From: an uncultured Ignavibacteria bacterium
GTDB taxonomy: Bacteria > Bacteroidota > Ignavibacteria > Tepidaquicellales > OLB5
Assembly (NCBI GenBank): GCA_937873695.1
Contig: CALMYL010000020.1
Location: 62,001-126,000, forward strand
Direction: 5' to 3'
DNA length: 64,000 bases
Shown: piece by piece, positions 1 to 64,000 of the stretch
How positions within the stretch are numbered: position 1 is the stretch's first letter
How the letters are laid out: the number at the start of each line of letters is the position of its first letter
Made by a program: the position numbers and the translations under genes
Notes under the pieces: generated by a model
What the model was told of the DNA's origin: nothing
Databases searched by the model: none
The model's input: only the letters and a program-made list of their open reading frames with translations

Positions 1-2066
1 AAATTGGGACTTGAGTTTTCACCGACTGTTATTTCAACAAGCTTTGATGTGCCTTCAATTTTTTCTACTGTGTAGGTTAAAATATTATCATTCTGCGTAG
101 TGATAAGCACATTAGCGCCCGGTGTTGTTGTGACAATAAGCGCTTTGCATATCTCGCCGGGTTTATAGCTGTCTTTATCGGGGAAGATCTGCACTGTGCC
201 TGATTCATTGTACCACCACCACATATCCCCTTTGGAAACGTAGCAGTAAGTATTATCGGTGACTTTTTTACCGCGACTATCGTAGGAATTTATTTCGATT
301 GAATAGTACCCTTCGCCAGCGGCATCAAAGCTAACATTACCGATACCTTTATCATTTGTGCTGCCTTTTACGGTTGTAACATAATCTTTGCTCTGTTTGT
401 AATCAGGGTAGCCTGTCCATGTAAGCCTGTTAACAACAGCTTCAAAGTTAACCTGTTTTGGTTTTTCGGCAAAATCCATTGCACGTACTTCAACATTTAT
501 CTTTTCATCAGGTTTATACATGTACTTATCAACTTTTGATGTCATGAAGAAATCTGACCTGGTAACATAAACTGTCTTGGTCGAAGAAATTTCTCTTCTT
601 GATTTATCGGTTACCTTAGCCTGAATGATATACATATAGTCAGTTTCATATGTAGCATTTCTATCCCAATACCACCAGCTATTGTATTTGGATTTAAAGT
701 CCTCTTTCACCAGGTAATCGAAGTCAAACCTGCCTTCTTTATCAAGCTTACCTTTTCCGCTGAAGATAAAATCAGCGTTGTTATATTTCTGGTTATCATC
801 CTGTGTTGCGTAATAATCTTCATACCACCATTTATACTCACTGAAGTACCACCATGGTTTGTAAAATGTCTGCTTGTACACATTATACTCAACTTCAGCA
901 TCCTGAACGGGTGAGCCGAAATAATAATCGGCGTTTACAACGCCCTTAATGCTCTCGCTATCTAAGTACTGATCTTTATCAAGTGTAATGCCTACTTTGT
1001 ACTCAGGTTTTTTGTATTCTTCAACGGCAAAGGTGCCTGTGTACTGCTGACCCTTTTCAAGCTCAGCGTAAATATAATAATCACCCAGCGCAGCGTTCTC
1101 TTCAATTTCGTATGAACCTGAAAAACTTCCGTTGGAATTTGTTCTTAACACCTGTTTGGAAACTTCCGCACCGCGAGAGTCTTTAATACGCACGGTTAGA
1201 TCTTTTTCGGGGTAATTCTCAAATCCCGTGTTATTTGCTTTACGTATAACGCCTTTGAACTCAACAATTGATTTGGGTCTGTACACAGGCTGGCTTGGAT
1301 AAATATAAACACTGTACATATTCGCGCCATAACCAAAATACAGGTACGGATCAGATACGGCGATATCATCGCCTTTTCTGCCGATAATTAGCGGGTAAGC
1401 AACATTGTTTGCAGCAGCATAGTCTCTATCTTCCTGGTTCACATCCTTATAGAACAAACCGCGCATTGTTTTACCAACTCCAATTTTTCTTTGTCCCATA
1501 AAGAATGAAAGGTCAACATCGCTCAAAGGCTCACCAGATTTTCTATCAACAGTATATGCCAATAGCGCGTTGTTTGATGCCTCTGTAATTGTACCAATAT
1601 CGGTAACAAAGAAGCCTGTATAGGCTACTTTATTTTTGTAAGCCACTCTTACAACAAACGCACCTTTTTGTTTTGGTTTGTACGTGATGGTTTCATAGCT
1701 GTAATAATAATCGTTATCGCCTTCAACCTTCATGCGTTTATTAAAGCTGTCGACTTCATCGCATAAGCCGAGTAGATTTAAGCTGTCTTTGCTTAAAACA
1801 TCTATCTGATAATTGGAGGTCTGCCTTGAAAAAAATCCTTCAATATCATTTATTTTATAAATTTTAAAATTGAACTCCGCGTTTTTGCGCAGGTAGTAAG
1901 CATAGACATTTATAGTAACCTCATCACCTGAGGCGTACATATTATTGCTGTAAACACTGTACGACATATTGAAATCATCATTATCATTCTGTGAAAATGA
2001 TATTGATGGGATCATTATTGCCAGAAGCACGGCAAGCAGCATAATTTTTTTCGTGATATTTCTCAT
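1..2066 (-). CDS. Alpha-2-macroglobulin-like secreted protein (N-terminal 688 residues, runs off window)
   Basis: The frame is open from an ATG at 2066 to the window edge, so only the N-terminal part is visible. It begins with a Sec signal peptide (hydrophobic core about residues 7-22, ending SISFSQ). A run of beta-sandwich domains follows. Near residue 258 there is the MG2-type signature YRPKSIVEFKGVIRK, and further on repeated macroglobulin-like segments (YKPDEKINVEVRAMDF, DSYKPGEICKALIV). Bacterial members of the family are periplasmic or surface protease traps. The thioester and receptor-binding parts would lie beyond the window, so it cannot be said whether this copy is thioester-active. 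A good ribosome site, AAGGAG, lies about 8 bases before the ATG. It is divergent from the ABC-F gene across about 160 bp. Confidence 0.85.
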   Translation of the reverse strand, partial: MRNITKKIMLLAVLLAIMIPSISFSQNDNDDFNMSYSVYSNNMYASGDEVTINVYAYYLRKNAEFNFKIYKINDIEGFFSRQTSNYQIDVLSKDSLNLLGLCDEVDSFNKRMKVEGDNDYYYSYETITYKPKQKGAFVVRVAYKNKVAYTGFFVTDIGTITEASNNALLAYTVDRKSGEPLSDVDLSFFMGQRKIGVGKTMRGLFYKDVNQEDRDYAAANNVAYPLIIGRKGDDIAVSDPYLYFGYGANMYSVYIYPSQPVYRPKSIVEFKGVIRKANNTGFENYPEKDLTVRIKDSRGAEVSKQVLRTNSNGSFSGSYEIEENAALGDYYIYAELEKGQQYTGTFAVEEYKKPEYKVGITLDKDQYLDSESIKGVVNADYYFGSPVQDAEVEYNVYKQTFYKPWWYFSEYKWWYEDYYATQDDNQKYNNADFIFSGKGKLDKEGRFDFDYLVKEDFKSKYNSWWYWDRNATYETDYMYIIQAKVTDKSRREISSTKTVYVTRSDFFMTSKVDKYMYKPDEKINVEVRAMDFAEKPKQVNFEAVVNRLTWTGYPDYKQSKDYVTTVKGSTNDKGIGNVSFDAAGEGYYSIEINSYDSRGKKVTDNTYCYVSKGDMWWWYNESGTVQIFPDKDSYKPGEICKALIVTTTPGANVLITTQNDNILTYTVEKIEGTSKLVEITVGENSSPN

Positions 2067-2224
2067 GGTAATTCTCCTTTAGAAACCTGATTTGTAAAGC
2101 TGATAACTTTGTTTTTTTGAACTTTCTTACTTATTTATATGTAAAATAATGTAATTTGTTCCCATAAATGTGAGAAAAATAAGTTTACTGAAAGTTAAAA
2201 GTATTAAAGCTAAATTGCCGGAAT

Positions 2225-4219
2225 ATGCTATCAGTCGCAGATGTTACGGTACAGTTCGGCTCAAAGAAGCTGTTCGAAAACCTATCCTTTATAGTGAACC
2301 CAAGGGATAGAATTGGGCTTGTGGGCTCAAACGGGGCGGGTAAATCGACCCTGCTAAAGGTAATTAACGGCCAAATCGAGTCAGATAAGGGTGAAATTGC
2401 CGTTTCCAAGCACACAACCATTGGCTACCTGCCGCAGGATGGTATTACGTTCCTTGGCAAAACCATTTACGAAGAGGTTTATTCAGGTGTTGGCGATATT
2501 TCAGCCTTAAAAGATGAAATCGACCAGGTACAACTTGAGCTTGAAACACACCCTGACCATACTTCGGATGAATATATGGACCTAGTGGAAACCTACGGCG
2601 AACTTCAGCATAAGTTTGAAGTGCTGGATGGCTTTAAAATAAAATCGAATATCGAGAAGATACTCGAGGGATTGGGTTTCCACACAAAGGATTTTGACAG
2701 GCTGACCGATGAATTTTCCGGGGGATGGCAGATGCGCATAGCGCTTGCGAAGCTGCTGCTTAAGCAGCCATCGGTATTGCTGCTTGATGAACCAACGAAC
2801 CATCTTGATATTGAATCGCTTATTTGGGTTGAAGATTTCCTGAAGTCATATGAAGGCGCGATAATTCTTGTCTCGCATGACAGGAAATTCCTTGATACCA
2901 TAACTAACAAAACAATTGAAATTTACGCCGGCAAAGTTACTATATATAAGGGCAACTATTCTTATTACGTGCAGGAGCGAGATATAAGAAAAGAGCTGCT
3001 ATTTAAGAGTTACGATAACCAGCAGAAATATTTAAAACAGCAGGAGCGCTTCATAACCAGATTCCGCTCAAAGGCATCAAAAGCTACGAGTGTACAGAGC
3101 AGAATTAAAATGCTTGAAAAGGTTGAAAGGATTGAAATCGAAGATGAAGAAACAGCTATTCATTTCAACTTTCCCCCGGCGACTCACAGCGGCAGAAAAG
3201 TATTTGAGCTGAAAAACGTTACCAAGAGTTACGGTGATAACCTTGTATTAAAAGATCTGAACCTGGAGCTTGAACGCGGCGAGAAAATAGGGCTGGTTGG
3301 CGTGAACGGAGCGGGGAAATCGACATTAGCAAGAATAATACGAGGCACAGAGGAATTCCAGTCAGGCACAAGGAAGCTTGGTTTCCAGGTTGAGCTGGAA
3401 TATTATTCCCAGCACCAGGCAGATACACTTGACCCTTCAACAGATGTACTGGGGACACTTGACGCAGTAGCAACGGGTGATGTAAGAAAACAATTAAGAA
3501 CCATTCTCGGCAGCTTTTTATTCCGCGGTGATGATGTGTTCAAGCAGGTATCGGTACTTTCAGGGGGTGAAAAATCACGCTTAGCGCTGGCGCGCATGCT
3601 GCTTAAATCCTCAAACTTCCTGATACTTGATGAGCCTACAAATCATTTGGATATGAACAGTAAGCAGGTACTGATGACGGCGCTGCATAACTACGGCGGA
3701 ACGATACTTATCATTTCGCATGACAGGGAATTCCTTGACGGCATAGTAACAAAAATAATTGAAGTAAAAAATAAGAATGTTAAGACATATCTCGGTAACT
3801 GCTCGTATTACATAGAAAAACTGGAAGAAGAGAAGGCCGGTATATCTATGGCTAAGCAGTCAAAGAACGGCGCTTCAGGCAATGGTACTGCAAAGAATGA
3901 ACAGGTGGTTATTACAAAGCAGAAGAAAACCAAAGAACAGAAAAGGCTTGAAGCGGAACAGCGCAATAAGATATACAAGCATGCGAAGCCATTGAAAGAC
4001 AGCATTCATAAGCTGGAGAAAGAGATAAAAGTGCTGGAAGAAAAAACAGGAGCCATAGAAAAAGAAATGGCGCATCCTGATTTCTTTAAGGATCATCATA
4101 ATTCCGCGCAGAAAACAACCGAGTATAAAACAGCTAAAGAAAGGCTAAACGACCTGTACCACAAGTGGTCGGAGGAATCAAAGAAGCTGGCGAAGATAGA
4201 GGAAGAAATAGCCGGGTAA
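2225..4219 (+). CDS. ABC-F family ATPase (translation factor / ribosome protection type)
   Basis: A 664-residue soluble protein with two ABC ATPase domains and no membrane segments, which is the ABC-F layout. The first domain has Walker A GSNGAGKST at residues 34-42, signature SGGWQMR and Walker B LLLDEPTNHLD. The second has Walker A GVNGAGKST near residue 357, signature SGGEKSR and Walker B LILDEPTNHLD. The linker between the domains (about residues 240-300) is basic and helical, as expected for the P-site-tRNA interaction motif. The C-terminus is a charged coiled coil (about residues 560-660) as in Uup/YdiF-like members. Family proteins bind the ribosomal E site; the exact subfamily (Uup, EttA-like or resistance) cannot be decided here. 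The repeat following the gene begins at its stop codon. Confidence 0.92.
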   Translation: MLSVADVTVQFGSKKLFENLSFIVNPRDRIGLVGSNGAGKSTLLKVINGQIESDKGEIAVSKHTTIGYLPQDGITFLGKTIYEEVYSGVGDISALKDEIDQVQLELETHPDHTSDEYMDLVETYGELQHKFEVLDGFKIKSNIEKILEGLGFHTKDFDRLTDEFSGGWQMRIALAKLLLKQPSVLLLDEPTNHLDIESLIWVEDFLKSYEGAIILVSHDRKFLDTITNKTIEIYAGKVTIYKGNYSYYVQERDIRKELLFKSYDNQQKYLKQQERFITRFRSKASKATSVQSRIKMLEKVERIEIEDEETAIHFNFPPATHSGRKVFELKNVTKSYGDNLVLKDLNLELERGEKIGLVGVNGAGKSTLARIIRGTEEFQSGTRKLGFQVELEYYSQHQADTLDPSTDVLGTLDAVATGDVRKQLRTILGSFLFRGDDVFKQVSVLSGGEKSRLALARMLLKSSNFLILDEPTNHLDMNSKQVLMTALHNYGGTILIISHDREFLDGIVTKIIEVKNKNVKTYLGNCSYYIEKLEEEKAGISMAKQSKNGASGNGTAKNEQVVITKQKKTKEQKRLEAEQRNKIYKHAKPLKDSIHKLEKEIKVLEEKTGAIEKEMAHPDFFKDHHNSAQKTTEYKTAKERLNDLYHKWSEESKKLAKIEEEIAG

Positions 4220-4274
4220 TGAGCAATGAGTAATTAGTAATTAGTAATGAGTAATGAGTAATGAGTAATGAGTA
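4217..4274. repeat. AT-rich repeat, left copy flanking the four-helix-bundle gene
   Basis: A degenerate tandem of the unit AATGAGT / AATTAGT starting in the stop codon of the ABC-F gene. In reverse complement it matches the segment at 4705-4740, so the two form imperfect inverted repeats around the four-helix-bundle gene. A related copy lies at 55640-55672. Confidence 0.75.
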
Positions 4275-4324
4275 CAAGTTACGTGATTTAATTTTATTAG
4301 ACAATTATAATGAAAGGTTATAAA

Positions 4325-4741
4325 ATGAAAGATAATATTATAAGAGATAAATCATTTAATTTCGCAGTTAGGATTGTTAACCTGAACAAATACCTGGTTT
4401 CGAAGAAAAAAGAGTTTGTACTTTCTAAACAAATTTTGAGATGTGGTACTTCAATTGGTGCAAATGTTGAAGAAGCCATTGGGGGAATTTCTAAATCAGA
4501 TTTTTCGCATAAAATATCCATTGCATACAAAGAAGCACGGGAAACACATTTTTGGCTGAGATTGCTTTACGCAACTGAATATATAGATAAGAATATGTAT
4601 GATTCACTAATACAGGATTGTGATGAAAACTGTAAGATCCTCTACTCAATTCTAAGTACTTCAAGAATCAAGAAACTCAAAATTGTAACGGTAATTATTG
4701 CTGCTTTAATTGCTCATTACTCATTGTTCATTATTAATTGA
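4325..4741 (+). CDS. Four-helix bundle protein (23S rRNA intervening-sequence protein family)
   Basis: About 138 residues. The core (residues 5-115) fits the four-helix-bundle/IVP family: an aromatic start RDKSFNFAVRIVNL, the conserved RCGTSIGANVEEA turn and a helix KISIAYKEARETHFWLRLL. Family members form pentameric barrels; some lie in 23S rRNA intervening sequences and a relative (Avd) serves diversity-generating retroelements, but most have no known job. ATG 4325 is preferred over the upstream ATG at 4310 because GAAAGG lies 7 bases before it. The last dozen residues (about ALIAHYSLFIIN) are translated from the right flanking repeat and are unlikely to be native fold. No reverse transcriptase or 23S gene is nearby, so this is a stand-alone copy. 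Confidence 0.85.
   Translation: MKDNIIRDKSFNFAVRIVNLNKYLVSKKKEFVLSKQILRCGTSIGANVEEAIGGISKSDFSHKISIAYKEARETHFWLRLLYATEYIDKNMYDSLIQDCDENCKILYSILSTSRIKKLKIVTVIIAALIAHYSLFIIN
4705..4740. repeat. AT-rich repeat, right copy (inverted relative to 4217-4274)
   Basis: Contains TTAATTGCTCATTACTCATT and a second TTCATTATTAATT unit. It encodes the C-terminal tail of the four-helix-bundle protein and, in another frame, produces a spurious N-terminal extension to the next gene. The same units occur at 55640-55672. Confidence 0.75.
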
Positions 4742-4745
4742 ATTT

Positions 4746-5600
4746 ATGAAAATCGGAAATTACGAATTACATTCAATACAAACGGGTTTATTCAGGCTGG
4801 ATGGCGGCGCGATGTTTGGCGTTGTACCAAAACCGTTGTGGTCTAAGACCAATCCCGCAGATGAGAGCAACAGAATTGATATGTGTATGCGTTCACTGTT
4901 GCTTATTGGCAATGGTAAAAAGATAATAGTTGATAATGGTGCAGGCTATAAATTAAGTGACAAATTGAACGCAATATACGGTATGGATCACTCCAAATTT
5001 ACCCTTGAAGATGCACTTACAAAGCATAATTTGAAACCTGAAGATATTACTGATGTTTTATTGACTCATCTGCATTTTGATCATGCGGGAGGCTCAACAA
5101 AAATTGCCGAAAATGGTGAAATTGAACTTGCTTTCCAGAATGCTGTTCACCATTTGCAGAAAAGGCATTGGGAGTGGGGGCAGAATCCCAGCGAGCGCGA
5201 TAAAGCAAGTTTCATGCCTGAAAATTACGACCTGCTGCAGAAAAAAGGTGTGTTAAAATTGTATGAGGGTGATTCTAAATTTGATGAAATAATTTCGCTG
5301 CATACTGTCAGCGGTCATACTCCGTTTATGCAGCTGGTAAAAATTAAAGATGACGATAATACCCTGCTGTTTACCGCTGATCTTTTCCCGATGACGTCTC
5401 ACATTCCCCTGCCCTATATCATGGGCTATGACTTATTCCCTTTGACCACACTTGATGAGAAGAAAAAATTCCTGCCGCAAATCACAAAAGAAAACTGGAT
5501 ACTCTTTTTTGAACATGACGCGTTTACAGAAACCTGCAGGGTTCAGCAAACCGAGCGCGGCTTTACGGTTACCGATAAAATGGAATTAAATAAACGCTAA
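4746..5600 (+). CDS. MBL-fold metallo-hydrolase
   Basis: 284 residues from ATG 4746. A longer frame from 4710 only reads through the upstream repeat and is rejected. The zinc motif THLHFDHAG (HxHxDH) lies near residue 106, a second metal histidine in SGHTPF near residue 198, and the bridging aspartate in LLFTADLFP. The later segment DLFPLTTLDEKKKFL is typical of the large MBL hydrolase family that includes lactonase-like enzymes such as YtnP. Substrate cannot be read from sequence; a lactone or ester is likely by family. There is no signal peptide, so it is probably cytoplasmic. Confidence 0.85.
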   Translation: MKIGNYELHSIQTGLFRLDGGAMFGVVPKPLWSKTNPADESNRIDMCMRSLLLIGNGKKIIVDNGAGYKLSDKLNAIYGMDHSKFTLEDALTKHNLKPEDITDVLLTHLHFDHAGGSTKIAENGEIELAFQNAVHHLQKRHWEWGQNPSERDKASFMPENYDLLQKKGVLKLYEGDSKFDEIISLHTVSGHTPFMQLVKIKDDDNTLLFTADLFPMTSHIPLPYIMGYDLFPLTTLDEKKKFLPQITKENWILFFEHDAFTETCRVQQTERGFTVTDKMELNKR

Positions 5601-5638
5601 ATTGTTATTATATTAAATAAATAAACCAAAGTAATATT

Positions 5639-5869
5639 ATGACAACAGCAGAGTTAAAGAAATCAATAGTTCGGGAAGTACAGGCTGTGAGCGACGAAAA
5701 AATGCTGGAACTGATTCTAATTGCCCTTGAAAACATAAATTCACCTATGCCTGTGCTTGAAGAATGGCAGCAAAGAGAAATTGAGGAAAGTGAAAAACAA
5801 TTTGAGAGAGGTGAATTTGTAACCAAAGAAGAGGCTGATAAAAAGATTCTGCAATGGCTGAAAAAATAG
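5639..5869 (+). CDS. Putative antitoxin (addiction-module component)
   Basis: A 76-residue acidic helical protein rich in E, Q and K. The first part (TAELKKSIVREVQAV, then DEKMLELILIALENI) resembles the N-terminal helices of small addiction-module antitoxins. No ribbon-helix-helix or other DNA-binding motif is obvious. The call rests mainly on position: it overlaps the start of a ParE-like toxin by 16 bp, the usual antitoxin-first order. Confidence 0.7.
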   Translation: MTTAELKKSIVREVQAVSDEKMLELILIALENINSPMPVLEEWQQREIEESEKQFERGEFVTKEEADKKILQWLKK

Positions 5870-6147
5870 TCCTTTCCTTGAAAGCTGAAAAAAACCGATA
5901 TGATATTCTGAAATATTATTTCGATGAAACAGGAAGCAATAAAATACCTCTGCAAATATTCAATCAATTAGATAGTGCATTCGAGACTATTGCAATATTT
6001 CCGAATGCCGGCAAAATTGTTAACAAGAAAGGTTATCATGTGTTCGTGACCAAACCTTATAATATAGTTTACAGGATCAACATTGACTCAATTGAGATCT
6101 TACACATTTGGGATAACAGACAGAATCCAAAGAAATTGCCTTTATGA
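5854..6147 (+). CDS. RelE/ParE family toxin
   Basis: 97 residues with the ParE-type layout: an N-terminal strand (KIVLSLKAEKNRYDI), two helices, then FPNAGKIVNKKGYHVFVTKPYNIVYRI and a final strand IEILHIWDNRQNP, ending with the RxxP-like tail. ParE toxins poison gyrase and RelE toxins cleave ribosome-bound mRNA; the sequence does not discriminate firmly. It begins inside the antitoxin gene and its TGA overlaps the ATG of the Rieske gene (ATGA), so all three genes are probably co-translated. Confidence 0.82.
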   Translation: MAEKIVLSLKAEKNRYDILKYYFDETGSNKIPLQIFNQLDSAFETIAIFPNAGKIVNKKGYHVFVTKPYNIVYRINIDSIEILHIWDNRQNPKKLPL

Positions 6148-6500
6148 GTGAAACCAGCTATAAAAAAATATGCAAAGTAACTGACCTGCCCAACAGGCGC
6201 GGGAAGAAATTTACAATTGCCGAAGATACCGATATTGCCGTATTCAGGGTTGCTGAAAAAATATACGCGGTATCAAATGTTTGTCCGCATAACCAGTCAA
6301 ATGTTATGAATGAGGGCTACCTGGATGAATCACTATTCATAGCTTGTCCAATACACGGTTGGCAGTTCAGCCTGGAAACAGGCAAGGTACCGCCCGAGTG
6401 CAAAGGACTCAGCGCAACACTTGAAACATACGAAGTAAAAATTGAAAATGATGAAGTTTGGGTTGAGGTGAAAGAGAAGAAAAAGAAATGGTGGTTTTAA
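6144..6500 (+). CDS. Rieske [2Fe-2S] ferredoxin-like protein (NirD type)
   Basis: 118 residues, a single Rieske domain with no membrane anchor. Cluster ligands are C47-P-H49 and C68-P-I-H71, the C-X-H-X18-C-X2-H spacing of dioxygenase ferredoxins and NirD-like proteins. It probably passes electrons to a cytoplasmic redox partner, but no oxygenase or nitrite reductase lies beside it. The start overlaps the toxin stop by 4 bp, an odd partnership given that the functions look unrelated. The C-terminus is lysine-rich (KEKKKKWWF). Confidence 0.88.
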   Translation: MSETSYKKICKVTDLPNRRGKKFTIAEDTDIAVFRVAEKIYAVSNVCPHNQSNVMNEGYLDESLFIACPIHGWQFSLETGKVPPECKGLSATLETYEVKIENDEVWVEVKEKKKKWWF

Positions 6501-6504
6501 CAAA

Positions 6505-6585
6505 TAACAAATAGCAAAAACCAAATAACAAAAGGGCTGCACTATAAAGTAATTATTTGTTAACTGTTATTTGCTATTTGAACAA
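6505..6585. repeat. AT-rich inverted repeat between convergent genes
   Basis: Contains CAAATAACAAATAGCAAA on the left and, inverted, TTTGTTAACTGTTATTTGC on the right. It lies between the convergent Rieske and permease genes and could form a weak stem acting on both transcripts. It resembles in style, but not sequence, the AATGAGT repeats around the four-helix-bundle gene. Confidence 0.5.
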
Positions 6586-8020
6586 ACGGCCAATGTTTCT
6601 TCCTCCATGCGCGCCAAATATAGATCACCGTCCCTACAACTAATAACACAACTGCATATTTAATTTCTTTCTGGAAGTTTTGCCGGGAAAAGAGCACGTA
6701 AACAAATCCGATAAATGCCAGTATTGCCGGCAGTGGGTAGAGCCACATTCTGAATGGTCGCGGGTGCTGCGGATTTTTGATACGAAAATATATCACGCCA
6801 ATTGTCTGCGCTAAAAACTGAACCATAAGCCTGATAACGACAAGTGCAGCAATGATATCTTTAAGTTTCAGGAAGCAGAAGCAGATGGCTACTCCCCCTA
6901 AAATCAGCAATGATACATGCGGGAATTTATGTTTGGGGTGCACTTTGGAAAATACTTTGAAGTAATCACCATCAACAGCTGCAGCATAGGGCACTCTTGA
7001 ATACCCCATTAGCAAAGAGAACACCGATGCGAAAGCGGTCCACACTACAAGCAATGTTACCAGGTTACCTGCCCACGTTCCGTAAATTTTCTGCATAAAT
7101 ACCGAAACAATATATTTCCTTGCATCACTTCCCGCTGTTTCGCTTACTTCCTGCCATGGCAGTACGCCAAGTATGGCGATATTCATTACAATATATAATC
7201 CGGCAACAGCTAAAATTGAATAAATAATTGCGCGCGGTATGTTGCGGGTCGGATTCTGCACTTCGCCGCCGAAGAAATTTACATTGTAATATCCCCAGTA
7301 ATCGTATAGGGCTATGAGCATTGCTGAACCGAGTCCGAGGAAAAAGGCTGAATCGATATGAAACGCATTTGGCGGAAAGTCAAATGCAAGCTTTGGGTCA
7401 AAATTTGTGATACCTGAAACAATTATCCATACAACAGTGATAATAACACCACCCCATAGGAATTGCGAGAACTTGCTTATGAAAGCAACCTTGCGGTAAA
7501 GCATAAATACTGCGAGCAGCACTACTCCGATCGCGACAAATGTTCCGTTATTCAGAGTAATTGCAGCTTCAAGTGAACCAAGTAAAGGCAGCGGCAGATT
7601 CAGGTCATAATTAAAATAAGTAGAGTTCAGCCCGGGGAAAATATAACTTGCGTACATCGCGAGTCCGACACACCCCGAAGCCATCGAGAGCGGCGCGGAG
7701 AAGGTCAGCTGGAAAATGAAAAGGAATGAAACAAGTTTGCCGAAAGTATCTTTTCCGTAAATTTCCTTGAGGTAGTTGTAAGAACCGCCCGCATGCGGCA
7801 TAGCCGCGCCGAGCTCAGCCCAAACAAGGCCATCACTCAGGCAGATAATCGCTCCGATTATCCAGCCGATCATTGCCTGGGGCCCGCCCATAGCCGCAAC
7901 AATTAACGGGATAGTAATGAAAGGACCCACGCCTATCATATCAATCATATTAAGCGCAGTAGCGCCTTTTAGCGATACTCCCCTTACAAGCTGTTTATCT
8001 GCTTTGTTATCGGTTAACAT
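6560..8020 (-). CDS. APC-superfamily amino acid permease
   Basis: 486 residues with about 12 hydrophobic segments spread along the whole length. TM1 has the broken-helix motif GVGPFITIPLIVAA, and TM6 the region LYDYWGYYNVNFFGGEVQNP characteristic of APC transporters (the FGGE loop). It probably imports or exchanges amino acids across the inner membrane; the substrate cannot be read. Its ATG overlaps the stop of the PIG-L gene (TAATG), so the two are translationally coupled. The pairing may link hydrolysis of an N-acyl substrate outside the cytoplasm to uptake of a product, which is inference from context only. Confidence 0.88.
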   Translation of the reverse strand: MLTDNKADKQLVRGVSLKGATALNMIDMIGVGPFITIPLIVAAMGGPQAMIGWIIGAIICLSDGLVWAELGAAMPHAGGSYNYLKEIYGKDTFGKLVSFLFIFQLTFSAPLSMASGCVGLAMYASYIFPGLNSTYFNYDLNLPLPLLGSLEAAITLNNGTFVAIGVVLLAVFMLYRKVAFISKFSQFLWGGVIITVVWIIVSGITNFDPKLAFDFPPNAFHIDSAFFLGLGSAMLIALYDYWGYYNVNFFGGEVQNPTRNIPRAIIYSILAVAGLYIVMNIAILGVLPWQEVSETAGSDARKYIVSVFMQKIYGTWAGNLVTLLVVWTAFASVFSLLMGYSRVPYAAAVDGDYFKVFSKVHPKHKFPHVSLLILGGVAICFCFLKLKDIIAALVVIRLMVQFLAQTIGVIYFRIKNPQHPRPFRMWLYPLPAILAFIGFVYVLFSRQNFQKEIKYAVVLLVVGTVIYIWRAWRKKHWPFVQIANNS

Positions 8021-9621
8021 TATCTGATATTATCAATTGAACGTTCATTTGATGTCTTCTGTGATATCATATTCATAAACAGCTTAAGCGCACCCTTGTG
8101 GAAGATTTTCAACTGCCTGTACAATGCAAGTGAACAATAAGTATATGTTCCGTACTTATAACCGGCATACAGCAAAGATGTTGACGGCACGGGGTCATCA
8201 TCATCCTGCATTGCCAGCAATCTCTGATATTCAGATGATGTTTTGATATTTGTACCCGGTCTATCTGATGGCAGATAAATATTTCTTTCCTGTATCCATC
8301 CTGTCCAATCGGAATCGTTAATTACATTTGGATTATTAAAAAAGGTATGATTAGGGACAAGCACTTTTACTTCCGCATCTTCTTCGGTTACGCGCTCACT
8401 TGAAATATATATTGGATATGGTGCCAAATCTCCTTTTTCGTTCCAGTCCTGCGGCTTGTTGTAAAATACAAGTAAGTTACCGCCGCCTTCGGCATATTTC
8501 AGGAATCTTTTATTGAATTTTACCACATCGGGTCTGTTTAAGTAAGCCCTGATATCAAGTATTATTGTTGAATACCTGTTCAGATCCCAAACTTCAACAG
8601 CCAAAGGGCTTAGAGTATCGTATTGAACATTAAAGGCCTTCAGGATATTCTCGATAGTATTATCATATGTTTTTACCAATCCGATCCTTCTGTAGGGAGC
8701 AACTTTCACTTCATTCAGTATTTTTAAGCTGTCCTCTGCCGAAACAGTTCTGTATGAATACATCGTTTCATATGATTTCAGATCATTAGTATTCCATTTC
8801 ATGTTATGCTCAAGCCCTGAAAACAGGTCATCACCTTCAAGCGGATACATCCTGTCGCTCCTTACAAGCTGATAGAACCTGTTGCCGAAGAAAAACGGGC
8901 TATCTTTTGACACTTTATCCATTCCTTGCGTTTTATGCTGAAAAAGCGCGTCACGCGATATTTCCGCAATGGTAGTTTTACCGTCAGATATTGTTTTTGA
9001 AATATCAATTTTATACAGGTCTGCTTTGGTGGAATCAAATGAGCGGAAGAAAAGCTTTTTCAGCTGCCATGGTTCAATACCGTTCACAAGCTGTTCGGGG
9101 TGATAACGGTAATCAGCGGCTTTATCAAATGCTTCAAATATCGTAATTCCGCACGCCTGGTGATTACCATGCTGCCGGTCGGGTTTGGTTGTAATTGTAT
9201 CGTGATTTGTAATAACTACATCGGGTCTCAGTACCCTTATCATATAGACAATGCGCGCTAATACTGAATCTTCCCCACCCCAAATTTTAAATGTTTCCTT
9301 AGCGGTTTTTGAAAAACCGAAATCAAGCTCACCCAGAAAGTATGCTTTTGTGCCCTGAATTTTAGCAGCATCATAGCACTCCTGTTCGCGCAATCTGCCA
9401 AGTTTGTCGTTAAGCTCAGGTCCGATCTCATTCTGTCCGCCTTCGCCGCGCGTATAGAATACTGTGTATGCATCATAACCGTAGAGATAGCTGTAATAAG
9501 CGAGTGCTGCGCCATCTTCATCATCAGGATGAGCGGCAATACAAAGAATTGTAAATGATGGCTCCTGCGATAATATAGAAACAGGAAACAGCAGCAGTAA
9601 TGCGAGTATAAACTTTTTCAT
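8020..9621 (-). CDS. Secreted PIG-L family deacetylase with C-terminal glutamine-amidotransferase-like domain
   Basis: 533 residues from ATG 9621; a TTG three codons upstream is possible but would only lengthen the signal peptide. A Sec signal peptide covers residues 1-18. The deacetylase motif AHPDDED (zinc H31, D33/D34) is followed by NHDTITTKPDRQHGNHQA, carrying the second metal histidine. PIG-L enzymes remove N-acetyl groups from sugars such as GlcNAc conjugates. From about residue 300 a separate alpha/beta domain (RIGLVKTYDNTIENIL, then YAEGGGNLLVFYNKPQ) resembles ThuA/GATase1-like folds without an obvious catalytic Cys. Secretion implies action in the periplasm or outside. Confidence 0.85.
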   Translation of the reverse strand: MKKFILALLLLFPVSILSQEPSFTILCIAAHPDDEDGAALAYYSYLYGYDAYTVFYTRGEGGQNEIGPELNDKLGRLREQECYDAAKIQGTKAYFLGELDFGFSKTAKETFKIWGGEDSVLARIVYMIRVLRPDVVITNHDTITTKPDRQHGNHQACGITIFEAFDKAADYRYHPEQLVNGIEPWQLKKLFFRSFDSTKADLYKIDISKTISDGKTTIAEISRDALFQHKTQGMDKVSKDSPFFFGNRFYQLVRSDRMYPLEGDDLFSGLEHNMKWNTNDLKSYETMYSYRTVSAEDSLKILNEVKVAPYRRIGLVKTYDNTIENILKAFNVQYDTLSPLAVEVWDLNRYSTIILDIRAYLNRPDVVKFNKRFLKYAEGGGNLLVFYNKPQDWNEKGDLAPYPIYISSERVTEEDAEVKVLVPNHTFFNNPNVINDSDWTGWIQERNIYLPSDRPGTNIKTSSEYQRLLAMQDDDDPVPSTSLLYAGYKYGTYTYCSLALYRQLKIFHKGALKLFMNMISQKTSNERSIDNIR

Positions 9622-9700
9622 AATCTTCAAAAATAAGGATAAATGATTAAAGAAAGTAGAAAAGAGATTCTGCAGGGACTGTGATTTGGGTTTAATAGTT

Positions 9701-9726
9701 GAGATCCTTCGCTCCGCTCAGGATTA
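9701..9726. repeat. REP-like element of the GATCCTTCGC...GCTCAGGAT family
   Basis: A short imperfect palindrome between the PIG-L gene and the next T9SS protein. Related copies are seen at 52494-52528 (degenerate), 60210-60234 and 62253-62274. Confidence 0.6.
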
Positions 9727-9730
9727 AAGC

Positions 9731-12226
9731 TTACTTCAACACAACCATTTTCTTTACATCAGAAAATTTGTTGTCTACTGTTAGCTTATAGAAATAAATG
9801 CCGCTTGCGATATTTGATGCATCGAAGTCAACTTCATAGACTCCCGCTTTTTGAACCTGGTTAACAAGTACTGCAACCCGGCGGCCGGTGATATCGTAGA
9901 CATGCATCCTTACAAAATTACCGAAATAAGAGGAGCCGGATGGAATTGAATATCTTATCTTTGTAGCCGGATTAAACGGATTCGGGTAATTCTGCCCAAG
10001 CGAAAATTTATCTGCAATTTCAGAAATTGTCTGAATACCGAAAACATCATAGTATGATATACGGGCATTGGTTTCAATTTCAGCAAGTCCCGCTTTGCTC
10101 TCGCCATTTATAAGTCCGGTGAATGATTTTACTATCACTTTAGCTTCATTAATCATAGGTATTCCGGGTACAGTTACTGTTGTGCCGTTGGGATCTATAG
10201 GACCGGTACTTAATACCCGGGCAACTTCATTTCCGTTAAAGTAAAATATTACTTCACAATCAGTTACCTGGATATTAGTGTTATTAGAAGCGTTTGGTCT
10301 GATATTATAGATAATTAAATGGCGTACATCAATAGGAATGCTCCACTTCAAATTCACAAATTCATTGTTTGTACCATTAGCTATCCAGTTAACTCTAAGT
10401 GAATCATTCCTTGCTTTTCTATCCACAACCCTTTTGCCGGGGTACTGAACACTGTCATTAACAAATTTAAATGAACTCTGAGTTACTTCTGCCGAAGTTG
10501 ATGTATTAAAGAAAGACGCTTCAGTAATTGTGGGGGGTACAGGAATTTGCGTGTGACCCGAGTGACATCCTACGCACTTCGTGCCGGTTCCCGGCTTTCC
10601 GTAGTTCATGCCTATAACGTGCGCAACCTGACCGTTTGAACCTCGCAAAACTTTGCCGGCGGAATCAACCACCTGCTCGAACATCGATACATTCGCAGGC
10701 GCGTTATCAAGGGCAATCTGCCCGGTGTGGAAGATCGGTACCTGTGTAAAGTAAACTGCGGAATCGTGCCCCAATGAATCCTGACGCTGGAAGCTCATAA
10801 AGAAATTAATTTTCGCAAATCGCGTAATTGGCGGTGCATCCTGCATCGGGAGATCAACATCACCATTTGTGAAAGTATTTACGCAGTCAAACCTGAATCC
10901 TCCATCTTTGAACCATGTTGAAGGATCAAGTGTGGGAGGAAGTTCATCAGCAACATCAACAACGCCATCAATCAATACCGGCGGCACTGCTTTTGGAAGC
11001 AGTACTTCTGCGTTCAATTCCATTTTACCAATAATATCATAAAAAGGTGTAAGTCCGCTGCCGTTCAGATTAACAGTGTATAATCCATAATCCTGGTTTT
11101 CAACCTGAGTAGCGTATGATATGAGTATTAAATTATTCGGAAGTTCAACCGGGTCACATGCATAAGGCGGCTGCATTGTGCCATATGATGGCGGGTTATT
11201 GATATAAAGCTGCATAGTTGCAGGATTAACTCCAATAACATATGTTCCGTATCCATTTCCGGTATCAAATAACCTGATGCCTGAGCTTCCGGTGGTATGC
11301 GCCATTGCGTTATCTGGAGTAAACAGGCTCAGCATTCTGCCATCACTCAAAAGTGATGGGCGGTAATTATTCTGACCTGAGCGCAGGTTTCCTGTGCCTG
11401 CATAAAATGCCAGCCCTTCACCATCGGGTCTTATTTTCGCTGCAGACCATATGTTGGAAATATCATTTGTCACTGCCAAAGCGGAATCGCGAGTCAATCC
11501 ATTTGGTGTTAAAATAGATGGGTGATCTATATTCAGCCACCACCTGCTGTACACTATTTTTCCTGAAACAGGGTCAATAGTTGGCTCATCCGCCCCGTTG
11601 CGCTCGGTAGTAACTCTGTGCAGGTTAAGCGAGGTTGTATCGATTATATATAAATTGGTTACACGTTTACCTGTGTATTGTGAAAGCGCAGGGTAACGGG
11701 TGCTTGAAAAGCATATTCTGCCATCAGGCAGATAGCATGGGTCAACGTCATCGTATTTTACAAATTTGTATGCAATGGGTCCGAACTGCGCAAGGCTGAC
11801 ATTGCGGCTGCTGTGGGTAATTTTTCTGAATCCCGTACCATCTGCACGGATCTCATAGATCCTCCAGCTGCTGTCGCGGTGCTCAATGCCCGCAAAAACT
11901 AACTTTGACGCGTTCCAGTAGACGCACGGGTCAGATACATCAATTAGTTTAGTACCTGAAAAATTTATGGTGCTGTCAACCAAAACGCGGATAGTTCCGT
12001 TTGCTTCCCTTACAAGCAGTCTGCCTCCAACAACAGATGTCCTTGAAAACGGCCCCATACCCGGCAGCAGGCTTGCCTGCGGGTAATATATACTGCCTCC
12101 GGAAGTGATATTCCTTGAAACAAATACAACAGGATACTGTGAGTAAACAGCATTAAGAAAGGGCTGTAAAATGAATATTGAGCATAGAAGAAAAACTATG
12201 CTCAATATTTTTTTATTAAAATTCAT
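9731..12226 (-). CDS. Secreted propeller protein with one CxxCH motif and T9SS sorting domain
   Basis: 831 residues from ATG 12226; the frame extends to 12274 but the residues before MNFNKK precede a clear signal peptide and are unlikely. Residues about 25-430 contain PD40/TolB-like propeller blades (GRICFSSTRYPALS, SGKIVYSRWWL). This layout recalls proteins annotated as related to hydrazine synthase alpha subunit. Near residue 552 is a single cytochrome-c-type motif, GTKCVGCHSGH. The C-terminus is the T9SS sorting domain (QNYPNPFNPATKIRYSIP, then GIYFYKLTVDNKFSDVKKM). It is probably exported, haem-bearing and surface attached. The substrate is unknown; the hydrazine synthase resemblance does not imply that chemistry. 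Confidence 0.8.
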   Translation of the reverse strand: MNFNKKILSIVFLLCSIFILQPFLNAVYSQYPVVFVSRNITSGGSIYYPQASLLPGMGPFSRTSVVGGRLLVREANGTIRVLVDSTINFSGTKLIDVSDPCVYWNASKLVFAGIEHRDSSWRIYEIRADGTGFRKITHSSRNVSLAQFGPIAYKFVKYDDVDPCYLPDGRICFSSTRYPALSQYTGKRVTNLYIIDTTSLNLHRVTTERNGADEPTIDPVSGKIVYSRWWLNIDHPSILTPNGLTRDSALAVTNDISNIWSAAKIRPDGEGLAFYAGTGNLRSGQNNYRPSLLSDGRMLSLFTPDNAMAHTTGSSGIRLFDTGNGYGTYVIGVNPATMQLYINNPPSYGTMQPPYACDPVELPNNLILISYATQVENQDYGLYTVNLNGSGLTPFYDIIGKMELNAEVLLPKAVPPVLIDGVVDVADELPPTLDPSTWFKDGGFRFDCVNTFTNGDVDLPMQDAPPITRFAKINFFMSFQRQDSLGHDSAVYFTQVPIFHTGQIALDNAPANVSMFEQVVDSAGKVLRGSNGQVAHVIGMNYGKPGTGTKCVGCHSGHTQIPVPPTITEASFFNTSTSAEVTQSSFKFVNDSVQYPGKRVVDRKARNDSLRVNWIANGTNNEFVNLKWSIPIDVRHLIIYNIRPNASNNTNIQVTDCEVIFYFNGNEVARVLSTGPIDPNGTTVTVPGIPMINEAKVIVKSFTGLINGESKAGLAEIETNARISYYDVFGIQTISEIADKFSLGQNYPNPFNPATKIRYSIPSGSSYFGNFVRMHVYDITGRRVAVLVNQVQKAGVYEVDFDASNIASGIYFYKLTVDNKFSDVKKMVVLK

Positions 12227-12300
12227 TTTAATGTGGAGTATAATTCTCTCTATTGATCTGGCAAGCCGATTCAAAAACAGATTGCCCCGCCAGATTATTT

Positions 12301-12801
12301 TTATTTATATGTTACTACAACAGATGAATTATTTTTTTCTTTATCCCATGCAAGCATAATGCTTACTTCGCGCTTATCAAGTTTCCACATTACCATGCCG
12401 CCGTCATCGCTCATCATTTCGCCTTCGCCCTTTTTAAAGCCGGCTTTTTCCACACCTTCAGCAAATGGGGCTAAAATAGCCTTCGGTTTATCTGTTGATT
12501 CAAATGTAACAACAGTACCTTCAGATGTATTGAGTGAACCGAGGCATTTTGAATTTACGGGCTGCGGAACATCATTAGGATAATCCGCAGGCATGCCTTC
12601 TTTTATGCCCAGTTCGTTCGTCTTACCGTCAGTGCTGGTCTGTGTTTTGTTATCGCCTGCAACCTGGTTCTGGTTTGTAGTATTTTGTTTTGTTGAATCT
12701 TTTTTGTCGCCATCAGTTTTCTGATCGGTTTTGCCGCAACCTGAAACAGCAATAATTATTGCTGTGAAAATAGGAAATAATAATTTGAATTTTGTTTTCA
12801 T
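12301..12801 (-). CDS. Small lipoprotein
   Basis: 166 residues. A type II signal peptide with lipobox VSGC near residue 22 is followed by a K/D/Q/T-rich linker (about residues 23-65). The C-terminal domain has AILAPFAEGVEKAGFKKGEG and ends in strand-rich sequence (SIMLAWDKEKNNSSVVVTY). No family is recognised. The next gene upstream encodes a second lipoprotein with a similar leader, suggesting a shared envelope setting. Confidence 0.8.
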   Translation of the reverse strand: MKTKFKLLFPIFTAIIIAVSGCGKTDQKTDGDKKDSTKQNTTNQNQVAGDNKTQTSTDGKTNELGIKEGMPADYPNDVPQPVNSKCLGSLNTSEGTVVTFESTDKPKAILAPFAEGVEKAGFKKGEGEMMSDDGGMVMWKLDKREVSIMLAWDKEKNNSSVVVTYK

Positions 12802-12900
12802 GCTATGGTTTTAGTTGTTAATAAAATGTCCGTTCTATGAGATACTTCCATCCCCCCGTTACACTGGATCAAGGCTTGGCGCTACGCTAAGGATCAAAAA

Positions 12901-13479
12901 CTAATTATTACAAATAACCGCTTCGAATTTGCCGGCAACCCAGCTTTTTGAAGCATCGTTGAAGAAAAGCGCGATCTTCCCTTTTACGGTCTTATCGTTC
13001 ATACTTTCTATTTCCAGCGCGCAATTCCAAGGTTCAGTTGACTTATTTCCAGACTGCTTAAAACCTGCAGAAAATGTTTTCGGGTCATCGGCAAACTTAG
13101 CTTTAACAAACGGACCCTGTTTGATCTCGGCGCCCTTATTCATCAAAGTAAAGCCTTCAAAATTTTCAATGTAGCCGCAGTTCTGTTCCGGTTTAACCAG
13201 CGAAAAATTTATCACATGGTCATTTGAACCGCGCCATTTTTCGAAATTGATATAAGCAAACTGAACTTCTTTGCCTCCTATACTGCCCTTAACGGGGAAA
13301 TCAGGGATGTTTGATGCAGAAACATCATCTTTCCACCCGAATTCGCCGGGCTTATTATCCCCGGTCTTATTTGATGTATCATTGGTTTTCTTGCCGCATC
13401 CGGCAGAAACCAATAATACAGCAGCAAAAAACAGTAACAGGAAACCTCTAAATTTAGCCAAATATAAATTGTATTTCAA
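12901..13479 (-). CDS. Lipoprotein of unknown function
   Basis: 192 residues, with lipobox VSAGC near residue 27 and a short K/D/N-rich linker. The mature part looks like one beta-sandwich (VKGSIGGKEVQFAYINFEKW, later MNDKTVKGKIALFFNDASKSW, ending FEAVICNN). No catalytic motif or family was recognised. A role as an envelope ligand-binding lipoprotein is a guess. Confidence 0.8.
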   Translation of the reverse strand: MKYNLYLAKFRGFLLLFFAAVLLVSAGCGKKTNDTSNKTGDNKPGEFGWKDDVSASNIPDFPVKGSIGGKEVQFAYINFEKWRGSNDHVINFSLVKPEQNCGYIENFEGFTLMNKGAEIKQGPFVKAKFADDPKTFSAGFKQSGNKSTEPWNCALEIESMNDKTVKGKIALFFNDASKSWVAGKFEAVICNN

Positions 13480-13539
13480 TAGGTTTATATATAGTAAACC
13501 TGACAGATAGAATGTGCTGTCAGGTTTATTAATGTAATA

Positions 13540-14310
13540 TTATTTGCAGTATTTGTTAAATCTATCGTTTATTCTTGCCCAGTTAAGATTATTGATGAAG
13601 TTATCAATATATTTCACCCTGCCCGGACCATCTTTATGGTAGTATGCATGCTCAAATACATCGCAGGCTACAAGCGGCACGCCGCCCCAAATTGCGCCAT
13701 ACTGATGTTCATCAACCAGCACGTTAATGAGTCTGCCGGAATATAATCTGTCAAATACCAGCAATCCCCAGCCGCTTAACTTAGCCGAAACGGCGCATGC
13801 TTTGAATTCAGCTTTCCAGTTATCAAATGAGCCGAAGTTAGCTTCGATAGCTGCTTTAACATCGGGCCCCTTGGAGATATCCCCATCGCCGCCCATATTA
13901 TCCCAATAAACATCATGCAGGTAAGCGCCGGAGTGGTTCCATGTAAATCTTCTTTTCAGCTCGCCTATATCAGACCAGTTGCCGTTTGCTTTTGCCAGAT
14001 CAGCTGACTCAAGCTCTTTTTCTATATTATTAAGGAAAGTAACATATCCTTTATGATGAGTATTATAATGCCAGTCAGTAGTTTCTGCGTCAACAACATC
14101 CTTTAACAGAGTTTTCGCTTCTTCATCACTGTACGGACGGGGATTGAATTTCCATTCATATGCCATTTTGTTAAAACCTCCTTCAGGTTGCAAAGCCGTA
14201 TGGCTTTGATTATATTTATTATTCAGTAAATCTAATTTTGAAAATAACCCAAGGGAAACTGCTCCCAGGGCAGAAGTTCTTATAAACTTCCTTCTGCTGT
14301 TATCTTTCAT
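13540..14310 (-). CDS. Fe/Mn superoxide dismutase with Tat-type leader
   Basis: 256 residues, about 50 longer than usual because of an N-terminal leader. SRRKFIRTSALGAVSLGLF at residues 5-23 has the twin arginine (R6, R7) and hydrophobic stretch of a Tat signal. The catalytic domain has THHKGYVTFLNN (first His), WNHSGAYLHDVYW (second His) and DVFEHAYYHKDG (Asp and His). Most SODs have DxWEHAYY here; this one has Phe in place of Trp. It converts superoxide to peroxide and oxygen, and the leader places it outside the cytoplasm. Metal choice between iron and manganese cannot be fixed by eye. It follows the A-type Fe-S carrier gene by about 45 bp on the same strand. Confidence 0.9.
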   Translation of the reverse strand: MKDNSRRKFIRTSALGAVSLGLFSKLDLLNNKYNQSHTALQPEGGFNKMAYEWKFNPRPYSDEEAKTLLKDVVDAETTDWHYNTHHKGYVTFLNNIEKELESADLAKANGNWSDIGELKRRFTWNHSGAYLHDVYWDNMGGDGDISKGPDVKAAIEANFGSFDNWKAEFKACAVSAKLSGWGLLVFDRLYSGRLINVLVDEHQYGAIWGGVPLVACDVFEHAYYHKDGPGRVKYIDNFINNLNWARINDRFNKYCK

Positions 14311-14355
14311 ATAAGCTGCTCTCTTTTAAAACCTGCTGTTTAGAAACAAAATAAA

Positions 14356-14736
14356 CTAAACTCCAAACGAGCTTCCGCATCCGCATGTTTTTTTTGCGGT
14401 GGGATTATTGAAGACAAAACCTTTGCCGGTCAGCCCGTCAGTATAATCTACGGTTGTGCCGGTAAGATAAAGAATACTCTTCCAGTCTACAGCGACTTTA
14501 ACATCATCAAACATCAGGACCTTATCGGTATCTTTAAGTTCAGCATCAAAACCCAGAGTGTAACTTAGTCCTGAGCATCCTCCGCCTTTTACCCCTATTC
14601 TTAAAACATAATCAGCGGGTATGGAGTTTTCAGCCATGATTTTTTTTACTTCGCCAACGGCTTTTTCTGTTAAAGCGATCCCGTCAGTTACTTCGGGGAC
14701 CTTTACATCAGGTGCAACTATGTTTGTATCTGCCAT
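14356..14736 (-). CDS. A-type iron-sulfur carrier (HesB/IscA/ErpA family)
   Basis: 126 residues. The three conserved cysteines are C54 (GGGCSGLSYTLGFD) and C118/C120 (TCGCGSSFGV), the standard Fe-S binding set. It delivers clusters to apo-enzymes. It belongs to the same minus-strand region as the Rrf2 regulator and cysteine desulfurase, separated from them by the barrel-protein gene. The N-terminal 20 residues are a little longer than in ErpA and look disordered. Confidence 0.93.
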   Translation of the reverse strand: MADTNIVAPDVKVPEVTDGIALTEKAVGEVKKIMAENSIPADYVLRIGVKGGGCSGLSYTLGFDAELKDTDKVLMFDDVKVAVDWKSILYLTGTTVDYTDGLTGKGFVFNNPTAKKTCGCGSSFGV

Positions 14737-14846
14737 AATAATATATATTTAATTGTTAATCGCTGCTCTATTTTTCATAAAACCAGGTTAATAAATTGCC
14801 TCGCTGCCCGCTATTTGAAAATTGATTCAGATTTTGCGAAAATAGT

Positions 14847-15614
14847 TTATTTAAAGAAAAAATTCATACCTAAATACAATCCCCAATACGCAACGCGCCT
14901 GTTGGCGGTCAATCCGTTTGAGGAGCTTTTTTCATCTCTGAAAACGATCGTTCTATCAGTTGTTACTTCGTTATCCCCGGTTTGTTTGCCCCAGGCATTA
15001 TCGTAAGTATAGCTGTAACCGGCAAACATATCAATAGTATTCTTAACCCTGAAATACATTTTGAACCCCGCAGTATAACCGTACCTGGGAGTGACCTTAA
15101 AAAAATCGAGCCCTGCTTTATGATACGTTTCGCCGCCCATAAAATTCATTCTCATGAGCCCGAAAACCGCAGGGTAAACTGCATAATTGTGCCCAAGCGG
15201 ATTGACCTCTGAGCCAATACCAACAGAAAATGACTGAATCCTTACACCTATATCATAATCAGAGGGTCCGGGATAATTGCCTTTAAGTATATTGTATCCC
15301 AAATTTAAAAGCGCTTTTACACGCCCCCGTTTCATCAGGCTGTATTTAAGATAAGTCTGGACGCCGTACCCGGTATTAGTTCCGAAGTTATCGGAATCAA
15401 TCAGTCTTTTTCCATCAATAAACAACTGGTCTTCAGCGGAATTGATAGTAACATTATTACCGTATGCTTCAAGCAGCGGTCTTGAGTAACCAAGATTGAA
15501 GCTAAGCTCAATTTTGCTGTAATTATCCTTTGAATCCTTAGTTTTCTTGACCTGCGAAAAAGTTGAAGCAACAAACACAGCAAGAAGCAGCATAATAATT
15601 CTATACTTCAACAT
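14847..15614 (-). CDS. Outer-membrane beta-barrel protein
   Basis: 255 residues. A Sec signal peptide (residues 1-20, ending ASTFSQ) is followed by alternating amphipathic strands with aromatic girdles (KIELSFNLGYSRPLLEAYG, FKMYFRVKNTIDMFAGYSYTY) and a C-terminal strand ending in Phe-Phe-Lys (LGMNFFFK). This pattern indicates a small 8-10-stranded outer-membrane barrel. Its ATG lies inside the end of the cysteine desulfurase gene (14-bp overlap), so the two are probably translated together, an unexpected partner for an Fe-S assembly gene. Confidence 0.8.
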   Translation of the reverse strand: MLKYRIIMLLLAVFVASTFSQVKKTKDSKDNYSKIELSFNLGYSRPLLEAYGNNVTINSAEDQLFIDGKRLIDSDNFGTNTGYGVQTYLKYSLMKRGRVKALLNLGYNILKGNYPGPSDYDIGVRIQSFSVGIGSEVNPLGHNYAVYPAVFGLMRMNFMGGETYHKAGLDFFKVTPRYGYTAGFKMYFRVKNTIDMFAGYSYTYDNAWGKQTGDNEVTTDRTIVFRDEKSSSNGLTANRRVAYWGLYLGMNFFFK

Positions 15615-16806
15615 ACTCCCCCTTCTTTTGCCTGGTGCCGTTGTTTGATGGGGATACAGATCTGAGGTATTCAGCTTTTTCAGCGAACTTTTTAATTACA
15701 TAGTCAATTTCTTCTTCAGTATTAAATCTGCCAATGCCAAAACGTATAGTCGAACGCATCAGGTTTTTATCCAGACCGATCGCGCTCAGTACATGCGATG
15801 GTTCAACAGCTTCAGAAGAACAGGCGCTGCCGGTTGAAACGGCGACTTCCTTCATTGAGATCATTAGTGAATCAGCGTCAATACCATCTATGCTGATATT
15901 CAGATTACCCGGAATCCTTTTTGAGAGGTCACCATTTAATTTAACACCTTTTACAGCTGAAATAATTCCATTATATAGCCTGTCACGAAGCAAAGATATC
16001 CTTATTGATTCATTTTCAAGTTCTTTCGCTGCAATTTCACATGCTTTGCCAAGTCCTACTATACCCGGAACATTTAATGTGCCTGCCCTGAGTCCCTTTT
16101 CCTGGGCTCCGCCGTCTATCTGCGGCGCTATTCTGACCCTGGGTAATTTACCTGTTTTATACAGTGCTCCAACGCCTTTGGGACCGTACATTTTATGAGA
16201 TGAAAAACTAAGCATATCTATACCAAGTTTCGAAAGATCAATAGGTAATTTGCCAACAGCCTGTGTTGCATCTGTATGGAATAATATCTTTTTAGCTTTG
16301 CAGAGTTTTGCAATCTCTTTGATGGGCTGAACAGTACCTATTTCATTATTCACGTACATAACTGAAACCAGAATTGTCTTTTCTGTGAATGCATCAGCAA
16401 TATTTTTGGGGTCAACGATACCGTTTTCATTCACCTTAACATACGTAACATCAAATCCTTTACGCTCAAGATTTTTACATGAATCAAGCACTGCTTCATG
16501 TTCAATTACAGTAGTAACGATATGGTTGCCCTTTGCTGAATGAGTTTCCGCTGCGCCTTTAATTGCGAGGTTAATTGATTCAGTTGCGCCGCTGGTAAAA
16601 ATTATGTCACGGGGTTCGCACTTAAGAAGTCTTGAGACCAGCTTTCTGGCCAGCTCGACTGAGGCTTCAGCCTTCCATCCGAATTCATGTGATTTGCTGG
16701 ATGCATTGCCGTAATTTTCAGTGAAATACGGAAGCATGGCTTCAACTACAAATGGATCTACCTTAGTTGTTGAATGATTATCGAGATATATTGGAAATCT
16801 TATCAT
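15601..16806 (-). CDS. iscS: Cysteine desulfurase (IscS/NifS family)
   Basis: 401 residues. The start YLDNHSTTKVDP is the classic NifS/IscS N-terminus. The PLP lysine lies in SFSSHKMYGPKG (about K205). The catalytic cysteine is in STGSACSSEAVEPSHVL (about C331), with the longer loop of group I enzymes. It releases sulfur from cysteine as a persulfide for Fe-S assembly and tRNA thiolation. The Rrf2 regulator gene ends 11 bp upstream and the barrel-protein gene overlaps its 3' end. No IscU-type scaffold is next to it here. Confidence 0.95.
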   Translation of the reverse strand: MIRFPIYLDNHSTTKVDPFVVEAMLPYFTENYGNASSKSHEFGWKAEASVELARKLVSRLLKCEPRDIIFTSGATESINLAIKGAAETHSAKGNHIVTTVIEHEAVLDSCKNLERKGFDVTYVKVNENGIVDPKNIADAFTEKTILVSVMYVNNEIGTVQPIKEIAKLCKAKKILFHTDATQAVGKLPIDLSKLGIDMLSFSSHKMYGPKGVGALYKTGKLPRVRIAPQIDGGAQEKGLRAGTLNVPGIVGLGKACEIAAKELENESIRISLLRDRLYNGIISAVKGVKLNGDLSKRIPGNLNISIDGIDADSLMISMKEVAVSTGSACSSEAVEPSHVLSAIGLDKNLMRSTIRFGIGRFNTEEEIDYVIKKFAEKAEYLRSVSPSNNGTRQKKGEYVEV

Positions 16807-16817
16807 CTATAACTTTT

Positions 16818-17222
16818 TCAGACTATTTCTGCGAGTGTTGTTGAATTAAAATAACTGTTTATCTGCCGCTGTATCTTTTTTAACGGGCTGCTTAGTATAC
16901 ACGTTTCATAAATAGAGCATGCTTCGGAATCTTCATGCTTGCCGCAATCAAGTATATAACTTTCGCCTTCTATTGCATTAAAGATCTGCGCAAGAGTAAG
17001 CTCTTTAGGATCCTTTAAAAGCTTATATCCGCCGTGTGTACCCTGTACAGAGCCCAATATTTCATGTTTTTTTAATTTTTGCAGAATTTTTGAAAGCAGG
17101 TCGTACGGAATTTTGTACTTATCGGCTATTTCTTTCGCCGAAGACGTACAGTTTTCACCAGGCATTGCCATGTGCTTAACTGCTATTAGACCGTATTCTA
17201 CTTTTTTTGAGAGTTTAAACAT
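16818..17222 (-). CDS. Rrf2-family transcriptional regulator (IscR-like)
   Basis: 134 residues. The N-terminal winged helix has LSKKVEYGLIAVKHMA and the wing GTHGGYKLLKDP. Three cysteines, C93, C102 and C108, give a C-X8-C-X5-C cluster-binding set like IscR (which has C-X5-C-X5-C), so it probably senses Fe-S status. It is the first gene of the block and likely controls the downstream desulfurase. A perfect 8-bp-arm palindrome lies just upstream at 17236-17253; whether that is an operator or a dispersed repeat is unclear. Confidence 0.88.
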   Translation of the reverse strand: MFKLSKKVEYGLIAVKHMAMPGENCTSSAKEIADKYKIPYDLLSKILQKLKKHEILGSVQGTHGGYKLLKDPKELTLAQIFNAIEGESYILDCGKHEDSEACSIYETCILSSPLKKIQRQINSYFNSTTLAEIV

Positions 17223-17235
17223 TTTAGAGACCTAA

Positions 17236-17253
17236 TACCCGCGAACGCGGGTA
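17236..17253. repeat. Palindrome upstream of the Rrf2 regulator
   Basis: TACCCGCG / CGCGGGTA around AA. It sits 14 bases before the regulator start and could be an operator, but the base composition is that of the dispersed palindromes seen elsewhere in the window. Confidence 0.5.
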
Positions 17254-17333
17254 CCTCAAATTAAAATTTAATGTGAAACTTTTGAATAATAAATATTTTA
17301 CAAGGTAAAAATCAACTAATATGGCAGATTGAG

Positions 17334-17353
17334 TTCCCCGCTTTCGCGGGGAA
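17334..17353. repeat. Dispersed palindrome TTCCCCGC...GCGGGGAA
   Basis: An 8-bp stem with a TTTC loop, just downstream of the rsmB stop. Nearly identical hairpins occur at 22420-22439 and 37700-37719, so this is a repeat family; without a T-run it is not a canonical terminator. Confidence 0.65.
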
Positions 17354-17356
17354 ACG

Positions 17357-19063
17357 TTATGATCTTACCAATCGTGCGGCAAAAGAGCCGTCAATGTTGT
17401 GCCTGTGCGGGAAGGTTTCTATGCAGCCTTCAGCATTCACAAGCTCTGATCTCACATACTGCGAAGCGTTATCAATCTTAAAATCAGGATTTTTTTCGAG
17501 GAAATCCATAACAACATCCATGTTCTCTTCCTTCTCTGTAGAGCAAGTGCTGTATACAATTACACCGCCGGGTTTAAGATACTTCACCGCGCTGCTGAGC
17601 AGGTTCTTCTGAATTTCGTTTAGTGCCAGTATATCTTCAAACTCACGTTTCCATCTAATTTCAGGTTTTTTGGAAAGAACTCCGAGTCCGGAGCATGGTG
17701 CATCAAGCAGGATCTTATCGAACTTAAGATCTTTAACCCGATCATCTTTAAGGTCAGCGGCATCATCCTGTATGAACTCAATATTAGTTATGCCCAGTCG
17801 CTCTGCGTTCTGTTTCATCATTTTGATCTTTGCGTCGAATTTATCAACTGAATATACTTTACCTTTGCCTCCAAGAAGCTGGGCTATGTGAGTTGATTTG
17901 CCTCCCGGTGCTGCGCACATATCAAGTATCATATCATTTTCGGTTGGCTTAAGCAGCACTGCCGGCAAGCCGGCGGATTCATCCTGAACTGTATATTTGC
18001 CATCTTTAAAATCTTCATCAAGATATATTTTTGACATTAACCTGAGCGTTACAAAATAATCGATGTACCGGCATGTGCGGTACACAATACTTCTTTCATC
18101 AAAGCGTTTGAATACTTCTTCTTTTGAGGCTTTGAGTGTATTAATCCTAAGAGTAAGTATAGGGCGTTTATTATTTGCTTCAGCCAGTAAAGCAGCGTCA
18201 TCAAAGCCAAATCGTTCAATCCATCTTCTTATCATCCAGTTAGGGTGTGACTGCATTATGCCCAGATATTTAATTTCATCAATTTCGCGTGTGGGATAAA
18301 CAAGATCATTCTTAGTACGTATAATTGTACGCAATAACCCGTTAACAACATCAGCGTGTTTTTGAGTGCTGATGCGTTTTACAAATTCAACCGCTTCATT
18401 TACAGCGGCAAAATCAGGGATCTTGTTCAGAAATAATATTTGATATAACGCTACGCGGAGAGTATTTTTAATTTCGGGAGTGCATTTTTCCCAGTTGCCG
18501 CGGTAGAATCCGTTCAGGAACCAGTCAAGCCTGCGCATCCAGCGGATAACGCCGTGGCAGATCTCGTTGAGCAAAGATTTGTCATAATCGTTGAGTACAT
18601 CCGTGCGAATTTCAAAATCGATTAGCTTATCAAGATATGCATCGGTACGCTCAACACGGGTCAGGATCTTCACGGCAAGGCTTCTTGCATCGGAATAAAT
18701 CGTATCACCTTTGGGGCGTTCGCGTTTATTCTGGTAATTGCGGTTATCCCCTGACTTGTTTGCCGGTTTATCGGAATACGATTTATCGCCATTTTTGTTA
18801 AATGGCGGTTTATTGTAGGGTTTGCTGCCGCTATTTGCTGATTCATTCTGATTTGATTCAGGCTGCTGTACAACAGGCTGCTCTGCATCAGTTTGCTCAG
18901 CTTCTTTTTGTTTTACTTCCTTTTGAAGTACTTCAGGTTCTTGTGGATCTGTAACCTTAGAATCTTTAGTTTCAGTTACAGTTTCATTCAATACAGGTAC
19001 TTTCGTTTCATCCGGTACTAAATTATTCACATTTTCGCCTGAATTTTCATTGATTTCGCTCAT
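17357..19063 (-). CDS. rsmB: 16S rRNA (cytosine-C5)-methyltransferase RsmB with long disordered N-terminus
   Basis: 568 residues. A NusB-like RNA-binding domain (about residues 125-260: SLAVKILTRVERTDAYLDKL, GVIRWMRRLDWFL) is followed by a Rossmann methyltransferase. SAM motif I is DMCAAPGGKSTHIAQLL (about 378). The two cysteines of m5C methyltransferases are in LLDAPCSGLG (about 457) and YSTCSTEKEENM (about 510). It modifies C967 of 16S rRNA. The first 110 residues are low-complexity, rich in E, Q, N, K and P, and absent from typical RsmB (about 430-450 residues). The start in the annotated frame has no competitor until the folded domain, so the length of the tail is uncertain. Confidence 0.9.
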   Translation of the reverse strand: MSEINENSGENVNNLVPDETKVPVLNETVTETKDSKVTDPQEPEVLQKEVKQKEAEQTDAEQPVVQQPESNQNESANSGSKPYNKPPFNKNGDKSYSDKPANKSGDNRNYQNKRERPKGDTIYSDARSLAVKILTRVERTDAYLDKLIDFEIRTDVLNDYDKSLLNEICHGVIRWMRRLDWFLNGFYRGNWEKCTPEIKNTLRVALYQILFLNKIPDFAAVNEAVEFVKRISTQKHADVVNGLLRTIIRTKNDLVYPTREIDEIKYLGIMQSHPNWMIRRWIERFGFDDAALLAEANNKRPILTLRINTLKASKEEVFKRFDERSIVYRTCRYIDYFVTLRLMSKIYLDEDFKDGKYTVQDESAGLPAVLLKPTENDMILDMCAAPGGKSTHIAQLLGGKGKVYSVDKFDAKIKMMKQNAERLGITNIEFIQDDAADLKDDRVKDLKFDKILLDAPCSGLGVLSKKPEIRWKREFEDILALNEIQKNLLSSAVKYLKPGGVIVYSTCSTEKEENMDVVMDFLEKNPDFKIDNASQYVRSELVNAEGCIETFPHRHNIDGSFAARLVRS

Positions 19064-19786
19064 ATATTTAACCTCTTCTGTTTGTTGGTGGTAACACCAA
19101 CAATGGGGGTAAAGCTACACATTAATTCAGATATTCTGCAAATATAGCGGTATATTATAGTAGTTACAATGAAGAGGGATAACACAGCAAAGGAGAATGA
19201 TTAACCACGATTTACACTCCTGCCTTATAGAGCAGAGCGATAGAAGGAATTATCACGAATTTTTTATAAAACCATATTTAGATTTACATATACTATGAGA
19301 AATAATGTCACCCGTTCCGGGTTTCAATATTTTTTATAAACATTTTCTACAAGAATTTCACCCCTACGGGGTTAATTTACATGATCAAATTATTTCAACA
19401 ATAATTTCACACTTTAAGTTAGCGAATCCTTAAAGGAAGGTATTGCCGTAATAGCTTAAATTGAGAAAAACTAAATCTCGAAGGGATGATATTGTTGTAA
19501 TTGCTCAGCCTTCGTTGTTTCGAATCACGAAGGGATGACATTTTTGTAATGAACAATATAGAAAAAAACGAACCCCGTAGGGGTGACATTAAAATGGGAG
19601 TTTTAAAATATGTTTAAAATAGAGTTTTGATTATTTATTTTGCATATATGCAAAACCGCTGAAGCGGTTTTCAGTTTTTCCAGTATTTAAAACCCACGAC
19701 TGAAGTCGTGGGCTATGCACAGACGGGACTAAAGGTCACACAAATATCTGTGACACTAATTAAATCACATTACTAATACATAAAAC
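19064..19786. other. Gene-poor palindrome-rich intergenic region
   Basis: No convincing gene in 720 bp. It holds short palindromes: CCCGTTCCGGG near 19311, CCCCTACGGGG near 19371, CCCCGTAGGGG near 19574, AACCGCTGAAGCGGTT near 19652 and CCCACGAC-TGAA-GTCGTGGG at 19693-19712, plus two copies of CGAAGGGATGA (near 19479 and 19529). The promoter of the aminotransferase should lie at its right end. Confidence 0.6.
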
Positions 19787-21205
19787 ATGATATCACTCAA
19801 AGATCTTAATCCGCATTTACTAACTGCTGAATATGCCGTACGCGGCCCCATTGTTATACGCGCGCAGGAGCTTGAAAAAGCAGGCAAAAAAATTATTTAC
19901 TGTAATATCGGTAATCCCCAGGCATTGAAACAGAAACCGCTAACATACATTAGACAGATACTCAGCTTAATGGAGTACCCTGCTTTGCTTGAACATCCGC
20001 AGGTAAATGAATTATACCCGCAGGATATTATTAAACATGCAAAACATCTGCATCATATGATGCCGACAGGAACCGGCGCATACACACAAAGCGCGGGAAT
20101 GCCGTTCATTAAACAGGCTGTCGCCGAATTTATAGAAAAGCGCGATGGCATACCGACAAACGACAATCAAATTATACTAACTGACGGCGCATCGAAGGGT
20201 GTTTCGGCAGTTTTAACAGCCCTGCTGAAAAAACCGACCGACGGGTTTATGATACCGATTCCCCAGTACCCATTATATAGCGCTACAATTGAGCTTTACG
20301 GAGGAAGCCAAATAGGATATTATTTAGATGAAGCAAACTCATGGCAATTGAATGAGGAGATATTGACGAAGAGTCTGAATGACGCTAAAGCTAAAGGAAT
20401 AGATCCGGTTGCAATTGTAGTAATTAACCCGGGCAATCCAACCGGAGCAGTGCTTTCATTTGAAAATATTCAAATGGTGATAAACTTCGCGAAGAAACAT
20501 AAGCTGGCAATAATGGCGGATGAAGTTTACCAGGATAATGTTTATGCAATAGACGGCATGTTCCATTCATTTGCAAAGGTGATGCACCAGTTGGGCGAGA
20601 GTGATATATCGCTTTTCAGTTTCCACAGCGTAAGCAAAGGATTTATGGGTGAGTGCGGTCATAGGGGCGGTTACCTTGAAATTCGCAACGTACCTGCAGA
20701 TGTGATGGGTGAGTTCATTAAGCTGCAATCGATAAGTCTATGCAGTAACACTGTTGGACAGCTTGTAACATATTTAGTTGTGAATCCACCAAAACAAGGT
20801 GAAGCAAGTTATGACCTGTATATAAAAGAACGTGACGGAATATTGAATGAGTTAAAGGCTAAGGCTGAAATATTAGGTAAGGGTCTGAACGCAATTGACG
20901 GTATGGAAATTGATGTACCGCAGGGCGCAATGTATGCTTTTGTGAAGCTTGAGCTGCCGCATACGGCTGATGTAAGTAAAATGTCCCCAGCAGAACAATT
21001 GGCATACGAAAGCAAACGCGATAATGATTACTGTATGTCACTGCTTGAAGAGACCGGCATTTGCGTAGTACCCGGCTCGGGATTCGGTCAATTACCCGGC
21101 ACGCTGCACTTCAGGACTACGTTCTTACCGCCAAGAGACGAGATGGAAGAGCTGGTTGAGAAGATGCGGGTGTTTCATGGGAAGTATGTTGGGAAGATGA
21201 AATAA
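19787..21205 (+). CDS. Alanine aminotransferase (eukaryotic-like GPT type)
   Basis: 472 residues, fold-type I PLP enzyme. The segments YCNIGNPQALKQKPLT near the N-terminus, VVINPGNPTGAVLS, ADEVYQDNVYA and the PLP-lysine region SVSKGFMGECGHRGGYLE (about K284) closely follow animal and plant alanine transaminases. C-terminal GSGFGQLPGTLHFRTTFLPP is also family-typical. It interconverts alanine and 2-oxoglutarate with pyruvate and glutamate in the cytoplasm. It is alone on its strand. Confidence 0.92.
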   Translation: MISLKDLNPHLLTAEYAVRGPIVIRAQELEKAGKKIIYCNIGNPQALKQKPLTYIRQILSLMEYPALLEHPQVNELYPQDIIKHAKHLHHMMPTGTGAYTQSAGMPFIKQAVAEFIEKRDGIPTNDNQIILTDGASKGVSAVLTALLKKPTDGFMIPIPQYPLYSATIELYGGSQIGYYLDEANSWQLNEEILTKSLNDAKAKGIDPVAIVVINPGNPTGAVLSFENIQMVINFAKKHKLAIMADEVYQDNVYAIDGMFHSFAKVMHQLGESDISLFSFHSVSKGFMGECGHRGGYLEIRNVPADVMGEFIKLQSISLCSNTVGQLVTYLVVNPPKQGEASYDLYIKERDGILNELKAKAEILGKGLNAIDGMEIDVPQGAMYAFVKLELPHTADVSKMSPAEQLAYESKRDNDYCMSLLEETGICVVPGSGFGQLPGTLHFRTTFLPPRDEMEELVEKMRVFHGKYVGKMK

Positions 21206-21210
21206 ATAAA

Positions 21211-21404
21211 TCCCCCTTTATAAAGGGGGACGGGATCTGCGGAAACGGTGTATGTTCGATCGAGCAGGATTTGTTACCTTCGAAGATCAGAGATGGGGAT
21301 TAAAAAAGTAAAATCCCCATCGTTATTTTTGGCAGTAGTTAGTTATATGATCGATTGTGGATTAAAAGTGTCTGCGGGCCGGTGCTCCCCCTTTTCAAGG
21401 GGGA
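21211..21404. repeat. Left CCCCCTT/AAGGGGG palindromes flanking the DUF559 gene
   Basis: Two copies: TCCCCCTTTATAAAGGGGGA at 21211-21230 and CTCCCCCTTTTCAAGGGGGA at 21385-21404. Between them is a 10-bp-arm hairpin, GATGGGGATT / AATCCCCATC (21292-21321). Degenerate copies follow the gene at 21853-21875 and 22047-22068. Confidence 0.65.
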
Positions 21405-21432
21405 CTAAAAGCCGAGAAAATAAATTTAAAAA

Positions 21433-21828
21433 ATGGCATTCACTCCATATAATAAGAGATTAAAAGATAACTCAAGGAAGTTGAGAAATAATGCAACACT
21501 TTCCGAAGTGTTGTTATGGAATGAACTGAAAGCCGGTAAATTGAGAGGTTATAAATTTAACAGACAAAAACCTATTGATAATTTCATTGTTGATTTTTAC
21601 AGTAAGAAGTTATCCTTAGCCATAGAAATTGATGGAGATTCGCATATTGGTAAAGAAGAATATGATAAAATAAGAACTGAAAAAATTGAGGCACATAATA
21701 TTTACGTGTTAAGATTTCCTGATCATTATGTTAAACAGGCAATGGGAGTTGTTTTGAATAAACTGAACGAGTACATTGACAGGTTTGAAAATGGAACTTT
21801 GAAAGAGTTTTATGATTATGAAATATAA
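21433..21828 (+). CDS. DUF559 endonuclease-like protein
   Basis: 131 residues. LRNNATLSEVLLWNELKAGKLRGYKFNRQ-type N-terminus, then IDNFIVDFYSKKLSLAIEIDGDSH and VLRFPDHYV are the hallmark of DUF559, a restriction-endonuclease-like fold related to very-short-patch repair nucleases. The catalytic residues would be the D of FIVDFY and the E of AIEIDG. Function is unproven. It is preceded and followed by palindromes of the CCCCCTT...AAGGGGG type rather than by a functional operon. Confidence 0.85.
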   Translation: MAFTPYNKRLKDNSRKLRNNATLSEVLLWNELKAGKLRGYKFNRQKPIDNFIVDFYSKKLSLAIEIDGDSHIGKEEYDKIRTEKIEAHNIYVLRFPDHYVKQAMGVVLNKLNEYIDRFENGTLKEFYDYEI

Positions 21829-21852
21829 TTTTTGATAAATGCCTTTAAAATG

Positions 21853-22068
21853 ATCCCCTTGCAAAGGTGGACGAGATTTTTAGGAATAATATAAATTATA
21901 ATAATACTTTAATCTTATCAATTGTAAATTTGAGTTGGGGATTTAGAAGCAAATTACTGACTAAGATTAATTTTTTTAAATTTTAGCTCTATTGTGGCTT
22001 TACAGAGTCTAAAAGATTGTGCTCACCACTGTCAAAGCCAGTTCTTCGACTTTTCAAGGAGGACTTTA
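21853..22068. repeat. Right degenerate palindromes after the DUF559 gene
   Basis: ATCCCCTTGCAAAGGTGGAC (21853-21872) and ACTTTTCAAGGAGGACTTT (from about 22049) look like decayed copies of the left-flank palindromes. The intervening DNA (21876-22046) is AT-rich with no gene. Confidence 0.45.
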
Positions 22069-22084
22069 AGTACAAGAAACTAAT

Positions 22085-22417
22085 ATGCCTAATACCAACA
22101 ACCACCTCGCCCTCAAATTAACGCAGGAAAAGCTTATAGCATCGGGTAAGGAGTTTGTGGAATTTTTTAGCCACGGCTCGCTGGTTTTTGAGCTGTATAA
22201 ACCTGATGAGGTTGATAAGCAGACTCCACACACGCGCGATGAAGTATATATTATTGCAAGCGGCAATGGCAGATTTTTTAGCGCGGGCACATTTGTAGAT
22301 TTTGCCCCGGGCAATTTCCTTTTCGTGCCCGCCGGTGCAGAGCACCGATTCCTTGATTTTACGGAGGATTTTAGTACATGGGTGATATTTTATGGACCTG
22401 AGGGTGGTGAAAGATAG
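22085..22417 (+). CDS. Cupin-domain protein
   Basis: 110 residues making one cupin barrel. Motif 1 is HTRDEVYIIASGNGRFF and motif 2 is PGNFLFVPAGAEHRF, giving candidate metal ligands H, E and H. Small single-domain cupins may be enzymes, binding proteins or storage domains; nothing in the sequence decides. No leader is present, so it is cytoplasmic. It follows a repeat-rich gap and is followed by a dispersed palindrome. Confidence 0.82.
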   Translation: MPNTNNHLALKLTQEKLIASGKEFVEFFSHGSLVFELYKPDEVDKQTPHTRDEVYIIASGNGRFFSAGTFVDFAPGNFLFVPAGAEHRFLDFTEDFSTWVIFYGPEGGER

Positions 22418-22419
22418 AG

Positions 22420-22439
22420 ATCCCCGCCTTCGCGGGGAT
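22420..22439. repeat. Dispersed palindrome ATCCCCGC...GCGGGGAT
   Basis: Same family as 17334-17353 and 37700-37719. It lies immediately after the cupin stop and is followed by a second imperfect one (near 22452). Confidence 0.65.
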
Positions 22440-22477
22440 TTGAAAACAAAATATCCCCTTTTTACGGGGTTAAATGT

Positions 22478-22485
22478 TATATTTG
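22478..22485 (+). promoter_or_regulatory. Possible Bacteroidota-type -7 element upstream of the serine hydrolase
   Basis: TATATTTG matches the TAnnTTTG -7 consensus used by Bacteroidota sigma factors, 68 bases before the ATG. A clear -33 TTTG at the usual distance was not seen, so the call is weak. Confidence 0.3.
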
Positions 22486-22553
22486 TATGTAACAAATTGG
22501 TATATCAATTCATCATTTTATTGATATTTACTGAAATTAACTAATTTTACAGC

Positions 22554-23642
22554 ATGAAAATATTACGTTTAATAATTATTGCTTTTCTTTTCACAAATAT
22601 TACTTTTTCACAGGATCTCGAAGTTAAGTTAAACGAGATCATCAAACCGCTATTGGATGGCAAAAAGAACATGAGCTTTGCTATCAGTGTTTATGATGTG
22701 AACAGTGAAACTCCGAGGTATTTTTATTTCGGGCAAACAGCAAAAGATAATAAGACCTTGCCTGATGAAAATACCGTTTACGAAATAGGATCTATCACCA
22801 AAATATTTACAACCACTCTGCTTACCATGCTTGCGCGGGAGAATAAGATGAAGTTAAACGATCCGGTACAGAACTATTTGCCGGCCGGGGTAACAATTCA
22901 TAATTTTTCAAGCACTGAGCCATACAAACTGCTGCACCTTGCTTCGCAGACATCCGGTCTGCCAAGGCTGCCGTCAAATCTGATGAATGACCCTAAAACT
23001 GACCCGAAGAATCCATACAAAAATTACGGCAACACAGAACTGGAGAGTTTCATCAACAACTATATTCCTGAAATGGAACCCGGCACAAGGTACTTGTATT
23101 CAAACCTGGGAATGGGGCTGCTTGGTTACCTGATGGAAAAATCATCGGGCAAAACGTACGAAGAACTTCTTCATTACTATATAACAGATTCGCTTGGCAT
23201 GACAATGACATCAACAAAACTGAATGCAGAGATGCAGAAGAATCTTGCCAAAGCCTACAATGAAAAAGGTGAGCCTACCCTAAACTGGGATTTTGACGCC
23301 CTGGCAGGCTGCGGAGCAGTCAGATCAACGCTTGGAGATATGACAAAATGGCTGGCTTTTCATATGGGCAAAACAGATAAACTGGAGTTTAAAGAATACC
23401 TGAAGATGATGCAGACAAGAAGATTTGAAACAGATGTTCAGAACACGGCAATAGGCATGGGCTGGCATATTTCAGAAACAATGTGGGACAGGACAATTAT
23501 TTGGCATAATGGAGGCACAGGAGGCTATGCAAGCTTTATGGGATTCATACCCGAAACCAACAGCGGCGTTGTTGTTTTAAGCAACCAGGCAAACAGTGTT
23601 GATGGCGTAGCAATAGAAATCCTGAAATATCTAAACAGATAA
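22554..23642 (+). CDS. Secreted serine hydrolase (beta-lactamase class C / penicillin-binding-protein-like)
   Basis: 362 residues. The signal peptide is residues 1-19 (ending TFSQ). The serine-lysine motif is S80-I-T-K83, the tyrosine motif YSN near residue 182, and the third motif HNGG near residue 318. This set defines the AmpC/DD-peptidase/esterase fold. Clavulanate-type beta-lactamase activity cannot be assumed; many relatives are esterases or D-aminopeptidases acting in the periplasm. The epimerase gene begins 6 bp downstream. A second family member, with a sorting domain, is encoded at 24651-26063. Confidence 0.88.
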   Translation: MKILRLIIIAFLFTNITFSQDLEVKLNEIIKPLLDGKKNMSFAISVYDVNSETPRYFYFGQTAKDNKTLPDENTVYEIGSITKIFTTTLLTMLARENKMKLNDPVQNYLPAGVTIHNFSSTEPYKLLHLASQTSGLPRLPSNLMNDPKTDPKNPYKNYGNTELESFINNYIPEMEPGTRYLYSNLGMGLLGYLMEKSSGKTYEELLHYYITDSLGMTMTSTKLNAEMQKNLAKAYNEKGEPTLNWDFDALAGCGAVRSTLGDMTKWLAFHMGKTDKLEFKEYLKMMQTRRFETDVQNTAIGMGWHISETMWDRTIIWHNGGTGGYASFMGFIPETNSGVVVLSNQANSVDGVAIEILKYLNR

Positions 23643-23648
23643 TTTATA

Positions 23649-24539
23649 TTGAAGAAGATCTTAATAACTGGTGTATCAGGTTACATTGCGCCTTACTTGT
23701 GTAAGGCGCTTTTGTTAACAGGCGGCAATAAAGTAACCGGAGTGTATAATTCCAACAAGCCCAATATTTCCGGAATAGACCTGATAAAATGTGACCTGGT
23801 AAACAATGACGAATTAAAAAAAATATTTAGTGAAGTGAAGCCAGATATTGTTTATCATTTGGCATCTGTCACCCCTACAAGAATAACCACACAGAAAGAA
23901 GATTACATAAATTACTTTAACGCTGAAGTAACAGGAAACATCGCGAAGCTTTGCAGCAATATTAAAGCTTTGATGATTTACACATCAACTGACCTTGTTT
24001 ACAAAGCGGGTAATGATCTGCGGGAAAATACTTCACCGCTTGAACCGTTGACCATCTACGCACAGACGAAACTTGAAGGTGAACGAAGGGTTAAGGAATT
24101 TGCCGGAAAATATTTAATACTCCGTACATCGCTTGTTTACGGATTCACTTTATCTTCTTATACATCATTTTTTGATGTTGCGTATAAATCGCTAATCGAA
24201 GGAAAAGAACTCCGCGCGTTTACAGATCAGTTCAGGAATGCACTTTATGTTGAAGATGCTGCGGATATTCTGGTTAAACTACCTGCAAAATATAAACAAA
24301 ATGATGTTATAAACTTCTGCGGGAATGAATACTTATCACGATATGAAATGTGTATTGGTATGTGTGAAGCCTTCGGACTTGATAAGAAGTTTGTAATTCC
24401 CGCAAGCTGTGATGAGTTTACAGCTTATCCCACGGTTAAGGAATTAGGTCTGAGCAGTAAAAAACTCCACGAGTATGGTTTAACAACCGGAAGTTATACG
24501 GATAATCTTGAGAGAGCAAAAAAGTATTTACCCGGATAA
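23649..24539 (+). CDS. NAD-dependent sugar epimerase/reductase (RmlD-like SDR)
   Basis: 296 residues from a TTG start (no ATG is suitably placed; the Rossmann strand KKILITGVSGYIA begins at residue 2). The dinucleotide motif is G8-V-S-G11-Y-I-A. The catalytic YAQTK lies near residue 138 with the preceding IYTSTDLVYKAG. LRTSLVYGF and the substrate loop resemble RmlD/extended SDR enzymes making deoxysugars. Its substrate is unknown because no sugar operon is around it. It is followed by a strong terminator. Confidence 0.87.
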   Translation: MKKILITGVSGYIAPYLCKALLLTGGNKVTGVYNSNKPNISGIDLIKCDLVNNDELKKIFSEVKPDIVYHLASVTPTRITTQKEDYINYFNAEVTGNIAKLCSNIKALMIYTSTDLVYKAGNDLRENTSPLEPLTIYAQTKLEGERRVKEFAGKYLILRTSLVYGFTLSSYTSFFDVAYKSLIEGKELRAFTDQFRNALYVEDAADILVKLPAKYKQNDVINFCGNEYLSRYEMCIGMCEAFGLDKKFVIPASCDEFTAYPTVKELGLSSKKLHEYGLTTGSYTDNLERAKKYLPG

Positions 24540-24556
24540 GATCAATGCTCTATTAT

Positions 24557-24588
24557 AAAAAGAGCCGGGCGTTAATCCGGCTCTTTTT
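24557..24588. terminator. Bidirectional rho-independent terminator
   Basis: A 12-bp stem AAAAAGAGCCGG / CCGGCTCTTTTT with an 8-base loop and T-runs on both strands, placed between the convergent epimerase (+) and serine hydrolase (-) genes. Confidence 0.85.
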
Positions 24589-24650
24589 ATTATTGGGGGT
24601 ACTACATGAATCTGTTTATTTTAGTTTAAAGAATCTTGATATATATAATC

Positions 24651-26063
24651 TTATTTTACTAACATCATCTTCTTTGTCTGGCTGAATTCTCCTGCTTTAA
24701 GAACACAAAAATATACACCGCTTGGCAGGTTTGCCGCGTTCCAATCATATTGGTACTCACCCGCTCTTAACTCACTGTTCACGAGCACCGTTACTTCTTT
24801 GCCCGCAGCATTATATATCTTCAAATTTACCTGTGCACTTTGCGGAATAGAAAATTTTATCTTAGTTTCCGGATTGAACGGATTTGGGTAATTCTGCTGT
24901 AGACTATAATCACGAGGTACTTCATTAGAAAGCGGTACCAATCCGGTAGGATTATAAATAATAACAGTATTCATAAAGTCTATTCCAATCGGTCCTGTAT
25001 TAATATCCCTGTTCATCATTACCGCTATTGAAATGCCGCCTACGGAATAATGCATTGAAATACTTGAGTGCCCGAATGAATTACCGCCGTGCCCCCAGCA
25101 GGTTTTCCCGTTTACATTATACCTCATTGTACCCAAACCATAACCGTTCGCGCCAGAAATGCTGGCGGAAACAAATGTAAGCATTTGGTTTAAAGTGTTG
25201 TTAGATATTATCTGACCGCCGTAAAGCGCTTTTGACCAGCGCAGCATATTTTCAGGTCTGGTAATAACTCCGCCCGGTCCGTAGGCTGAACTGGTAAATG
25301 CCGTACGTGGATAGCCGTACGCATCAATTAATTGTGAACCGGATTGCACCCAGTTATGGGCAAACGGAGCCGTGATGGTATCACCCATTTCCACAAATGC
25401 CTCATTCATACCAAGCGGAGTAAAGAACCTGCTTCTGAAAAGCGCGGGCAGATCAGAATCTGTTATCTGCCTTATTATCATAGTAAGCAGTGTATAATTA
25501 GTATTGCTGTAACGCCAGCCGGCGCCGGGCGCAAAGTAAGGAGCGAGTATATATCCCTGCACAACTTCTTCCAGGGTCCAGAATCTTGTAGGGTCTGAAT
25601 TAATTGCATTTGCCCAAACAGGATTATCTGTGAAATTATATATACCGCTTGTGTGATCAAGCAATTGTTTAATTGTCACTTTATTGTTCACGTTGGGATA
25701 TTGCGGCAGCCACGTACCGATGGAATCTGTAAGACTCAAACTGTCAGCTTCTATAAGCTGAAGTGTTAATGCGGCAACGAAATTTTTTGTAACACTGCCC
25801 ACATCAAACACCATGCCTGTATCCATATTTACATTCACGTGTGATATTCCCGCAGTACCAAGCCATACACCCTGACCGGGTACTTCCGCGGCAGCGGATA
25901 TGCCGACAAGATTGTAAACTCCCTTTAGGTATTCAATTCTTTGCTGCAAAACTCTTGCATACGCCGTATCAAAAGTGCTGCCTGAATAAACCTGCCCTGC
26001 AAACAACGCTGTTATTAAAAAAGCCGACAGGATGTATCTGAATATGTATTTTCTGATTATCAT
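24651..26063 (-). CDS. Serine hydrolase (class C fold) with T9SS sorting domain
   Basis: 470 residues. The signal peptide is residues 1-27. The active-site set is S90-V-T-K93, YSNTNY and HGGNSFGH, the class C / DD-peptidase layout. From about residue 385 the linker DYSLQQNYPNPFNPETKIKF starts a T9SS sorting domain ending GEFSQTKKMMLVK, so the enzyme should be exported across the outer membrane and anchored or released. It is a paralogue of the 22554-23642 enzyme, which lacks the sorting domain. The FG-GAP gene lies 14 bp upstream in the same direction and is likely cotranscribed. Confidence 0.88.
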   Translation of the reverse strand: MIIRKYIFRYILSAFLITALFAGQVYSGSTFDTAYARVLQQRIEYLKGVYNLVGISAAAEVPGQGVWLGTAGISHVNVNMDTGMVFDVGSVTKNFVAALTLQLIEADSLSLTDSIGTWLPQYPNVNNKVTIKQLLDHTSGIYNFTDNPVWANAINSDPTRFWTLEEVVQGYILAPYFAPGAGWRYSNTNYTLLTMIIRQITDSDLPALFRSRFFTPLGMNEAFVEMGDTITAPFAHNWVQSGSQLIDAYGYPRTAFTSSAYGPGGVITRPENMLRWSKALYGGQIISNNTLNQMLTFVSASISGANGYGLGTMRYNVNGKTCWGHGGNSFGHSSISMHYSVGGISIAVMMNRDINTGPIGIDFMNTVIIYNPTGLVPLSNEVPRDYSLQQNYPNPFNPETKIKFSIPQSAQVNLKIYNAAGKEVTVLVNSELRAGEYQYDWNAANLPSGVYFCVLKAGEFSQTKKMMLVK

Positions 26064-26077
26064 TTTTTTAAAGAGAA

Positions 26078-27610
26078 TTATTTTATTAAAATCATTTTGC
26101 GGGTTTCTGAAAAATCCCCTGCTTTAAATATGCAGAAATATACTCCGCTTGGCTGAGCTGCCGCGTTCCAGTTCAATTCATAACTCCCTGCAGTTAACTG
26201 CCTGCCAAGAAGGTTTTCGGTAAGTTCCCCTTTTGCATCATATATATTCAATTCAGCAAATGAGCTTACAGAAAGTTCAAATCTTATATTAGTTGAAGGA
26301 TTAAACGGATTCGGATAATTCTGCAGCAAAGAAAAATTCCCGGGAACTTCACTTCCTGATTGGTTTAAACCGATTGTTTTTGCGGTATCATTTCTCAGCA
26401 ATAGCCTATCCTGTTGGCCACGGTTTACGATATAAAGATCGAGGAGGTTATCACCGTTGAAATCACCTGCTTTGATGCCTATGCCCTCTCCAAGAACACC
26501 AGGCGGCAAAACCAATTGTGTCACCTCCTCAAAAACTCCGCTTGAGTTATTCGCAAATACTTTCACGGGACGGTTATTGAATATATTCGCAGTAATAAGA
26601 TCAGGGTCACCGTCATAATCTATATCAACAAATATTCCTTCGGTAGTATGTTCATTATCAAAGGGAATGTTTGATGAAGTTACATCTGTGAATACACCTG
26701 AACCGTTATTCAGCAAGAGCCTATCCTGCCTAAGCCTGCCGGCTCTGAATGCTACATTGGCAAAGAAAATATCAAGGTCTCCATCGGCGTCAACATCGCA
26801 TAAAGTGACCTTTCGTGTTTCTTCCGTTCCTGTTAACGGCAGTCTTGCAGAAGTTTCATCGGTAAAAAAACCGCTGCCGTTATTGATATGGATCTTATTA
26901 CCGTCCTCATTGCCAACTACCATATCGTTATCTCCATCACCGTCAATATCACCAAGCTTTATATCCTGCGTAATATCCAATACCTGCGGAAGCCTTGAGG
27001 CAGTTGCATCTGCAAATGTTGAATCACCGTTATTTATCAACAGAAAATTCTGCGCTGCAGTATCAGAAGCACCTGCATTACCGAATATGAGGTCCGGGAG
27101 TGAATCATTGTTCACGTCAACAGCAAGAACAGAGTTTGCGATACTGTTTGGCAATATGCTGCTTTTATCCCTGTACACTGCATTGCCGTTATTGAAGTAC
27201 AGTTCATGTACAGCATGGTCTTCGGTCGCAAATACTATATCCATGTCATAATCACGGTCCATATCAGCAATACCAATATCTTCGCTATCAAGAAATTTCT
27301 GCGGAAGCTTTCCGGGTGTGCCGTCAGTGAAAACTCCAAGACCGTTATTGAGCAGAATTTTGTTCGGCTGGTATTCATTGGCAATAACAATATCCAGGTC
27401 ACCATCGCCATCCAGGTCACCTGTTTCAGCATCCATGCCGGGTCCTGAAACAACTGCAAGAGGCAGATGAGTTGCTGAAACATCCCGGTATATAATAGTA
27501 TCACCCGAAAAGGATGTACGTTTAACCGGCGAAATCGGGATAGCCGCGGGGATCAAAAAACAAAGTATTAATAGAGAGCTTATTAATAAAATGGGGTTTT
27601 TGATAATGAT
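26078..27610 (-). CDS. FG-GAP/VCBS repeat protein with T9SS sorting domain; no canonical start codon
   Basis: At least 492 residues. Seven FG-GAP/VCBS units with calcium-binding loops are visible (GDLDGDGDLDIVIANEY, ADMDRDYDMDIVFATED, GDIDGDGDNDMVVGNEDG, CDVDADGDLDIFFANV, VDIDYDGDPDLITANI, GDFNGDNLLDLYIVNRG and a weaker one), giving a beta-propeller. A T9SS sorting domain follows (LLQNYPNPFNPSTNIRFEL). The first usual start in frame, TTG at 27556, falls inside the signal peptide. The frame continues upstream through KNPILLISSLLILCFLIP to three codons ATC ATT ATC right after an in-frame TAG (27611-27613). Translation may begin at ATT or ATC there; the span given is that maximal frame. Confidence 0.75.
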   Translation of the reverse strand: MIIKNPILLISSLLILCFLIPAAIPISPVKRTSFSGDTIIYRDVSATHLPLAVVSGPGMDAETGDLDGDGDLDIVIANEYQPNKILLNNGLGVFTDGTPGKLPQKFLDSEDIGIADMDRDYDMDIVFATEDHAVHELYFNNGNAVYRDKSSILPNSIANSVLAVDVNNDSLPDLIFGNAGASDTAAQNFLLINNGDSTFADATASRLPQVLDITQDIKLGDIDGDGDNDMVVGNEDGNKIHINNGSGFFTDETSARLPLTGTEETRKVTLCDVDADGDLDIFFANVAFRAGRLRQDRLLLNNGSGVFTDVTSSNIPFDNEHTTEGIFVDIDYDGDPDLITANIFNNRPVKVFANNSSGVFEEVTQLVLPPGVLGEGIGIKAGDFNGDNLLDLYIVNRGQQDRLLLRNDTAKTIGLNQSGSEVPGNFSLLQNYPNPFNPSTNIRFELSVSSFAELNIYDAKGELTENLLGRQLTAGSYELNWNAAAQPSGVYFCIFKAGDFSETRKMILIK

Positions 27611-27761
27611 CTATGATTAATTTTCTTCAAAATTAGAATACATTGAAGAATACACAAATTAAAATAGTTTTATTATTAGAAGTCAGTTACAGCAAATTTG
27701 CCAGGTATACTGATTTTACATTATATTATCGTTATTTTCCGGAAATTATTATTATAACTCA

Positions 27762-29306
27762 ATGAAACCAAGAAGCGACTTGCAGGAGTTGATCAACTCA
27801 CTTTCATCTACTGAAAGAGCATATTTCAGGAAATTTGCCAGAAGGCATTACAAAGAAGACAGCATCTTTTTAAAGCTTTATGGGGAAATTGAAAAAAGAA
27901 TCGGCTTGGGAAAGTATAGTGAAAATGAAATCAAGTCGGCATTCAAAAATGAAAAATTCGTTAAACAGCTCCCGGTAGTTAAAATATACCTGTATAATAG
28001 TATATTGAAATCACTGAACCTTTACTACACCGAAGATAACATTGATCTTAAGCTTGGGCAAATGATAAATAACGCGGGAATATTATACCGAAGGGGGCTG
28101 TACGGGCAATGCATATCTATGATAAGCAAAGCAAAGTCACTAGCCGAAAAATTTGATAAACCTGTAAAACTTCTTGAGGCGATCCAGATAGAAAGGCTTG
28201 CTTTGCGGGTTAATACACCCTTGAACGAAGTATCAAAAGAGCTGATGAACAACTACGATGATGAGCAGGAAGTACTTACAAAGATCAAGAACATTTCGGA
28301 CTACAGGAAGCTTTATGATATGATGGTTATTCACGCCACCGCCAAGGGCGTAACAGCAGGTGAAGGCAAACAAAATACGTTTGATAAGCTGCTGGCAAAC
28401 AGGATGCTGAAGGATTACAGCAATGCGCGCTATTTCCAGAGCAAAGTAATATTCCTGCTTATGCACTGCTTCATAAACAACCTTAACGGAAACAAATCCC
28501 GTGCTTATGAATACGGGATGGAGTGCCTTGGGCTCTTTGATGAAGCGCAAAATAATAAATTGATCGCAGTATATGAGTACATTCTTATTCTGCAGGAACT
28601 GATGCAGATAACTTATTCATTCGGCAAGCCTAATGAATCAGAGATGTATTTCACGAGACTACAGACAGAACAGGATAAGCTGCTGGTTAATTCACCCGGG
28701 AAAGTTAAGAATTTTCTGAAAGTAAGGACATTAATGGGAAGACTTAATATCAATTCAGCCCGTGGAGTTTATGAAAAGAACCTGGAAGTTATCCGTGAAC
28801 TTGTTGCAGTTTCAGGCAGAAATGAAGATTCTTCATTCCGCGATGAGATCATAGTAACTGATTTCATTGCATCGGCAGTATATTTTTCACTTTCAATGTA
28901 CAATGAATCGGTTCATCATATCAACAGGATATTCAATTCAAAAGCATTTGAATTGCGCGAAGATATCCAGGTATCAAGCCGGATAATTAACCTTATCCTT
29001 CATTATGAACTAGGAAGTTTGAGTTCGCTTGAATATTACACAAGATCAACTTACAGATATCTAAAAAAGCGGAAAAAACTGAACAGGTTTGAAAAAGTTG
29101 TTTTTGAGTTTCTTAAGAATGCTCAAAGAATAAACGATGATTCAGAATTGCATAATCTTTTTAAAGAAACCCGTTTCAGCTTAAGAAATGCTGCAAACGA
29201 AGAACCCGGATTATTGCAGATAATTGATCTGGATGCCTGGCTTGAAAGCAAATTATCAAAAGTATCATATCTTGATATAATAAATAAAAAAAACAAAAAG
29301 CATTAA
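27762..29306 (+). CDS. Large helical protein of unknown function
   Basis: 514 residues, no signal peptide or membrane segment, composed of amphipathic helices that look like irregular tetratricopeptide-type pairs (about residues 100-460). The N-terminus LQELINSLSSTERAYFRKFARRH resembles uncharacterised Bacteroidota/Ignavibacteria proteins of the same size. It is basic at its C-terminus (INKKNKKH). It could be a cytoplasmic scaffold; no function is assigned. It is 65 bases before the DUF1549 gene on the same strand. Confidence 0.8.
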   Translation: MKPRSDLQELINSLSSTERAYFRKFARRHYKEDSIFLKLYGEIEKRIGLGKYSENEIKSAFKNEKFVKQLPVVKIYLYNSILKSLNLYYTEDNIDLKLGQMINNAGILYRRGLYGQCISMISKAKSLAEKFDKPVKLLEAIQIERLALRVNTPLNEVSKELMNNYDDEQEVLTKIKNISDYRKLYDMMVIHATAKGVTAGEGKQNTFDKLLANRMLKDYSNARYFQSKVIFLLMHCFINNLNGNKSRAYEYGMECLGLFDEAQNNKLIAVYEYILILQELMQITYSFGKPNESEMYFTRLQTEQDKLLVNSPGKVKNFLKVRTLMGRLNINSARGVYEKNLEVIRELVAVSGRNEDSSFRDEIIVTDFIASAVYFSLSMYNESVHHINRIFNSKAFELREDIQVSSRIINLILHYELGSLSSLEYYTRSTYRYLKKRKKLNRFEKVVFEFLKNAQRINDDSELHNLFKETRFSLRNAANEEPGLLQIIDLDAWLESKLSKVSYLDIINKKNKKH

Positions 29307-29371
29307 ACCTATTGCAATTATTTGTGTCAAATAACTATATCTGTTAAGCACTTAGACTAAATATCTGTTTT

Positions 29372-31225
29372 ATGAGGAAAATGATGATTTCAAATATAAG
29401 TAATAATAATACAAAGCTTGTTGTATCGGTATACCTTCTGTTTATTGCATTCATTACCCTTCTTTTGGTTCTGACCTCAGATGCAGTCGAAACTGAACTG
29501 ACAAGCAGCAAAATAGATAAATTAACAGCATCCAAATGGAAAGAAAACGGGCTGGAATCATCTGCTAAAACCAGTGATGAGGAATTCCTGAGGAGATTAT
29601 ATATCGATCTGGCAGGCAGAATACCCAATGCAGAAGAAGTTAAGAAGTTTCTTGAAAGTAAGAATAAAAATAAAAGACCGCTAAAAATTGATGAGCTCCT
29701 TGCCTCGCAAGAATACGGCGAATATATGGCTGATATGTGGATGCAGATATTGTTTTCTGGTGATGCGAAGCGCAAAGTTCAGGCGCCGACATATAATCTT
29801 GTAAGGAATGAATTTGCAGAGAGTTTTAATTTGAACAGGCCGTATTATGATTTCGCAGCAAAGCTCATAAGCGCGCAGGGATTTGTGACAACAAATCCGT
29901 ATGCGCTTTACATGGGCAGGTTTGAAACACCTGAAGATGCCGCAGGAAGCGTTATGAAGATATTTACCGGCAGGCAGATACAGTGCGCGCAGTGCCATAA
30001 ACATCCCTATGAAGAAATTACACAGGAAGATTTTTACGGTGTCGCTTCATTTTTTTCGCGCAGGCAGGTACTGCCGTTATTGAAGAAGGACCAGGCGCAG
30101 AAGATAACAAATGCAATTACCAAAATGGAAAAGCAGATAACAAAAGCGCGTGATATGGAAATGGAAAACAATATGGAGAGCAGCACTGAAATGAATGATG
30201 AAATGATGAATAAGGAAGAGCATAAAAATGTTAAGAAGAAGCAAAAGGATAAATCACAGAACAAAAAAAAGAGTGAAAAGAAAAGAAATATTCCCCCGCA
30301 ATGGGCAATAGATAGTCTTAAGCAGAGAATGAGTGACTCAGCCTTTAAACCTGACCTGTTGGTGTGGGATGCTGTGAACGGACAAATGACCTATGAAGTC
30401 AAAGGTGAGAAAAAGACAGTGTATCCAAAATTTTTGGGCGGAGCTTCAATATCAGGTGATGCGGGAATAGACAGGCGCAATGTTCTTGCAGAAAATATCA
30501 CAGTTACCGAACAAAGAGAGCTTGCGCGCGCTTTTGTGAACAGGTTCTGGAAACATTTCTTCGGGTATGGGTTTATCAATCCCGTGGATGATATGACGGC
30601 TAATGAAAAAGGCTCAAACCCGGAATTGCTTGAAGCGCTGACCGATGAATTTGTACGCAGTAATTTTGATATTAAGGCATTATTCCGTTTGATAACAAAT
30701 ACTGAAACATACCAGCTTTCATCTACACCAAACAGCACGAACAAAGATGACAGGATGTATTTTTCACGTGCTGTATTAAGACCAATGGATGCGATTCAGC
30801 TTTCGAACTCACTGATTTCTTCAAGCGGGTATCTTACTACCGGGAAAATGCTAAACAAGACAGATGAAGAGCTCGGTAAGATAAGGTTCAGGATACTCCA
30901 GCTTTTTGTATATACATTTCAGGATGATGAAATGAATGAAGCTGAAGATTTTTCTGGTACAATTACACAGGCACTTCTGCTGATGAACAGTGATATCACT
31001 GAAAAAATTACCGAGAAGAAGCCGGGAAATTTTATATCACAAATTATGAATAAAGAAACCGATCCGGAACAGAGAATCAATCTGTTGTATCTAAACACTC
31101 TTGGGCGTTTCCCAAATGATAAAGAAATGGGAACAGCCTTAAAATCTGCAGGTGACAAAGAAGACGCTTACGAAGACCTGCAGTGGGCAATGATAAACAG
31201 CAGTGAGTTTATATTTAATCATTGA
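29372..31225 (+). CDS. DUF1549/DUF1553 protein (Planctomycete-type PSCyt2/PSD1)
   Basis: 617 residues. A membrane anchor or signal sits at about residues 16-36. DUF1549 spans about residues 60-225 (EEFLRRLYIDLAGRIPNAEE), with a CAQCH motif near residue 205 in RQIQCAQCHKHPYEE. DUF1553 spans about 360-600 (ELARAFVNRFWKHFFGYGF, DFVRSNFDIKALFRLI-like segment). Between them is a Lys/Glu/Met-rich insert of about 60 residues (about 245-305). Such proteins pair with DUF1501 proteins in Planctomycetes, where the function is unknown. The same pair is present here with the DUF1501 gene 60 bp downstream. Confidence 0.88.
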   Translation: MRKMMISNISNNNTKLVVSVYLLFIAFITLLLVLTSDAVETELTSSKIDKLTASKWKENGLESSAKTSDEEFLRRLYIDLAGRIPNAEEVKKFLESKNKNKRPLKIDELLASQEYGEYMADMWMQILFSGDAKRKVQAPTYNLVRNEFAESFNLNRPYYDFAAKLISAQGFVTTNPYALYMGRFETPEDAAGSVMKIFTGRQIQCAQCHKHPYEEITQEDFYGVASFFSRRQVLPLLKKDQAQKITNAITKMEKQITKARDMEMENNMESSTEMNDEMMNKEEHKNVKKKQKDKSQNKKKSEKKRNIPPQWAIDSLKQRMSDSAFKPDLLVWDAVNGQMTYEVKGEKKTVYPKFLGGASISGDAGIDRRNVLAENITVTEQRELARAFVNRFWKHFFGYGFINPVDDMTANEKGSNPELLEALTDEFVRSNFDIKALFRLITNTETYQLSSTPNSTNKDDRMYFSRAVLRPMDAIQLSNSLISSSGYLTTGKMLNKTDEELGKIRFRILQLFVYTFQDDEMNEAEDFSGTITQALLLMNSDITEKITEKKPGNFISQIMNKETDPEQRINLLYLNTLGRFPNDKEMGTALKSAGDKEDAYEDLQWAMINSSEFIFNH

Positions 31226-31227
31226 AG

Positions 31228-31267
31228 ACCTCACCCCCCTGCCCCTCTCCTGGAAGGAGAGGGGAGC
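31228..31267. repeat. Dispersed repeat CCTCACCCCCCTGCCCCTCTCC family
   Basis: Contains GCCCCTCTCC-TGGA-AGGAGAGGGG as a hairpin. It lies between the DUF1549/DUF1553 and DUF1501 genes. A near-identical copy is at 52313-52355 and a composite form at 38791-38920. Confidence 0.75.
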
Positions 31268-31287
31268 AATAAATTATAAATTATATT

Positions 31288-32634
31288 ATGAAACAACATA
31301 AAAATAAAGAGAAGCAAATTTCAGAGCATTGCGGGTGCAATGACCATAAGGATGAAGTTGAGCTTTCGCGAAGGAAATTTCTTTCGCTCAGCATGGCGCT
31401 TTCAACCGGATTAATATTTTCTAAATTCGGATTTGCAAAGAGTATTGCGGCAAAGAATCCGAACTTATCATTCATGAATCCGCTGAACGCACAGGCAGAA
31501 AATGTCATAGTGTTGTGGCTAGCGGGTGCGCCTTCTCAGTTTGAAACATTTTCACCCAAACCGAAAAGCAAAAATGGCGGTTCAACAAAAGCAATACAGA
31601 CAAATGTTCCTGGTATAGAGCTTGCTGAAAATTTGCCGATGCTGGCACAGCAGATGGATAAAGTTACGCTTATAAGGACGCTGACAAGCAAGGAAGGTAA
31701 TCACAACCGCGCAAGCTATTTGATGCATACATCCTATCCCCCAACGGGAGTTGTGAAGCATCCCAGTTTTGGGGCTATTACCGCTAAGGAGCTTGGCGGA
31801 GCCAGGGAATTTGATCTGCCTTATTTTATCAGTCTAACGGGACCAAGTTACAGTGCGGAATTTTTGGGTAAGGAATACTCACCTTATGTGATCAAAGATG
31901 TAACCAAACCGCTGCAGAATATCGCTAAGTTCAAAGATGTTGACGATACCCGCTTTGCTGAAAGAATGAAATTGCTGAATCAGATGGAGGATAGTTTCTA
32001 TAAAGAAAAAGGACTTGAAGATATAAAAGAACATCAATTGATATATGAGAAGTCGGTTAGAATGATGAACTCACCGTTAATCAAAGCATTTGATATTTCG
32101 GAAGAACCTGATGTACTGAAGAAAGCTTACGGCGAAAATGATTTTGGAAAAGGCTGTTTGATGGCAAGAAGGCTCATTGAAACCGGCGTTAAGTTCGTTG
32201 AAGTAACACTTGATGGCTGGGATACTCACCAGGATAATTTTTCGAGGGTATCAAATCTCTGCAAAAAGCTTGACCCGGCCTTTTCAACGCTGGTCCAGGA
32301 TCTCTCCCGGCGGGGAATGCTGGATAGAACACTTGTGTTATGTATGGGTGAGTTTGGCAGGACTCCCGCCATTAATGCCAATGAAGGACGCGACCATTAC
32401 CCCGATGCATTTACATGCGCAATAGCCGGCGGCGGTATCCGCGGCGGCAGGGTTTACGGCGAAACAAATGATGACGGGAATCAGATAGTGTCGAATCCCG
32501 TAACACCCGGCAACTTATTTGCAACACTCTCGCATCAGTTGGGAATTGATTTTAACAAAGTTATACACTCGCCGCAGGGCAGACCATTAAAGTATGTTAA
32601 TGAAGGCAGTGTTATTGAAGAGTTGGTTAGTTAA
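31288..32634 (+). CDS. DUF1501 protein with Tat leader
   Basis: 448 residues. A twin-arginine leader SRRKFLSLSMALSTGLIF (R28, R29) predicts Tat export. The body follows the DUF1501 sulfatase-like pattern: VIVLWLAGAPSQFETFSPKP, VTLIRTLTSKEGNHNRASY, FVEVTLDGWDTHQDNF, LVLCMGEFGRTPAINANEGRDHYP. The last segment has the metal-site Asp/His residues of alkaline-phosphatase-like folds. Partner of the preceding DUF1549/DUF1553 gene. The N-terminal SEHCGCNDHKD is an unusual Cys/His stretch before the leader. Confidence 0.9.
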   Translation: MKQHKNKEKQISEHCGCNDHKDEVELSRRKFLSLSMALSTGLIFSKFGFAKSIAAKNPNLSFMNPLNAQAENVIVLWLAGAPSQFETFSPKPKSKNGGSTKAIQTNVPGIELAENLPMLAQQMDKVTLIRTLTSKEGNHNRASYLMHTSYPPTGVVKHPSFGAITAKELGGAREFDLPYFISLTGPSYSAEFLGKEYSPYVIKDVTKPLQNIAKFKDVDDTRFAERMKLLNQMEDSFYKEKGLEDIKEHQLIYEKSVRMMNSPLIKAFDISEEPDVLKKAYGENDFGKGCLMARRLIETGVKFVEVTLDGWDTHQDNFSRVSNLCKKLDPAFSTLVQDLSRRGMLDRTLVLCMGEFGRTPAINANEGRDHYPDAFTCAIAGGGIRGGRVYGETNDDGNQIVSNPVTPGNLFATLSHQLGIDFNKVIHSPQGRPLKYVNEGSVIEELVS

Positions 32635-32650
32635 GTTGTAAATTTTTAAC

Positions 32651-32765
32651 CGCAGAGTCCTCTCCGAGAGACTCTGCCGGGACTGTAAAAAGAGACTCTG
32701 TGGAAACTTGTAAATTCTACACTACAGTTTCCGTCTTCGCAGAGTCTCCTGAAAGGGACTCTGCG
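32651..32765. repeat. REP hairpins on the left of the RAYT gene
   Basis: Two hairpins with arms GCAGAGTC / GACTCTGC: one at 32651-32679 (with a bulged base in the left arm) and one at 32738-32765. A half-copy AGAGACTCTG lies at about 32691. The facing copy on the other side of the transposase gene is at 33356-33387. Confidence 0.8.
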
Positions 32766-32771
32766 ATTAAA

Positions 32772-33332
32772 TCATAGTTCCATATAATGAGTAACCTTAT
32801 ATCCATTATAATTGTCTAATTCATAAAATCCCGCACTGGAATGTTCATACTCCCTGTAATCTTCTACTAACTTCCATTTTCCCCGAACCGGATTTTGATG
32901 TATGTAATTCAATTTCTGGACTATGAACTTTTCACTAACGATTATTTTTGCATCAAAAGAAGGTTCGAAAACATTGTGTTTTTTGCCTTTGGCAATCTCA
33001 CTTGTATTTAAAGATCCGGAAAGTTCATCAAGTAATTCCAGATTTCTCTCCTTAGTTAACCGTTTAACAATTTCATAAGCCATAAATCTTTTACAATTTG
33101 CAATGATTTTATTGATATTTAATTCGGTACCTGGTAGATAAATTAGGGCATGGAAATGATTTGGCATTATGACAAAACCGGTTACCTTAATACTATTTCT
33201 ATTAAGATAATCAAACCAATCATAAATGTGGTCATGTAATTTTGTAATTTCAAATAAGTGTATCCATTTGAAACATGTTACTGTACAAAAATAAACATTA
33301 TTATTATTTGTGAGAGTTTTTCTTACACTCAC
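32772..33332 (-). CDS. REP-associated tyrosine transposase (RAYT, IS200-like Y1 family)
   Basis: 186 residues. The HUH motif is GFVIMPNHFHALIYLPG (H59, H61) and the candidate catalytic tyrosine is in KLNYIHQNPVRGKW. The spacing and the YEHSSAGFY tail are those of TnpA-REP proteins. Members nick and rejoin single-stranded REP hairpins. It is bounded on both sides by hairpins with arms GCAGAGTC / GACTCTGC, and further copies lie at 34159-34187 and 40996-41022. It looks intact and possibly active. Confidence 0.88.
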   Translation of the reverse strand: MSVRKTLTNNNNVYFCTVTCFKWIHLFEITKLHDHIYDWFDYLNRNSIKVTGFVIMPNHFHALIYLPGTELNINKIIANCKRFMAYEIVKRLTKERNLELLDELSGSLNTSEIAKGKKHNVFEPSFDAKIIVSEKFIVQKLNYIHQNPVRGKWKLVEDYREYEHSSAGFYELDNYNGYKVTHYMEL

Positions 33333-33355
33333 TTATCATTGTATTCATTATTTTG

Positions 33356-33387
33356 CCGCAGAGTCCTCTTTCAGAGAGACTCTGCGG
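33356..33387. repeat. REP hairpin on the right of the RAYT gene
   Basis: CCGCAGAGTC / GACTCTGCGG arms around an inner CTCT...AGAGA stem, the longest copy of the family, 24 bases upstream of the transposase start. Confidence 0.82.
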
Positions 33388-33409
33388 AAACACTGGCGAT
33401 AATTTTGTA

Positions 33410-34024
33410 TTACACAGCTTCCTTTTTCACAGGTGGTCTTTGTGCCTGGATCTCGTCGAGCTCTGCGACTAAGCCTTCACCGAAGTAAAATTTTAGTTCA
33501 TCGCGTGAGCCCTGGTATAAAGTAGGTCCATCGCCCAAACAAGCAGTCAAGCCTTCATCAATTTCTTCAGGGGTCATTAATACGCCATCCATATATGTAA
33601 CAGGGAACATTGAGCAGAAAAAGGGTTTTATTTCGTGATAATCGATTCCTTTATTGAGAGCAAAGCTGTGAAGCATGCATCCCCTGCTTTGGGTATTTAA
33701 GAAAATGCAGTAATCCTTTTCTTCATCATAAGTTGTACGCATATAATCGTGTCCCGGGTACTCATGATCTGTAGCTTTTTCTGATTCATCGAACCAGCGC
33801 TCTGATTTTATCCCTGTAAACGCTTCGAGCTCATCTTTATACTTCATAACACGTGCAACGTTCTGCATATCAATATCAGCGCCCCATTCGCAGCACTGGT
33901 CTTTACAGAAGGTGCACTCCATACACTTCATGAAATACGTCAGATCAAAAATATCGGTCTCAACTGAGTGGATAACGGGCAAGCCGTGGATACTGGGATA
34001 AGAATTCTTAAGCTTTATTACCAT
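33410..34024 (-). CDS. Cysteine-cluster protein (YkgJ/DUF3109-like)
   Basis: 204 residues. The N-terminal third has CMECTFCKDQCCEWGADI, a C-x2-C-x2-C-x3-CC cluster, followed later by single cysteines in DYCIFLN, RGCMLHSF, FCSMFP and LTACLGDG. The set suggests a zinc or Fe-S site as in the YkgJ/flagellin-N-methylase-like family, with DUF3109 the nearest guess. No signal peptide. Function unknown. Its gene lies between two REP hairpins of the RAYT family. Confidence 0.75.
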   Translation of the reverse strand: MVIKLKNSYPSIHGLPVIHSVETDIFDLTYFMKCMECTFCKDQCCEWGADIDMQNVARVMKYKDELEAFTGIKSERWFDESEKATDHEYPGHDYMRTTYDEEKDYCIFLNTQSRGCMLHSFALNKGIDYHEIKPFFCSMFPVTYMDGVLMTPEEIDEGLTACLGDGPTLYQGSRDELKFYFGEGLVAELDEIQAQRPPVKKEAV

Positions 34025-34158
34025 ATAATATGTTTTATTTTTAGTTTTCTATAAACCTTTGAAATGGTTCTACAATTTTCTATTTATACTTTACCCACGA
34101 CTGAAGCCGGGGGCTAATTTTTTCAATTAGAATGCTTACACTACTAGTACAGTATAGT

Positions 34159-34212
34159 CGCAGAGTCCTCTTCGAGAGACTCTGCGGAGACGAAGCACTG
34201 ACACAGTCAGTG
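34159..34212. repeat. Composite REP: two adjacent hairpins
   Basis: First hairpin 34159-34187 with GCAGAGTC / GACTCTGC arms, then a second, CACTGAC-ACA-GTCAGTG, at 34196-34212. The same ordered pair occurs at 40996-41104. Confidence 0.75.
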
Positions 34213-34227
34213 AACTCCAAAGAAATA

Positions 34228-35313
34228 TCAATAGTATCCGAGTTTATAATTACGGAATCCGTTAATGGTCTCCTTTGCGCTTACTTTTAAAATTGTGGCT
34301 ACAGGAATTGCTATCAACGCGCCGAAGGCGCCGAGTATCTGATTACCGATAAGTATTAATGCAATAATAACTATCGGGTTCATCTCCGCCCCTTTGCTGA
34401 AGAGGTACGGCTGAATGAAAGCGCTATCGATAATGTAAATTACAGTGAAGAGAATTACGATTGGCAGCACCATGTGGAAGTCGCCATACTGTATGATTGA
34501 AATAAGAATTGCAGGCACCCCCCCAACTACGGGTCCCGCATAAGGTATCAAATGACCTGCACCAGCTACCATACCGATAATAATTGCGTTATTGACCCCC
34601 ATAATACTCAAACCTATGAACGAAAGCACACCCAAAATAAAAGCATCAAGAAGCCATGCGCGAACGTATGAGCTTAATTGCTTTTCTATCTTATCAATAA
34701 TATTTATCGTCATTTCGAAGTAACGGTTCGGCACGATGCTTATCAATCCGTTCTTGATCTTTTGCCTGTCGCGAAGGATGAAAAACGTAATAAACGGTAC
34801 AATAATAATAAAAAGAACAGTTGATACAACTCCGGAGATAATATCTTCGGCTTTTGTGAATGATGAGCGCACTGAGGATTCAATTTCCTTGCCAACATCA
34901 CCCTTTTTAAGGTAGGGTACATTTTTCTCTATCCACTTTTCTGTATCTTTGAGTTTTTCTGATACCCGGAATTCTTTGTAAGACTTTGTAAGCGAAGCGC
35001 TTTGTTCAACAAAAGCCGGGGCTATCATATTAAATGCAAAGTATATCGATGTTCCGATTATTATATAAACTACCAGTATTGAAATTGATCTGCCCAACCC
35101 GAAGCCCTGTATAAAATCAACGAACGGATTCAGTACCAGCGCAAAAAGCAGGCACATAACCAGCGCTATGAATATATCGGTAAAAAAAGCTATGAATGCC
35201 GCAATTATAAGTAAAGGAATAAGCAGAATGAAGACCTTCGTAATACCGCTTAACGGTTTAACAGTATCATTTACAACACCGGAATACTTTTCTTCACTTT
35301 TTCCCGCTTTCAT
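34228..35313 (-). CDS. AI-2E family transporter (PerM/YdiK-like)
   Basis: 361 residues with about 8 hydrophobic segments: two long ones near the N-terminus, a soluble middle of about 90 residues, then the C-terminal group with GMVAGAGHLIPYAGPVVGGVPA, the family signature. These inner-membrane proteins are linked to AI-2 export, or to Na+/H+ exchange in others; the substrate cannot be inferred. Its start lies 18 bp after recX, so it may share its transcript. Confidence 0.9.
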   Translation of the reverse strand: MKAGKSEEKYSGVVNDTVKPLSGITKVFILLIPLLIIAAFIAFFTDIFIALVMCLLFALVLNPFVDFIQGFGLGRSISILVVYIIIGTSIYFAFNMIAPAFVEQSASLTKSYKEFRVSEKLKDTEKWIEKNVPYLKKGDVGKEIESSVRSSFTKAEDIISGVVSTVLFIIIVPFITFFILRDRQKIKNGLISIVPNRYFEMTINIIDKIEKQLSSYVRAWLLDAFILGVLSFIGLSIMGVNNAIIIGMVAGAGHLIPYAGPVVGGVPAILISIIQYGDFHMVLPIVILFTVIYIIDSAFIQPYLFSKGAEMNPIVIIALILIGNQILGAFGALIAIPVATILKVSAKETINGFRNYKLGYY

Positions 35314-35331
35314 ACTGTAAATTTAATGATA

Positions 35332-35955
35332 TTAATCCGCATTTTCACGGATAATTTCATTAATAATATCAAAATCAAATCCTTTGCGCGCAAGAGCTTC
35401 ATATATCTTTTGCTTAGCTTTTTTTTTCTCGAGTCCTTTTAGCTTAGGTTTCAATTTTTCATAAATCTTTACTGCCATTTTCTTTTCATCAGCTTCTGTT
35501 AAGTACTTTTCTATTGCACTTTCGCTTACCTGCTTTGATATCCCCTTTTCAAACAGCTTTTGCTGAAGCAGGCGTTTGCCTGCGGGTTTATTCTTAATTT
35601 TTTCTGTGATAAGCTGTTTTGCGAATTCTTCATCGTTAATTAAACCAAGCTCATTTAAGTGATGAATGACCTTATCAATAATAACCGGGGATATATCTTT
35701 GGCTTTAAGTTTCTTTTTAATTTCTGCTATTGTGCGTATGCGGTATGAAAGGTAATCGAATGATATTTTTTTGCCGTAAATGTATTCATCAAATTCGCGT
35801 ATTTGGTTTAATTTTTCTTCTGCTAGCTCATCACCGGAGACAATGTCGAATTTGAGGATAGTATCATCGTATAAACCGCAATAGAATTCACCCGCGATAT
35901 ACAAGTTATAACGCTTGTTGTTCTTTTTCTGCTTTTCTATTTTGGTGATGAGCAT
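35332..35955 (-). CDS. recX: Regulatory protein RecX
   Basis: 207 residues, all helical, with three tandem three-helix repeats. SYRIRTIAEIKKKLKAKDI, LGLINDEEFAKQLITEKIK and KPAGKRLLQQKLFEKGIS are family-typical. RecX binds and dampens RecA filaments. It is the next gene after recA on the same strand, across a 366-bp gap containing a strong terminator, so it probably also has its own promoter. Confidence 0.92.
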   Translation of the reverse strand: MLITKIEKQKKNNKRYNLYIAGEFYCGLYDDTILKFDIVSGDELAEEKLNQIREFDEYIYGKKISFDYLSYRIRTIAEIKKKLKAKDISPVIIDKVIHHLNELGLINDEEFAKQLITEKIKNKPAGKRLLQQKLFEKGISKQVSESAIEKYLTEADEKKMAVKIYEKLKPKLKGLEKKKAKQKIYEALARKGFDFDIINEIIRENAD

Positions 35956-36321
35956 GTTTTGAAAACTATATATGTGATGTATCTCAAAAAGAAATTTCTT
36001 TTAAATGGGGTCTAAACCGACTAATTTATGACATCAATTTATAATAGTTGAGTCAGGGCTAAAGCCCCATTCCAGTTTAGAATCGCGATATCCCCCGGCT
36101 TAAAAGCCGGGGTTAATGAAGTTCTTTATCTGACGGCCAAAGTCCCATGGCTGTGGATGTATCATTACACCTTTACTGAAATGCAGCAGCAGTCAAAAGA
36201 GTGAAGTTGATCATGTCAAAATATTTGACTTCCATTAACACCGGTTAACTTCGCTGTGAATACAAAAAGAGACGTCCCACCGGGACGTCTCTACAAAAGA
36301 TTTCTATTTCTGTTGCAATAT
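35956..36321. other. recA-recX gap with composite palindromes
   Basis: No gene. It holds a two-hairpin element (GGGCT-AA-AGCCC at 36056-36067, then CCCCGGCTT-AA-AAGCCGGGG at 36093-36112) of the CTAAAG family seen also at 42066, 43928 and 44687, and the recA terminator. Confidence 0.65.
36264..36292 (-). terminator. Rho-independent terminator of recA
   Basis: An 11-bp perfect stem AGAGACGTCCC / GGGACGTCTCT with loop of 3 (36268-36292), followed on the minus strand by TTTTT (36268-36264), 30 bases beyond the recA stop. Confidence 0.88.
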
Positions 36322-37401
36322 TTACTTCTTGGCGGCTTTTTCTTTTGGTTTAGCTTCGCCGTTAGTTCCATTAGTTCCGGCCGCGGGTACTTTGGGAGAT
36401 GATTCTGCGGTTACATCCATTCCCATTGCTTCGCGGACTTCATTATTGAGTTTGGCAAGCAGTTCGGGATTTTCGGTGAGCATATTTTTCACGCCCTCTC
36501 TGCCCTGCATACGCTGCTCGTTGTAGCTGAACCATGCGCCTGCTTTTTTGATAATTTCCATATCAACGGCAGTATCTACAAGATCACCTAATTTTGAAAT
36601 ACCTTCATTATAGATAATATCAAATTCAACTTCGCGGAATGGGGGAGCGACTTTATTTTTCACAACTTTCACTTTTGTGCGGTTACCAATAACATTGGTG
36701 CCGTCCTTAATCTGCGCAATGCGGCGAACGTCGAGTCTGACGGATGCATAAAACTTCAGCGCTTTACCGCCGGTTGTGGTTTCCGGTGAGCCGAACATAA
36801 CACCTATCTTATCGCGAAGCTGGTTTGTGAACATGAGTGAAATGTTGGATTTAGAAACTGCAGATGTCAGCTTGCGAAGCGCCTGAGACATCAATCTTGC
36901 CTGCAGCCCCATGTGTGAGTCACCCATTTCGCCTTCTATTTCAGCTCTTGGTGTTAGCGCCGCAACGGAATCAACCACAATAATATCAAGTGCATTACTG
37001 CGTACAAGTGTTTCAACAATTTCGAGCGCCTGCTCGCCGTATTCCGGCTGTGATACCAGCAGATTTTCAACATCAACGCCAAGTTTCTTGGCATAGGAAG
37101 TATCAAGGGCATGCTCGGTATCAATAAAAGCAGCGAGTCCCCCTCTTTTCTGAGCTTCGGCGATTATATGGAGACAGATGGTTGTTTTACCCGATGATTC
37201 AGGTCCGTATATTTCAATTATCCTTCCACGGGGTACACCGCCAACACCTAAGGCGGCATCAAGAGAAATTGAGCTGGTTGAAATAGCGTCAATTTTAGTA
37301 ATAACACCGTCACCAAGCTTCATAATAGAGCCTTTGCCGTGCGATTTTTCAATCTGGTCAATTGCAATTTGTAAAGAGCGCAGTTTTTCGTTATCTGCCA
37401 T
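36322..37401 (-). CDS. recA: Recombinase RecA
   Basis: 359 residues. Walker [14 protein letters not shown] (about residues 65-77), Walker B in [12 protein letters not shown], the L2 region with [21 protein letters not shown], and the MAW-type [16 protein letters not shown] start are all present. The C-terminal tail (about residues 330-359) is low-complexity ([21 protein letters not shown]) rather than acidic. It catalyses strand exchange in recombination and SOS signalling. No SOS box was recognised in the upstream gap. Confidence 0.97.
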
Positions 37402-37723
37402 TTTGGGTAAAACCTTTCTATAGTTTTTTATTGCTGAATTTCCAAACTATACAAATCCCGCAATTTGCAGGTATGGAAACAATGTGATGTTTGTGATTTC
37501 AGCGAATATAATTAATTAATACTTATTTTAATAAACAAAAATAGGGGTTAAAAAGGGGCTATGTGTATCATGGGATGATACTTTTTGTGGGGAGGAGAGG
37601 TAACCACGAATTACACGAATTAATTAATATTCAGAAAATTCAAGTTTATAAACACCATTTTAAAGGGGAGTAATATAATTCACATTCTACAGTTATGAGA
37701 TCCCCGCTTTCGCGGGGATGAAG
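37402..37723. other. Intergenic region upstream of recA
   Basis: No gene. AT-rich; should contain the recA promoter. One dispersed palindrome, ATCCCCGC-TTTC-GCGGGGAT, lies at 37700-37719 next to the end of acr3. No operator was identified. Confidence 0.55.
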
Positions 37724-38782
37724 TTAGGAATACAGTTTCTTTTTGAGCCAGAAGGCTGCGTTGACGAGTAGAATTAATGCGGGGACTTCGACTAACGGAC
37801 CGATAACACCTGCAAATGCCTGGGGACTCGATATGCCGAATACTCCTATGCTCACAGCAATAGCGAGCTCGAAGTTATTGCCTGCGGCGGTAAATGAGAG
37901 TGCTGCGTTTTGAGAATAATCAGCTCCAAGCCACTTTCCAACAAGGAAAGTAATGAAGAACATAATTACGAAATAAATCAGTAATGGAATCGCAATTCTT
38001 ACAACATCCATTGGGATATTTACGATCATTTCACCTTTTAAGCTGAACATCGCAACAATTGTGAATAACAGAGCAATTAAAGTTATGGGACTAATCCTGG
38101 GAATAAACTTACTTTCATACCACTCCTTGCCTTTTAGCTTGATCAGTAAATAACGGCTTAAAAATCCAGCAATAAAAGGAATACCGAGATAGATGAAAAC
38201 ACTTTGCGCAATTTCTGCAATGCTTATGTTGACCTCGAGTCCCGTTACCCCGAAATACGGGGGAAGTATTGTAATGAATATCCACGCAAATAAACTATAG
38301 AATAACACCTGGAAAATGCTGTTGAAAGCTACGAGTCCCGCGGCATATTCACGGCTGCCATTTGCAAGCTCATTCCACACAATCACCATTGCAATACAAC
38401 GTGCAAGACCTATCATAATCAAACCGACCATGTAACCCGGCATATCACTAAGGAATGTAATGGCAAGAATGAACATTAGCACGGGTCCGATGACCCAGTT
38501 CATGACTAAAGAGAGACCCAGAATTTTGAAGTTCCGGAATATCTTACCAAGTTCTTCGTATTTCACCTTTGCAAGCGGCGGGTACATCATTAATATTAAT
38601 CCTATGGCAATGGGTATGTTTGTTGTACCTGAAGAGAATGAATTGATAAAATCAGCGGTGCCCTGGATAAAATATCCCAGTGCAACGCCGATACCCATTG
38701 CGATGAAGATCCATAAGGTCAGAAATCTATCGAGGAAGCTTAAATGTTTTCGTTCTGCTGGAGAGCAGTTTGTGGCTGACAT
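37724..38782 (-). CDS. acr3: Arsenite efflux transporter Acr3
   Basis: 352 residues with about 10 membrane segments. The start [22 protein letters not shown] is the Acr3 hallmark, and the conserved essential cysteine is in [18 protein letters not shown]. The C-terminal [14 protein letters not shown] motif is also typical. It exports arsenite across the inner membrane. Last gene of the arsC-arsR-arsM-acr3 run, separated from arsM by a repeat-filled gap of about 140 bp. Confidence 0.94.
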
Positions 38783-38790
38783 AGTTTTCC

Positions 38791-38920
38791 TTTATCCCTC
38801 ACCCCCAATCCCCTCTCCCATAGGGAGAGGGGTGCGATAATTCAGAGTTATTGGCTCTCTCTCTACTTTCAGGAGAGGGAGTTGGTCCAAAGGACTCCTT
38901 CGGAGAGGGTGAGGTCAAAT
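38791..38920. repeat. Composite GC-rich repeat between arsM and acr3
   Basis: Contains CCCTCACCCCC at the left, the hairpin CCCCTCTCCC-AT-AGGGAGAGGGG, and GAGGGTGAGG at the right, so the ends are inverted. Related to 31228-31267 and 52313-52355. Confidence 0.65.
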
Positions 38921-38924
38921 TAAT

Positions 38925-39866
38925 TTATTTTTCTGCGTAAACTGTGATGCTATATATGCCGCTGCCAGATCTTATAAACTGCTTCGCTTCTTCGATGGTC
39001 ATGTAATCAAGCAGTATCTGGTCGGGAATGGTGATCAGTTTTTCTTTCTGGATAGTAATATTTTTGAATCCCGCATTTTTGACGATCTCAAGGTATTCAT
39101 CTTTCTGCACTGCGCCGGATACACAGCCGGCATACATTGTTGCGGCGGTTTTCATTTTCAAAGGGAGCTCACCTGTTAACACTATATCACTGATTGAAAA
39201 ATGTCCGCCTGGTTTGGTGATCCTGTACACTTCCCTGAAAGCGTTTACCTTGTTGGGTATAAGATTCATAACGCAGTTGCTTACAACTACATCGGCGGTA
39301 TAATCACCAAGAGGCATGTTCTCAATTTCTGCTAAATGGAATTCGACATTTGTGAAACCCAGCTTAGCAGCGTTAACTTTGGCTTTATCAACCATTGCGG
39401 GGGTCATATCAATTCCGATAACACGACCGGTATCCCCTGTTTCAGCCCTGGCTACAAAACAATCATTGCCTGCGCCGGAACCAAGATCAACTACGGTATC
39501 ACCGGCTTTTATGTTTGCGAATTCCGTTGGTAAACCGCAGCCCAGACCAAGATCAGCATCGGGATTGTATCCTTTGAGGTTCTTATACTCATCTGCCATG
39601 ATAGTGTAAGTTGTGTTATCACCGCAGCAAGCCGAAGTTGAACCGCAGCATGAAGATTCGTTTTGCTCTTTTGACTGAAGCGCAATTTGTGAGTACTGCT
39701 CTTTAACGATCTGTTTTAGTTCTTCTTCTGATTTTTCTTTGGTGAGGTCTGTGTTTATGTTGTTGGTCTCAAGACCAACAACGGGGATTTCAACAGTTTC
39801 ATCGCTGCAGCAATCGGGTCCGCAGCAGGATTTTTCTTTTGATTTTGTTTCTTCTAATGTATTCAT
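38925..39866 (-). CDS. arsM: Arsenite methyltransferase ArsM
   Basis: 313 residues. The SAM motif is VVDLGSGAGNDCFVAR; catalytic cysteines are expected in CGLPTEF, NDCFVAR, VSNCVMN and AGCVSG, of the type conserved in ArsM. Before the methyltransferase domain, an N-terminal stretch of about 80 residues carries two doublet-cysteine motifs, C14-C15/C19-C20 (SCCGPDCCS) and C73-C74/C80-C81 (SSCCGSTSACCG). These may pre-bind As(III). ArsM methylates arsenite to mono-, di- and trimethyl arsenicals. Same strand as arsC, arsR and acr3. Confidence 0.93.
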   Translation of the reverse strand: MNTLEETKSKEKSCCGPDCCSDETVEIPVVGLETNNINTDLTKEKSEEELKQIVKEQYSQIALQSKEQNESSCCGSTSACCGDNTTYTIMADEYKNLKGYNPDADLGLGCGLPTEFANIKAGDTVVDLGSGAGNDCFVARAETGDTGRVIGIDMTPAMVDKAKVNAAKLGFTNVEFHLAEIENMPLGDYTADVVVSNCVMNLIPNKVNAFREVYRITKPGGHFSISDIVLTGELPLKMKTAATMYAGCVSGAVQKDEYLEIVKNAGFKNITIQKEKLITIPDQILLDYMTIEEAKQFIRSGSGIYSITVYAEK

Positions 39867-40051
39867 TTATTTATTATATTTTATAATAATTAATTTGTTA
39901 TAGTAACTTCAATTACGGAGAATCCAAAAGCCTTGTCATGCTGCTACGCCTTCTGGAACTTGTTTCAGCATCTGTTGTCATACTCAATTGTCTAAAATTG
40001 TGGATTTATTTAGCAGACCCTGAAACAAGTTCAGGGTGACAATATAATGAC

Positions 40052-40378
40052 TTAACAACAAACCGGTTGTTCTATGTGAGTGAAAGTCGGCTCAAGCATT
40101 TGTTTGAACTTCTTCCATTTTTCGGGATTGAGGCAGTAGCAAATTGAATTGCCTTCAATGTTTCCCTGAATGAGTCCCGCGTTCTTAAGCTCCTTTAAAT
40201 GCTGCGATACTGTAGCTTGCGCAAGCGGAATTGCATCTACTATGCTTCCGCAAATACAACTTGCCTGGCTGCTTAAATATTCAATTATTGCCACACGCGC
40301 AGGGTGCCCCAGCGCTTTGGCAAATGCCGCAAGTTCGTTTTGTTCAGTTGTAAAATTATCTGTTTTAGTGAGTCCCAT
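40052..40378 (-). CDS. arsR: ArsR-family arsenic-responsive repressor
   Basis: 108 residues, a winged-helix ArsR/SmtB domain with recognition helix LAQATVSQHLKELKNAGLI. Cysteines C41 and C43 (SCICGS) lie at the start of the DNA-binding element, where ELCVCDL-type ArsR proteins bind As(III); C80/C82 (ICYC) and the terminal C107/C108 (QPVCC) add further thiols. The protein probably represses the cluster until arsenite binds. It follows arsC and precedes arsM on the same strand. Confidence 0.92.
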   Translation of the reverse strand: MGLTKTDNFTTEQNELAAFAKALGHPARVAIIEYLSSQASCICGSIVDAIPLAQATVSQHLKELKNAGLIQGNIEGNSICYCLNPEKWKKFKQMLEPTFTHIEQPVCC

Positions 40379-40481
40379 ATATCTCCTTATTGTTTTATTG
40401 CAATATTACGATAAAGAAATGCATAAGAAAAGGGATAAATTTATCCCCCCTCAATAACTCATTAATATTTAGAGTACTTAA

Positions 40482-40907
40482 TTAAAGAGCTTTTACCCAT
40501 TGGTCAATTCTTTCTTTTATCTGGTCTCTTACATTTTCTGCAAACAGCAATTTATCTTCATCTCTTCCTTTGAAAGCTGAAGGGTCTGGGAATGACCAGT
40601 GGATTGTTTTGCACACACCTGGAAAGATCGGGCATCTTTCGGCATTTGATTCATCACACACAGTGATTACATAGCTGTAGATCCTGCCCTGCTTATAGAA
40701 CTCAAAAACTTCATCAGTTTTGTTTTGTGAAATATCAATTCCCCACTCTCCCATTGCCTTAACAGCAAAGGGATTGAGGGTGCCGGCTTCAAAGCCGGCG
40801 GATTCCGCCGTGAATTTATCACCGTAATAATAATTCAAAATGGCTTCAGCCATCTGGCTGCGCGCACTGTTATGAATGCAGACGAATAATACTTTAATTT
40901 TATCCAT
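40482..40907 (-). CDS. arsC: Arsenate reductase ArsC (thioredoxin-coupled, LMW-PTP fold)
   Basis: 141 residues. The P-loop is C10-I-H-N-S-A-R16 (CX5R). Two further cysteines lie in [18 protein letters not shown], the redox pair region of the thioredoxin-linked class, and the general acid in HWSFPDPS. It reduces arsenate to arsenite for Acr3 or ArsM. It is the first gene of the arsenic run. Confidence 0.94.
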
Positions 40908-40995
40908 ATATGCAAAAATAAAAATTTATTGTTAGGAAAATGTTAAGGGGTTTGAAGATTGTGTCCCTCGAAGGCGCGAAGGATTTTTTTGTTCT

Positions 40996-41104
40996 CAGAG
41001 TCCCTTTCCGGAGACTCTGCGGAGACGATTAAACCAGAATTACGTAATGCAGGTCAAAAAAAAAAAGAAAACAGTGCATATTCTGCACTGACATAGTCAG
41101 TGCA
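40996..41104. repeat. Composite REP: GCAGAGTC-type half hairpin plus TGCACTGAC hairpin
   Basis: CAGAGTC...GACTCTG at 40996-41022 followed by the perfect hairpin TGCACTGAC-ATA-GTCAGTGCA at 41084-41104. The same pair in the same order occurs at 34159-34212. An A-run lies between. Confidence 0.75.
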
Positions 41105-41119
41105 CTCCCAAAAGCCTAA

Positions 41120-42049
41120 TTACTTCTTTCCTTTCAGATGAGAAAGCTTGGCGATGTACAGTGGATTTGTTCCGCAGCAGCCGCCAATTAATCTTACGCC
41201 CATTGATTTCCACTTCTGCGCGTACTTCAGGTATTCATCCGGAGTTACAGTGCGTTTCATGGGATCATTTTCTTTATGCTTGGGGTCAGCTTTGTAATTG
41301 GGGTCGCCGATATTAGCATAAACACCTAAAGGAATCTCCGTCAATGTTTTTAAATGCGCTATAACCGGTTCAACCATATGCGGGTGAATGCAGTTTATGC
41401 TGAGTATATCAGGGGTATATTTATTGATAATGCTTACAGCTTCGCTTATTAGTTCACCTGAGAAAAGTTCATGGTCGCTGCGGGGAGTAATACTTATAAC
41501 AGAATCAAGTCCGAATTTATGCAGCTGGTTAAGCACTGCGGAAATTTCACGAATGCCTGTCAGCGTTTCAGCTATAAATATATCAACGCCGGCATCGGCA
41601 AGATTCTTCATGTGCTCATAGTGTTCTGTGCAAAGAGTATCTGTATCAGGAGTAAGATCCGGCCTGTAGCTGTCTTCAAGCGGAGCAATACAGCCTGCAA
41701 CAATCACTTCGTTCTCTTCGGCGGCAATCATAACGGCATCTTTTGCAAGGTCAACAGCATCTGAAGTAAAGTGCCGTGCTGTTTCAGCGAAGTCATATTC
41801 TTTATAATGATAATCAGCCTTTTGGTATGTCCTCCGCTGAGTGCGAAAAGTATTGGTGGTAATAATATCGGCGCCGGTATCAATATTATCGATATGGATG
41901 TGGCGAACGGTATCAGGTTTATCTATCAGAGCCTGCGCGCTCCATAACGGGAGCCTAACGCTCACTCCCCTTGCCTGAAGCTCGGTACCCATTGCGCTAT
42001 CAAGTATGATAGTTCTGCCAGTTGCGAGAAGTTCTTTTAGTGCGCCCAT
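41120..42049 (-). CDS. Homocysteine S-methyltransferase family protein
   Basis: 309 residues, TIM-barrel Hcy-methyltransferase domain. The start ILDSAMGTELQARG and the zinc site residues in LSINCIHPHMVEP and LIGGCCGTNPLYI (Cys and Cys-Cys) are characteristic. It transfers a methyl group to homocysteine (from S-methylmethionine or another donor), forming methionine. It lacks the folate and cobalamin domains of MetH, fitting the MmuM-like class. Cytoplasmic. It is flanked by dispersed palindromes on both sides. Confidence 0.9.
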   Translation of the reverse strand: MGALKELLATGRTIILDSAMGTELQARGVSVRLPLWSAQALIDKPDTVRHIHIDNIDTGADIITTNTFRTQRRTYQKADYHYKEYDFAETARHFTSDAVDLAKDAVMIAAEENEVIVAGCIAPLEDSYRPDLTPDTDTLCTEHYEHMKNLADAGVDIFIAETLTGIREISAVLNQLHKFGLDSVISITPRSDHELFSGELISEAVSIINKYTPDILSINCIHPHMVEPVIAHLKTLTEIPLGVYANIGDPNYKADPKHKENDPMKRTVTPDEYLKYAQKWKSMGVRLIGGCCGTNPLYIAKLSHLKGKK

Positions 42050-42065
42050 GATCTAGAGAATTAAT

Positions 42066-42121
42066 TGGGACTAAAGTCCCATTTTTTTGAGGAATCTTTA
42101 ATTCCCGCTCTAAAGAGCGGG
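42066..42121. repeat. Two-hairpin CTAAAG composite element
   Basis: TGGGACT-AA-AGTCCCA at 42066-42081 and CCCGCTCT-AA-AGAGCGGG at 42104-42121, followed by GCTAAT. Same architecture as 36056-36112, 43928-43984 and 44687-44742. Confidence 0.8.
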
Positions 42122-42214
42122 GCTAATCAAAATCAAAATAAATGATTACAATATCTGAATTTGCTTTAACTAAATAATGCACAAATTATACAACTATATC
42201 CGTGCTGCCAGTAT

Positions 42215-43045
42215 TTATTTTGCGAGTGAAACTAATTCAGCCAATATCGGTGCGAAAGCTTTTTCCGCTTTAGCCCTGTTCCTGTTTTTTTCTTCCTGTG
42301 AAATTTCCGCAAGCCTATCGGCAACAAGCTCGCGGGTGAGCATACAGAATGCCGCGCATTTCATACCGGCGTGAACCATTGCGATATTTTCGGGAACCAG
42401 TGAATAACCCAGTATATCAGCGCCGATCTCACGGTAAAACCTGCATTCAGCCTCTGTTTCTGTTTCGGGACCGGTAATGCCTAAATATACCGAAGGATAA
42501 TACTCAAATTTCTTTTCTCTCAAAAAAGCGGTAATATTATCATACCACTTTTCATCATAGGGGTTACTCATATCCGGGAATCTAGTACCTAGTGAATCAT
42601 CATTTTCACCAATTAACGGGTTATCACCCATCAAGTTAATGTGATCATAAACCAGGGCTACTCCACCGGTTTTATGGCGGGGATTCAGGAATCCGGCTTC
42701 ATCAATTAAAATAACATTTTTCACACCAAGCTCGTTCAGTACATAAACAGGATGTGCTGCTTCGCGCATTTTGTATCCGCTGTAAAAATTCAGGTGTCCA
42801 TTTAATATATAAAAATTCTTTTTACCATTTTTGGTTTGGGCAAAAATGAATTCCCCGGAGCTATCTTCATCGGCATTAAATGCGGGCGGAATATCAGAGT
42901 ATTTTAATCTTTTTACAATTTTGTAATCTTTAAAAAATGAGGGGTCTTTGTATGCTATAACAGCAAAACTGACTTTACCCTTAAACGGTGAATTTGCCCT
43001 TATAAAATCCGCGGATAGTTTAATTTGATATTTCTGATCTGTCAT
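42215..43045 (-). CDS. Diverged purine nucleoside phosphorylase paralogue
   Basis: 276 residues from ATG 43045; a longer frame from 43093 overlaps the upstream PNP gene and is not needed. The fold follows PNP: GHLNFYSGYKMREAAHPV, DEAGFLNPRHKTG, VYDHINLMG, GPETETEAECRFYREIGAD and GYSLVPENI map onto the neighbouring enzyme. However the phosphate loop GTGLG is replaced by AVIAYKD, the GRFHYY arginine by His, and the ITDMG base-binding segment by MLTREL. It may have lost catalysis, bind another nucleoside or act as a partner subunit. The C-terminus is a charged helix. Confidence 0.8.
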   Translation of the reverse strand: MTDQKYQIKLSADFIRANSPFKGKVSFAVIAYKDPSFFKDYKIVKRLKYSDIPPAFNADEDSSGEFIFAQTKNGKKNFYILNGHLNFYSGYKMREAAHPVYVLNELGVKNVILIDEAGFLNPRHKTGGVALVYDHINLMGDNPLIGENDDSLGTRFPDMSNPYDEKWYDNITAFLREKKFEYYPSVYLGITGPETETEAECRFYREIGADILGYSLVPENIAMVHAGMKCAAFCMLTRELVADRLAEISQEEKNRNRAKAEKAFAPILAELVSLAK

Positions 43046-43070
43046 TAAAATTTTTTGTAAACTGTATAAA

Positions 43071-43895
43071 TTAATTAAACGATAGCATTTCAATTGTTCT
43101 GCGGGTAAGCAGCGTCATTTTGGGCTCTGCCTCAGCTGCAGCTTCCAAAATATGCGCAAGTACTGCAGGCTTAAGTGTATCAGGGAGTCCCATATCTGTA
43201 ATTATTGAAAGTCCCAAAGTTTTTATGCCTAGATTAGAAGCAACCGTGGCTTCGGGTATTGTAGACATTCCAACAGCGTCGGCGCCGAATTTCCTTACCA
43301 TTGCGTATTCAGCCTTTGTTTCAAGCGCAGGTCCGTGCAAAGATAAATACACACCCTTGCGTACACTGATCTCATTCAAAAGCGCAGCTTTTTCTGCAAG
43401 AGCAATCAATGACTTATCGTAAAGCGGCTTATTGTATGAATTGAACCTGTAATTCTTAAGCGGTGTATCATAATGAAAATTTATATGGTCGCGCATTATC
43501 ATAAGATCAGCCTTTTTGTAAATCGGGTTGAGTCCCCCGCACGCATTGGAAACAATTAGCGCTTTTACTCCCATAGCTTTCATTACCTGTACCGGGTATG
43601 TAATTTCTTCATGTGAATAATTTTCATAGTAATGAAACCTCCCCTGCATTACAACAGCATTCTTGCCGCTAATTTCACCAAGGATCAAATTCCCGTGATG
43701 CGATTCAACAGTCGAAACGGGAAAATATGGTATCTCTTTGTAATCTATCCTGTGATGTATGTTGATATCTTTAACCAATCCGCCCAAACCAGTACCAAGA
43801 ATTATACCAATATCAGCCATATACCCGCCTGTATGATTTTGAAGGAAATCATGGGTAGTGTTAAGATGCTTTTCTGTTCTTAATACTTTTCTCAA
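43071..43895 (-). CDS. punA: Purine nucleoside phosphorylase
   Basis: 274 residues from a TTG start; no ATG fits before the DFLQ helix. Phosphate loop ILGTGLGGL (about residues 32-40), VESHHGNLILGEISG, GRFHYYENYS with the phosphate arginine, SNACGGLNP, DHINF, GPALETKAEYAMVR and GMSTIPEATVA are all intact. It phosphorolyses purine nucleosides to base and ribose-1-phosphate. An Asp in ITDMG stands where Asn is common in trimeric PNPs, which may broaden base choice, but many Bacteroidota enzymes have Asp too. The paralogue gene follows on the same strand. Confidence 0.92.
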   Translation of the reverse strand: MRKVLRTEKHLNTTHDFLQNHTGGYMADIGIILGTGLGGLVKDINIHHRIDYKEIPYFPVSTVESHHGNLILGEISGKNAVVMQGRFHYYENYSHEEITYPVQVMKAMGVKALIVSNACGGLNPIYKKADLMIMRDHINFHYDTPLKNYRFNSYNKPLYDKSLIALAEKAALLNEISVRKGVYLSLHGPALETKAEYAMVRKFGADAVGMSTIPEATVASNLGIKTLGLSIITDMGLPDTLKPAVLAHILEAAAEAEPKMTLLTRRTIEMLSFN

Positions 43896-43927
43896 TTATA
43901 AATTAGCATATTAGCAAAAATCGTTGA

Positions 43928-43984
43928 AGGGACTAAAGTCCCTTTTTGGTGAGGATGCAAAATACCCCGCTCCAAAGAGCGGGG
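43928..43984. repeat. Two-hairpin CTAAAG composite element
   Basis: AGGGACT-AA-AGTCCCT at 43928-43943 and CCCCGCTC-CAAA-GAGCGGGG at 43965-43984, between the PNP and DivIVA-like genes. Confidence 0.8.
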
Positions 43985-44013
43985 TTATTTCATGCATACA
44001 TTTCCTTTAAAAA

Positions 44014-44628
44014 TTATTTACTGCTTTGGTCATCAAGTCCCATATTCAGGCTGCCAAGATTCAAACCAAAAGTATTTGAAGGCTGCTCTTCCTTAGCAGG
44101 TTCATTTACCTGAACGTGCTCCAGTGAAGCAATGTTATTTTCTAACTTAAAAATCTTGCGGTTACGCTGGTATTCTTCAATGGAATTAAGTTTTTCTGCC
44201 AGGTAATTTTTAATATCATCAATAACTGCTTCGTTCTTGTTCTTGAGTTCTTCAAGCTCCTGTTTAAGATTAAGGAATTCTTCGTGCGCCTGAACTTTAG
44301 TTTTACTTGATAGAATTTCCGCTTCTTTTATGATAAGCTCCGCCCTTTTTTTTGCATTATCAAGAATATCCTCAGCCATATCCTGTGATTTCACAATAGC
44401 CTTCTGGAATGTTTTTTCGTTTTCACGGTAAACATTTATTTCAGTAATAAGCTCTTCTTTCTCTTCATGGAGTTTTGTTACCTGCTCCTTTGTCATTTCA
44501 AGTTCCCTGAAGAGGTTCTCGAAGGTGTTGCCAACAGTATCAAGATATGCTTCAACCTCACTGACATCGTATCCTCTCATGGATTTTTTGAACTCTTGTT
44601 TTTTGATGTCGATTGCTGATAGTCTCAT
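44014..44628 (-). CDS. DivIVA-domain protein
   Basis: 204 residues. The N-terminal MRLSAIDIKKQEFKKSMRGYDVSEVEAYLDTV is the membrane-curvature-sensing DivIVA domain, followed by a long coiled coil (about residues 30-160) and a short Gln/Asn/Ser-rich tail. DivIVA-like proteins sit at negatively curved membranes and organise division or polar growth in Gram-positives; in this lineage the role is unknown. It is next to yggS, a neighbour also seen near cell-division genes in other bacteria. Confidence 0.85.
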   Translation of the reverse strand: MRLSAIDIKKQEFKKSMRGYDVSEVEAYLDTVGNTFENLFRELEMTKEQVTKLHEEKEELITEINVYRENEKTFQKAIVKSQDMAEDILDNAKKRAELIIKEAEILSSKTKVQAHEEFLNLKQELEELKNKNEAVIDDIKNYLAEKLNSIEEYQRNRKIFKLENNIASLEHVQVNEPAKEEQPSNTFGLNLGSLNMGLDDQSSK

Positions 44629-44686
44629 TTTTTTATTCCCTTATGTTATATGTTGTTGCTGATAGTTTTAGACTGAAATTAATATC

Positions 44687-44742
44687 CGGGACTAAAGTCC
44701 CGTAATCATGCGAATCTGTAATCCACGCTCTAAAGAGCGTGG
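44687..44742. repeat. Two-hairpin CTAAAG composite element
   Basis: CGGGACT-AA-AGTCCCG at 44687-44702 and CCACGCTCT-AA-AGAGCGTGG at 44723-44742, followed by CTAAT. Arms differ from the other copies yet remain complementary. Confidence 0.8.
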
Positions 44743-44785
44743 CTAATCAAAATACTGATAAATTTAATCCCGTTTCAATAAAACA

Positions 44786-45508
44786 TTAATCCCGATCGCC
44801 GAAAATGGCGGAGCCGATGCGAAGCATGTTTGAACCTTCTTCAATTGCAATATCGAAATCTGATGTCATTCCCATTGAAAGATACTTCATATCTACACCG
44901 GTGATGTTGTGACCTTTTATCTCTTCAAAAAGCTCTTTAAGCTGCCTGAAGTTACCTCTCACAATTTCACGCTCTGCAGGATCCTTTTCATTTTCCATCA
45001 TCTTCCCTACTGTCATCAAACCTTTAACCTTTATGTTTTCAAACTGTGAAATTTCCTTCACAAGCTTCAAAGCATACTTGGGGTCACATCCTGATTTCTG
45101 ATCTTCACCAGATGTATTTACCTGCACAAGGCACTTTATCTTCTTATCGGCTTTAGCTGCTTCAGTCTGTATCTTTTGAGCAAGCTTCAAGCTATCAAGA
45201 GAATGAACCAGGAACACGAACGGCACAATAAACTTCACCTTATTGGTCTGCAGGTGGCCTATCAGATGCCAGTGCATTATCCTGTCGCGGAAATCAGGCT
45301 CTTTTTCAAGTAATTCCTGCACACGGTTTTCACCGAAATCAAGCTGGTTATAATCCAGCGCTGAGGCAATCGCGTCCGCGGGGAAAGTCTTGCTGACTGC
45401 GATCAGATATATATCTTTTGGATCCCGTGCGCATTGCGAACATACTTTTGCGATCTTCTGTTTGATCTTCAACAGATTATTTTCAATATAGTCGTATTGC
45501 CCTGGCAA
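44786..45508 (-). CDS. yggS: YggS/PROSC family PLP homeostasis protein
   Basis: 240 residues from TTG 45508. It has the PLP lysine motif LIAVSKTFPADAI, FGENRVQELLEKEP, HWHLIGHLQTNKVKFIV, VNTSGEDQKSGC and LSMGMTSDFDIAIEEGSNMLRIGSAIFG, the whole family signature. YggS-type proteins bind PLP without known catalysis and balance vitamin B6 and amino-acid pools. An upstream ATG (45539) is in another frame and ends after 17 codons, overlapping this start; it may be a leader. Confidence 0.92.
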   Translation of the reverse strand: MPGQYDYIENNLLKIKQKIAKVCSQCARDPKDIYLIAVSKTFPADAIASALDYNQLDFGENRVQELLEKEPDFRDRIMHWHLIGHLQTNKVKFIVPFVFLVHSLDSLKLAQKIQTEAAKADKKIKCLVQVNTSGEDQKSGCDPKYALKLVKEISQFENIKVKGLMTVGKMMENEKDPAEREIVRGNFRQLKELFEEIKGHNITGVDMKYLSMGMTSDFDIAIEEGSNMLRIGSAIFGDRD

Positions 45509-45685
45509 AAATTTCGGTTATATTTTCAGAATTCATGTAAAAATATCATTTACACAGCCAATATTCAAGATAAATAGTCATTTGGGAAATAAATCAGTTA
45601 TTTCTGCTTTGTGTTAAATCTTGATTAAATTCGTTGTAACACTGAATAAATATGCGTATTATTACGCCCAATATCACCAAAATTT

Positions 45686-47449
45686 ATGAAAAGAGTATTA
45701 CTAATTCTTGCAGTATTTACTGCAGTAACAGCCTTCTCACAGGAAAATTTTCTGCCGCACTTCCCAACTGCTATGGAATTGCAGCAAATGGAATATTTGC
45801 GGAATAATCCAATACCACCGGTATTGATGGATCCCAATCCCCCTCCGGGTCCCGTAAGGACAATGGCCGAATGGGAAGAACTGCAGGTGCTTCAGATCAC
45901 ATGGACTTCGCAGCTGGCTATATTAAGACAAATAGTTGACTACGCACAGGATGAATGCATGGTTTATATCATTTGTTCTGATTCAAACAGTGTAAAGACA
46001 TATTTGACAAATGGCGGTGTGCCGCTTACTAATTTGAAATTCCTGATAACTTCTTTTAACAGCATCTGGTGCAGAGACTACGGACCGTGGACAGTCTATT
46101 CACAGAATATAGATACACTAAGAATAATTGACTGGAAGTATAACCGTACTACAAGACCGCAGGATGACGCGACTCCAGTGTTTATTGCCAATACAATGGG
46201 AGTACCAATTCATCAGACACTTATAGCGCCAAATGACTTAGTGAACACCGGCGGCAATTTCATGACAGACGGACACGGAACTGCATTCGCATCAGAGTTG
46301 ATATTGAGCGAGAACGCTCCCGGTAATCCGTATGGAGTTTCAGCTAAAACAGAAGAACAGATCAACTCAATTATGAATTCATACATGGGGATAAGCAGGT
46401 ATATTAAGATGGATATACTGCCCTATGACGTAATTCACCACATTGATATGCATATTAAGCTGCTTGATGAAGAAACACTTCTTGTGGGAGAGTATCCCCA
46501 GGGTATTGCGGATGGTCCGCAAATAGAGTTAAATCTTCAGTATATATTGAATAATTTCCAGACATGTTTCGGCAAGCCATATAAAGTTGTAAGGATTCCG
46601 ATGCCTCCCGGTCCAAACGGACAGTATCCGAATAATGGCGGAGATTACAGAACTTACACTAACTCGGTATTTGTAAACAAAACGGTAATTGTGCCAACAT
46701 ATGCGCCGCAATATGATACAACAGCATTAAGGATATACAGAGAAAATCTGCCCGGTTACAGGATAGTTGGCATTGACTGCAATTCAATTATCCCATCTCT
46801 CGGAGCAATACATTGCATCACAAAAGAAATTGGTGTCAATGAGCCGGTATTCATTTCTCACTCCGCACTGCGTAATACAAACAATACAACACAGCCGTAT
46901 GAAGTTAAAGCATACATAAAATCAAAGAGCGGTATTTCATCCGCAAAGATGTACTGGACACTTGATACAACAAGCGGGTTCACACAGGTGAATATGACAA
47001 ATATTGCAGATACTTTCAGGGCCAGCATCCCTGCTCAGCCGATCAACACAAGAATTTACTATTATATATCAGCAACATCCGTAAGCGGCAGGACTGTTTC
47101 CAAACCGCTTCCGGCGCCTTCGGCAAATTTCAGGTTCCAGGTCACAAACACTGTAGGTATCGAGCCAATTGCTGCGGGGATTCCGAATAAATTCTCGCTT
47201 CAGCAGAATTATCCGAATCCTTTTAACCCTGTAACAAAAATAAAATTTGATATCGCAAAGAATTCAAACGTAAAGCTTATTATTTATGATGTAACAGGAC
47301 GCGAAGTATTAAAAATAACCGACGCGTATATGACAGCCGGTTCCTACAGCTATCAGTGGAACGCGTCTTCATTCGCAAGCGGTATATATTTTTACAGGCT
47401 TGAAGCAGGTGAATATTCAGAAGTAAAGAAAATGATACTGGTAAAATAA
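45686..47449 (+). CDS. Secreted agmatine/peptidyl-arginine deiminase-like enzyme with T9SS sorting domain
   Basis: 587 residues. Signal peptide residues 1-18. The catalytic domain spans about 45-390: SIWCRDYGPWTVYS (Asp near 130), GGNFMTDGHGTAFASELIL, DVIHHIDMHIKLLDEETLLVG (His-x-Asp), GGDYRTYTNSVFVN and the nucleophile in LGAIHCITKEIG (Cys near 375). These are the guanidino-modifying-enzyme family motifs, as in agmatine deiminase and Porphyromonas PPAD. An Ig-like segment follows, then the T9SS domain (LQQNYPNPFNPVTKIKFDI). It should hydrolyse a guanidino group to ureido plus ammonia outside the cell; whether on agmatine, free or peptidyl arginine is open. Confidence 0.9.
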   Translation: MKRVLLILAVFTAVTAFSQENFLPHFPTAMELQQMEYLRNNPIPPVLMDPNPPPGPVRTMAEWEELQVLQITWTSQLAILRQIVDYAQDECMVYIICSDSNSVKTYLTNGGVPLTNLKFLITSFNSIWCRDYGPWTVYSQNIDTLRIIDWKYNRTTRPQDDATPVFIANTMGVPIHQTLIAPNDLVNTGGNFMTDGHGTAFASELILSENAPGNPYGVSAKTEEQINSIMNSYMGISRYIKMDILPYDVIHHIDMHIKLLDEETLLVGEYPQGIADGPQIELNLQYILNNFQTCFGKPYKVVRIPMPPGPNGQYPNNGGDYRTYTNSVFVNKTVIVPTYAPQYDTTALRIYRENLPGYRIVGIDCNSIIPSLGAIHCITKEIGVNEPVFISHSALRNTNNTTQPYEVKAYIKSKSGISSAKMYWTLDTTSGFTQVNMTNIADTFRASIPAQPINTRIYYYISATSVSGRTVSKPLPAPSANFRFQVTNTVGIEPIAAGIPNKFSLQQNYPNPFNPVTKIKFDIAKNSNVKLIIYDVTGREVLKITDAYMTAGSYSYQWNASSFASGIYFYRLEAGEYSEVKKMILVK

Positions 47450-47497
47450 ATTCTAGAAATTTTTAAATAATAATTCATAAATCTAACTGATCACAAA

Positions 47498-49945
47498 TTG
47501 AAAAAAGCATTCTTCATTCTCCTTCTTTTTTATACTGCAAATTTCTTCGCGCAGTATTCAGAGCAGCAAAGCATAGCTATCCAGCCTCCGTTCCAGAGCA
47601 TATCGCCCAACGGTACGCAAAGCACGGTAGTTATAACAAACGGTTTTGATAATATTTTCCTTGGAACAGATTTTGGCGAACCGTATATTGCTACAAACCC
47701 AAGAGACCCGTTAAACAGCGTATGCGCGTTTAACATCAATAACCTGTATTACACACTTGACGGATACAACTGGACCAAGAACAATCCAACATTTACCGGC
47801 TTTTCTGTTATAGGAGATCCTGTGATGGCTTATGACAGTCTTGGCACATGCTATTACGCTCAATTATATCAAAACGGAGCTACATACGGTATCACAGTAA
47901 TTAAATCAACAAACAAAGGTGTTACCTGGGTTAATCCCACAAGTGTGTACAGCACAACTGTGGGACTCTCTGACAAAGAATGGATCACTGCCGATCAGAC
48001 TGCGGGACCGTACAGTAATTATGTTTATGTTGGCTGGAGGCAGTTCGGCTCAACAGGAATGCGTTTTTCAAGAAGTACAGATCTGGGCTCAACATGGTCT
48101 GCCCCTCTGACTTTCCAGGGCGGTCAGGGCGCTTACGTAGCTGTTGGTCCCAACGGCAACACACAGGGTGGCAGCGTATATTTTGCGGCTACAACAGGCG
48201 GCGGAATGTATATAAACCGTTCAACAGATGGAGGCGTTACATTCACTCCCCAGGTGATTGCGGCGGTAATTAATCCTCCGGGCGTTCCATGCGCCGGAAG
48301 GTATACAGTCAAGAACTGTATCAGGAACAACGAATTCCCCAGAATGGCTGCGGATAACAGCTTTACATCAACACGCGGAAATGTTTACGTGGTTTTTGCG
48401 GCAAATCCTGTTGGACCTGATAATGCAGATATATTTATCATAAGATCAACAGATTACGGAATAACATGGACCTCACCGCAGAGAGTAAATGATGATGCAA
48501 CAACAACAGACCAGTGGCTGCCGTCTGTATCAGTTGATAATAGAACAGGCAAAGTATTTGTATGCTGGTATGATTCAAGAATTGACGCGGCAAGCAATAT
48601 ACAGACAAGACTTTACGCGGCAGTATCATCAAACGGCGGCACAAGTTTCCAGTCAAATGAAAGCGTTTCGGATGTGAACTTCAATCCCAATTCAATGGCA
48701 GTAAGCCAGCCCGGCGGTGAAAATTACATTGGTGATTACATAGGTAACTCCGCAATTGGCAGCACCAGCTACAACGTATGGATGGATGGAAGAAATAACA
48801 ATCTTGGAAGTTACGTGGCATACTATCCTGACTACGCAATGACAGTAAATCCTTCTTCAAGAAGCATTGTTAACGGTGATAGTACAACATATTCAGTTGT
48901 TATTCCCGCAATAAAGGGCGCATTTGGTGAACGTGTTAAGTTTTCGGCTACTGTTGATACTTTACCAACAACCGGAACATTGCAATTCAGTTTCCAGAAT
49001 GGCAAGGATACAATTACCACATTCCCTGATTCAGTTACTTTAAAAGTAAAAGCAGTAGGAAGCGTAACTTCAAGAAGGTACCGCGTGAATATAAAAGGCA
49101 GAACTTCATTGACGAATACTGCAATTCACATCAGGACAGTTGACCTGCTGGTGAATACAGCACAGCTTACAATTGGTACCAACAGAAACGGTATATGTGA
49201 TTTCAAAGTGAATGGTGTTCAGTATAATTCATTGCAGAATCTCTATTTCCCTACTGGTTCAACTGTATCTGTTCAGGCTATAAGTCCGAAAACAGTTGGA
49301 TTTAACAGGTACGTTTTTACAAACTGGTCTGATAACGGAGATACTACTCATAATATCACAATTAACGGTAACATAACAGTGCAGGCTAATTACAAGCTGC
49401 AGTGCAGGCTTGCAATTTCATCAGCAGTGGGTAATACATTTGGTGATAATTACCACGATTCAGGCACAACGGTTCAATTCGGAGTACTTTCGAGAAACAT
49501 TGTGTTTAACGGAACGCCGTATACATTCAGGGGTTGGGTTGGTTCAGGGCTCAATTCATATACAAGCCCCGATAGCACGGGAAATGATACAGCAGTATCA
49601 ATTTTGATCAGGAATCCTATTTCCGAAGTAGCAAGATGGACAGTACCCATCGGCATTCAGAATATCAGCACGGAAATTCCGAAGGAGTATAAATTATACC
49701 AGAATTTCCCGAATCCGTTTAACCCGACTACAAATATCAATTTTGATATTATCAGGAACGGGAATGTAAGGATAATTGTGTATGACCTGCTTGGCAGAGA
49801 AGTTGAAACACTTGTTAACCAGGATATGTCACCCGGCAGATACAAGCTTGATTTTAATGCCGTTAACTACGCAAGCGGAATGTACATTTACAAAATTGTA
49901 ACAAGTGATTTTGTTGATGTGAAGAAGATGTTGATAGTGAAGTGA
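47498..49945 (+). CDS. Secreted sialidase-like (Asp-box) protein with T9SS sorting domain
   Basis: 815 residues from a TTG start directly before KKAFFILLLFYTANFF (signal peptide). Asp-box/BNR repeats STNKGVTW, STDLGSTW, STDGGVTF, STDYGITW and SSNGGTSF lie between about residues 135 and 390, defining a propeller of the sialidase superfold. Without a catalytic Arg triad clearly in view it may be a glycan-binding or non-hydrolytic propeller. Immunoglobulin-like and repeat domains (about 450-720, with YKLQCRLAIS) precede the T9SS sorting domain (NFPNPFNPTTNINF, ending DFVDVKKMLIVK). Probably cotranscribed with the deiminase gene 48 bp upstream. Confidence 0.86.
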   Translation: MKKAFFILLLFYTANFFAQYSEQQSIAIQPPFQSISPNGTQSTVVITNGFDNIFLGTDFGEPYIATNPRDPLNSVCAFNINNLYYTLDGYNWTKNNPTFTGFSVIGDPVMAYDSLGTCYYAQLYQNGATYGITVIKSTNKGVTWVNPTSVYSTTVGLSDKEWITADQTAGPYSNYVYVGWRQFGSTGMRFSRSTDLGSTWSAPLTFQGGQGAYVAVGPNGNTQGGSVYFAATTGGGMYINRSTDGGVTFTPQVIAAVINPPGVPCAGRYTVKNCIRNNEFPRMAADNSFTSTRGNVYVVFAANPVGPDNADIFIIRSTDYGITWTSPQRVNDDATTTDQWLPSVSVDNRTGKVFVCWYDSRIDAASNIQTRLYAAVSSNGGTSFQSNESVSDVNFNPNSMAVSQPGGENYIGDYIGNSAIGSTSYNVWMDGRNNNLGSYVAYYPDYAMTVNPSSRSIVNGDSTTYSVVIPAIKGAFGERVKFSATVDTLPTTGTLQFSFQNGKDTITTFPDSVTLKVKAVGSVTSRRYRVNIKGRTSLTNTAIHIRTVDLLVNTAQLTIGTNRNGICDFKVNGVQYNSLQNLYFPTGSTVSVQAISPKTVGFNRYVFTNWSDNGDTTHNITINGNITVQANYKLQCRLAISSAVGNTFGDNYHDSGTTVQFGVLSRNIVFNGTPYTFRGWVGSGLNSYTSPDSTGNDTAVSILIRNPISEVARWTVPIGIQNISTEIPKEYKLYQNFPNPFNPTTNINFDIIRNGNVRIIVYDLLGREVETLVNQDMSPGRYKLDFNAVNYASGMYIYKIVTSDFVDVKKMLIVK

Positions 49946-50339
49946 TTTATTATTTGATTAGAAATCCCGCATCACGGGGTTGCTAGTGAAATAGCGAAAT
50001 GCAGATTTAATGAAAAAGTGATGTAATACATTTCAATTCATATTGAGGCGGCTGAAATGGCTGCCTCTTTTTTTATGACGCAAATCATTGTTCTGCCATA
50101 ATTGATGTATTATATTTGTAGTGAAACCTATAATTACCTATAGATACTTGTAAAAACCCGAGCCTTGATGCTGATTTTTCGCACATAAACTCAATTTTAT
50201 AGAATTTTGTATAACAATAACATTTCGCTTTAATATTGCAAAAAGCCAAAAAGTGTATTATTTTAAATAAATTACTCTATGAACTTTCATTTTTTGGAAG
50301 TTTTATTCCTGCGAAAGAATTTAATTAAAAGTAATCAAT
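49946..50339. other. Intergenic region with terminator and possible promoter
   Basis: No gene. It holds the imperfect palindrome CCCGCATCACGGGG (49965-49978), the terminator at 50045-50074, and TATATTTG at 50111-50118 resembling a Bacteroidota -7 box. Confidence 0.5.
50045..50074 (+). terminator. Rho-independent terminator after the sialidase-like gene
   Basis: Stem GAGGCGGC / GCTGCCTC with one wobble pair, loop TGAAATG, then a run of seven T's (50068-50074). Confidence 0.75.
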
Positions 50340-51812
50340 ATGCAAGAAAAATCTAAAAATCAATTGAAATCTGTTAAAAAACCTTTAATACATACAGGTT
50401 TTGTTATTACGTTATTAGTTTTGTTAACAATTAATTGTTTTGGACAGAGTATAACCTGGCAAAGAACTTATGATTGAAGAGATGGAGTTGCCGATGGTGG
50501 CTATTCTGTATGCAAAGCGGATGGTGATAATTTTTATATCTGTGGATATACTACTTTTTTACCTAATATAAGAAGAGTATATATTATCAAAATAAACCAG
50601 CACGGCGATACAATCTGGACTAAAAGTATACCTATTGGTAACGATTCACTTGAAGGTGAATGCCGGACAGCAATAAGCACTTCAGAAAATGGTTGTGTCT
50701 TAACAGGTTCATCAACAAATTTATTTACGATTAAAGTAAGTTACGAAGGGGAAATAATCTGGAATAAAACATATGAATTATATGCTAAACAATTGTATGA
50801 GATAATAAATACTACGGATGGAGGCTACATAGCTTGTGGTAGAGATTATGAGGATATTAATGATAATGCATTTTTGTTAAAGATCGACTCAATTGGTAAT
50901 TTACAATGGCACAAAACTTTTTATTCAACTTATTGGAAAAATTTTGATTGCATTACAAAAACAAACAATAATGATGGGTATCTAATTGGTGGATTTAATA
51001 AAAATTTTCAAAGCGATACATCAAAGGCAATTCTATTAAAAGTAAATTATAGTGGCGATTCACTTTGGCAAAAACAATACGAATTAAATATTATAAGCAA
51101 TGTAGAAAGTATTAATAAAATATCTACAGGTTACTTAATTGGAAGTACTAATCTTATAGACAATACAGTCAACTATTCAATATTGAAAGTTAACGAAATT
51201 GGAGAGATTTTGTTCCAAAAATCTATTAGTAGCACAAATAACCTTTTGATACTTAATGATTTAAAAATAATTAATAGTAATAAATATGTAATTGCCGGCA
51301 GATATGGTTCCATTGGACATATCTTTATAGTAGATTCAAATGGAATTATGCTCGGAGAGGAATTTTATAACTCACCTGATTTTCTGACAATCAGATCAAT
51401 TTTACCGATTAGTAATGGCGATATTCTTTTTGCAGGTGCAGTTGATTTCGATTCCGTATCAACAAAAAGAGATGTTTATGCCTTAAGAACGGATAGTTTG
51501 CTCAATGCTCCGCCTCCTATAGGAGTTATTAACATGAACAATAAAATTCCAAAATATTTTAAATTATTTCAGAATTATCCGAACCCGTTTAATCCGGTAA
51601 CTAACATAAAATTTGAAATTCCCAAGGATGTTATTGTAAGCATCAAGATATATGATGTTCTTGGTAGGGAAGTATTCAGTTTTAATGAATACAAAAAAGC
51701 AGGTATTTATGAAGTTCAATTTGATGGATCGAATTTCGCTAGCGGGATGTATTTTTACAAATTAGAAACTGATGGGTTTACAGATACGAAGAAAATGGTG
51801 CTTTTAAAATAG
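50340..51812 (+). pseudogene. T9SS-sorted repeat protein interrupted by an in-frame TGA at codon 46
   Basis: One frame is open from ATG 50340 to 51812 (490 codons) except for TGA at 50475-50477. Before it lies a signal peptide (LLVLLTINCFGQ) and the repeat start SITWQRTYD. After it the repeat continues (RDGVADGGYSVCKADG), so the stop falls inside a conserved unit of the type W-x-K-T-Y ... DGGY-x-x-x-G seen several times later. A single base change from TGG or GGA would explain it. The C-terminus has the T9SS domain (FQNYPNPFNPVTNIKFEI). Annotations starting at ATG 50793 would miss the signal peptide. It is called a pseudogene; a base-call error or read-through remains possible. Confidence 0.8.
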
Positions 51813-51841
51813 CAAATTTCGGCATATCATCAAATTCAATT

Positions 51842-51870
51842 AAAGACAGGTTAACAGCCTGTCTTTTTAT
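51842..51870 (+). terminator. Rho-independent terminator
   Basis: Stem AAAGACAGG / CCTGTCTTT with a 7-base loop and a T-run, 30 bases after the interrupted gene. Confidence 0.8.
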
Positions 51871-51945
51871 ATTTCAATTTAATATTTGGGTTTATATTTT
51901 CGTGTTCTTATAAATTCAATAATCAACAAAGGGGTAAGTATTTTT

Positions 51946-52308
51946 ATGCAGGATACAAAAGCATGGTTAGAATCAATAGGTAAAACAATAGACGCAAAAG
52001 ACGCTAAGGGTTTCAGTGAGTTCTGTACCGAAGATGGTGAATTCAGGTTTGGAAACGCGGAACCGGTTATTGGCAGAAAGAACATTGAAGATTATGTTGC
52101 CGCTTTTTTTGGTATGATAGGCTCAAGCAAACATGAAGTTCCGAATTGCTGGAATACAGGCGATCATATTATATGGGAGGGCAAAGTTACATATACCAGG
52201 CTTGACGGCAAGGTTGTTCCGGTGAATTTCACGAATATATTCTACATGGATGGTGATTTGATAAAAAGGTATTTGATATTTATTGATAATACGCCCCTGT
52301 TTGCATAG
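51946..52308 (+). CDS. NTF2/SnoaL-like small protein
   Basis: 120 residues from ATG 51946, chosen because AAAGGGGTAAG lies just upstream; the frame from 51886 adds 20 residues of no family match. The fold follows SnoaL-like/NTF2 proteins: a helix MQDTKAWLESIGKTIDAKDA, FSEFCTEDGEFRFGNAEPVIG, YVAAFFGMIGSSKHEV and closing strands KVVPVNFTNIFYMDGDLIKRY. Members include isomerases, hydrolases and binding proteins; function not assigned. Confidence 0.85.
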   Translation: MQDTKAWLESIGKTIDAKDAKGFSEFCTEDGEFRFGNAEPVIGRKNIEDYVAAFFGMIGSSKHEVPNCWNTGDHIIWEGKVTYTRLDGKVVPVNFTNIFYMDGDLIKRYLIFIDNTPLFA

Positions 52309-52312
52309 GTTA

Positions 52313-52355
52313 TGACCTCACCCCCCTGCCCCTCTCCTGTAAGGAGAGGGGGGCA
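52313..52355. repeat. Dispersed CCTCACCCCCCTGCCCC repeat, second copy
   Basis: Nearly identical to 31228-31267, differing by a base or two in the loop and at the end. It follows the NTF2-like stop by a few bases. Confidence 0.75.
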
Positions 52356-52428
52356 AAGTAATAGGGATATCTGCAATTCCTCTTTGTTACTAAAGAAGGA
52401 GTTTGGGAAAGAGAAAACTCGAAAAAAT

Positions 52429-52461
52429 AAACCTGTCCGGATTTTGAATCCGGACAGGTTT
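52429..52461. terminator. Bidirectional rho-independent terminator
   Basis: A 15-bp perfect stem AAACCTGTCCGGATT / AATCCGGACAGGTTT with loop TTG, between the convergent NTF2-like (+) and VOC (-) genes. Confidence 0.88.
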
Positions 52462-52533
52462 TGTGTTTAAAACAAATGGTCGTACTATCTATGAGATCCT
52501 TCCTCCGCTTAAGCGGGTCTCAGGATTAGGAAA

Positions 52534-52911
52534 CTACTTCCTTGGCGGAGGTGTGTGTAAAGCAACTTTGTTGCCTTCGGTATCGAGGAATATCGCGAAG
52601 TCGCCGATTTCAGGGGTAATTGGTGTTCTTGGAACGACGACATTTCCGCCTGCTTTGCCAATTCTTGCAATAACCTCATCAATGATTCCGTCTGCGTTCA
52701 AGTAAACCATTGCGCCTTTATCGCTTGGCACATATCCGTCACCGTGAACAATAGCGCCGCTTACGCCCTGCTGGTCACCGGGGAAAAAACCCATGCGGTA
52801 TGGACCCATCATCTGGTCATCCATTTTAACTTCAAAAATTGCTTCGTAAAATTTCTTTGCCCTGTCAAAATCAGTTACAGGAAGCTCAAACCAGTTTATT
52901 GTGTTTCTCAT
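52534..52911 (-). CDS. VOC-family (glyoxalase/bleomycin-resistance-like) protein
   Basis: 125 residues. Opening NTINWFELPVTDFDRAKKFYEAIF is the typical first beta-alpha module, and GDFAIFLDTEGNKVALHTPP the closing one with the metal-ligand Glu. Two such modules build the VOC cup. The AraC regulator is 66 bp upstream on the same strand, so the two may be functionally tied, but the substrate is unknown. Confidence 0.87.
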   Translation of the reverse strand: MRNTINWFELPVTDFDRAKKFYEAIFEVKMDDQMMGPYRMGFFPGDQQGVSGAIVHGDGYVPSDKGAMVYLNADGIIDEVIARIGKAGGNVVVPRTPITPEIGDFAIFLDTEGNKVALHTPPPRK

Positions 52912-52977
52912 TGTAAGTAAAACCTTTCTATGGATGATTGTTAATTATACTACAAATCTAAGGCATTGAGTGTTAAC

Positions 52978-53934
52978 TCACTTCTTAATTCTTGCTAATT
53001 TGTGTTCAAATGAACTGTAACCGCTTCGCATTGTATCAGGCGAGATACCGTACTTCTGTTTAAACAGCCAGCTGAAAGAGCTTAAGCTCTGAAAACCGAC
53101 TTCAAAACAAACATCTGTAATGGGAATATCAGTTTTCATTATCAGACTTGAGGCTTTCGCAAGGCGCTTATAAGTAATGTATTGATACGGAGTATCATTA
53201 AAAACTTTTTTGAATAACCTCAGAAAATGAAAATTTGACATACACGCGGCTTTCGCAGCGTCTTCGATCTTTATTTCAGTGCAGAAATTATCATCAATGA
53301 AATCCTTAGCGTTATTTATGCGTTTGTATACTTCAATCTTAGTTGAGCGTTTAACCGCGGGTATGCTCTGAATCTCCTCCCCCACTTGTTTATGAATTTC
53401 AAACAGCACTTTGAGCATCAGGAATAATTCTTCATCAAGCCATTGGTCATCATCAAATCCCGTTTTTGCCGCCAGGCAGAATTTATAAATAAACGGCATC
53501 AGCCTTCCATCAAATGGATATATCATTTCCATAAAGGTCACAGGCTGATCAGATATTTCAGTGTTGTTGTGAGCGTTATCCAATGCATTTTCGTCATCTG
53601 CAACAAGACTCTTAAGAGCATCTTCGGCAAAGGATGGCCGGAAAAACACTGAGAGTGTTTCGCATTCAGTTTCCGACTGAATGCGTGCTGTGTATCTTTG
53701 CCCTGCGTTGAATATGAGGTAGTTATACGGCTGTACGCGGTAGCTACGCTGTTTGGTTGCGAAATATTCTTCCCCTTTTAAGGTGAATTTCAGAGTCAGC
53801 GGTCCGGTATGCAGGGGGTAATATGCTGAATTGGTTTTGTTGTAAATGATCATATTGGGCCATTTGTACTCTGGACATGGCGAATTGACATCAAAACCGG
53901 GTTTTGTATAATCGGGGTAACCTTTTAGAATCAT
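52978..53934 (-). CDS. AraC-family transcriptional regulator
   Basis: 318 residues. The N-terminal part (about residues 30-130) looks like a cupin-type sensor (GPLTLKFTLKGEEYFATKQ, PYNYLIFNAGQRY). The C-terminal double HTH (about 215-310) has KIEDAAKAACMSNFHFLRLFKKVF and DVCFEVGFQSLSSFSWLFKQKYGISP. It probably activates a nearby gene, with the VOC gene the first candidate. The ligand is unknown. Confidence 0.92.
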   Translation of the reverse strand: MILKGYPDYTKPGFDVNSPCPEYKWPNMIIYNKTNSAYYPLHTGPLTLKFTLKGEEYFATKQRSYRVQPYNYLIFNAGQRYTARIQSETECETLSVFFRPSFAEDALKSLVADDENALDNAHNNTEISDQPVTFMEMIYPFDGRLMPFIYKFCLAAKTGFDDDQWLDEELFLMLKVLFEIHKQVGEEIQSIPAVKRSTKIEVYKRINNAKDFIDDNFCTEIKIEDAAKAACMSNFHFLRLFKKVFNDTPYQYITYKRLAKASSLIMKTDIPITDVCFEVGFQSLSSFSWLFKQKYGISPDTMRSGYSSFEHKLARIKK

Positions 53935-54288
53935 AATAATTGAATTTACAGAGGGCAGGCAATTTTATGGATAAATGAACAATTAAACAACTGAAAAATG
54001 AGGGTTCTTTATTCCCGCAAACCCAATTACTGATTTAATTAATAAATATAACCAAAAAACGAAAAAAAATGGGAATTTATATACCACCGCCACAAATTTT
54101 CGCACTTTATCTCACAAATTTTTGCACAAACCTCATTTTTCGCTCATTTTTTAACTGACATTTTGCCACTTTTGCCTCGCTAACCGGCCGCTTTGCGGCA
54201 CGGTTTCACTCGGTTTTTGCGCCGCCGGCGCCATGAATATTAAAACGGGGTAAGCTTTTTATGACTGAACCCGCCCGCCACCCCTGGT
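53935..54288. other. Junction between chromosomal genes and the phage-like block
   Basis: No gene. It carries AT-rich then GC-rich sequence with CCGCTTTGCGG and GCGCCGCCGGCGCC palindromes near 54188-54231. This is where an attachment site would be expected if the phage-like block is integrated; no direct repeat could be confirmed because the other end is outside the window. Confidence 0.4.
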
Positions 54289-55623
54289 CTACCGCACCAG
54301 GGTAGCCACTATCTTCCCGCGCGTAACTCCAGCAGTTGGTCCTAACCCCAAAGCAGTAGCAAGTGCATTCGCTACATACCGGCCGTACAAGTACACATAC
54401 TTGGGGGTTGAGTACACCGTGTGCACTGTGCTCCATTGCAGCACGCCGCCTGAGAAGTTAGTCGTATCGGCATAAGTCTCAATATGCCGGATGCTGTTAA
54501 CAATATACGCATTTGGTGCCGAGCTCTGCTCTTTTAATGCCACAATTATAGTATCACTTATGTTCATCTGGGCTGGGTCATTATGATTCCCGCGCTCCCA
54601 CATAATAGCGAAATCTATCGTATATTTGCCCGGGGGTAATAATAATGAATCCACTTTTATATATGTCCCGTCATAAGTTAAGCCTACACTTGTCTCGTTA
54701 TCCACGCTTGTCGCTTCATTTATCACCATCATGCTATCCATAGCCTGCAGTACACCGCTCTCGTTGTAACTCTCATATACCCACTTCCAGTCAGGTATGC
54801 TGTAGCTGTTATACCAAAACCCTTTCTTCAGACTCAAAAACCGCCACTTAGTGACATCTTCACCCAACACAACCCATGTGGTATCCTTGCCCGAAGTTAT
54901 GATCTTATGCTTGGCTGAATCCTGATTCACCGCCGTGCTCAGCAGATTAAGCTTATCGCTTGACCAGTCAAATTGCGATGTGTTATACTCAAACGGCGCT
55001 GTAATGCTGGTCCTTCCGTACCACTTATAGCTTGAGCTCAGCAGCCGCAGCTTGGTACCATCATAATACCAGCCTTTCAATCCATACAATGAATCACCCG
55101 CATTCTTAAATATCAAACTTGCTCCGCCAAGCTCTGAGTAATCGCTGTACCAGCTGGAGCCTGAATATACATACGGCTTATTCCATGTCTCAGTACCCGC
55201 AAGCTTTAGCCAGTCACCCGTGCTGATGGTCCAGTTTCCGCTCGCTATACTCTTCGCCCCTGATAAGCTCGTTTGTGCCGCATTTGTACGCCAGTAATTT
55301 GTGTTCAAATATGTAAACAAATTACCCGTCAGCACACTGTCAAACTCAGTCCTCACCACACCACTTAGCCACATCTTGGCAAACTGCAATGTTGTAAAGC
55401 CTGTGGCATTGTATGTGCCCTGCGTGCCTATTTCGCTTACTGTGATCCCGCTTATAATATCATCAGGATATGTATGCGGGTACTTGGTAAACTTCACATT
55501 GCTTGCCTGTCCCGTCATCGGGTCACCGCTGTCATCTACCAGGGTGAACGGAAAGCTCGTCCACTGCGCATTGACCGCCGCTGTGGATAAGAATAAAGCT
55601 AAAATAAAAATTATTTTTTTCAT
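54289..55623 (-). CDS. Candidate tail fibre / receptor-binding protein with a signal-peptide-like start
   Basis: 444 residues from ATG 55623; the longer frame from 55647 reads through an AT-rich repeat and is rejected. Residues 1-20 look like a Sec signal (KKIIFILALFLSTAAVNAQ), which is strange for a tail protein. The next 100 residues resemble an N-terminal baseplate-attachment domain (FPFTLVDDSGDPMTGQ, TVSEIGTQGTYNATGFT). The rest is beta-rich with many W, Y, S and T. The end GPTAGVTRGKIVATLVR may be a trimerised tip. Function is inferred from position at the distal end of the tail genes. Confidence 0.55.
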   Translation of the reverse strand: MKKIIFILALFLSTAAVNAQWTSFPFTLVDDSGDPMTGQASNVKFTKYPHTYPDDIISGITVSEIGTQGTYNATGFTTLQFAKMWLSGVVRTEFDSVLTGNLFTYLNTNYWRTNAAQTSLSGAKSIASGNWTISTGDWLKLAGTETWNKPYVYSGSSWYSDYSELGGASLIFKNAGDSLYGLKGWYYDGTKLRLLSSSYKWYGRTSITAPFEYNTSQFDWSSDKLNLLSTAVNQDSAKHKIITSGKDTTWVVLGEDVTKWRFLSLKKGFWYNSYSIPDWKWVYESYNESGVLQAMDSMMVINEATSVDNETSVGLTYDGTYIKVDSLLLPPGKYTIDFAIMWERGNHNDPAQMNISDTIIVALKEQSSAPNAYIVNSIRHIETYADTTNFSGGVLQWSTVHTVYSTPKYVYLYGRYVANALATALGLGPTAGVTRGKIVATLVR

Positions 55624-55639
55624 GTTGATATATTTTTTA

Positions 55640-55672
55640 TTGTTCATTGTTAATTGCTCATTATTAATTGCT
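55640..55672. repeat. AT-rich repeat in the phage-like block, related to 4705-4740
   Basis: TTGTTCATTGTTAATTGCTC and TTATTAATTG units match those beside the four-helix-bundle gene. It fills the 49-bp gap between two phage genes, but no four-helix-bundle gene is present here. Confidence 0.7.
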
Positions 55673-56200
55673 TTATCCCTTAATTTTTACCGGATTCACT
55701 TTCACATTGGCATTGCCAATGTATTCATCCATGTTTACAAAACTCAATGATGTAACCGGCTCAGTGTTCTCAAATGCTATCCTGTAGCCTCTGTGGGTGA
55801 CCGCCTTTTTACCCCTGTGCGTGGGGTTCAAACCATAATCCCGTTTCTCATCAACTATCTGTACCTTACATTTCCTTTCCTTTACATCAATGTGCGGTAT
55901 AAGCGTAAGTGTCCATCCCGCATCTTCCAGTAATTCTATCCTGGCAAAATTTTGCAAGTCAGCCGCTTCCAAATGATTAGCATAGTCCACTTCCCAGCGC
56001 ATGTTATAATAAAACACCTTCTTGCTCTTCCTGCCATTCAGGTACTCCCTGCGCACACTCTGCTTTTCGTAGCTCTCAACAAAGCTGGCAAACTTGAAAG
56101 TAAAATTAAATATTTCTTCATTGCCGGGCGCGTCACCCTCTGAGCCTTTATTGGCTATTATCCTGAACCGCTTCCAGCCGTTTAAAAATTTGTATGCCAT
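55673..56200 (-). CDS. Phage-region protein, baseplate/tail-associated by position
   Basis: 175 residues, basic, beta-rich, no signal peptide. Not recognised. FNFTFKFASFVESYEKQSVRR and AIFEN-like closing strands suggest a small beta-sandwich. Its ATG overlaps the upstream stop (TAATG), so it is translated with the preceding gene. A distal-tail or hub role is inferred from location only. Confidence 0.6.
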   Translation of the reverse strand: MAYKFLNGWKRFRIIANKGSEGDAPGNEEIFNFTFKFASFVESYEKQSVRREYLNGRKSKKVFYYNMRWEVDYANHLEAADLQNFARIELLEDAGWTLTLIPHIDVKERKCKVQIVDEKRDYGLNPTHRGKKAVTHRGYRIAFENTEPVTSLSFVNMDEYIGNANVKVNPVKIKG

Positions 56201-57660
56201 TAGGTCTCAACAACCTCCCACTCAGCTTCCTGTTTTTTTATATCAATTTTCTTAAGCCTGTCCGCGCGCGCAAGCTTGCCAATATCGGGGCAGTCTATTA
56301 CGGTGCCCGGTTTTATTGTCGTGTCAGGCTCATAGGGTATTGTTATAAAATGCTTTTCCTTGAATTGCCCGCACATATATTGGTATACTCTTTGTGCTGT
56401 TACTCCCGCTATTCCTTCAAAGCCTCTGTCTCTGTAGTGAAAATTTTCCATCCAATGTTCTTTTATGAGTATCCTGAAATATGCCAACGCAACATTATAT
56501 TGTTCACCCGCCACCGTTGTTTGAAAAAGCCCCTGTTCTCTGTATTCAACATCCAGCAAATACGTATCTTCTTTTCTTGCGTAGTAACCCCCGCCGACTA
56601 TTTCATATAGATCTTTTCTTGCACCGGCATTATATAATATGATAGGGTCTGCCCCCTCGAAAAAATCATTATTCTCAATACGTTGCGCGTTTGCGCTCAT
56701 AAACAGGCCCCAATAATATGCTTCAGTCTGCGCAGGTGTTCCGGAAAGCTTCCAATAAGGAAGTATAAAATGTTGCAGCGCATTATATGTATAACCCTGC
56801 TTGTGTGCGAGTAAATTGCCCACCTCAACCGTATTTTCAGTATCCCCCTCAATCTTTATATTCATCTTGAAAGGTATTTTATGAAAAGGCTCATACCCAA
56901 ATGGTCGTATACTTTCCAGTTCAAACATGAAACCTAAGCCAAGTGCAAATGACTTGGTGGCATCTTTCACGCTCATATCTGAAAACAAAATAGATCTCTG
57001 CAATGGATTGGAGATAATTGGTCCCTGATCAGTCCAATTCAACTTCTCTTGTAGATTTGTTCCATCAACATAGGTGGTAACACTACCATTGTTGAACCAA
57101 TAAATAAAATGATAAAGTCTGAAATAATCCATCATTCCCACAGTGCCGGTAGCTGGCACTTTTTGAACATTCTGGCTTTTCATCGAATCAAAAAAATGTC
57201 CGCTCGGTCCATCAACCTCAAAATTTAAATCCCATTTTTGTTCAGTGTGAGTTTTATCTCTTGTTATTGATTGTTTATCCAGCCACCCTTCATATGCAAT
57301 ATTACCATACTGCGCGACAACAAATATTTGTCTGTAGCTCAATTCCGCAGTAGCAAGAAACTCGTCAATAGTTTTGCCTAATTCACTTTTATTGCCATTT
57401 TCTAGATCAAACCCAAGAGAGAATCTTCCCATATCAAGCAGCTTAATGTCATCCTGTTTCCTTGTGCCCCAGTCTATACCGGTTAACGCATCAGGCAGAA
57501 CATCTACAATTTTTATACTGTCAACACATTTAAGTTCACGACCATTGGTGACCGCAAAGCCCACATCGTAATAATTAAAAGATAATTCCTCGCCCGGCTC
57601 AAGCGCAGGGTTGCTTGGATAATATCTGTAATTATATTTATACAATGCGATGTAATCCAC
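56200..57660 (-). CDS. Large tail/baseplate protein candidate
   Basis: 486 residues from GTG 57660, overlapping the tape-measure stop (TAGTG). Mostly beta-strand with aromatic-rich turns (YIALYKYNYRYYPSNP, GPSGHFFDSMKSQNV). The part after residue 200 (GTVGMMDYFRLYHFIYWFNNG) may be a helical hub. It lies directly after the tape measure, where distal-tail and tail-associated (Dit/Tal) genes usually lie. No enzymatic motif was found. Confidence 0.6.
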   Translation of the reverse strand: MDYIALYKYNYRYYPSNPALEPGEELSFNYYDVGFAVTNGRELKCVDSIKIVDVLPDALTGIDWGTRKQDDIKLLDMGRFSLGFDLENGNKSELGKTIDEFLATAELSYRQIFVVAQYGNIAYEGWLDKQSITRDKTHTEQKWDLNFEVDGPSGHFFDSMKSQNVQKVPATGTVGMMDYFRLYHFIYWFNNGSVTTYVDGTNLQEKLNWTDQGPIISNPLQRSILFSDMSVKDATKSFALGLGFMFELESIRPFGYEPFHKIPFKMNIKIEGDTENTVEVGNLLAHKQGYTYNALQHFILPYWKLSGTPAQTEAYYWGLFMSANAQRIENNDFFEGADPIILYNAGARKDLYEIVGGGYYARKEDTYLLDVEYREQGLFQTTVAGEQYNVALAYFRILIKEHWMENFHYRDRGFEGIAGVTAQRVYQYMCGQFKEKHFITIPYEPDTTIKPGTVIDCPDIGKLARADRLKKIDIKKQEAEWEVVET

Positions 57661-59465
57661 TATTTGTATCTGCTCCTCTGATTAAAATCGTTTAGCATTA
57701 TACCATCCCTGTTGATCTCTTCTTTAAACTTATTATTTACTGGCCTGCCATTCAATGAAAACTCCAGCACGGTACCCATTCCATTCATTGCAGGTACTAC
57801 ACTCGTAAATTCCCGTGGCAGATCATATATGCTTCCCGTGTTCCTGAATGTATTCATCATTGCAGCCATCTTCTGCATGTTCTGGCTTCCGCCGCCTGAG
57901 CCGCTGCCTCTGCGCGTTGAACCGAACAGCCCGCCGAAGATACTACCCACTATCCCAACCACGCTGCCTATAGGTCCCAGAAAGCTCAGCAAGCCGCCTC
58001 CTGCCCCTCCGCCGCCTAACAACGACCCGATCTGCATCGCTATCTGTAACATCGCCTGCATCACCTGGAAAGGATTATCAAGCGGCTGGTTCAGTATGTT
58101 GTGTATATTCTGCGCCACCTGCACCATGCTCTCAAAACTTACACTTGTCGGCTCTTCTGCCGGCGTGCCCTGTTTGCTGCCGCTGAACGGCTTGCCTGCG
58201 CGCACAAAAGCAGGATCATCCGGAAGCTCTTTTAACTTATTACTCAGTGCGTCAAGATCGGCTATCTTGCCGCTTATATCCATTTCCTTTATGCCGGTTA
58301 CCAGATACTCCATACGCTTTTCCATCTCATCTATCTGAGCCTTTAACTCCTCGGCTAAACCAAGATAGCCCTTGCCCATCGCTTCACCATACTCAACGGT
58401 AAGCTCATTTATTCGCTTCTGTGTTTCCTCAACTTCATTCAGCTTCTGCTTTTCTTCCTCTATCCGGCTTACTTTTGGATTGCCTGTCGGTGATTTTGTA
58501 TCCTTTAACCCGTAACTGTTTTGCGTTTCAACATATTTTTTTGTGGCGTCAATAGTCTGGTTTATCAGCGATAGATTTTCGCCGGTTACTTCTTTTCTTC
58601 TTTCCTCAAGCTTGTTTAATACAATGTTCGCTTCATATATAGTCGCAGTGCCGTTCTTAACCTTTTTGTAATATTCATCAAAACCCTGTGATGAATTTTC
58701 ATACTTCTTCTTTATATCTTCACCAAGGGTCGGACTGTTTATATCCAGTCCTTTTTCAATATTTCTGAACTGTCCCATCTGGTACCGCAAATGGTCCATC
58801 AGCTTCGATGTATCCGTAATTGCGCCCTGCAGTCTTTCAAATTCAGCAACCCCTTCATCAAAACTTATCTCACCCGATAAATACCTGAACGCCCTGCCAA
58901 GCGCGGGAAGCTGATCCTTAAACTTTGTTACAAATACATACATTCCCGCAAGCGCAGCGGTTACCGCGCCTATAACAGGCAATGCAGCCGCAAATCCCGC
59001 AGGCAGCGCATTCTTCAATGCCGAAAGCGCAGGTATTATGAACAGTATAGATGAACCCGCATTAGCCGCGCTTTCAGCCACACTTCCCAAATTCATTTCT
59101 GTTTTACCAAGCTCTGTGCTTAATGCCCTGAAATCACTGATCGCAGATCTTATGCCATGCCCTATTACAGTAAGGTCACGCGCCAGGTTAAGATTCTTCT
59201 GCCTGAATAAACTGGATTTTTTTTCTGTCTTTTCGTACTCTGTACCAAGCCTGTTCAGATCGCCGATAAGCCGCTGCTGTTCCTTCTGCATTACCTTATA
59301 AGCAAGCGTATTCTTCTTGCCCGCATCCTCGTAAAGCCTCATCTTTGCAGTAAGCTTATCGTATTCAGTGCTTATTTGCTGTACTTTCTGCACTGTCTCA
59401 TCACCGCCGCTTTTCAGCATTCCGGTTTCTATTATAGCCGATACCTTTAATTCACCTATGTTCAT
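57660..59465 (-). CDS. Phage tail tape-measure-like protein
   Basis: 601 residues. Residues 20-115 are coiled coil (TVQKVQQISTEYDKLTAKMR, QKEQQRLIGDLNRLGTEYE), followed by a hydrophobic pair (SILFIIPALSALKNALPAGF, VIGAVTAALAGMYVFVTKF), more coiled coil to about residue 410, and a Gly-rich membrane-like segment (LLGGGGAGGGLLSFLGPIGS). This is the tape-measure design: the length sets the tail length and the hydrophobic parts cross the host membrane. By the usual 0.15 nm per residue a tail of about 90 nm is suggested. Its ATG lies 4 bp into the end of the -1-frame chaperone product. Confidence 0.75.
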   Translation of the reverse strand: MNIGELKVSAIIETGMLKSGGDETVQKVQQISTEYDKLTAKMRLYEDAGKKNTLAYKVMQKEQQRLIGDLNRLGTEYEKTEKKSSLFRQKNLNLARDLTVIGHGIRSAISDFRALSTELGKTEMNLGSVAESAANAGSSILFIIPALSALKNALPAGFAAALPVIGAVTAALAGMYVFVTKFKDQLPALGRAFRYLSGEISFDEGVAEFERLQGAITDTSKLMDHLRYQMGQFRNIEKGLDINSPTLGEDIKKKYENSSQGFDEYYKKVKNGTATIYEANIVLNKLEERRKEVTGENLSLINQTIDATKKYVETQNSYGLKDTKSPTGNPKVSRIEEEKQKLNEVEETQKRINELTVEYGEAMGKGYLGLAEELKAQIDEMEKRMEYLVTGIKEMDISGKIADLDALSNKLKELPDDPAFVRAGKPFSGSKQGTPAEEPTSVSFESMVQVAQNIHNILNQPLDNPFQVMQAMLQIAMQIGSLLGGGGAGGGLLSFLGPIGSVVGIVGSIFGGLFGSTRRGSGSGGGSQNMQKMAAMMNTFRNTGSIYDLPREFTSVVPAMNGMGTVLEFSLNGRPVNNKFKEEINRDGIMLNDFNQRSRYK

Positions 59466-59722
59466 GTCTTGGGCTTACTTTTACTGTATCTGTACCAGTC
59501 TATGTAATTATTTTTGTATCTCAAAAAATTCAGCTTGCATAATTCACTGTATTTCATTTCCAGAAGCTTTTCGTTATCAAAACCGTCCTTAACCAGCGCA
59601 TACCTTATTTCCTCTATCACGCTGTTTATCCAGCCGGGCATTGTTGAGCGGCTTTCAAAGTCAAATGCCGCTGTGCTCAGTGTTCCTTCTTCAAATCCGT
59701 ATCCGTATTCTTCGCTTCCGTT
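59462..59722 (-). CDS. Frameshift extension of the tail assembly chaperone (T part of G/GT-like pair)
   Basis: A frame open for 86 codons after the slip site, ending TGA at 59464-59462, which overlaps the tape-measure ATG. It encodes NGSEEYGYGFEEGTLSTAAF, then WINSVIEEIRYALVKDGF and closes with YSKSKPKT; acidic then helical, as expected for T extensions that bind the tape measure. In its own frame there is no ATG until 59641, so an independent start would lose a third. It is expected only as a fusion to the upstream chaperone: 160 codons from ATG 60201 to the slip, plus 86. Confidence 0.7.
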   Translation of the reverse strand, partial: NGSEEYGYGFEEGTLSTAAFDFESRSTMPGWINSVIEEIRYALVKDGFDNEKLLEMKYSELCKLNFLRYKNNYIDWYRYSKSKPKT

Positions 59723-60201
59723 TTTCCCGTTGAAGCCACTGCGATCTTTAAGATTTCGAAGGCCAGTCTCATCTTGGGATTTAAAGTAAAAAAATCATTA
59801 AGGATGACCTCAACTTCATCCTGCTTTAACTCCATTAATTGCGCGTCTCTTATCGGCGCACTTTCATCCGCTGCCCTTAATATTATCATCTCAAGCTTGC
59901 GCAAACCTTTTTTCCTGAACAGCGCGCCGCTCACACTCTCAAGCGTAAGCTCAGTACCGGGCTCTATTTCTATCTCATGCAGCAATTCAGCTAGTTCTTC
60001 CGTCTGCGCCGTGCTCAGCTGTTCCTGCCAGCACCTTAGCCCGTTGTGGAATGAATACCTTTTCCGCTCAAACTTCCCGGCAAAGTTCTTTTCTTTGCCC
60101 TTCATCGTGCGGCCGCCCTTTTTACTGAACATCCTTATTACAACAAATGCCGCAAGTATCACAAGCGGCAGACTCAACATCAGTATATAATTATTTTCCA
60201 T
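59677..60201 (-). CDS. Tail assembly chaperone-like protein (G part) with a -1 slip site
   Basis: 174 residues from ATG 60201, which has AGGGAG six bases upstream; ORFs starting at 60234 ignore this. An N-terminal hydrophobic segment (about residues 3-22) is unusual for a chaperone; translation from a later ATG (60105) would drop it and leave a 142-residue soluble protein. The middle is acidic and helical (EELAELLHEIEIEPGTELTL, DEVEVILNDFFTLNP). Near the end, codons ACG GGA AAA ACG carry the G GGA AAA heptamer. After the heptamer the zero frame encodes only 14 more residues. Position between tail tube and tape measure is the G/GT place. Confidence 0.7.
   Translation of the reverse strand: MENNYILMLSLPLVILAAFVVIRMFSKKGGRTMKGKEKNFAGKFERKRYSFHNGLRCWQEQLSTAQTEELAELLHEIEIEPGTELTLESVSGALFRKKGLRKLEMIILRAADESAPIRDAQLMELKQDEVEVILNDFFTLNPKMRLAFEILKIAVASTGKTEAKNTDTDLKKEH
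59722..59728 (-). promoter_or_regulatory. Candidate -1 ribosomal frameshift heptamer G GGA AAA
   Basis: On the minus strand, 59728 to 59722 read GGGAAAA with zero-frame phasing ACG|GGA|AAA|ACG. This is X XXY YYZ with X=G, Y=A, Z=A, next to lambda's GGGAAAG. Slipping by one base re-reads the last A and enters the 86-codon frame ending at 59462. Confidence 0.75.
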
Positions 60202-60209
60202 TTTTTTCT

Positions 60210-60234
60210 CCCTGAGCGCAGCGAAGGGTCTCAT
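60210..60234. repeat. REP-like element CCTGAGCGCAGCGAAGG
   Basis: Lies just upstream of the chaperone start; its right end on the minus strand contributes to that gene's ribosome site. Related to 9701-9726 and 62253-62274. Confidence 0.5.
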
Positions 60235-60357
60235 TCGGTGCGCGTTTATTTCTTTTCCTATAAATTAGCGGGAGGTGCTCATTCTCCCGCTATCCCTGGA
60301 GGTACAGCTTGCGTGTATTTCGGTAGGCACGCGTGAAGCTCATTCATCACCCGCTTA

Positions 60358-60888
60358 CTATGCAGGCTCTTTTTCAGCCAGCAGGTAATAAGGTGAGTTA
60401 CTCGTCTGCGCGTCCGTAACCGCCTTTGTCGGGAAGTCATCCGGCATTACTTCGCTGGGCGCTACATTTACATTCTCGCTCTGCGGCGCGCAGCTTCCCT
60501 TGATGACAATAGTCTGCAACTGACCCGGACCCATCGGTATCTCTTTACTTCCCGTTATCATCAGTTCAGGTATGTAAATATCCATATCCGCGCCGCCGAT
60601 ATTTTTGCCGTTCATGTAAAATGCTTTTCTCAGCTCACCCTTTAAGGAGTTGATCTGCGAAACATTCTCGTTGGTAAGCTGCGCAATTGTGACCTCAAAA
60701 TCACACTCGCCCGGTCCCAAACCCTTGAAGCTTGTGCCATCGCCAAATGTAGCCTTAACGGTCTCTTCCGCTTCTGTCAGCTTTCCGCCCAGCACCTTGC
60801 CAAAAAAATGTACGGTATCATCATCCTTGGTGATACCGAACGCATTGCCTGAGTTGAATCTTAAAAGCTCGTTATCGTGATTAAACAT
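60358..60888 (-). CDS. Major tail tube protein candidate
   Basis: 176 residues, beta-rich, no leader. GITKDDDTVHFFGKVLGGKL, then GLGPGECDFEVTIAQL and PMGPGQLQTIVIKGSC suggest a single beta-sandwich. Size and position (two genes upstream of the tape measure, right before the chaperone pair) fit a tail tube subunit. The ATG has GGAGGGAG upstream. No sheath gene separates it from the chaperones, which argues for a non-contractile tail. Confidence 0.6.
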   Translation of the reverse strand: MFNHDNELLRFNSGNAFGITKDDDTVHFFGKVLGGKLTEAEETVKATFGDGTSFKGLGPGECDFEVTIAQLTNENVSQINSLKGELRKAFYMNGKNIGGADMDIYIPELMITGSKEIPMGPGQLQTIVIKGSCAPQSENVNVAPSEVMPDDFPTKAVTDAQTSNSPYYLLAEKEPA

Positions 60889-60921
60889 TTTTTATACTCC
60901 CTCCGCCAAAGCGGTTATTTT

Positions 60922-61551
60922 TTATTTAAAATATTCCAGTGTGAATTCGTGCGCTACAATTGCGCACGGTATATTCTGCGTATTGTTAACGCGCTTAAGC
61001 ATCGGCTTTTCAACTTCACGCCAGCGGTTCTCATCTTCATTTATCACACAGCCCAAACTTGTATTAAAGAACCCCGCGCTGTTATGCCAGTTCAATCCTA
61101 TCATGCCGAATATCGCCTTGCCGTCACCGGTACGGAAGTACCAGCAGCCGCGGTCACTCCGGATGCATATCCTGCCGATGATCGCCCTGTGATTCCCGAT
61201 GTTGCCTCTGTACACCTGCGGCAAAAAGTGCGCTATCCCGTTGCGCTTTGTTTTCGGGTCAGCGGTAACATTAAACAGTTCATCATCAACCGACCAGTCA
61301 CCATCACTTATCACACGTTTCGCAAGTACTTTCAGATCGTTGTTCGGCAATACATCATTGTAACTTTCATCATCATTAAACCGGAATACAAATCCCATAA
61401 GGTCATTTTCGCTTACGGGAATGTAATCACACGTTATGCGTTCACTCAGACCCTTTTTTTTCAGCCATGACTTATAGTCTGCAAGCAGTCTGATATAATC
61501 ATCCCACCTGTATTCACTCTCCAGCTTATTTCTTAATTCCCGCCTGGTCAT
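60922..61551 (-). CDS. Endolysin-like / L,D-transpeptidase-fold candidate
   Basis: 209 residues. The segment GLNWHNSAGFFNTSLGCVIN has the His ... S-x-G-C arrangement of YkuD-like or DUF5675-like folds, preceded by IGRICIRSDRGCWYFR. It may cleave or remodel peptidoglycan for phage release. The N-terminal 60 residues (ELRNKLESEYRWDDYIRLLA) are helical. The ATG overlaps the holin-like stop (TAATG). Confidence is limited because only a few residues match; a tail-completion protein cannot be excluded. Confidence 0.45.
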   Translation of the reverse strand: MTRRELRNKLESEYRWDDYIRLLADYKSWLKKKGLSERITCDYIPVSENDLMGFVFRFNDDESYNDVLPNNDLKVLAKRVISDGDWSVDDELFNVTADPKTKRNGIAHFLPQVYRGNIGNHRAIIGRICIRSDRGCWYFRTGDGKAIFGMIGLNWHNSAGFFNTSLGCVINEDENRWREVEKPMLKRVNNTQNIPCAIVAHEFTLEYFK

Positions 61552-61763
61552 TATTTCCCGCTTACTTCGTCAAGCTTCTTTGCGTCAGTTTTTGAAAGCC
61601 TGCTGAAATAACCAAGCAGCGCGGCTACTATCACGCCAAGCGCAATAGTCACTGTATCAGGTACCTCGATACCAAACTGCGCCAGCACAAATACAGCTAC
61701 CACAACAATGGCGCCCGCCAATGCTGTCAAACTTGCTTTCGGATTTTCTGTTATTAATTTCAT
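61551..61763 (-). CDS. Small two-helix membrane protein, holin-like
   Basis: 70 residues from ATG 61763 (AGAGG about 9 bases upstream); the track to 61838 is an arginine-rich extension unlikely to be real. Two hydrophobic segments, SLTALAGAIVVVAVFVLA and TVTIALGVIVAALLGYF, and a charged tail (SRLSKTDAKKLDEVSGK). This is the topology of class II holins. It is followed directly by the endolysin-like gene. Confidence 0.6.
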   Translation of the reverse strand: MKLITENPKASLTALAGAIVVVAVFVLAQFGIEVPDTVTIALGVIVAALLGYFSRLSKTDAKKLDEVSGK

Positions 61764-61847
61764 TTTCTTTTCCTCTTTTGAACCGCCTCTTAGGCGGTGA
61801 AAAACCTTGCGCCTCCGGTGGAGGCGAAAGGTCATCATTAATTTATA

Positions 61848-62324
61848 TTATTCAAACAACTTCAGCACACCCTCAGCTATCCTTATAGCCTCGTTCATTG
61901 CGCTCAGCACAAATGCCAGTTCTTTGATCTTCGTTCTTTCGTAAAGCTCTTTAACACCGTCACGGACCTTATATGCCCAGCTTAAATATTTCTTCGCGGT
62001 CCAGTAACTTGCGCTGTGTACTACATACTTCGCGCCAATTGTGGTCTGCCGGTCAAGCTCTTCTGCCCATCTCTTGATCTCATTTTCTGACCTTGTCAGC
62101 ATGTTGAGGCAGATAGTCTTTGTACCCGGATTCCAGTAATCATTAGCTTTTTCTTTTTCCGATGCCCAGTAATTTATACCGTCTTCGGCCGACTGTATTC
62201 CCTGCATAATTACCGGTGAATCTTCCGGCGCATCCACACCCTGTGCGCTTATATCCTGAGCGCAAGCGAAGGATCCCATCAATAGGACCAGAAGCATATA
62301 TATTTTTGTTCTCAAATTTGCCAT
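61848..62324 (-). CDS. Secreted phage-region protein of unknown function
   Basis: 158 residues. An SD AGGAGG lies 10 bases before the ATG. Sec signal peptide residues 1-22 (IYMLLVLLMGSFACAQ) with a Cys just before the cleavage site; a lipobox is possible but weak. The mature part is helical (SEKEKANDYW, IKRWAEELDRQTTIGAKY). Position in the lysis group suggests a spanin or inhibitor, which is inference only. The signal-peptide codons coincide with a dispersed repeat (62253-62274). Confidence 0.55.
   Translation of the reverse strand: MANLRTKIYMLLVLLMGSFACAQDISAQGVDAPEDSPVIMQGIQSAEDGINYWASEKEKANDYWNPGTKTICLNMLTRSENEIKRWAEELDRQTTIGAKYVVHSASYWTAKKYLSWAYKVRDGVKELYERTKIKELAFVLSAMNEAIRIAEGVLKLFE
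62253..62274. repeat. REP-like element inside the signal peptide region
   Basis: ATCCTGAGCG...CGAAGGAT. It is the only copy seen within a coding sequence; see 9701-9726 and 60210-60234. Confidence 0.5.
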
Positions 62325-62361
62325 GTGCCAACCGCCTCCTCAAGCGGGTATAAATATATTC

Positions 62362-62616
62362 TTAAATTATTTTTACTATCAAAGCTACAATGCCGCCCGC
62401 TATCAAACTGATAACCGAAGAATACACTACAACTTTTGTGCGTATCTCAGTCTTAAATTCTTCTATTGTGCGCAGCCGGTTTTCATGATCCGCGAATTTT
62501 TCGTTTCCTGATTTCAATTCTTTCTGTACGTTATTTACTTTTTCGTCCATCCTGATAATAAGGTCCCGTAGTTCGCGCATTTCTTTTTTGAATTCCTCTG
62601 TCTCTGCTTTAGTCAT
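62362..62616 (-). CDS. Coiled-coil protein with one C-terminal membrane segment (XhlA/holin-accessory-like)
   Basis: 84 residues. An N-terminal coiled coil (about 3-55: TEEFKKEMRELRDLIIRMDE) and a C-terminal hydrophobic segment (about 61-83: VVVYSSVISLIAGGIVALIV). This is the topology of XhlA-type haemolysin/lysis proteins that associate with holins. No strong ribosome site is visible before ATG 62616. Confidence 0.6.
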   Translation of the reverse strand: MTKAETEEFKKEMRELRDLIIRMDEKVNNVQKELKSGNEKFADHENRLRTIEEFKTEIRTKVVVYSSVISLIAGGIVALIVKII

Positions 62617-62640
62617 TCAGTTTTAGCCTTTATTATTATT

Positions 62641-64000
62641 TTACCTCGGTGGTACTATTTCATTTATGTTTGAAATATTCTTACCATACACACCCTCAAA
62701 ATCACCCATCATAAAATAACGGATCGAGGCGGTCTGGTTATTGCAGATCACAAATCCTTCCGGCCGCATATCCCCGCCGTGAAATGATGTTATATTTGTG
62801 CCATCATACACAAACCCTGAACGCGCTATATGCCCGTTAATCCGGGTAAACTGACCTATACCGTATAAATGATTGTAGGTACTGTCAACAACCATTTCAA
62901 TTATATCTGCCTGCTGTGTGCCCATTGTGAAATCAGCCACTGCCGTAAAATTTGTACCATCAAACTTTACAAGATTCTTGCAGGCTACACCGTTCGCGCT
63001 GTCAAAAAAGCCACCTATGTAAAGCTCATTTTTGTACACTGCGAAACAATAAATATTACCTACTGCGCCGGTATTCAGTTTAAACCCTCTGCCGGTTGCT
63101 GCGAATGTAGAGCCGGTCCACTTACCGAAACTGTTGACTGTTACACCGTTCGCGCTTTCAAATAAACCGCCTACGTAAATATTCCCTTGGAATTTCACAA
63201 CATCAAAAACCAGTCCGCTGGTACCTGTACCAAATGAACGCCACTCACCGCCCCTGGCTATCCTGCCGATATTATTCAATGTCGTTCCGCCTGACGCTGT
63301 GAATGACCCTGTTAAATAACAGGTATCATCTATTACGCGGACGCGCACACCAACGCCGTTAATCCCGCTATCAAGCGAGTTCCAGTTTGTTCCATCCCAT
63401 CTGCCTGTACCTCTTGTTAATGCCACACCGTTAAAGCTGGTATGACTTCCGGCTACAACCAAAGAGCTATCCCATTGCGCGCAGCCGTGTATGCCCGTAC
63501 TTGGCATTTGTGAGTTCTTAAATGAACTCCATATGCCTGTATTGATGTTATACTTTGCGATATAAAATGCGCTGTCACCCATTGCTACAGGATTACTTTG
63601 GTTTATGGTGTTGAATGTACCCGCTACTACAACAAATGTGCTCTCACCCTGTCCCGTAAAATTTGTTCTGTAAACACATTCACCGTTGGTATAGCTTTCC
63701 GTGTTCATCGCTGAACCTATGGCGATGCCGTAAGTCCTTACGCCATATCCTAACGGCACTATCCAGCTTGGAGCCGTGCCCGTGTTTACCCATAACGGAT
63801 CTTTGGGATCGTTACTCGGATATAGCCCTAGTGTCATGTGCGGACTTACAAGCATTGATTCTACCTGACTGTAGCCCGACCTGTCAAAATCATACCACCC
63901 TTTCACATAACTGCCGTTTGATGTAACATTGCAGTATAAATTCTGCCCGAACCCCGGGTACTGAAAAGTATAAGTTGTGTCTCTGCCGCCTGAATATCGT
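62641..64000 (-). CDS. Beta-propeller-like structural protein (partial, 5' end beyond window)
   Basis: The frame is open to the edge at 64000. It does not start at the GTG 63906, since upstream codons continue (FQYPGFGQNLYCNVTSNGSY). Several repeats of the form (Y/L)xGGxFxSANGVxxxxxxxWxG (DNIYVGGLFESANGV-type, ELYIGGFFDSANGV, CYLTGSFTASGG) give a Kelch/delta-60-like propeller. The C-terminus YGKNISNINEIVPPR lacks a T9SS domain. A tail fibre, receptor-binding or surface protein is likely by neighbourhood. Confidence 0.6.
   Translation of the reverse strand, partial: RYSGGRDTTYTFQYPGFGQNLYCNVTSNGSYVKGWYDFDRSGYSQVESMLVSPHMTLGLYPSNDPKDPLWVNTGTAPSWIVPLGYGVRTYGIAIGSAMNTESYTNGECVYRTNFTGQGESTFVVVAGTFNTINQSNPVAMGDSAFYIAKYNINTGIWSSFKNSQMPSTGIHGCAQWDSSLVVAGSHTSFNGVALTRGTGRWDGTNWNSLDSGINGVGVRVRVIDDTCYLTGSFTASGGTTLNNIGRIARGGEWRSFGTGTSGLVFDVVKFQGNIYVGGLFESANGVTVNSFGKWTGSTFAATGRGFKLNTGAVGNIYCFAVYKNELYIGGFFDSANGVACKNLVKFDGTNFTAVADFTMGTQQADIIEMVVDSTYNHLYGIGQFTRINGHIARSGFVYDGTNITSFHGGDMRPEGFVICNNQTASIRYFMMGDFEGVYGKNISNINEIVPPR

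Follow-up and report, generated by a model that had tools for sequence, protein, structure and literature searches.

The Y1/HUH transposase gene RAYT1 and the bulged hairpins of the REP1 family, both found in a 64,000-nucleotide stretch of an Ignavibacteria genome (the window), very probably make up a REP-RAYT system (REPtron), in which the enzyme would move or copy the hairpins in trans. This reading, already that of the original prediction, is supported by the inverted, tagged hairpins on either side of the gene, the dispersed extragenic copies of the hairpin, the RAYT fold predicted for the protein and the hairpins of the same plan beside its orthologs.

The RAYT1 gene and the hairpins of the window

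The open reading frame of RAYT1 (Table 1) is complete, as predicted: its translation contains the HxH motif (H59/H61) and a YIHQNP motif that holds Y143, and the residues H59, H61, Y143 and N147 do not vary among the seven sequences, those of RAYT1 and its six orthologs. The role in RAYTs of the asparagine that follows the catalytic tyrosine is described in PMC6006769 (our statements on this and the other papers cited refer to the accessible portions of their text). RAYT1 falls just below the cut-offs of two family models, NCBIfam REP_Tyr_transpos NF047646 (75.2 bits, cut-off 80) and Pfam Y1_Tnp (21.1, cut-off 23), and has no match at E ≤ 1 to the NCBIfam IS200 transposase model, which three other genes of the same genome match above cut-off. 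Since a phmmer search against the PDB sequences gave only weak matches (4er8, E 0.51), a fold search was run with an AlphaFold2 model (38-row alignment, pLDDT 89.0, pTM 0.85). The top PDB match is 4er8, a RAYT with a REP hairpin (E 2.4e-8, TM 0.59 by query length), and the second is the ISDra2 transposase; judged by the best match, the predicted fold is closest to that of the E. coli RAYT. The genome contains a single copy of RAYT1. A defence-system reading of the locus was rejected, PADLOC giving no match, and so was a phage link, no relative being present in viral_contigs.

Perfect GCAGAGTC...GACTCTGC hairpins occur at four places in the window, and none was found in 100 shuffles. Three of them bracket the gene, in agreement with the original prediction, and RAYT1 sits between two that are inverted with their tags outward. 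Regarding the two further copies that had been predicted, the first is perfect, while the one near position 41,000, with an exact arm at 41013-41020 only, is imperfect. Both are followed by a CACTGAC/GTCAGTG hairpin, as had been noticed; a half copy close to the gene had escaped notice.

Table 1. Features of the window, hairpins beside RAYT1 orthologs, and other RAYT-like genes of the genome (G000).
Feature	Position	Strand	Details
RAYT1, Y1/HUH transposase	32772..33332	-	186 aa, GTG start; H59/H61, Y143, N147
REP1, outer left	32652..32683	-	hairpin 32652-32677; common to relative G011, which is without RAYT1
Half REP1	32692..32707	-	GAGACTCTGTGGAAAC; present in G011 too
REP1, inner left	32733..32764	+	tag GTCTTC 32733-32738, hairpin 32739-32764; tag away from RAYT1
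REP1, inner right	33358..33391	-	hairpin 33358-33385, tag GTTTCC on minus strand 33386-33391; tag away from RAYT1
REP1	34160..34191	-	hairpin 34160-34185, tag GTCTCC on minus strand
REP2	34188..34222	-	hairpin 34196-34212; cognate RAYT elsewhere
REP1, outer stem imperfect	40987..41030	-	covariance-model match including flanks
REP2	41078..41112	-	hairpin 41086-41102
Ortholog hairpin, G032			CCGAGAGTC then T; complementary partner arm
Ortholog hairpin, G033			CGCAGGAGTC then T; complementary partner arm
Ortholog hairpin, G029			GCGGGGAGTC then T; complementary partner arm, save for a single unpaired G
Ortholog hairpin, G030			CCGCAGAGTC then A; complementary partner arm
Ortholog hairpin, G037			GCAGGGTG then A; complementary partner arm
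Ortholog hairpin, L022			GCAGAGTC then T; complementary partner arm
Second RAYT, L113 (G000:C21:160300-164000)	~1730-2104		REP2 hairpins 1461-1479, 2140-2160
RAYT-like gene, L112 (G000:C21:53500-57500)	1542-2222		hairpin GTGTCAGGTT, 3 exact copies
RAYT-like gene, L114 (G000:C24:1-4500)	1098-2056		hairpin GTTGTTGGT
RAYT-like gene, L267 (G000:C30:82500-84900)	852-1629		hairpin CCCAAACT

Two other features of the window may be mentioned. A palindrome at about 34094-34114, CCCACGACTGAAGCCGGGGGC, has similar copies in the relatives G011 and G002 and near an IS200-like gene (L116), and may be a further repeat family. The genes at 37724-40907 are presumably an arsenic-like set (transporter, methyltransferase, ArsR-type regulator and arsenate reductase).

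Anatomy and genomic distribution of REP1

Read on one strand, REP1 begins with a GTYTYC tag and the arm GCAGAGTC; a bulged T comes next, then a short stem with its loop, and finally the arm GACTCTGC. The bulge is visible in DNA folding, at one fixed place, and this, together with the one-sided tag, gives REP1 a direction; copies were oriented by the bulged T.

A genome-wide search for the REP arms (30 contigs, 3.78 Mb in total) bore out the expected dispersal: it found 13 perfect hairpins, against none for a reversed control pattern. A covariance model trained on these 13 detects, at E<1e-7 and with the better strand taken for each, at least 22 sites (150 of 823 candidates scored), nine of which are beyond the training set. 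The dinucleotide GT is present at positions -6,-5 in 20 of the 22 sites listed, versus 3 of 22 at the mirrored positions. The covariance model contains the tag, so the nine added sites are partly selected for it; among the 13 sites found regardless of their flanks, the figures are 11 and 1. REP1 therefore has the conserved, one-sided 5' tag of a REP, with sequences such as GTCTCC, GTCTTC, GTTTCC and similar, and not the canonical GT(A/G)G.

Five of the 22 listed sites lie within 8.4 kb around RAYT1, and 18 are outside open reading frames of at least 120 codons, according to a simple ORF test by which about 26% of random positions are. Like other REPs, REP1 is thus a short imperfect palindrome, dispersed and extragenic. 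The listed sites are mostly single hairpins; single REPs are described as remnants of inverted pairs (PMC3116915). Two copies at G000:C20:5342-5538 (L261) lie 153 bases apart and have identical flanks, which looks like the outcome of a tandem duplication of a stretch that bears a REP. Our literature search, which covered few subscription papers, returned no publication on this hairpin family.

Hairpins beside the orthologs of RAYT1

RAYT1 has six orthologs (42-56% identity). Among 119 genomes, our own included, five others have one; these five belong to the order of our own genome, and G030 among them has a second, shorter copy. A Bacteroidota MAG contig (L022) carries an ortholog at 47%. Hairpins with their tagged ends outward flank all six orthologs on both sides, as aligned by eye. 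They have the same plan as REP1, with stems that differ by compensated changes (Table 1), and further copies lie on other contigs of the L022 genome.

With 6 duplicates set aside, the 36 loci of the comparison set yield 30 distinct further RAYT-like genes, one of them from our own genome; some of the stretches end early at contig ends. In this set, only two genes have GAGTC hairpins beside them, the second G030 copy and a decayed relative from G017; the other 28 have none. The decayed gene (L272, G017:C5:12945-13358) has three stops, and GAGTC-core hairpins still lie on both sides of it.

A stem 7-mer shared by both sides was found at 4 of 5 loci of our own genome, 4 of 5 of the clade and 17 of 24 distant RAYT-like loci; the corresponding mismatched-pair controls gave 0/20, 2/20 and 22/552, and pairs across groups 11/734. 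This test missed L156 and also L113, where compensated bases distinguish one hairpin from the other. Two of the three IS200 loci pass it too, so that RAYT and IS200 are not told apart by it.

REP2 and the other hairpin families of the genome

The CACTGAC hairpin is a separate REP family, REP2, and not part of the RAYT1 system. It has 8 perfect copies, and the family as a whole (GGAGT-GCAYYRAC-TNT-GTYRRTGC, with GGAGT as the tag) has at least 50 matches genome-wide, from 150 scored out of 985 candidates. The stem covaries: across 14 chosen copies, 98.2% of its cells are paired, and in 14 cells both partners have changed, which none of 500 shuffles reached. A different RAYT gene (G000:C21:161966) has REP2 on both sides.

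The original prediction had taken the two hairpin types to be BIME-like composites belonging to RAYT1, since REP1 and REP2 are neighbours in the same orientation twice in the window; moreover, at one such place both are jointly missing from G011 and G005. We consider a single composite element of RAYT1 most improbable and reject it: REP2 lies within about 100 bases of only 2 of the 22 listed REP1 sites, with different spacings, and, besides having a RAYT of its own, it occurs mainly in inverted pairs of its own (counted by eye, the matches listed include about 11 pairs whose tags point outward and one of the opposite kind).

In total, the genome has five RAYT-like genes, each next to its own hairpin family, which makes specificity testable within one cell. 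That each RAYT has one REP family inside a genome is known (PMC6006769). The hairpin GTTGTTGGT also adjoins a RAYT of Chlorobi bacterium OLB5 (L023), and CCCAAACT also adjoins a RAYT in L160.

REP1 in genomes that lack RAYT1

Matches to the REP1 model are found in 30 of the 119 genomes, all in the order of the RAYT1 clade (30/44 inside versus 0/75 outside). All six genomes with the clade have such matches, and so do 24 of the 38 genomes of the order without it. Within the genus, REP1 matches occur in 11 of 12 genomes, including one that consists of two contigs and is 100% complete (G009), while none of the 12 has a RAYT1 ortholog, their best matches to RAYT1 being other RAYTs at no more than 37% identity. 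The absences in relatives are soft, because the survey filters were stricter and the model is biased to the stem of our own genome. With both strands counted, there are 32 matches in G002, 21 in G011 and 31 in our own genome. Genomes of the genus without RAYT1 are thus not poorer in REP1, and copy number does not follow the gene within the genus; between groups, REP1 is confined to the order of the clade. Abundant hairpins in genomes that lack the RAYT had been named in advance as an observation that would count against the system, and this is what we see in part.

The presence of REP1 without the gene speaks against RAYT1 being needed for the upkeep of the hairpins. Many REP1 sites have flanks that are common to relatives (for example, L001 with G011, G005 and G002), which means that those copies are older than the species. 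Because REP1 is mostly single and many sites are common to several species, its population looks old and, at present, slow. Together with the empty RAYT1 site in relatives (next section), the common sites suggest that old repeats outlive a patchily kept gene; with sites common to several species, gene loss or patchy retention is a sufficient explanation.

It may also be that the hairpins are kept for a role in the host (as a terminator, as the end of an mRNA or as a site that a protein binds) and that the RAYT merely lies among them, as would befit intergenic hairpins that last at common sites in genomes without RAYT1. We find this very unlikely: it does not explain the conserved one-sided tag and the bulge, nor why hairpins with compensated stems flank the six orthologs on both sides and none of the 28 other RAYT-like genes, and none of the four perfect hairpins of the window is followed by a T run.

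The RAYT1 site in relatives

The genes that neighbour RAYT1 are syntenic across the genus. In the seven relatives whose fetched stretch contains both neighbours, no RAYT lies between them. The gap of about 780 bases in our own genome holds RAYT1 and three hairpins, and that of G011 (about 117 bases) holds the outer hairpin and the half copy, both common to the window. The gap of G005 (about 120 bases) holds one hairpin, which resembles the left inner REP and is either what a lost RAYT has left behind or a copy that arose independently; that of G010 holds two hairpins whose outer stems are different. An exact-core search found no hairpin in the gaps of G009 (about 220 bases), G002, G008 and G006.

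A gain of RAYT1 in its own lineage and a loss elsewhere are both possible, and because the gene is absent from all 12 genomes of the genus, a recent gain or re-gain is as likely as repeated loss. The ends of the insertion relative to G011 can be aligned in several ways, with either TACAC at each side or a duplication of 12-15 bases that has diverged, and we therefore claim neither a target duplication nor a cleavage site.

The stretch from the left to the right inner REP, present in our own genome and absent from the same site in relatives, is reminiscent of an ordinary insertion sequence of the small IS200/IS605 type that transposes as a whole, in which case the dispersed hairpins would be dead ends or MITE-like derivatives. 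The Y1 fold is indeed common to RAYT1 and the ISDra2 transposase. Such an insertion sequence is nonetheless unlikely, in view of the single copy of RAYT1, of hairpins that are inverted with tags outward on both sides, and of the fact that RAYT1 finds, just under its cut-off, the NCBIfam REP_Tyr_transpos model and not the IS200 model that three other genes match. Besides, gene loss in the relatives would mimic a gain.

Proposed mechanism

In E. coli, TnpAREP binds and cuts only the REP strand, not its complement, cuts at CT dinucleotides beside the REP, and needs both the GTAG tag and the bulge of the stem (PMC8266576). Since REP1 combines a bulge and a polar tag with an enzyme, a reaction of the E. 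coli TnpAREP kind is the likeliest for RAYT1. By analogy, RAYT1 would bind single-stranded REP1, on the strand where the T is bulged and GTYTYC forms the 5' tag, and Y143 would nick and rejoin the DNA beside it. The enzyme may thus move or copy hairpins in trans, an action that would leave extragenic REP1 copies. The tag differs from GTAG, so the cut site should differ too.

Comparison with known systems

With IS200/IS605 elements, RAYT1 shares the Y1 HUH fold and the hairpins on both sides, and it differs from them in its single copy, in the unmatched IS200 model and in the dispersal of lone hairpins. RAYT1 and REP1 resemble the gammaproteobacterial REP-RAYT systems (PMC2817692), including E. 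coli TnpAREP (PMC8266576), in several ways: a single gene lies between two inverted REPs; the copies are dispersed, extragenic and denser near the gene (PMC2817692); the stem has a bulge, with compensated changes beside orthologs; and the predicted HUH fold best matches 4er8. Unlike in these systems, the tag is GTYTYC instead of GT(A/G)G, and the copies, about 22 (at least 22), are few for REPs, which number tens to hundreds. Also, genomes without the gene have about ten times fewer REPs in PMC2817692, whereas REP1 is equally present in close relatives without RAYT1.

TnpAY1 subclass 2.6, mostly from Bacteroidetes, comprises RAYT-like genes flanked by atypical, non-GTAG structures that are copied elsewhere, as for RAYT1 and REP1; the likeness is one of description (PMC6006769). 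CGTC-tagged REPs also come from Chlorobi and Bacteroidetes, among others (PMC3733652), and 11 of the 22 listed REP1 sites (4 of the 13 found regardless of flanks) have CGTC at positions -7 to -4 relative to the hairpin. However, CGTC-tagged stems nearly always start with A-T pairs and those of REP1 do not, REP1 has a bulge unlike them, and in the accessible text of that paper they are reported without a dedicated transposase, whereas REP1 flanks one. That the RAYT1 clade is the dedicated transposase of non-GTAG, CGTC/GTYTYC-tagged REPs, with a guide sequence and a cleavage rule unlike those of the RAYTs tested so far, is a doubtful but conceivable extension.

RAYT1 and REP1 are a good new example, unusual in its recognition tag, of a known class of repeat system in bacteria. 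Most of the orthologs have a compensated variant of the same bulged hairpin to themselves, and other genomes bear the hairpins without the gene. With this material, it can be tested outside the Gammaproteobacteria whether enzyme, stem and tag co-evolve.

Follow-up and report, generated by a model that had tools for sequence, protein, structure and literature searches.

The E. coli dnaX gene carries the heptamer A_AAA_AAG together with an upstream SD-like element and a downstream hairpin, and this arrangement gives rise to a shorter product. The pairing of an upstream SD-like element with a slippery heptamer is a general rule (PMC4066793). In phage lambda, gpG and gpGT bind the tape measure protein, and the T portion binds the major tail protein (PMC5009743). 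Known G/GT pairs have little sequence in common (PMC5009743), and therefore missing homology does not exclude a chaperone assignment.

There is one gene of comparable layout in the window, by which we mean the whole 64,000-nucleotide stretch of DNA analysed here, taken from an uncultured Ignavibacteria bacterium. Sequence comparison makes it very probable that ribosomes use two frames of this gene and so produce two proteins, one shorter than the other, in the manner of phage lambda. The two products are likely to be a tail assembly chaperone pair of the G/GT type, with a -1 slip at the heptamer T_TTT_TTT.

Genomic setting

The window takes in the left portion of a prophage, and the assembly has a size of 3.78 Mb. 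Downstream on the contig are genes for a MuA-type transposase (PHROG 310) and a MuB-type ATPase (PHROG 296), together with genes for a terminase, a portal, a minor head protein, a head protease and a head structural protein. These genes mark the phage as transposable and Mu-like, and its tail genes follow a lambda-like order. The Mu-like prophage occupies about 116-152 kb of the contig (G000:C20), or the window from about 54.2 kb on. Its tail, protease and head structural genes are on the minus strand and its transposition, terminase and portal genes are on the plus strand, an order of strands and genes that seems unusual for Mu-like phages.

Two overlapping reading frames before the tape measure gene

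G adjoins the tape measure gene through an ATGA overlap with the PHROG 167 match (Table 1), which is the location expected of a G/GT chaperone. The ORF just upstream of G gave no match in a PHROG search. The initial annotation had placed a frameshift within the codons ACG GGA AAA ACG at 59730-59719 on the minus strand, where GGGAAAA (59728-59722) lies in the frame of the ORF running from 60234 or 60201 to 59677. Its description of the layout was accurate, in that the -1 frame past this heptamer continues for 86 codons to the TGA at 59464-59462, the unshifted frame stops 14 codons past it at 59677, and the T stop overlaps the tape measure ATG (59465) as ATGA. However, the -1 frame is really open from 59794 for 110 codons. 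It opens exactly at T_TTT_TTT, right after a TGA of the same frame. This heptamer, located 66 nt upstream of G_GGA_AAA, and T_TTA_AAT are two further in-phase heptamers of the gene, both of which had been missed.

There are 134 in-phase XXXYYYZ heptamers in window ORFs of at least 100 aa. The gene at 59 kb is the sole plausible frameshift candidate, and the remaining few matches looked spurious. GGGAAAA is found 12 times in the window versus 13.7 expected, and thus it is not enriched.

Table 1. Coordinates in the window of the features discussed in the text
Feature	Position	Strand	Remarks
G, 0-frame product, 174 aa	59677..60201	-	Putative tail assembly chaperone with homologues; ORF open from ATG 60234 too
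T, -1 frame entered by predicted shift	59462..59794	-	108 aa past FF, ending at TGA
GT fusion	60201 start	-	246 aa, predicted
T_TTT_TTT, putative slip heptamer (GAT TTT TTT)	59788..59794	-	In phase; conserved in 12/12 homologues
T_TTA_AAT, second in-phase heptamer	59779..59785	-	Kept in 7/12; possibly accessory
G_GGA_AAA, heptamer of the initial annotation	59722..59728	-	In phase; window only (1/12)
GAGG, SD-like, candidate stimulator	59808..59811	-	13 nt upstream of T_TTT_TTT
Predicted N-terminal membrane helix of G, ILMLSLPLVILAAFVVIRM	60130..60186	-	Kyte-Doolittle 2.55; basic residues behind
Tape measure gene, 601 aa	57660..59465	-	PHROG 167 tape measure, E 1.2e-5; ATGA overlap with T stop
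176-aa ORF just upstream of G	60358..60888	-	Candidate major tail protein, by position only

Conservation of the probable slip site among homologues

The searches gave 11 homologues of G, 10 in other genomes and one in a viral contig, with identities down to about 20% (19-41% to the window in the 11-member alignment). A protein search of 99 relatives yielded seven full homologues (L008-L014), and a profile search added L028 from the same genus and L029 from another family of the class. L030 is the single representative from scans of viral contigs, and a wider profile added L054, from another family of the class, with an E value of 4e-4. Counts out of 12 refer to the window and these 11 homologues. 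A tape-measure-like ORF is located 3' of G/T in at least 11 of the 12 copies, L014 being uncertain.

The codons GAT TTT TTT occur in phase in all 12 copies, L054 included, and thus T_TTT_TTT is invariant. Past this site, every copy has a -1 frame that continues for 94-119 codons without a stop. The same frame is shut within 33 codons in unrelated viral contigs that match the 20-base pattern GATTTTTTTNNNTTAAATCC by chance. Both Phe codons could also be TTC, and therefore nothing dictates the use of TTT. Given local codon usage, TTT at all 24 Phe positions has a naive probability of 10^-5.5, or of 10^-3.6 for eight divergent members, both figures being made too strong by relatedness.

G_GGA_AAA is absent from all 11 relatives, in which the tail module is intact and T_TTT_TTT is kept instead. 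In favour of slippage at G_GGA_AAA, the heptamer is canonical, in phase and close to GGGAAAG of lambda, but it is present in only 1 of the 12 copies and is very probably not the slip site. The homologues nevertheless lend strong support to a lambda G/GT-type -1 frameshift before the tape measure gene, as had been proposed, and the second frame is conserved in all of them; it is the site that was wrongly assigned. A 246-residue fusion starting at 60201 is still predicted, but its residues 139-160 differ from the earlier version. The corrected site therefore alters 22 residues of the predicted fusion and also the design of any test.

Perhaps ribosomes slip at T_TTA_AAT instead, or at both U-rich heptamers in tandem. 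T_TTA_AAT lies in phase 9 nt downstream of T_TTT_TTT in 7 of the 12 copies, and TTAAATCC is fixed in 9 of the 12. However, T_TTA_AAT has been lost from L011, L014, L028, L029 and L054, all of which keep T_TTT_TTT, and TTAAATCC encodes LNP in one frame and FKS in the other, which accounts for its fixation. We consider a role for this heptamer as the slip site to be very unlikely.

Selection on the -1 frame

The -1 frame between the two candidate sites was compared with a null in which synonymous codons were redrawn while the 0-frame proteins were kept fixed (2000 redraws, 11 copies). Similarity in the -1 frame is 1.54 versus a null of -0.51 for codons 3-22, and 1.04 versus -0.88 for codons 8-22, which sit wholly upstream of G_GGA_AAA in the window. 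For both ranges, 0 of 2000 redraws are as alike. The frame is open in 11 of the 11 copies tested, compared with redraw means of 2.7 (codons 3-22) and 4.2 (codons 8-22). The 0 frame is less conserved over codons 8-22 (0.31).

Among six divergent members, the -1 frame gives z of 6.6 for codons 8-22. Their -1-frame values overall are z 4.0 to 8.6 versus z -1.0 to 1.6 for controls, namely the +1 frame of the same region and, immediately 5' of the heptamer, both the -1 and the +1 frame. When close relatives are included the +1 control rises to as much as 3.5, which indicates some inflation by descent. A frame that is open by chance is ruled out by the homologues and by the synonymous-shuffle null, and the latter result places the shift at or before the T run.

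The conserved -1 residues between the two sites, FF[YF]FKS...R[SC]G[FY], start at T_TTT_TTT itself. The peptides SQDETGLR and SGFNGK are encoded in the -1 frame upstream of G_GGA_AAA. Conservation of residues in this region indicates that translation is in the -1 frame before G_GGA_AAA is reached. A slip at G_GGA_AAA would leave these upstream codons untranslated, yet they are conserved as protein, and we regard slippage there as highly improbable.

There is also little opportunity for T to be expressed as a separate gene through an internal start or reinitiation. In 11 of the 12 copies the -1 frame contains no ATG, GTG or TTG codon between the point where it opens and a position at least 155 nt past the site, and thus only a shift would give access to it. 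L029 does have TTG and GTG codons in the -1 frame 61-79 nt upstream, and the window has a CTG after GAAGGAACA close to the stop of G. However, with conserved -1 residues that begin at the heptamer and with start codons so scarce, independent initiation of T is extremely unlikely. A conserved shifted-frame extension that lacks its own start, as expected of a lambda-type G/GT pair, is present.

Proposed mechanism and candidate stimulators

In the mechanism that we propose, most ribosomes would read G to 59677 and produce the 174-aa protein. In a minority of ribosomes, both Phe tRNAs would re-pair one base back on U_UUU_UUU (59794-59788), perhaps with help from the GAGG located 13 nt upstream. 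The slipped ribosomes would then go on through T to yield the 246-aa GT protein, ...NDFF-YFKSQDETGLRNLKDRSGF..., for which the predicted junction peptide is ...QDEVEVILNDFFYFK. By analogy with lambda, and on the basis of synteny and arrangement, the G part would coat the tape measure protein and the T part would recruit the major tail protein. In E. coli, U_UUU_UUU is reported to be much less slip-prone than A_AAA_AAG (PMC5009743), and therefore the efficiency here may be low or host-dependent.

The SD-like sequence upstream of the heptamer is GAGG in the window and GGAGG in L009, L010, L014 and L030. It is absent from L011, L013, L028 and L054. The 16S end of the host, GGATCACCTCCTT, includes CCTCC. 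Predicted pairing of the region to the 16S tail has a mean of -5.0 kcal/mol, whereas synonymous redraws average -2.4 and none of 400 is as strong. It reaches -6 kcal/mol or better in 6 of the 12 copies, compared with 2.3% of the remaining windows of these genes. The region was picked after inspection of the sequences and is close to the 6-17 nt range used elsewhere (PMC4066793). The GAGG element is a likely candidate stimulator. A downstream hairpin was not found in the window (z 0.45 and -0.24). A hairpin or pseudoknot on that side was rejected as a stimulator, and the mean z across homologues is weak at about -1.

The T run might instead cause RNA polymerase to add one U, or to drop two, on T7 or T8, which would produce the same GT protein from an altered mRNA. 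The run is T7 in eight copies and T8 in four, and slippage is known to occur on runs of A or T. In some bacteria fewer than nine bases may be enough (PMC1088944), and genes of E. coli contain TTTTTTT less often than expected, for which slippage is perhaps the reason (PMC4066793). However, nine is the usual threshold and the length at which selection is evident in many genomes (PMC1088944), and eight of the copies have exactly seven. In addition, the run is always in the phase of a -1 heptamer, and the SD-like element points to slippage by the ribosome. We therefore consider transcriptional slippage unlikely. The T7 site permits a direct test of ribosomal versus transcriptional slippage.

A predicted membrane helix in one lineage

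In the window, L008, L009 and L030, the N-terminus of G is a strongly hydrophobic stretch of 19 residues (Kyte-Doolittle 2.5-2.7), and basic residues are located behind the predicted helix. The helix is absent from the other eight copies. An internal ATG between the helix and the chaperone part is found at 60105 in the window and in none of L008, L009 and L030. One tentative possibility, which we find somewhat doubtful, is that G and hence GT of this lineage carry a real N-terminal membrane anchor, which would tether the coating of the tape measure and the start of tail formation to the host membrane at its inner face. We know of no membrane helix in lambda G, and there is no description of a membrane tether for G/GT chaperones in the literature searched. 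The predicted helix raises the question of where tail assembly is located.

Sequences adjoining G

A short repeat lies upstream of G at about 60210-60262 on the minus strand, within CACCGAATGAGACCCTTCGCTGCGCTCAGG, and has five other sites in the genome with 85-100% identity, including G000:C20:128355 and C18:40186. Directly upstream of the G homologue of L029 (genome G398) there is a reverse-transcriptase-like ORF (348-1496, read by eye), which might be an element for diversity generation or defence within the tail module. In L011, L012 and L014, ORFs of 89-214 aa with similar starts are located between a tail-protein-like ORF and G. Those of L011 and L012 are in tandem and begin NKP..S..QVG, and some of the ORFs in these three loci have pentapeptide-like repeats.

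Comparison with known systems

As stated in the initial annotation, there is little similarity to known chaperones, and comparisons with Pfam, PHROG, lambda and HK97 gave nothing significant. There is no convincing match in Pfam or PHROG for 11 G members or in PHROG for 11 T members. A tblastn search of 50,697 phage records returned no match to G, to the G of L054 or to the tape measure protein, sequences of solved chains (PDB) gave nothing significant, and a phrog_9 search of the bacterium's own genome gave nothing. The literature searched, outside which the main subscription papers lie, holds no precedent for T_TTT_TTT in phage tail genes, and we claim no first.

The locus resembles the dnaX cassette in its combination of an upstream SD-like element with a slippery heptamer. 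It differs in that frameshifting is predicted to lengthen the product, and the window yielded no hairpin.

It is also like gp13/gp14 of HK97 (AF069529, PDB 2ob9), a chaperone with a -1 frameshift extension before the tape measure gene. The two are not significantly similar in sequence (hhalign E 0.71). The structure models are of low confidence (pLDDT 58 and 61, from alignments of two sequences each, with the homologues from the genome search left out); 2ob9 is the top Foldseek match of the G model, albeit without significance (E 0.52; VIA Z 2.2, 72 residues, rmsd 5.2), and the T model gave only weak Z values of up to 3.5 to unrelated helical proteins.

In lambda the slip is at GGGAAAG, 8 codons ahead of the G stop, whereas the putative site here is T_TTT_TTT some 38 codons before it, and there is no sequence similarity to lambda (hhalign E 0.28 for G and 0.53 for T). 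We file the locus as a new sequence family within the known G/GT mechanism. It would extend the lambda-type frameshift to a chaperone family that is unmatched in the libraries used, found in prophages of an under-sampled bacterial group, and whose slip site is invariant across divergent copies. As in phage lambda (J02459), the order is major tail protein (here a candidate), G, the -1 extension T and tape measure; the -1 heptamer is close to where G ends, and the T stop overlaps or abuts the tape measure start.
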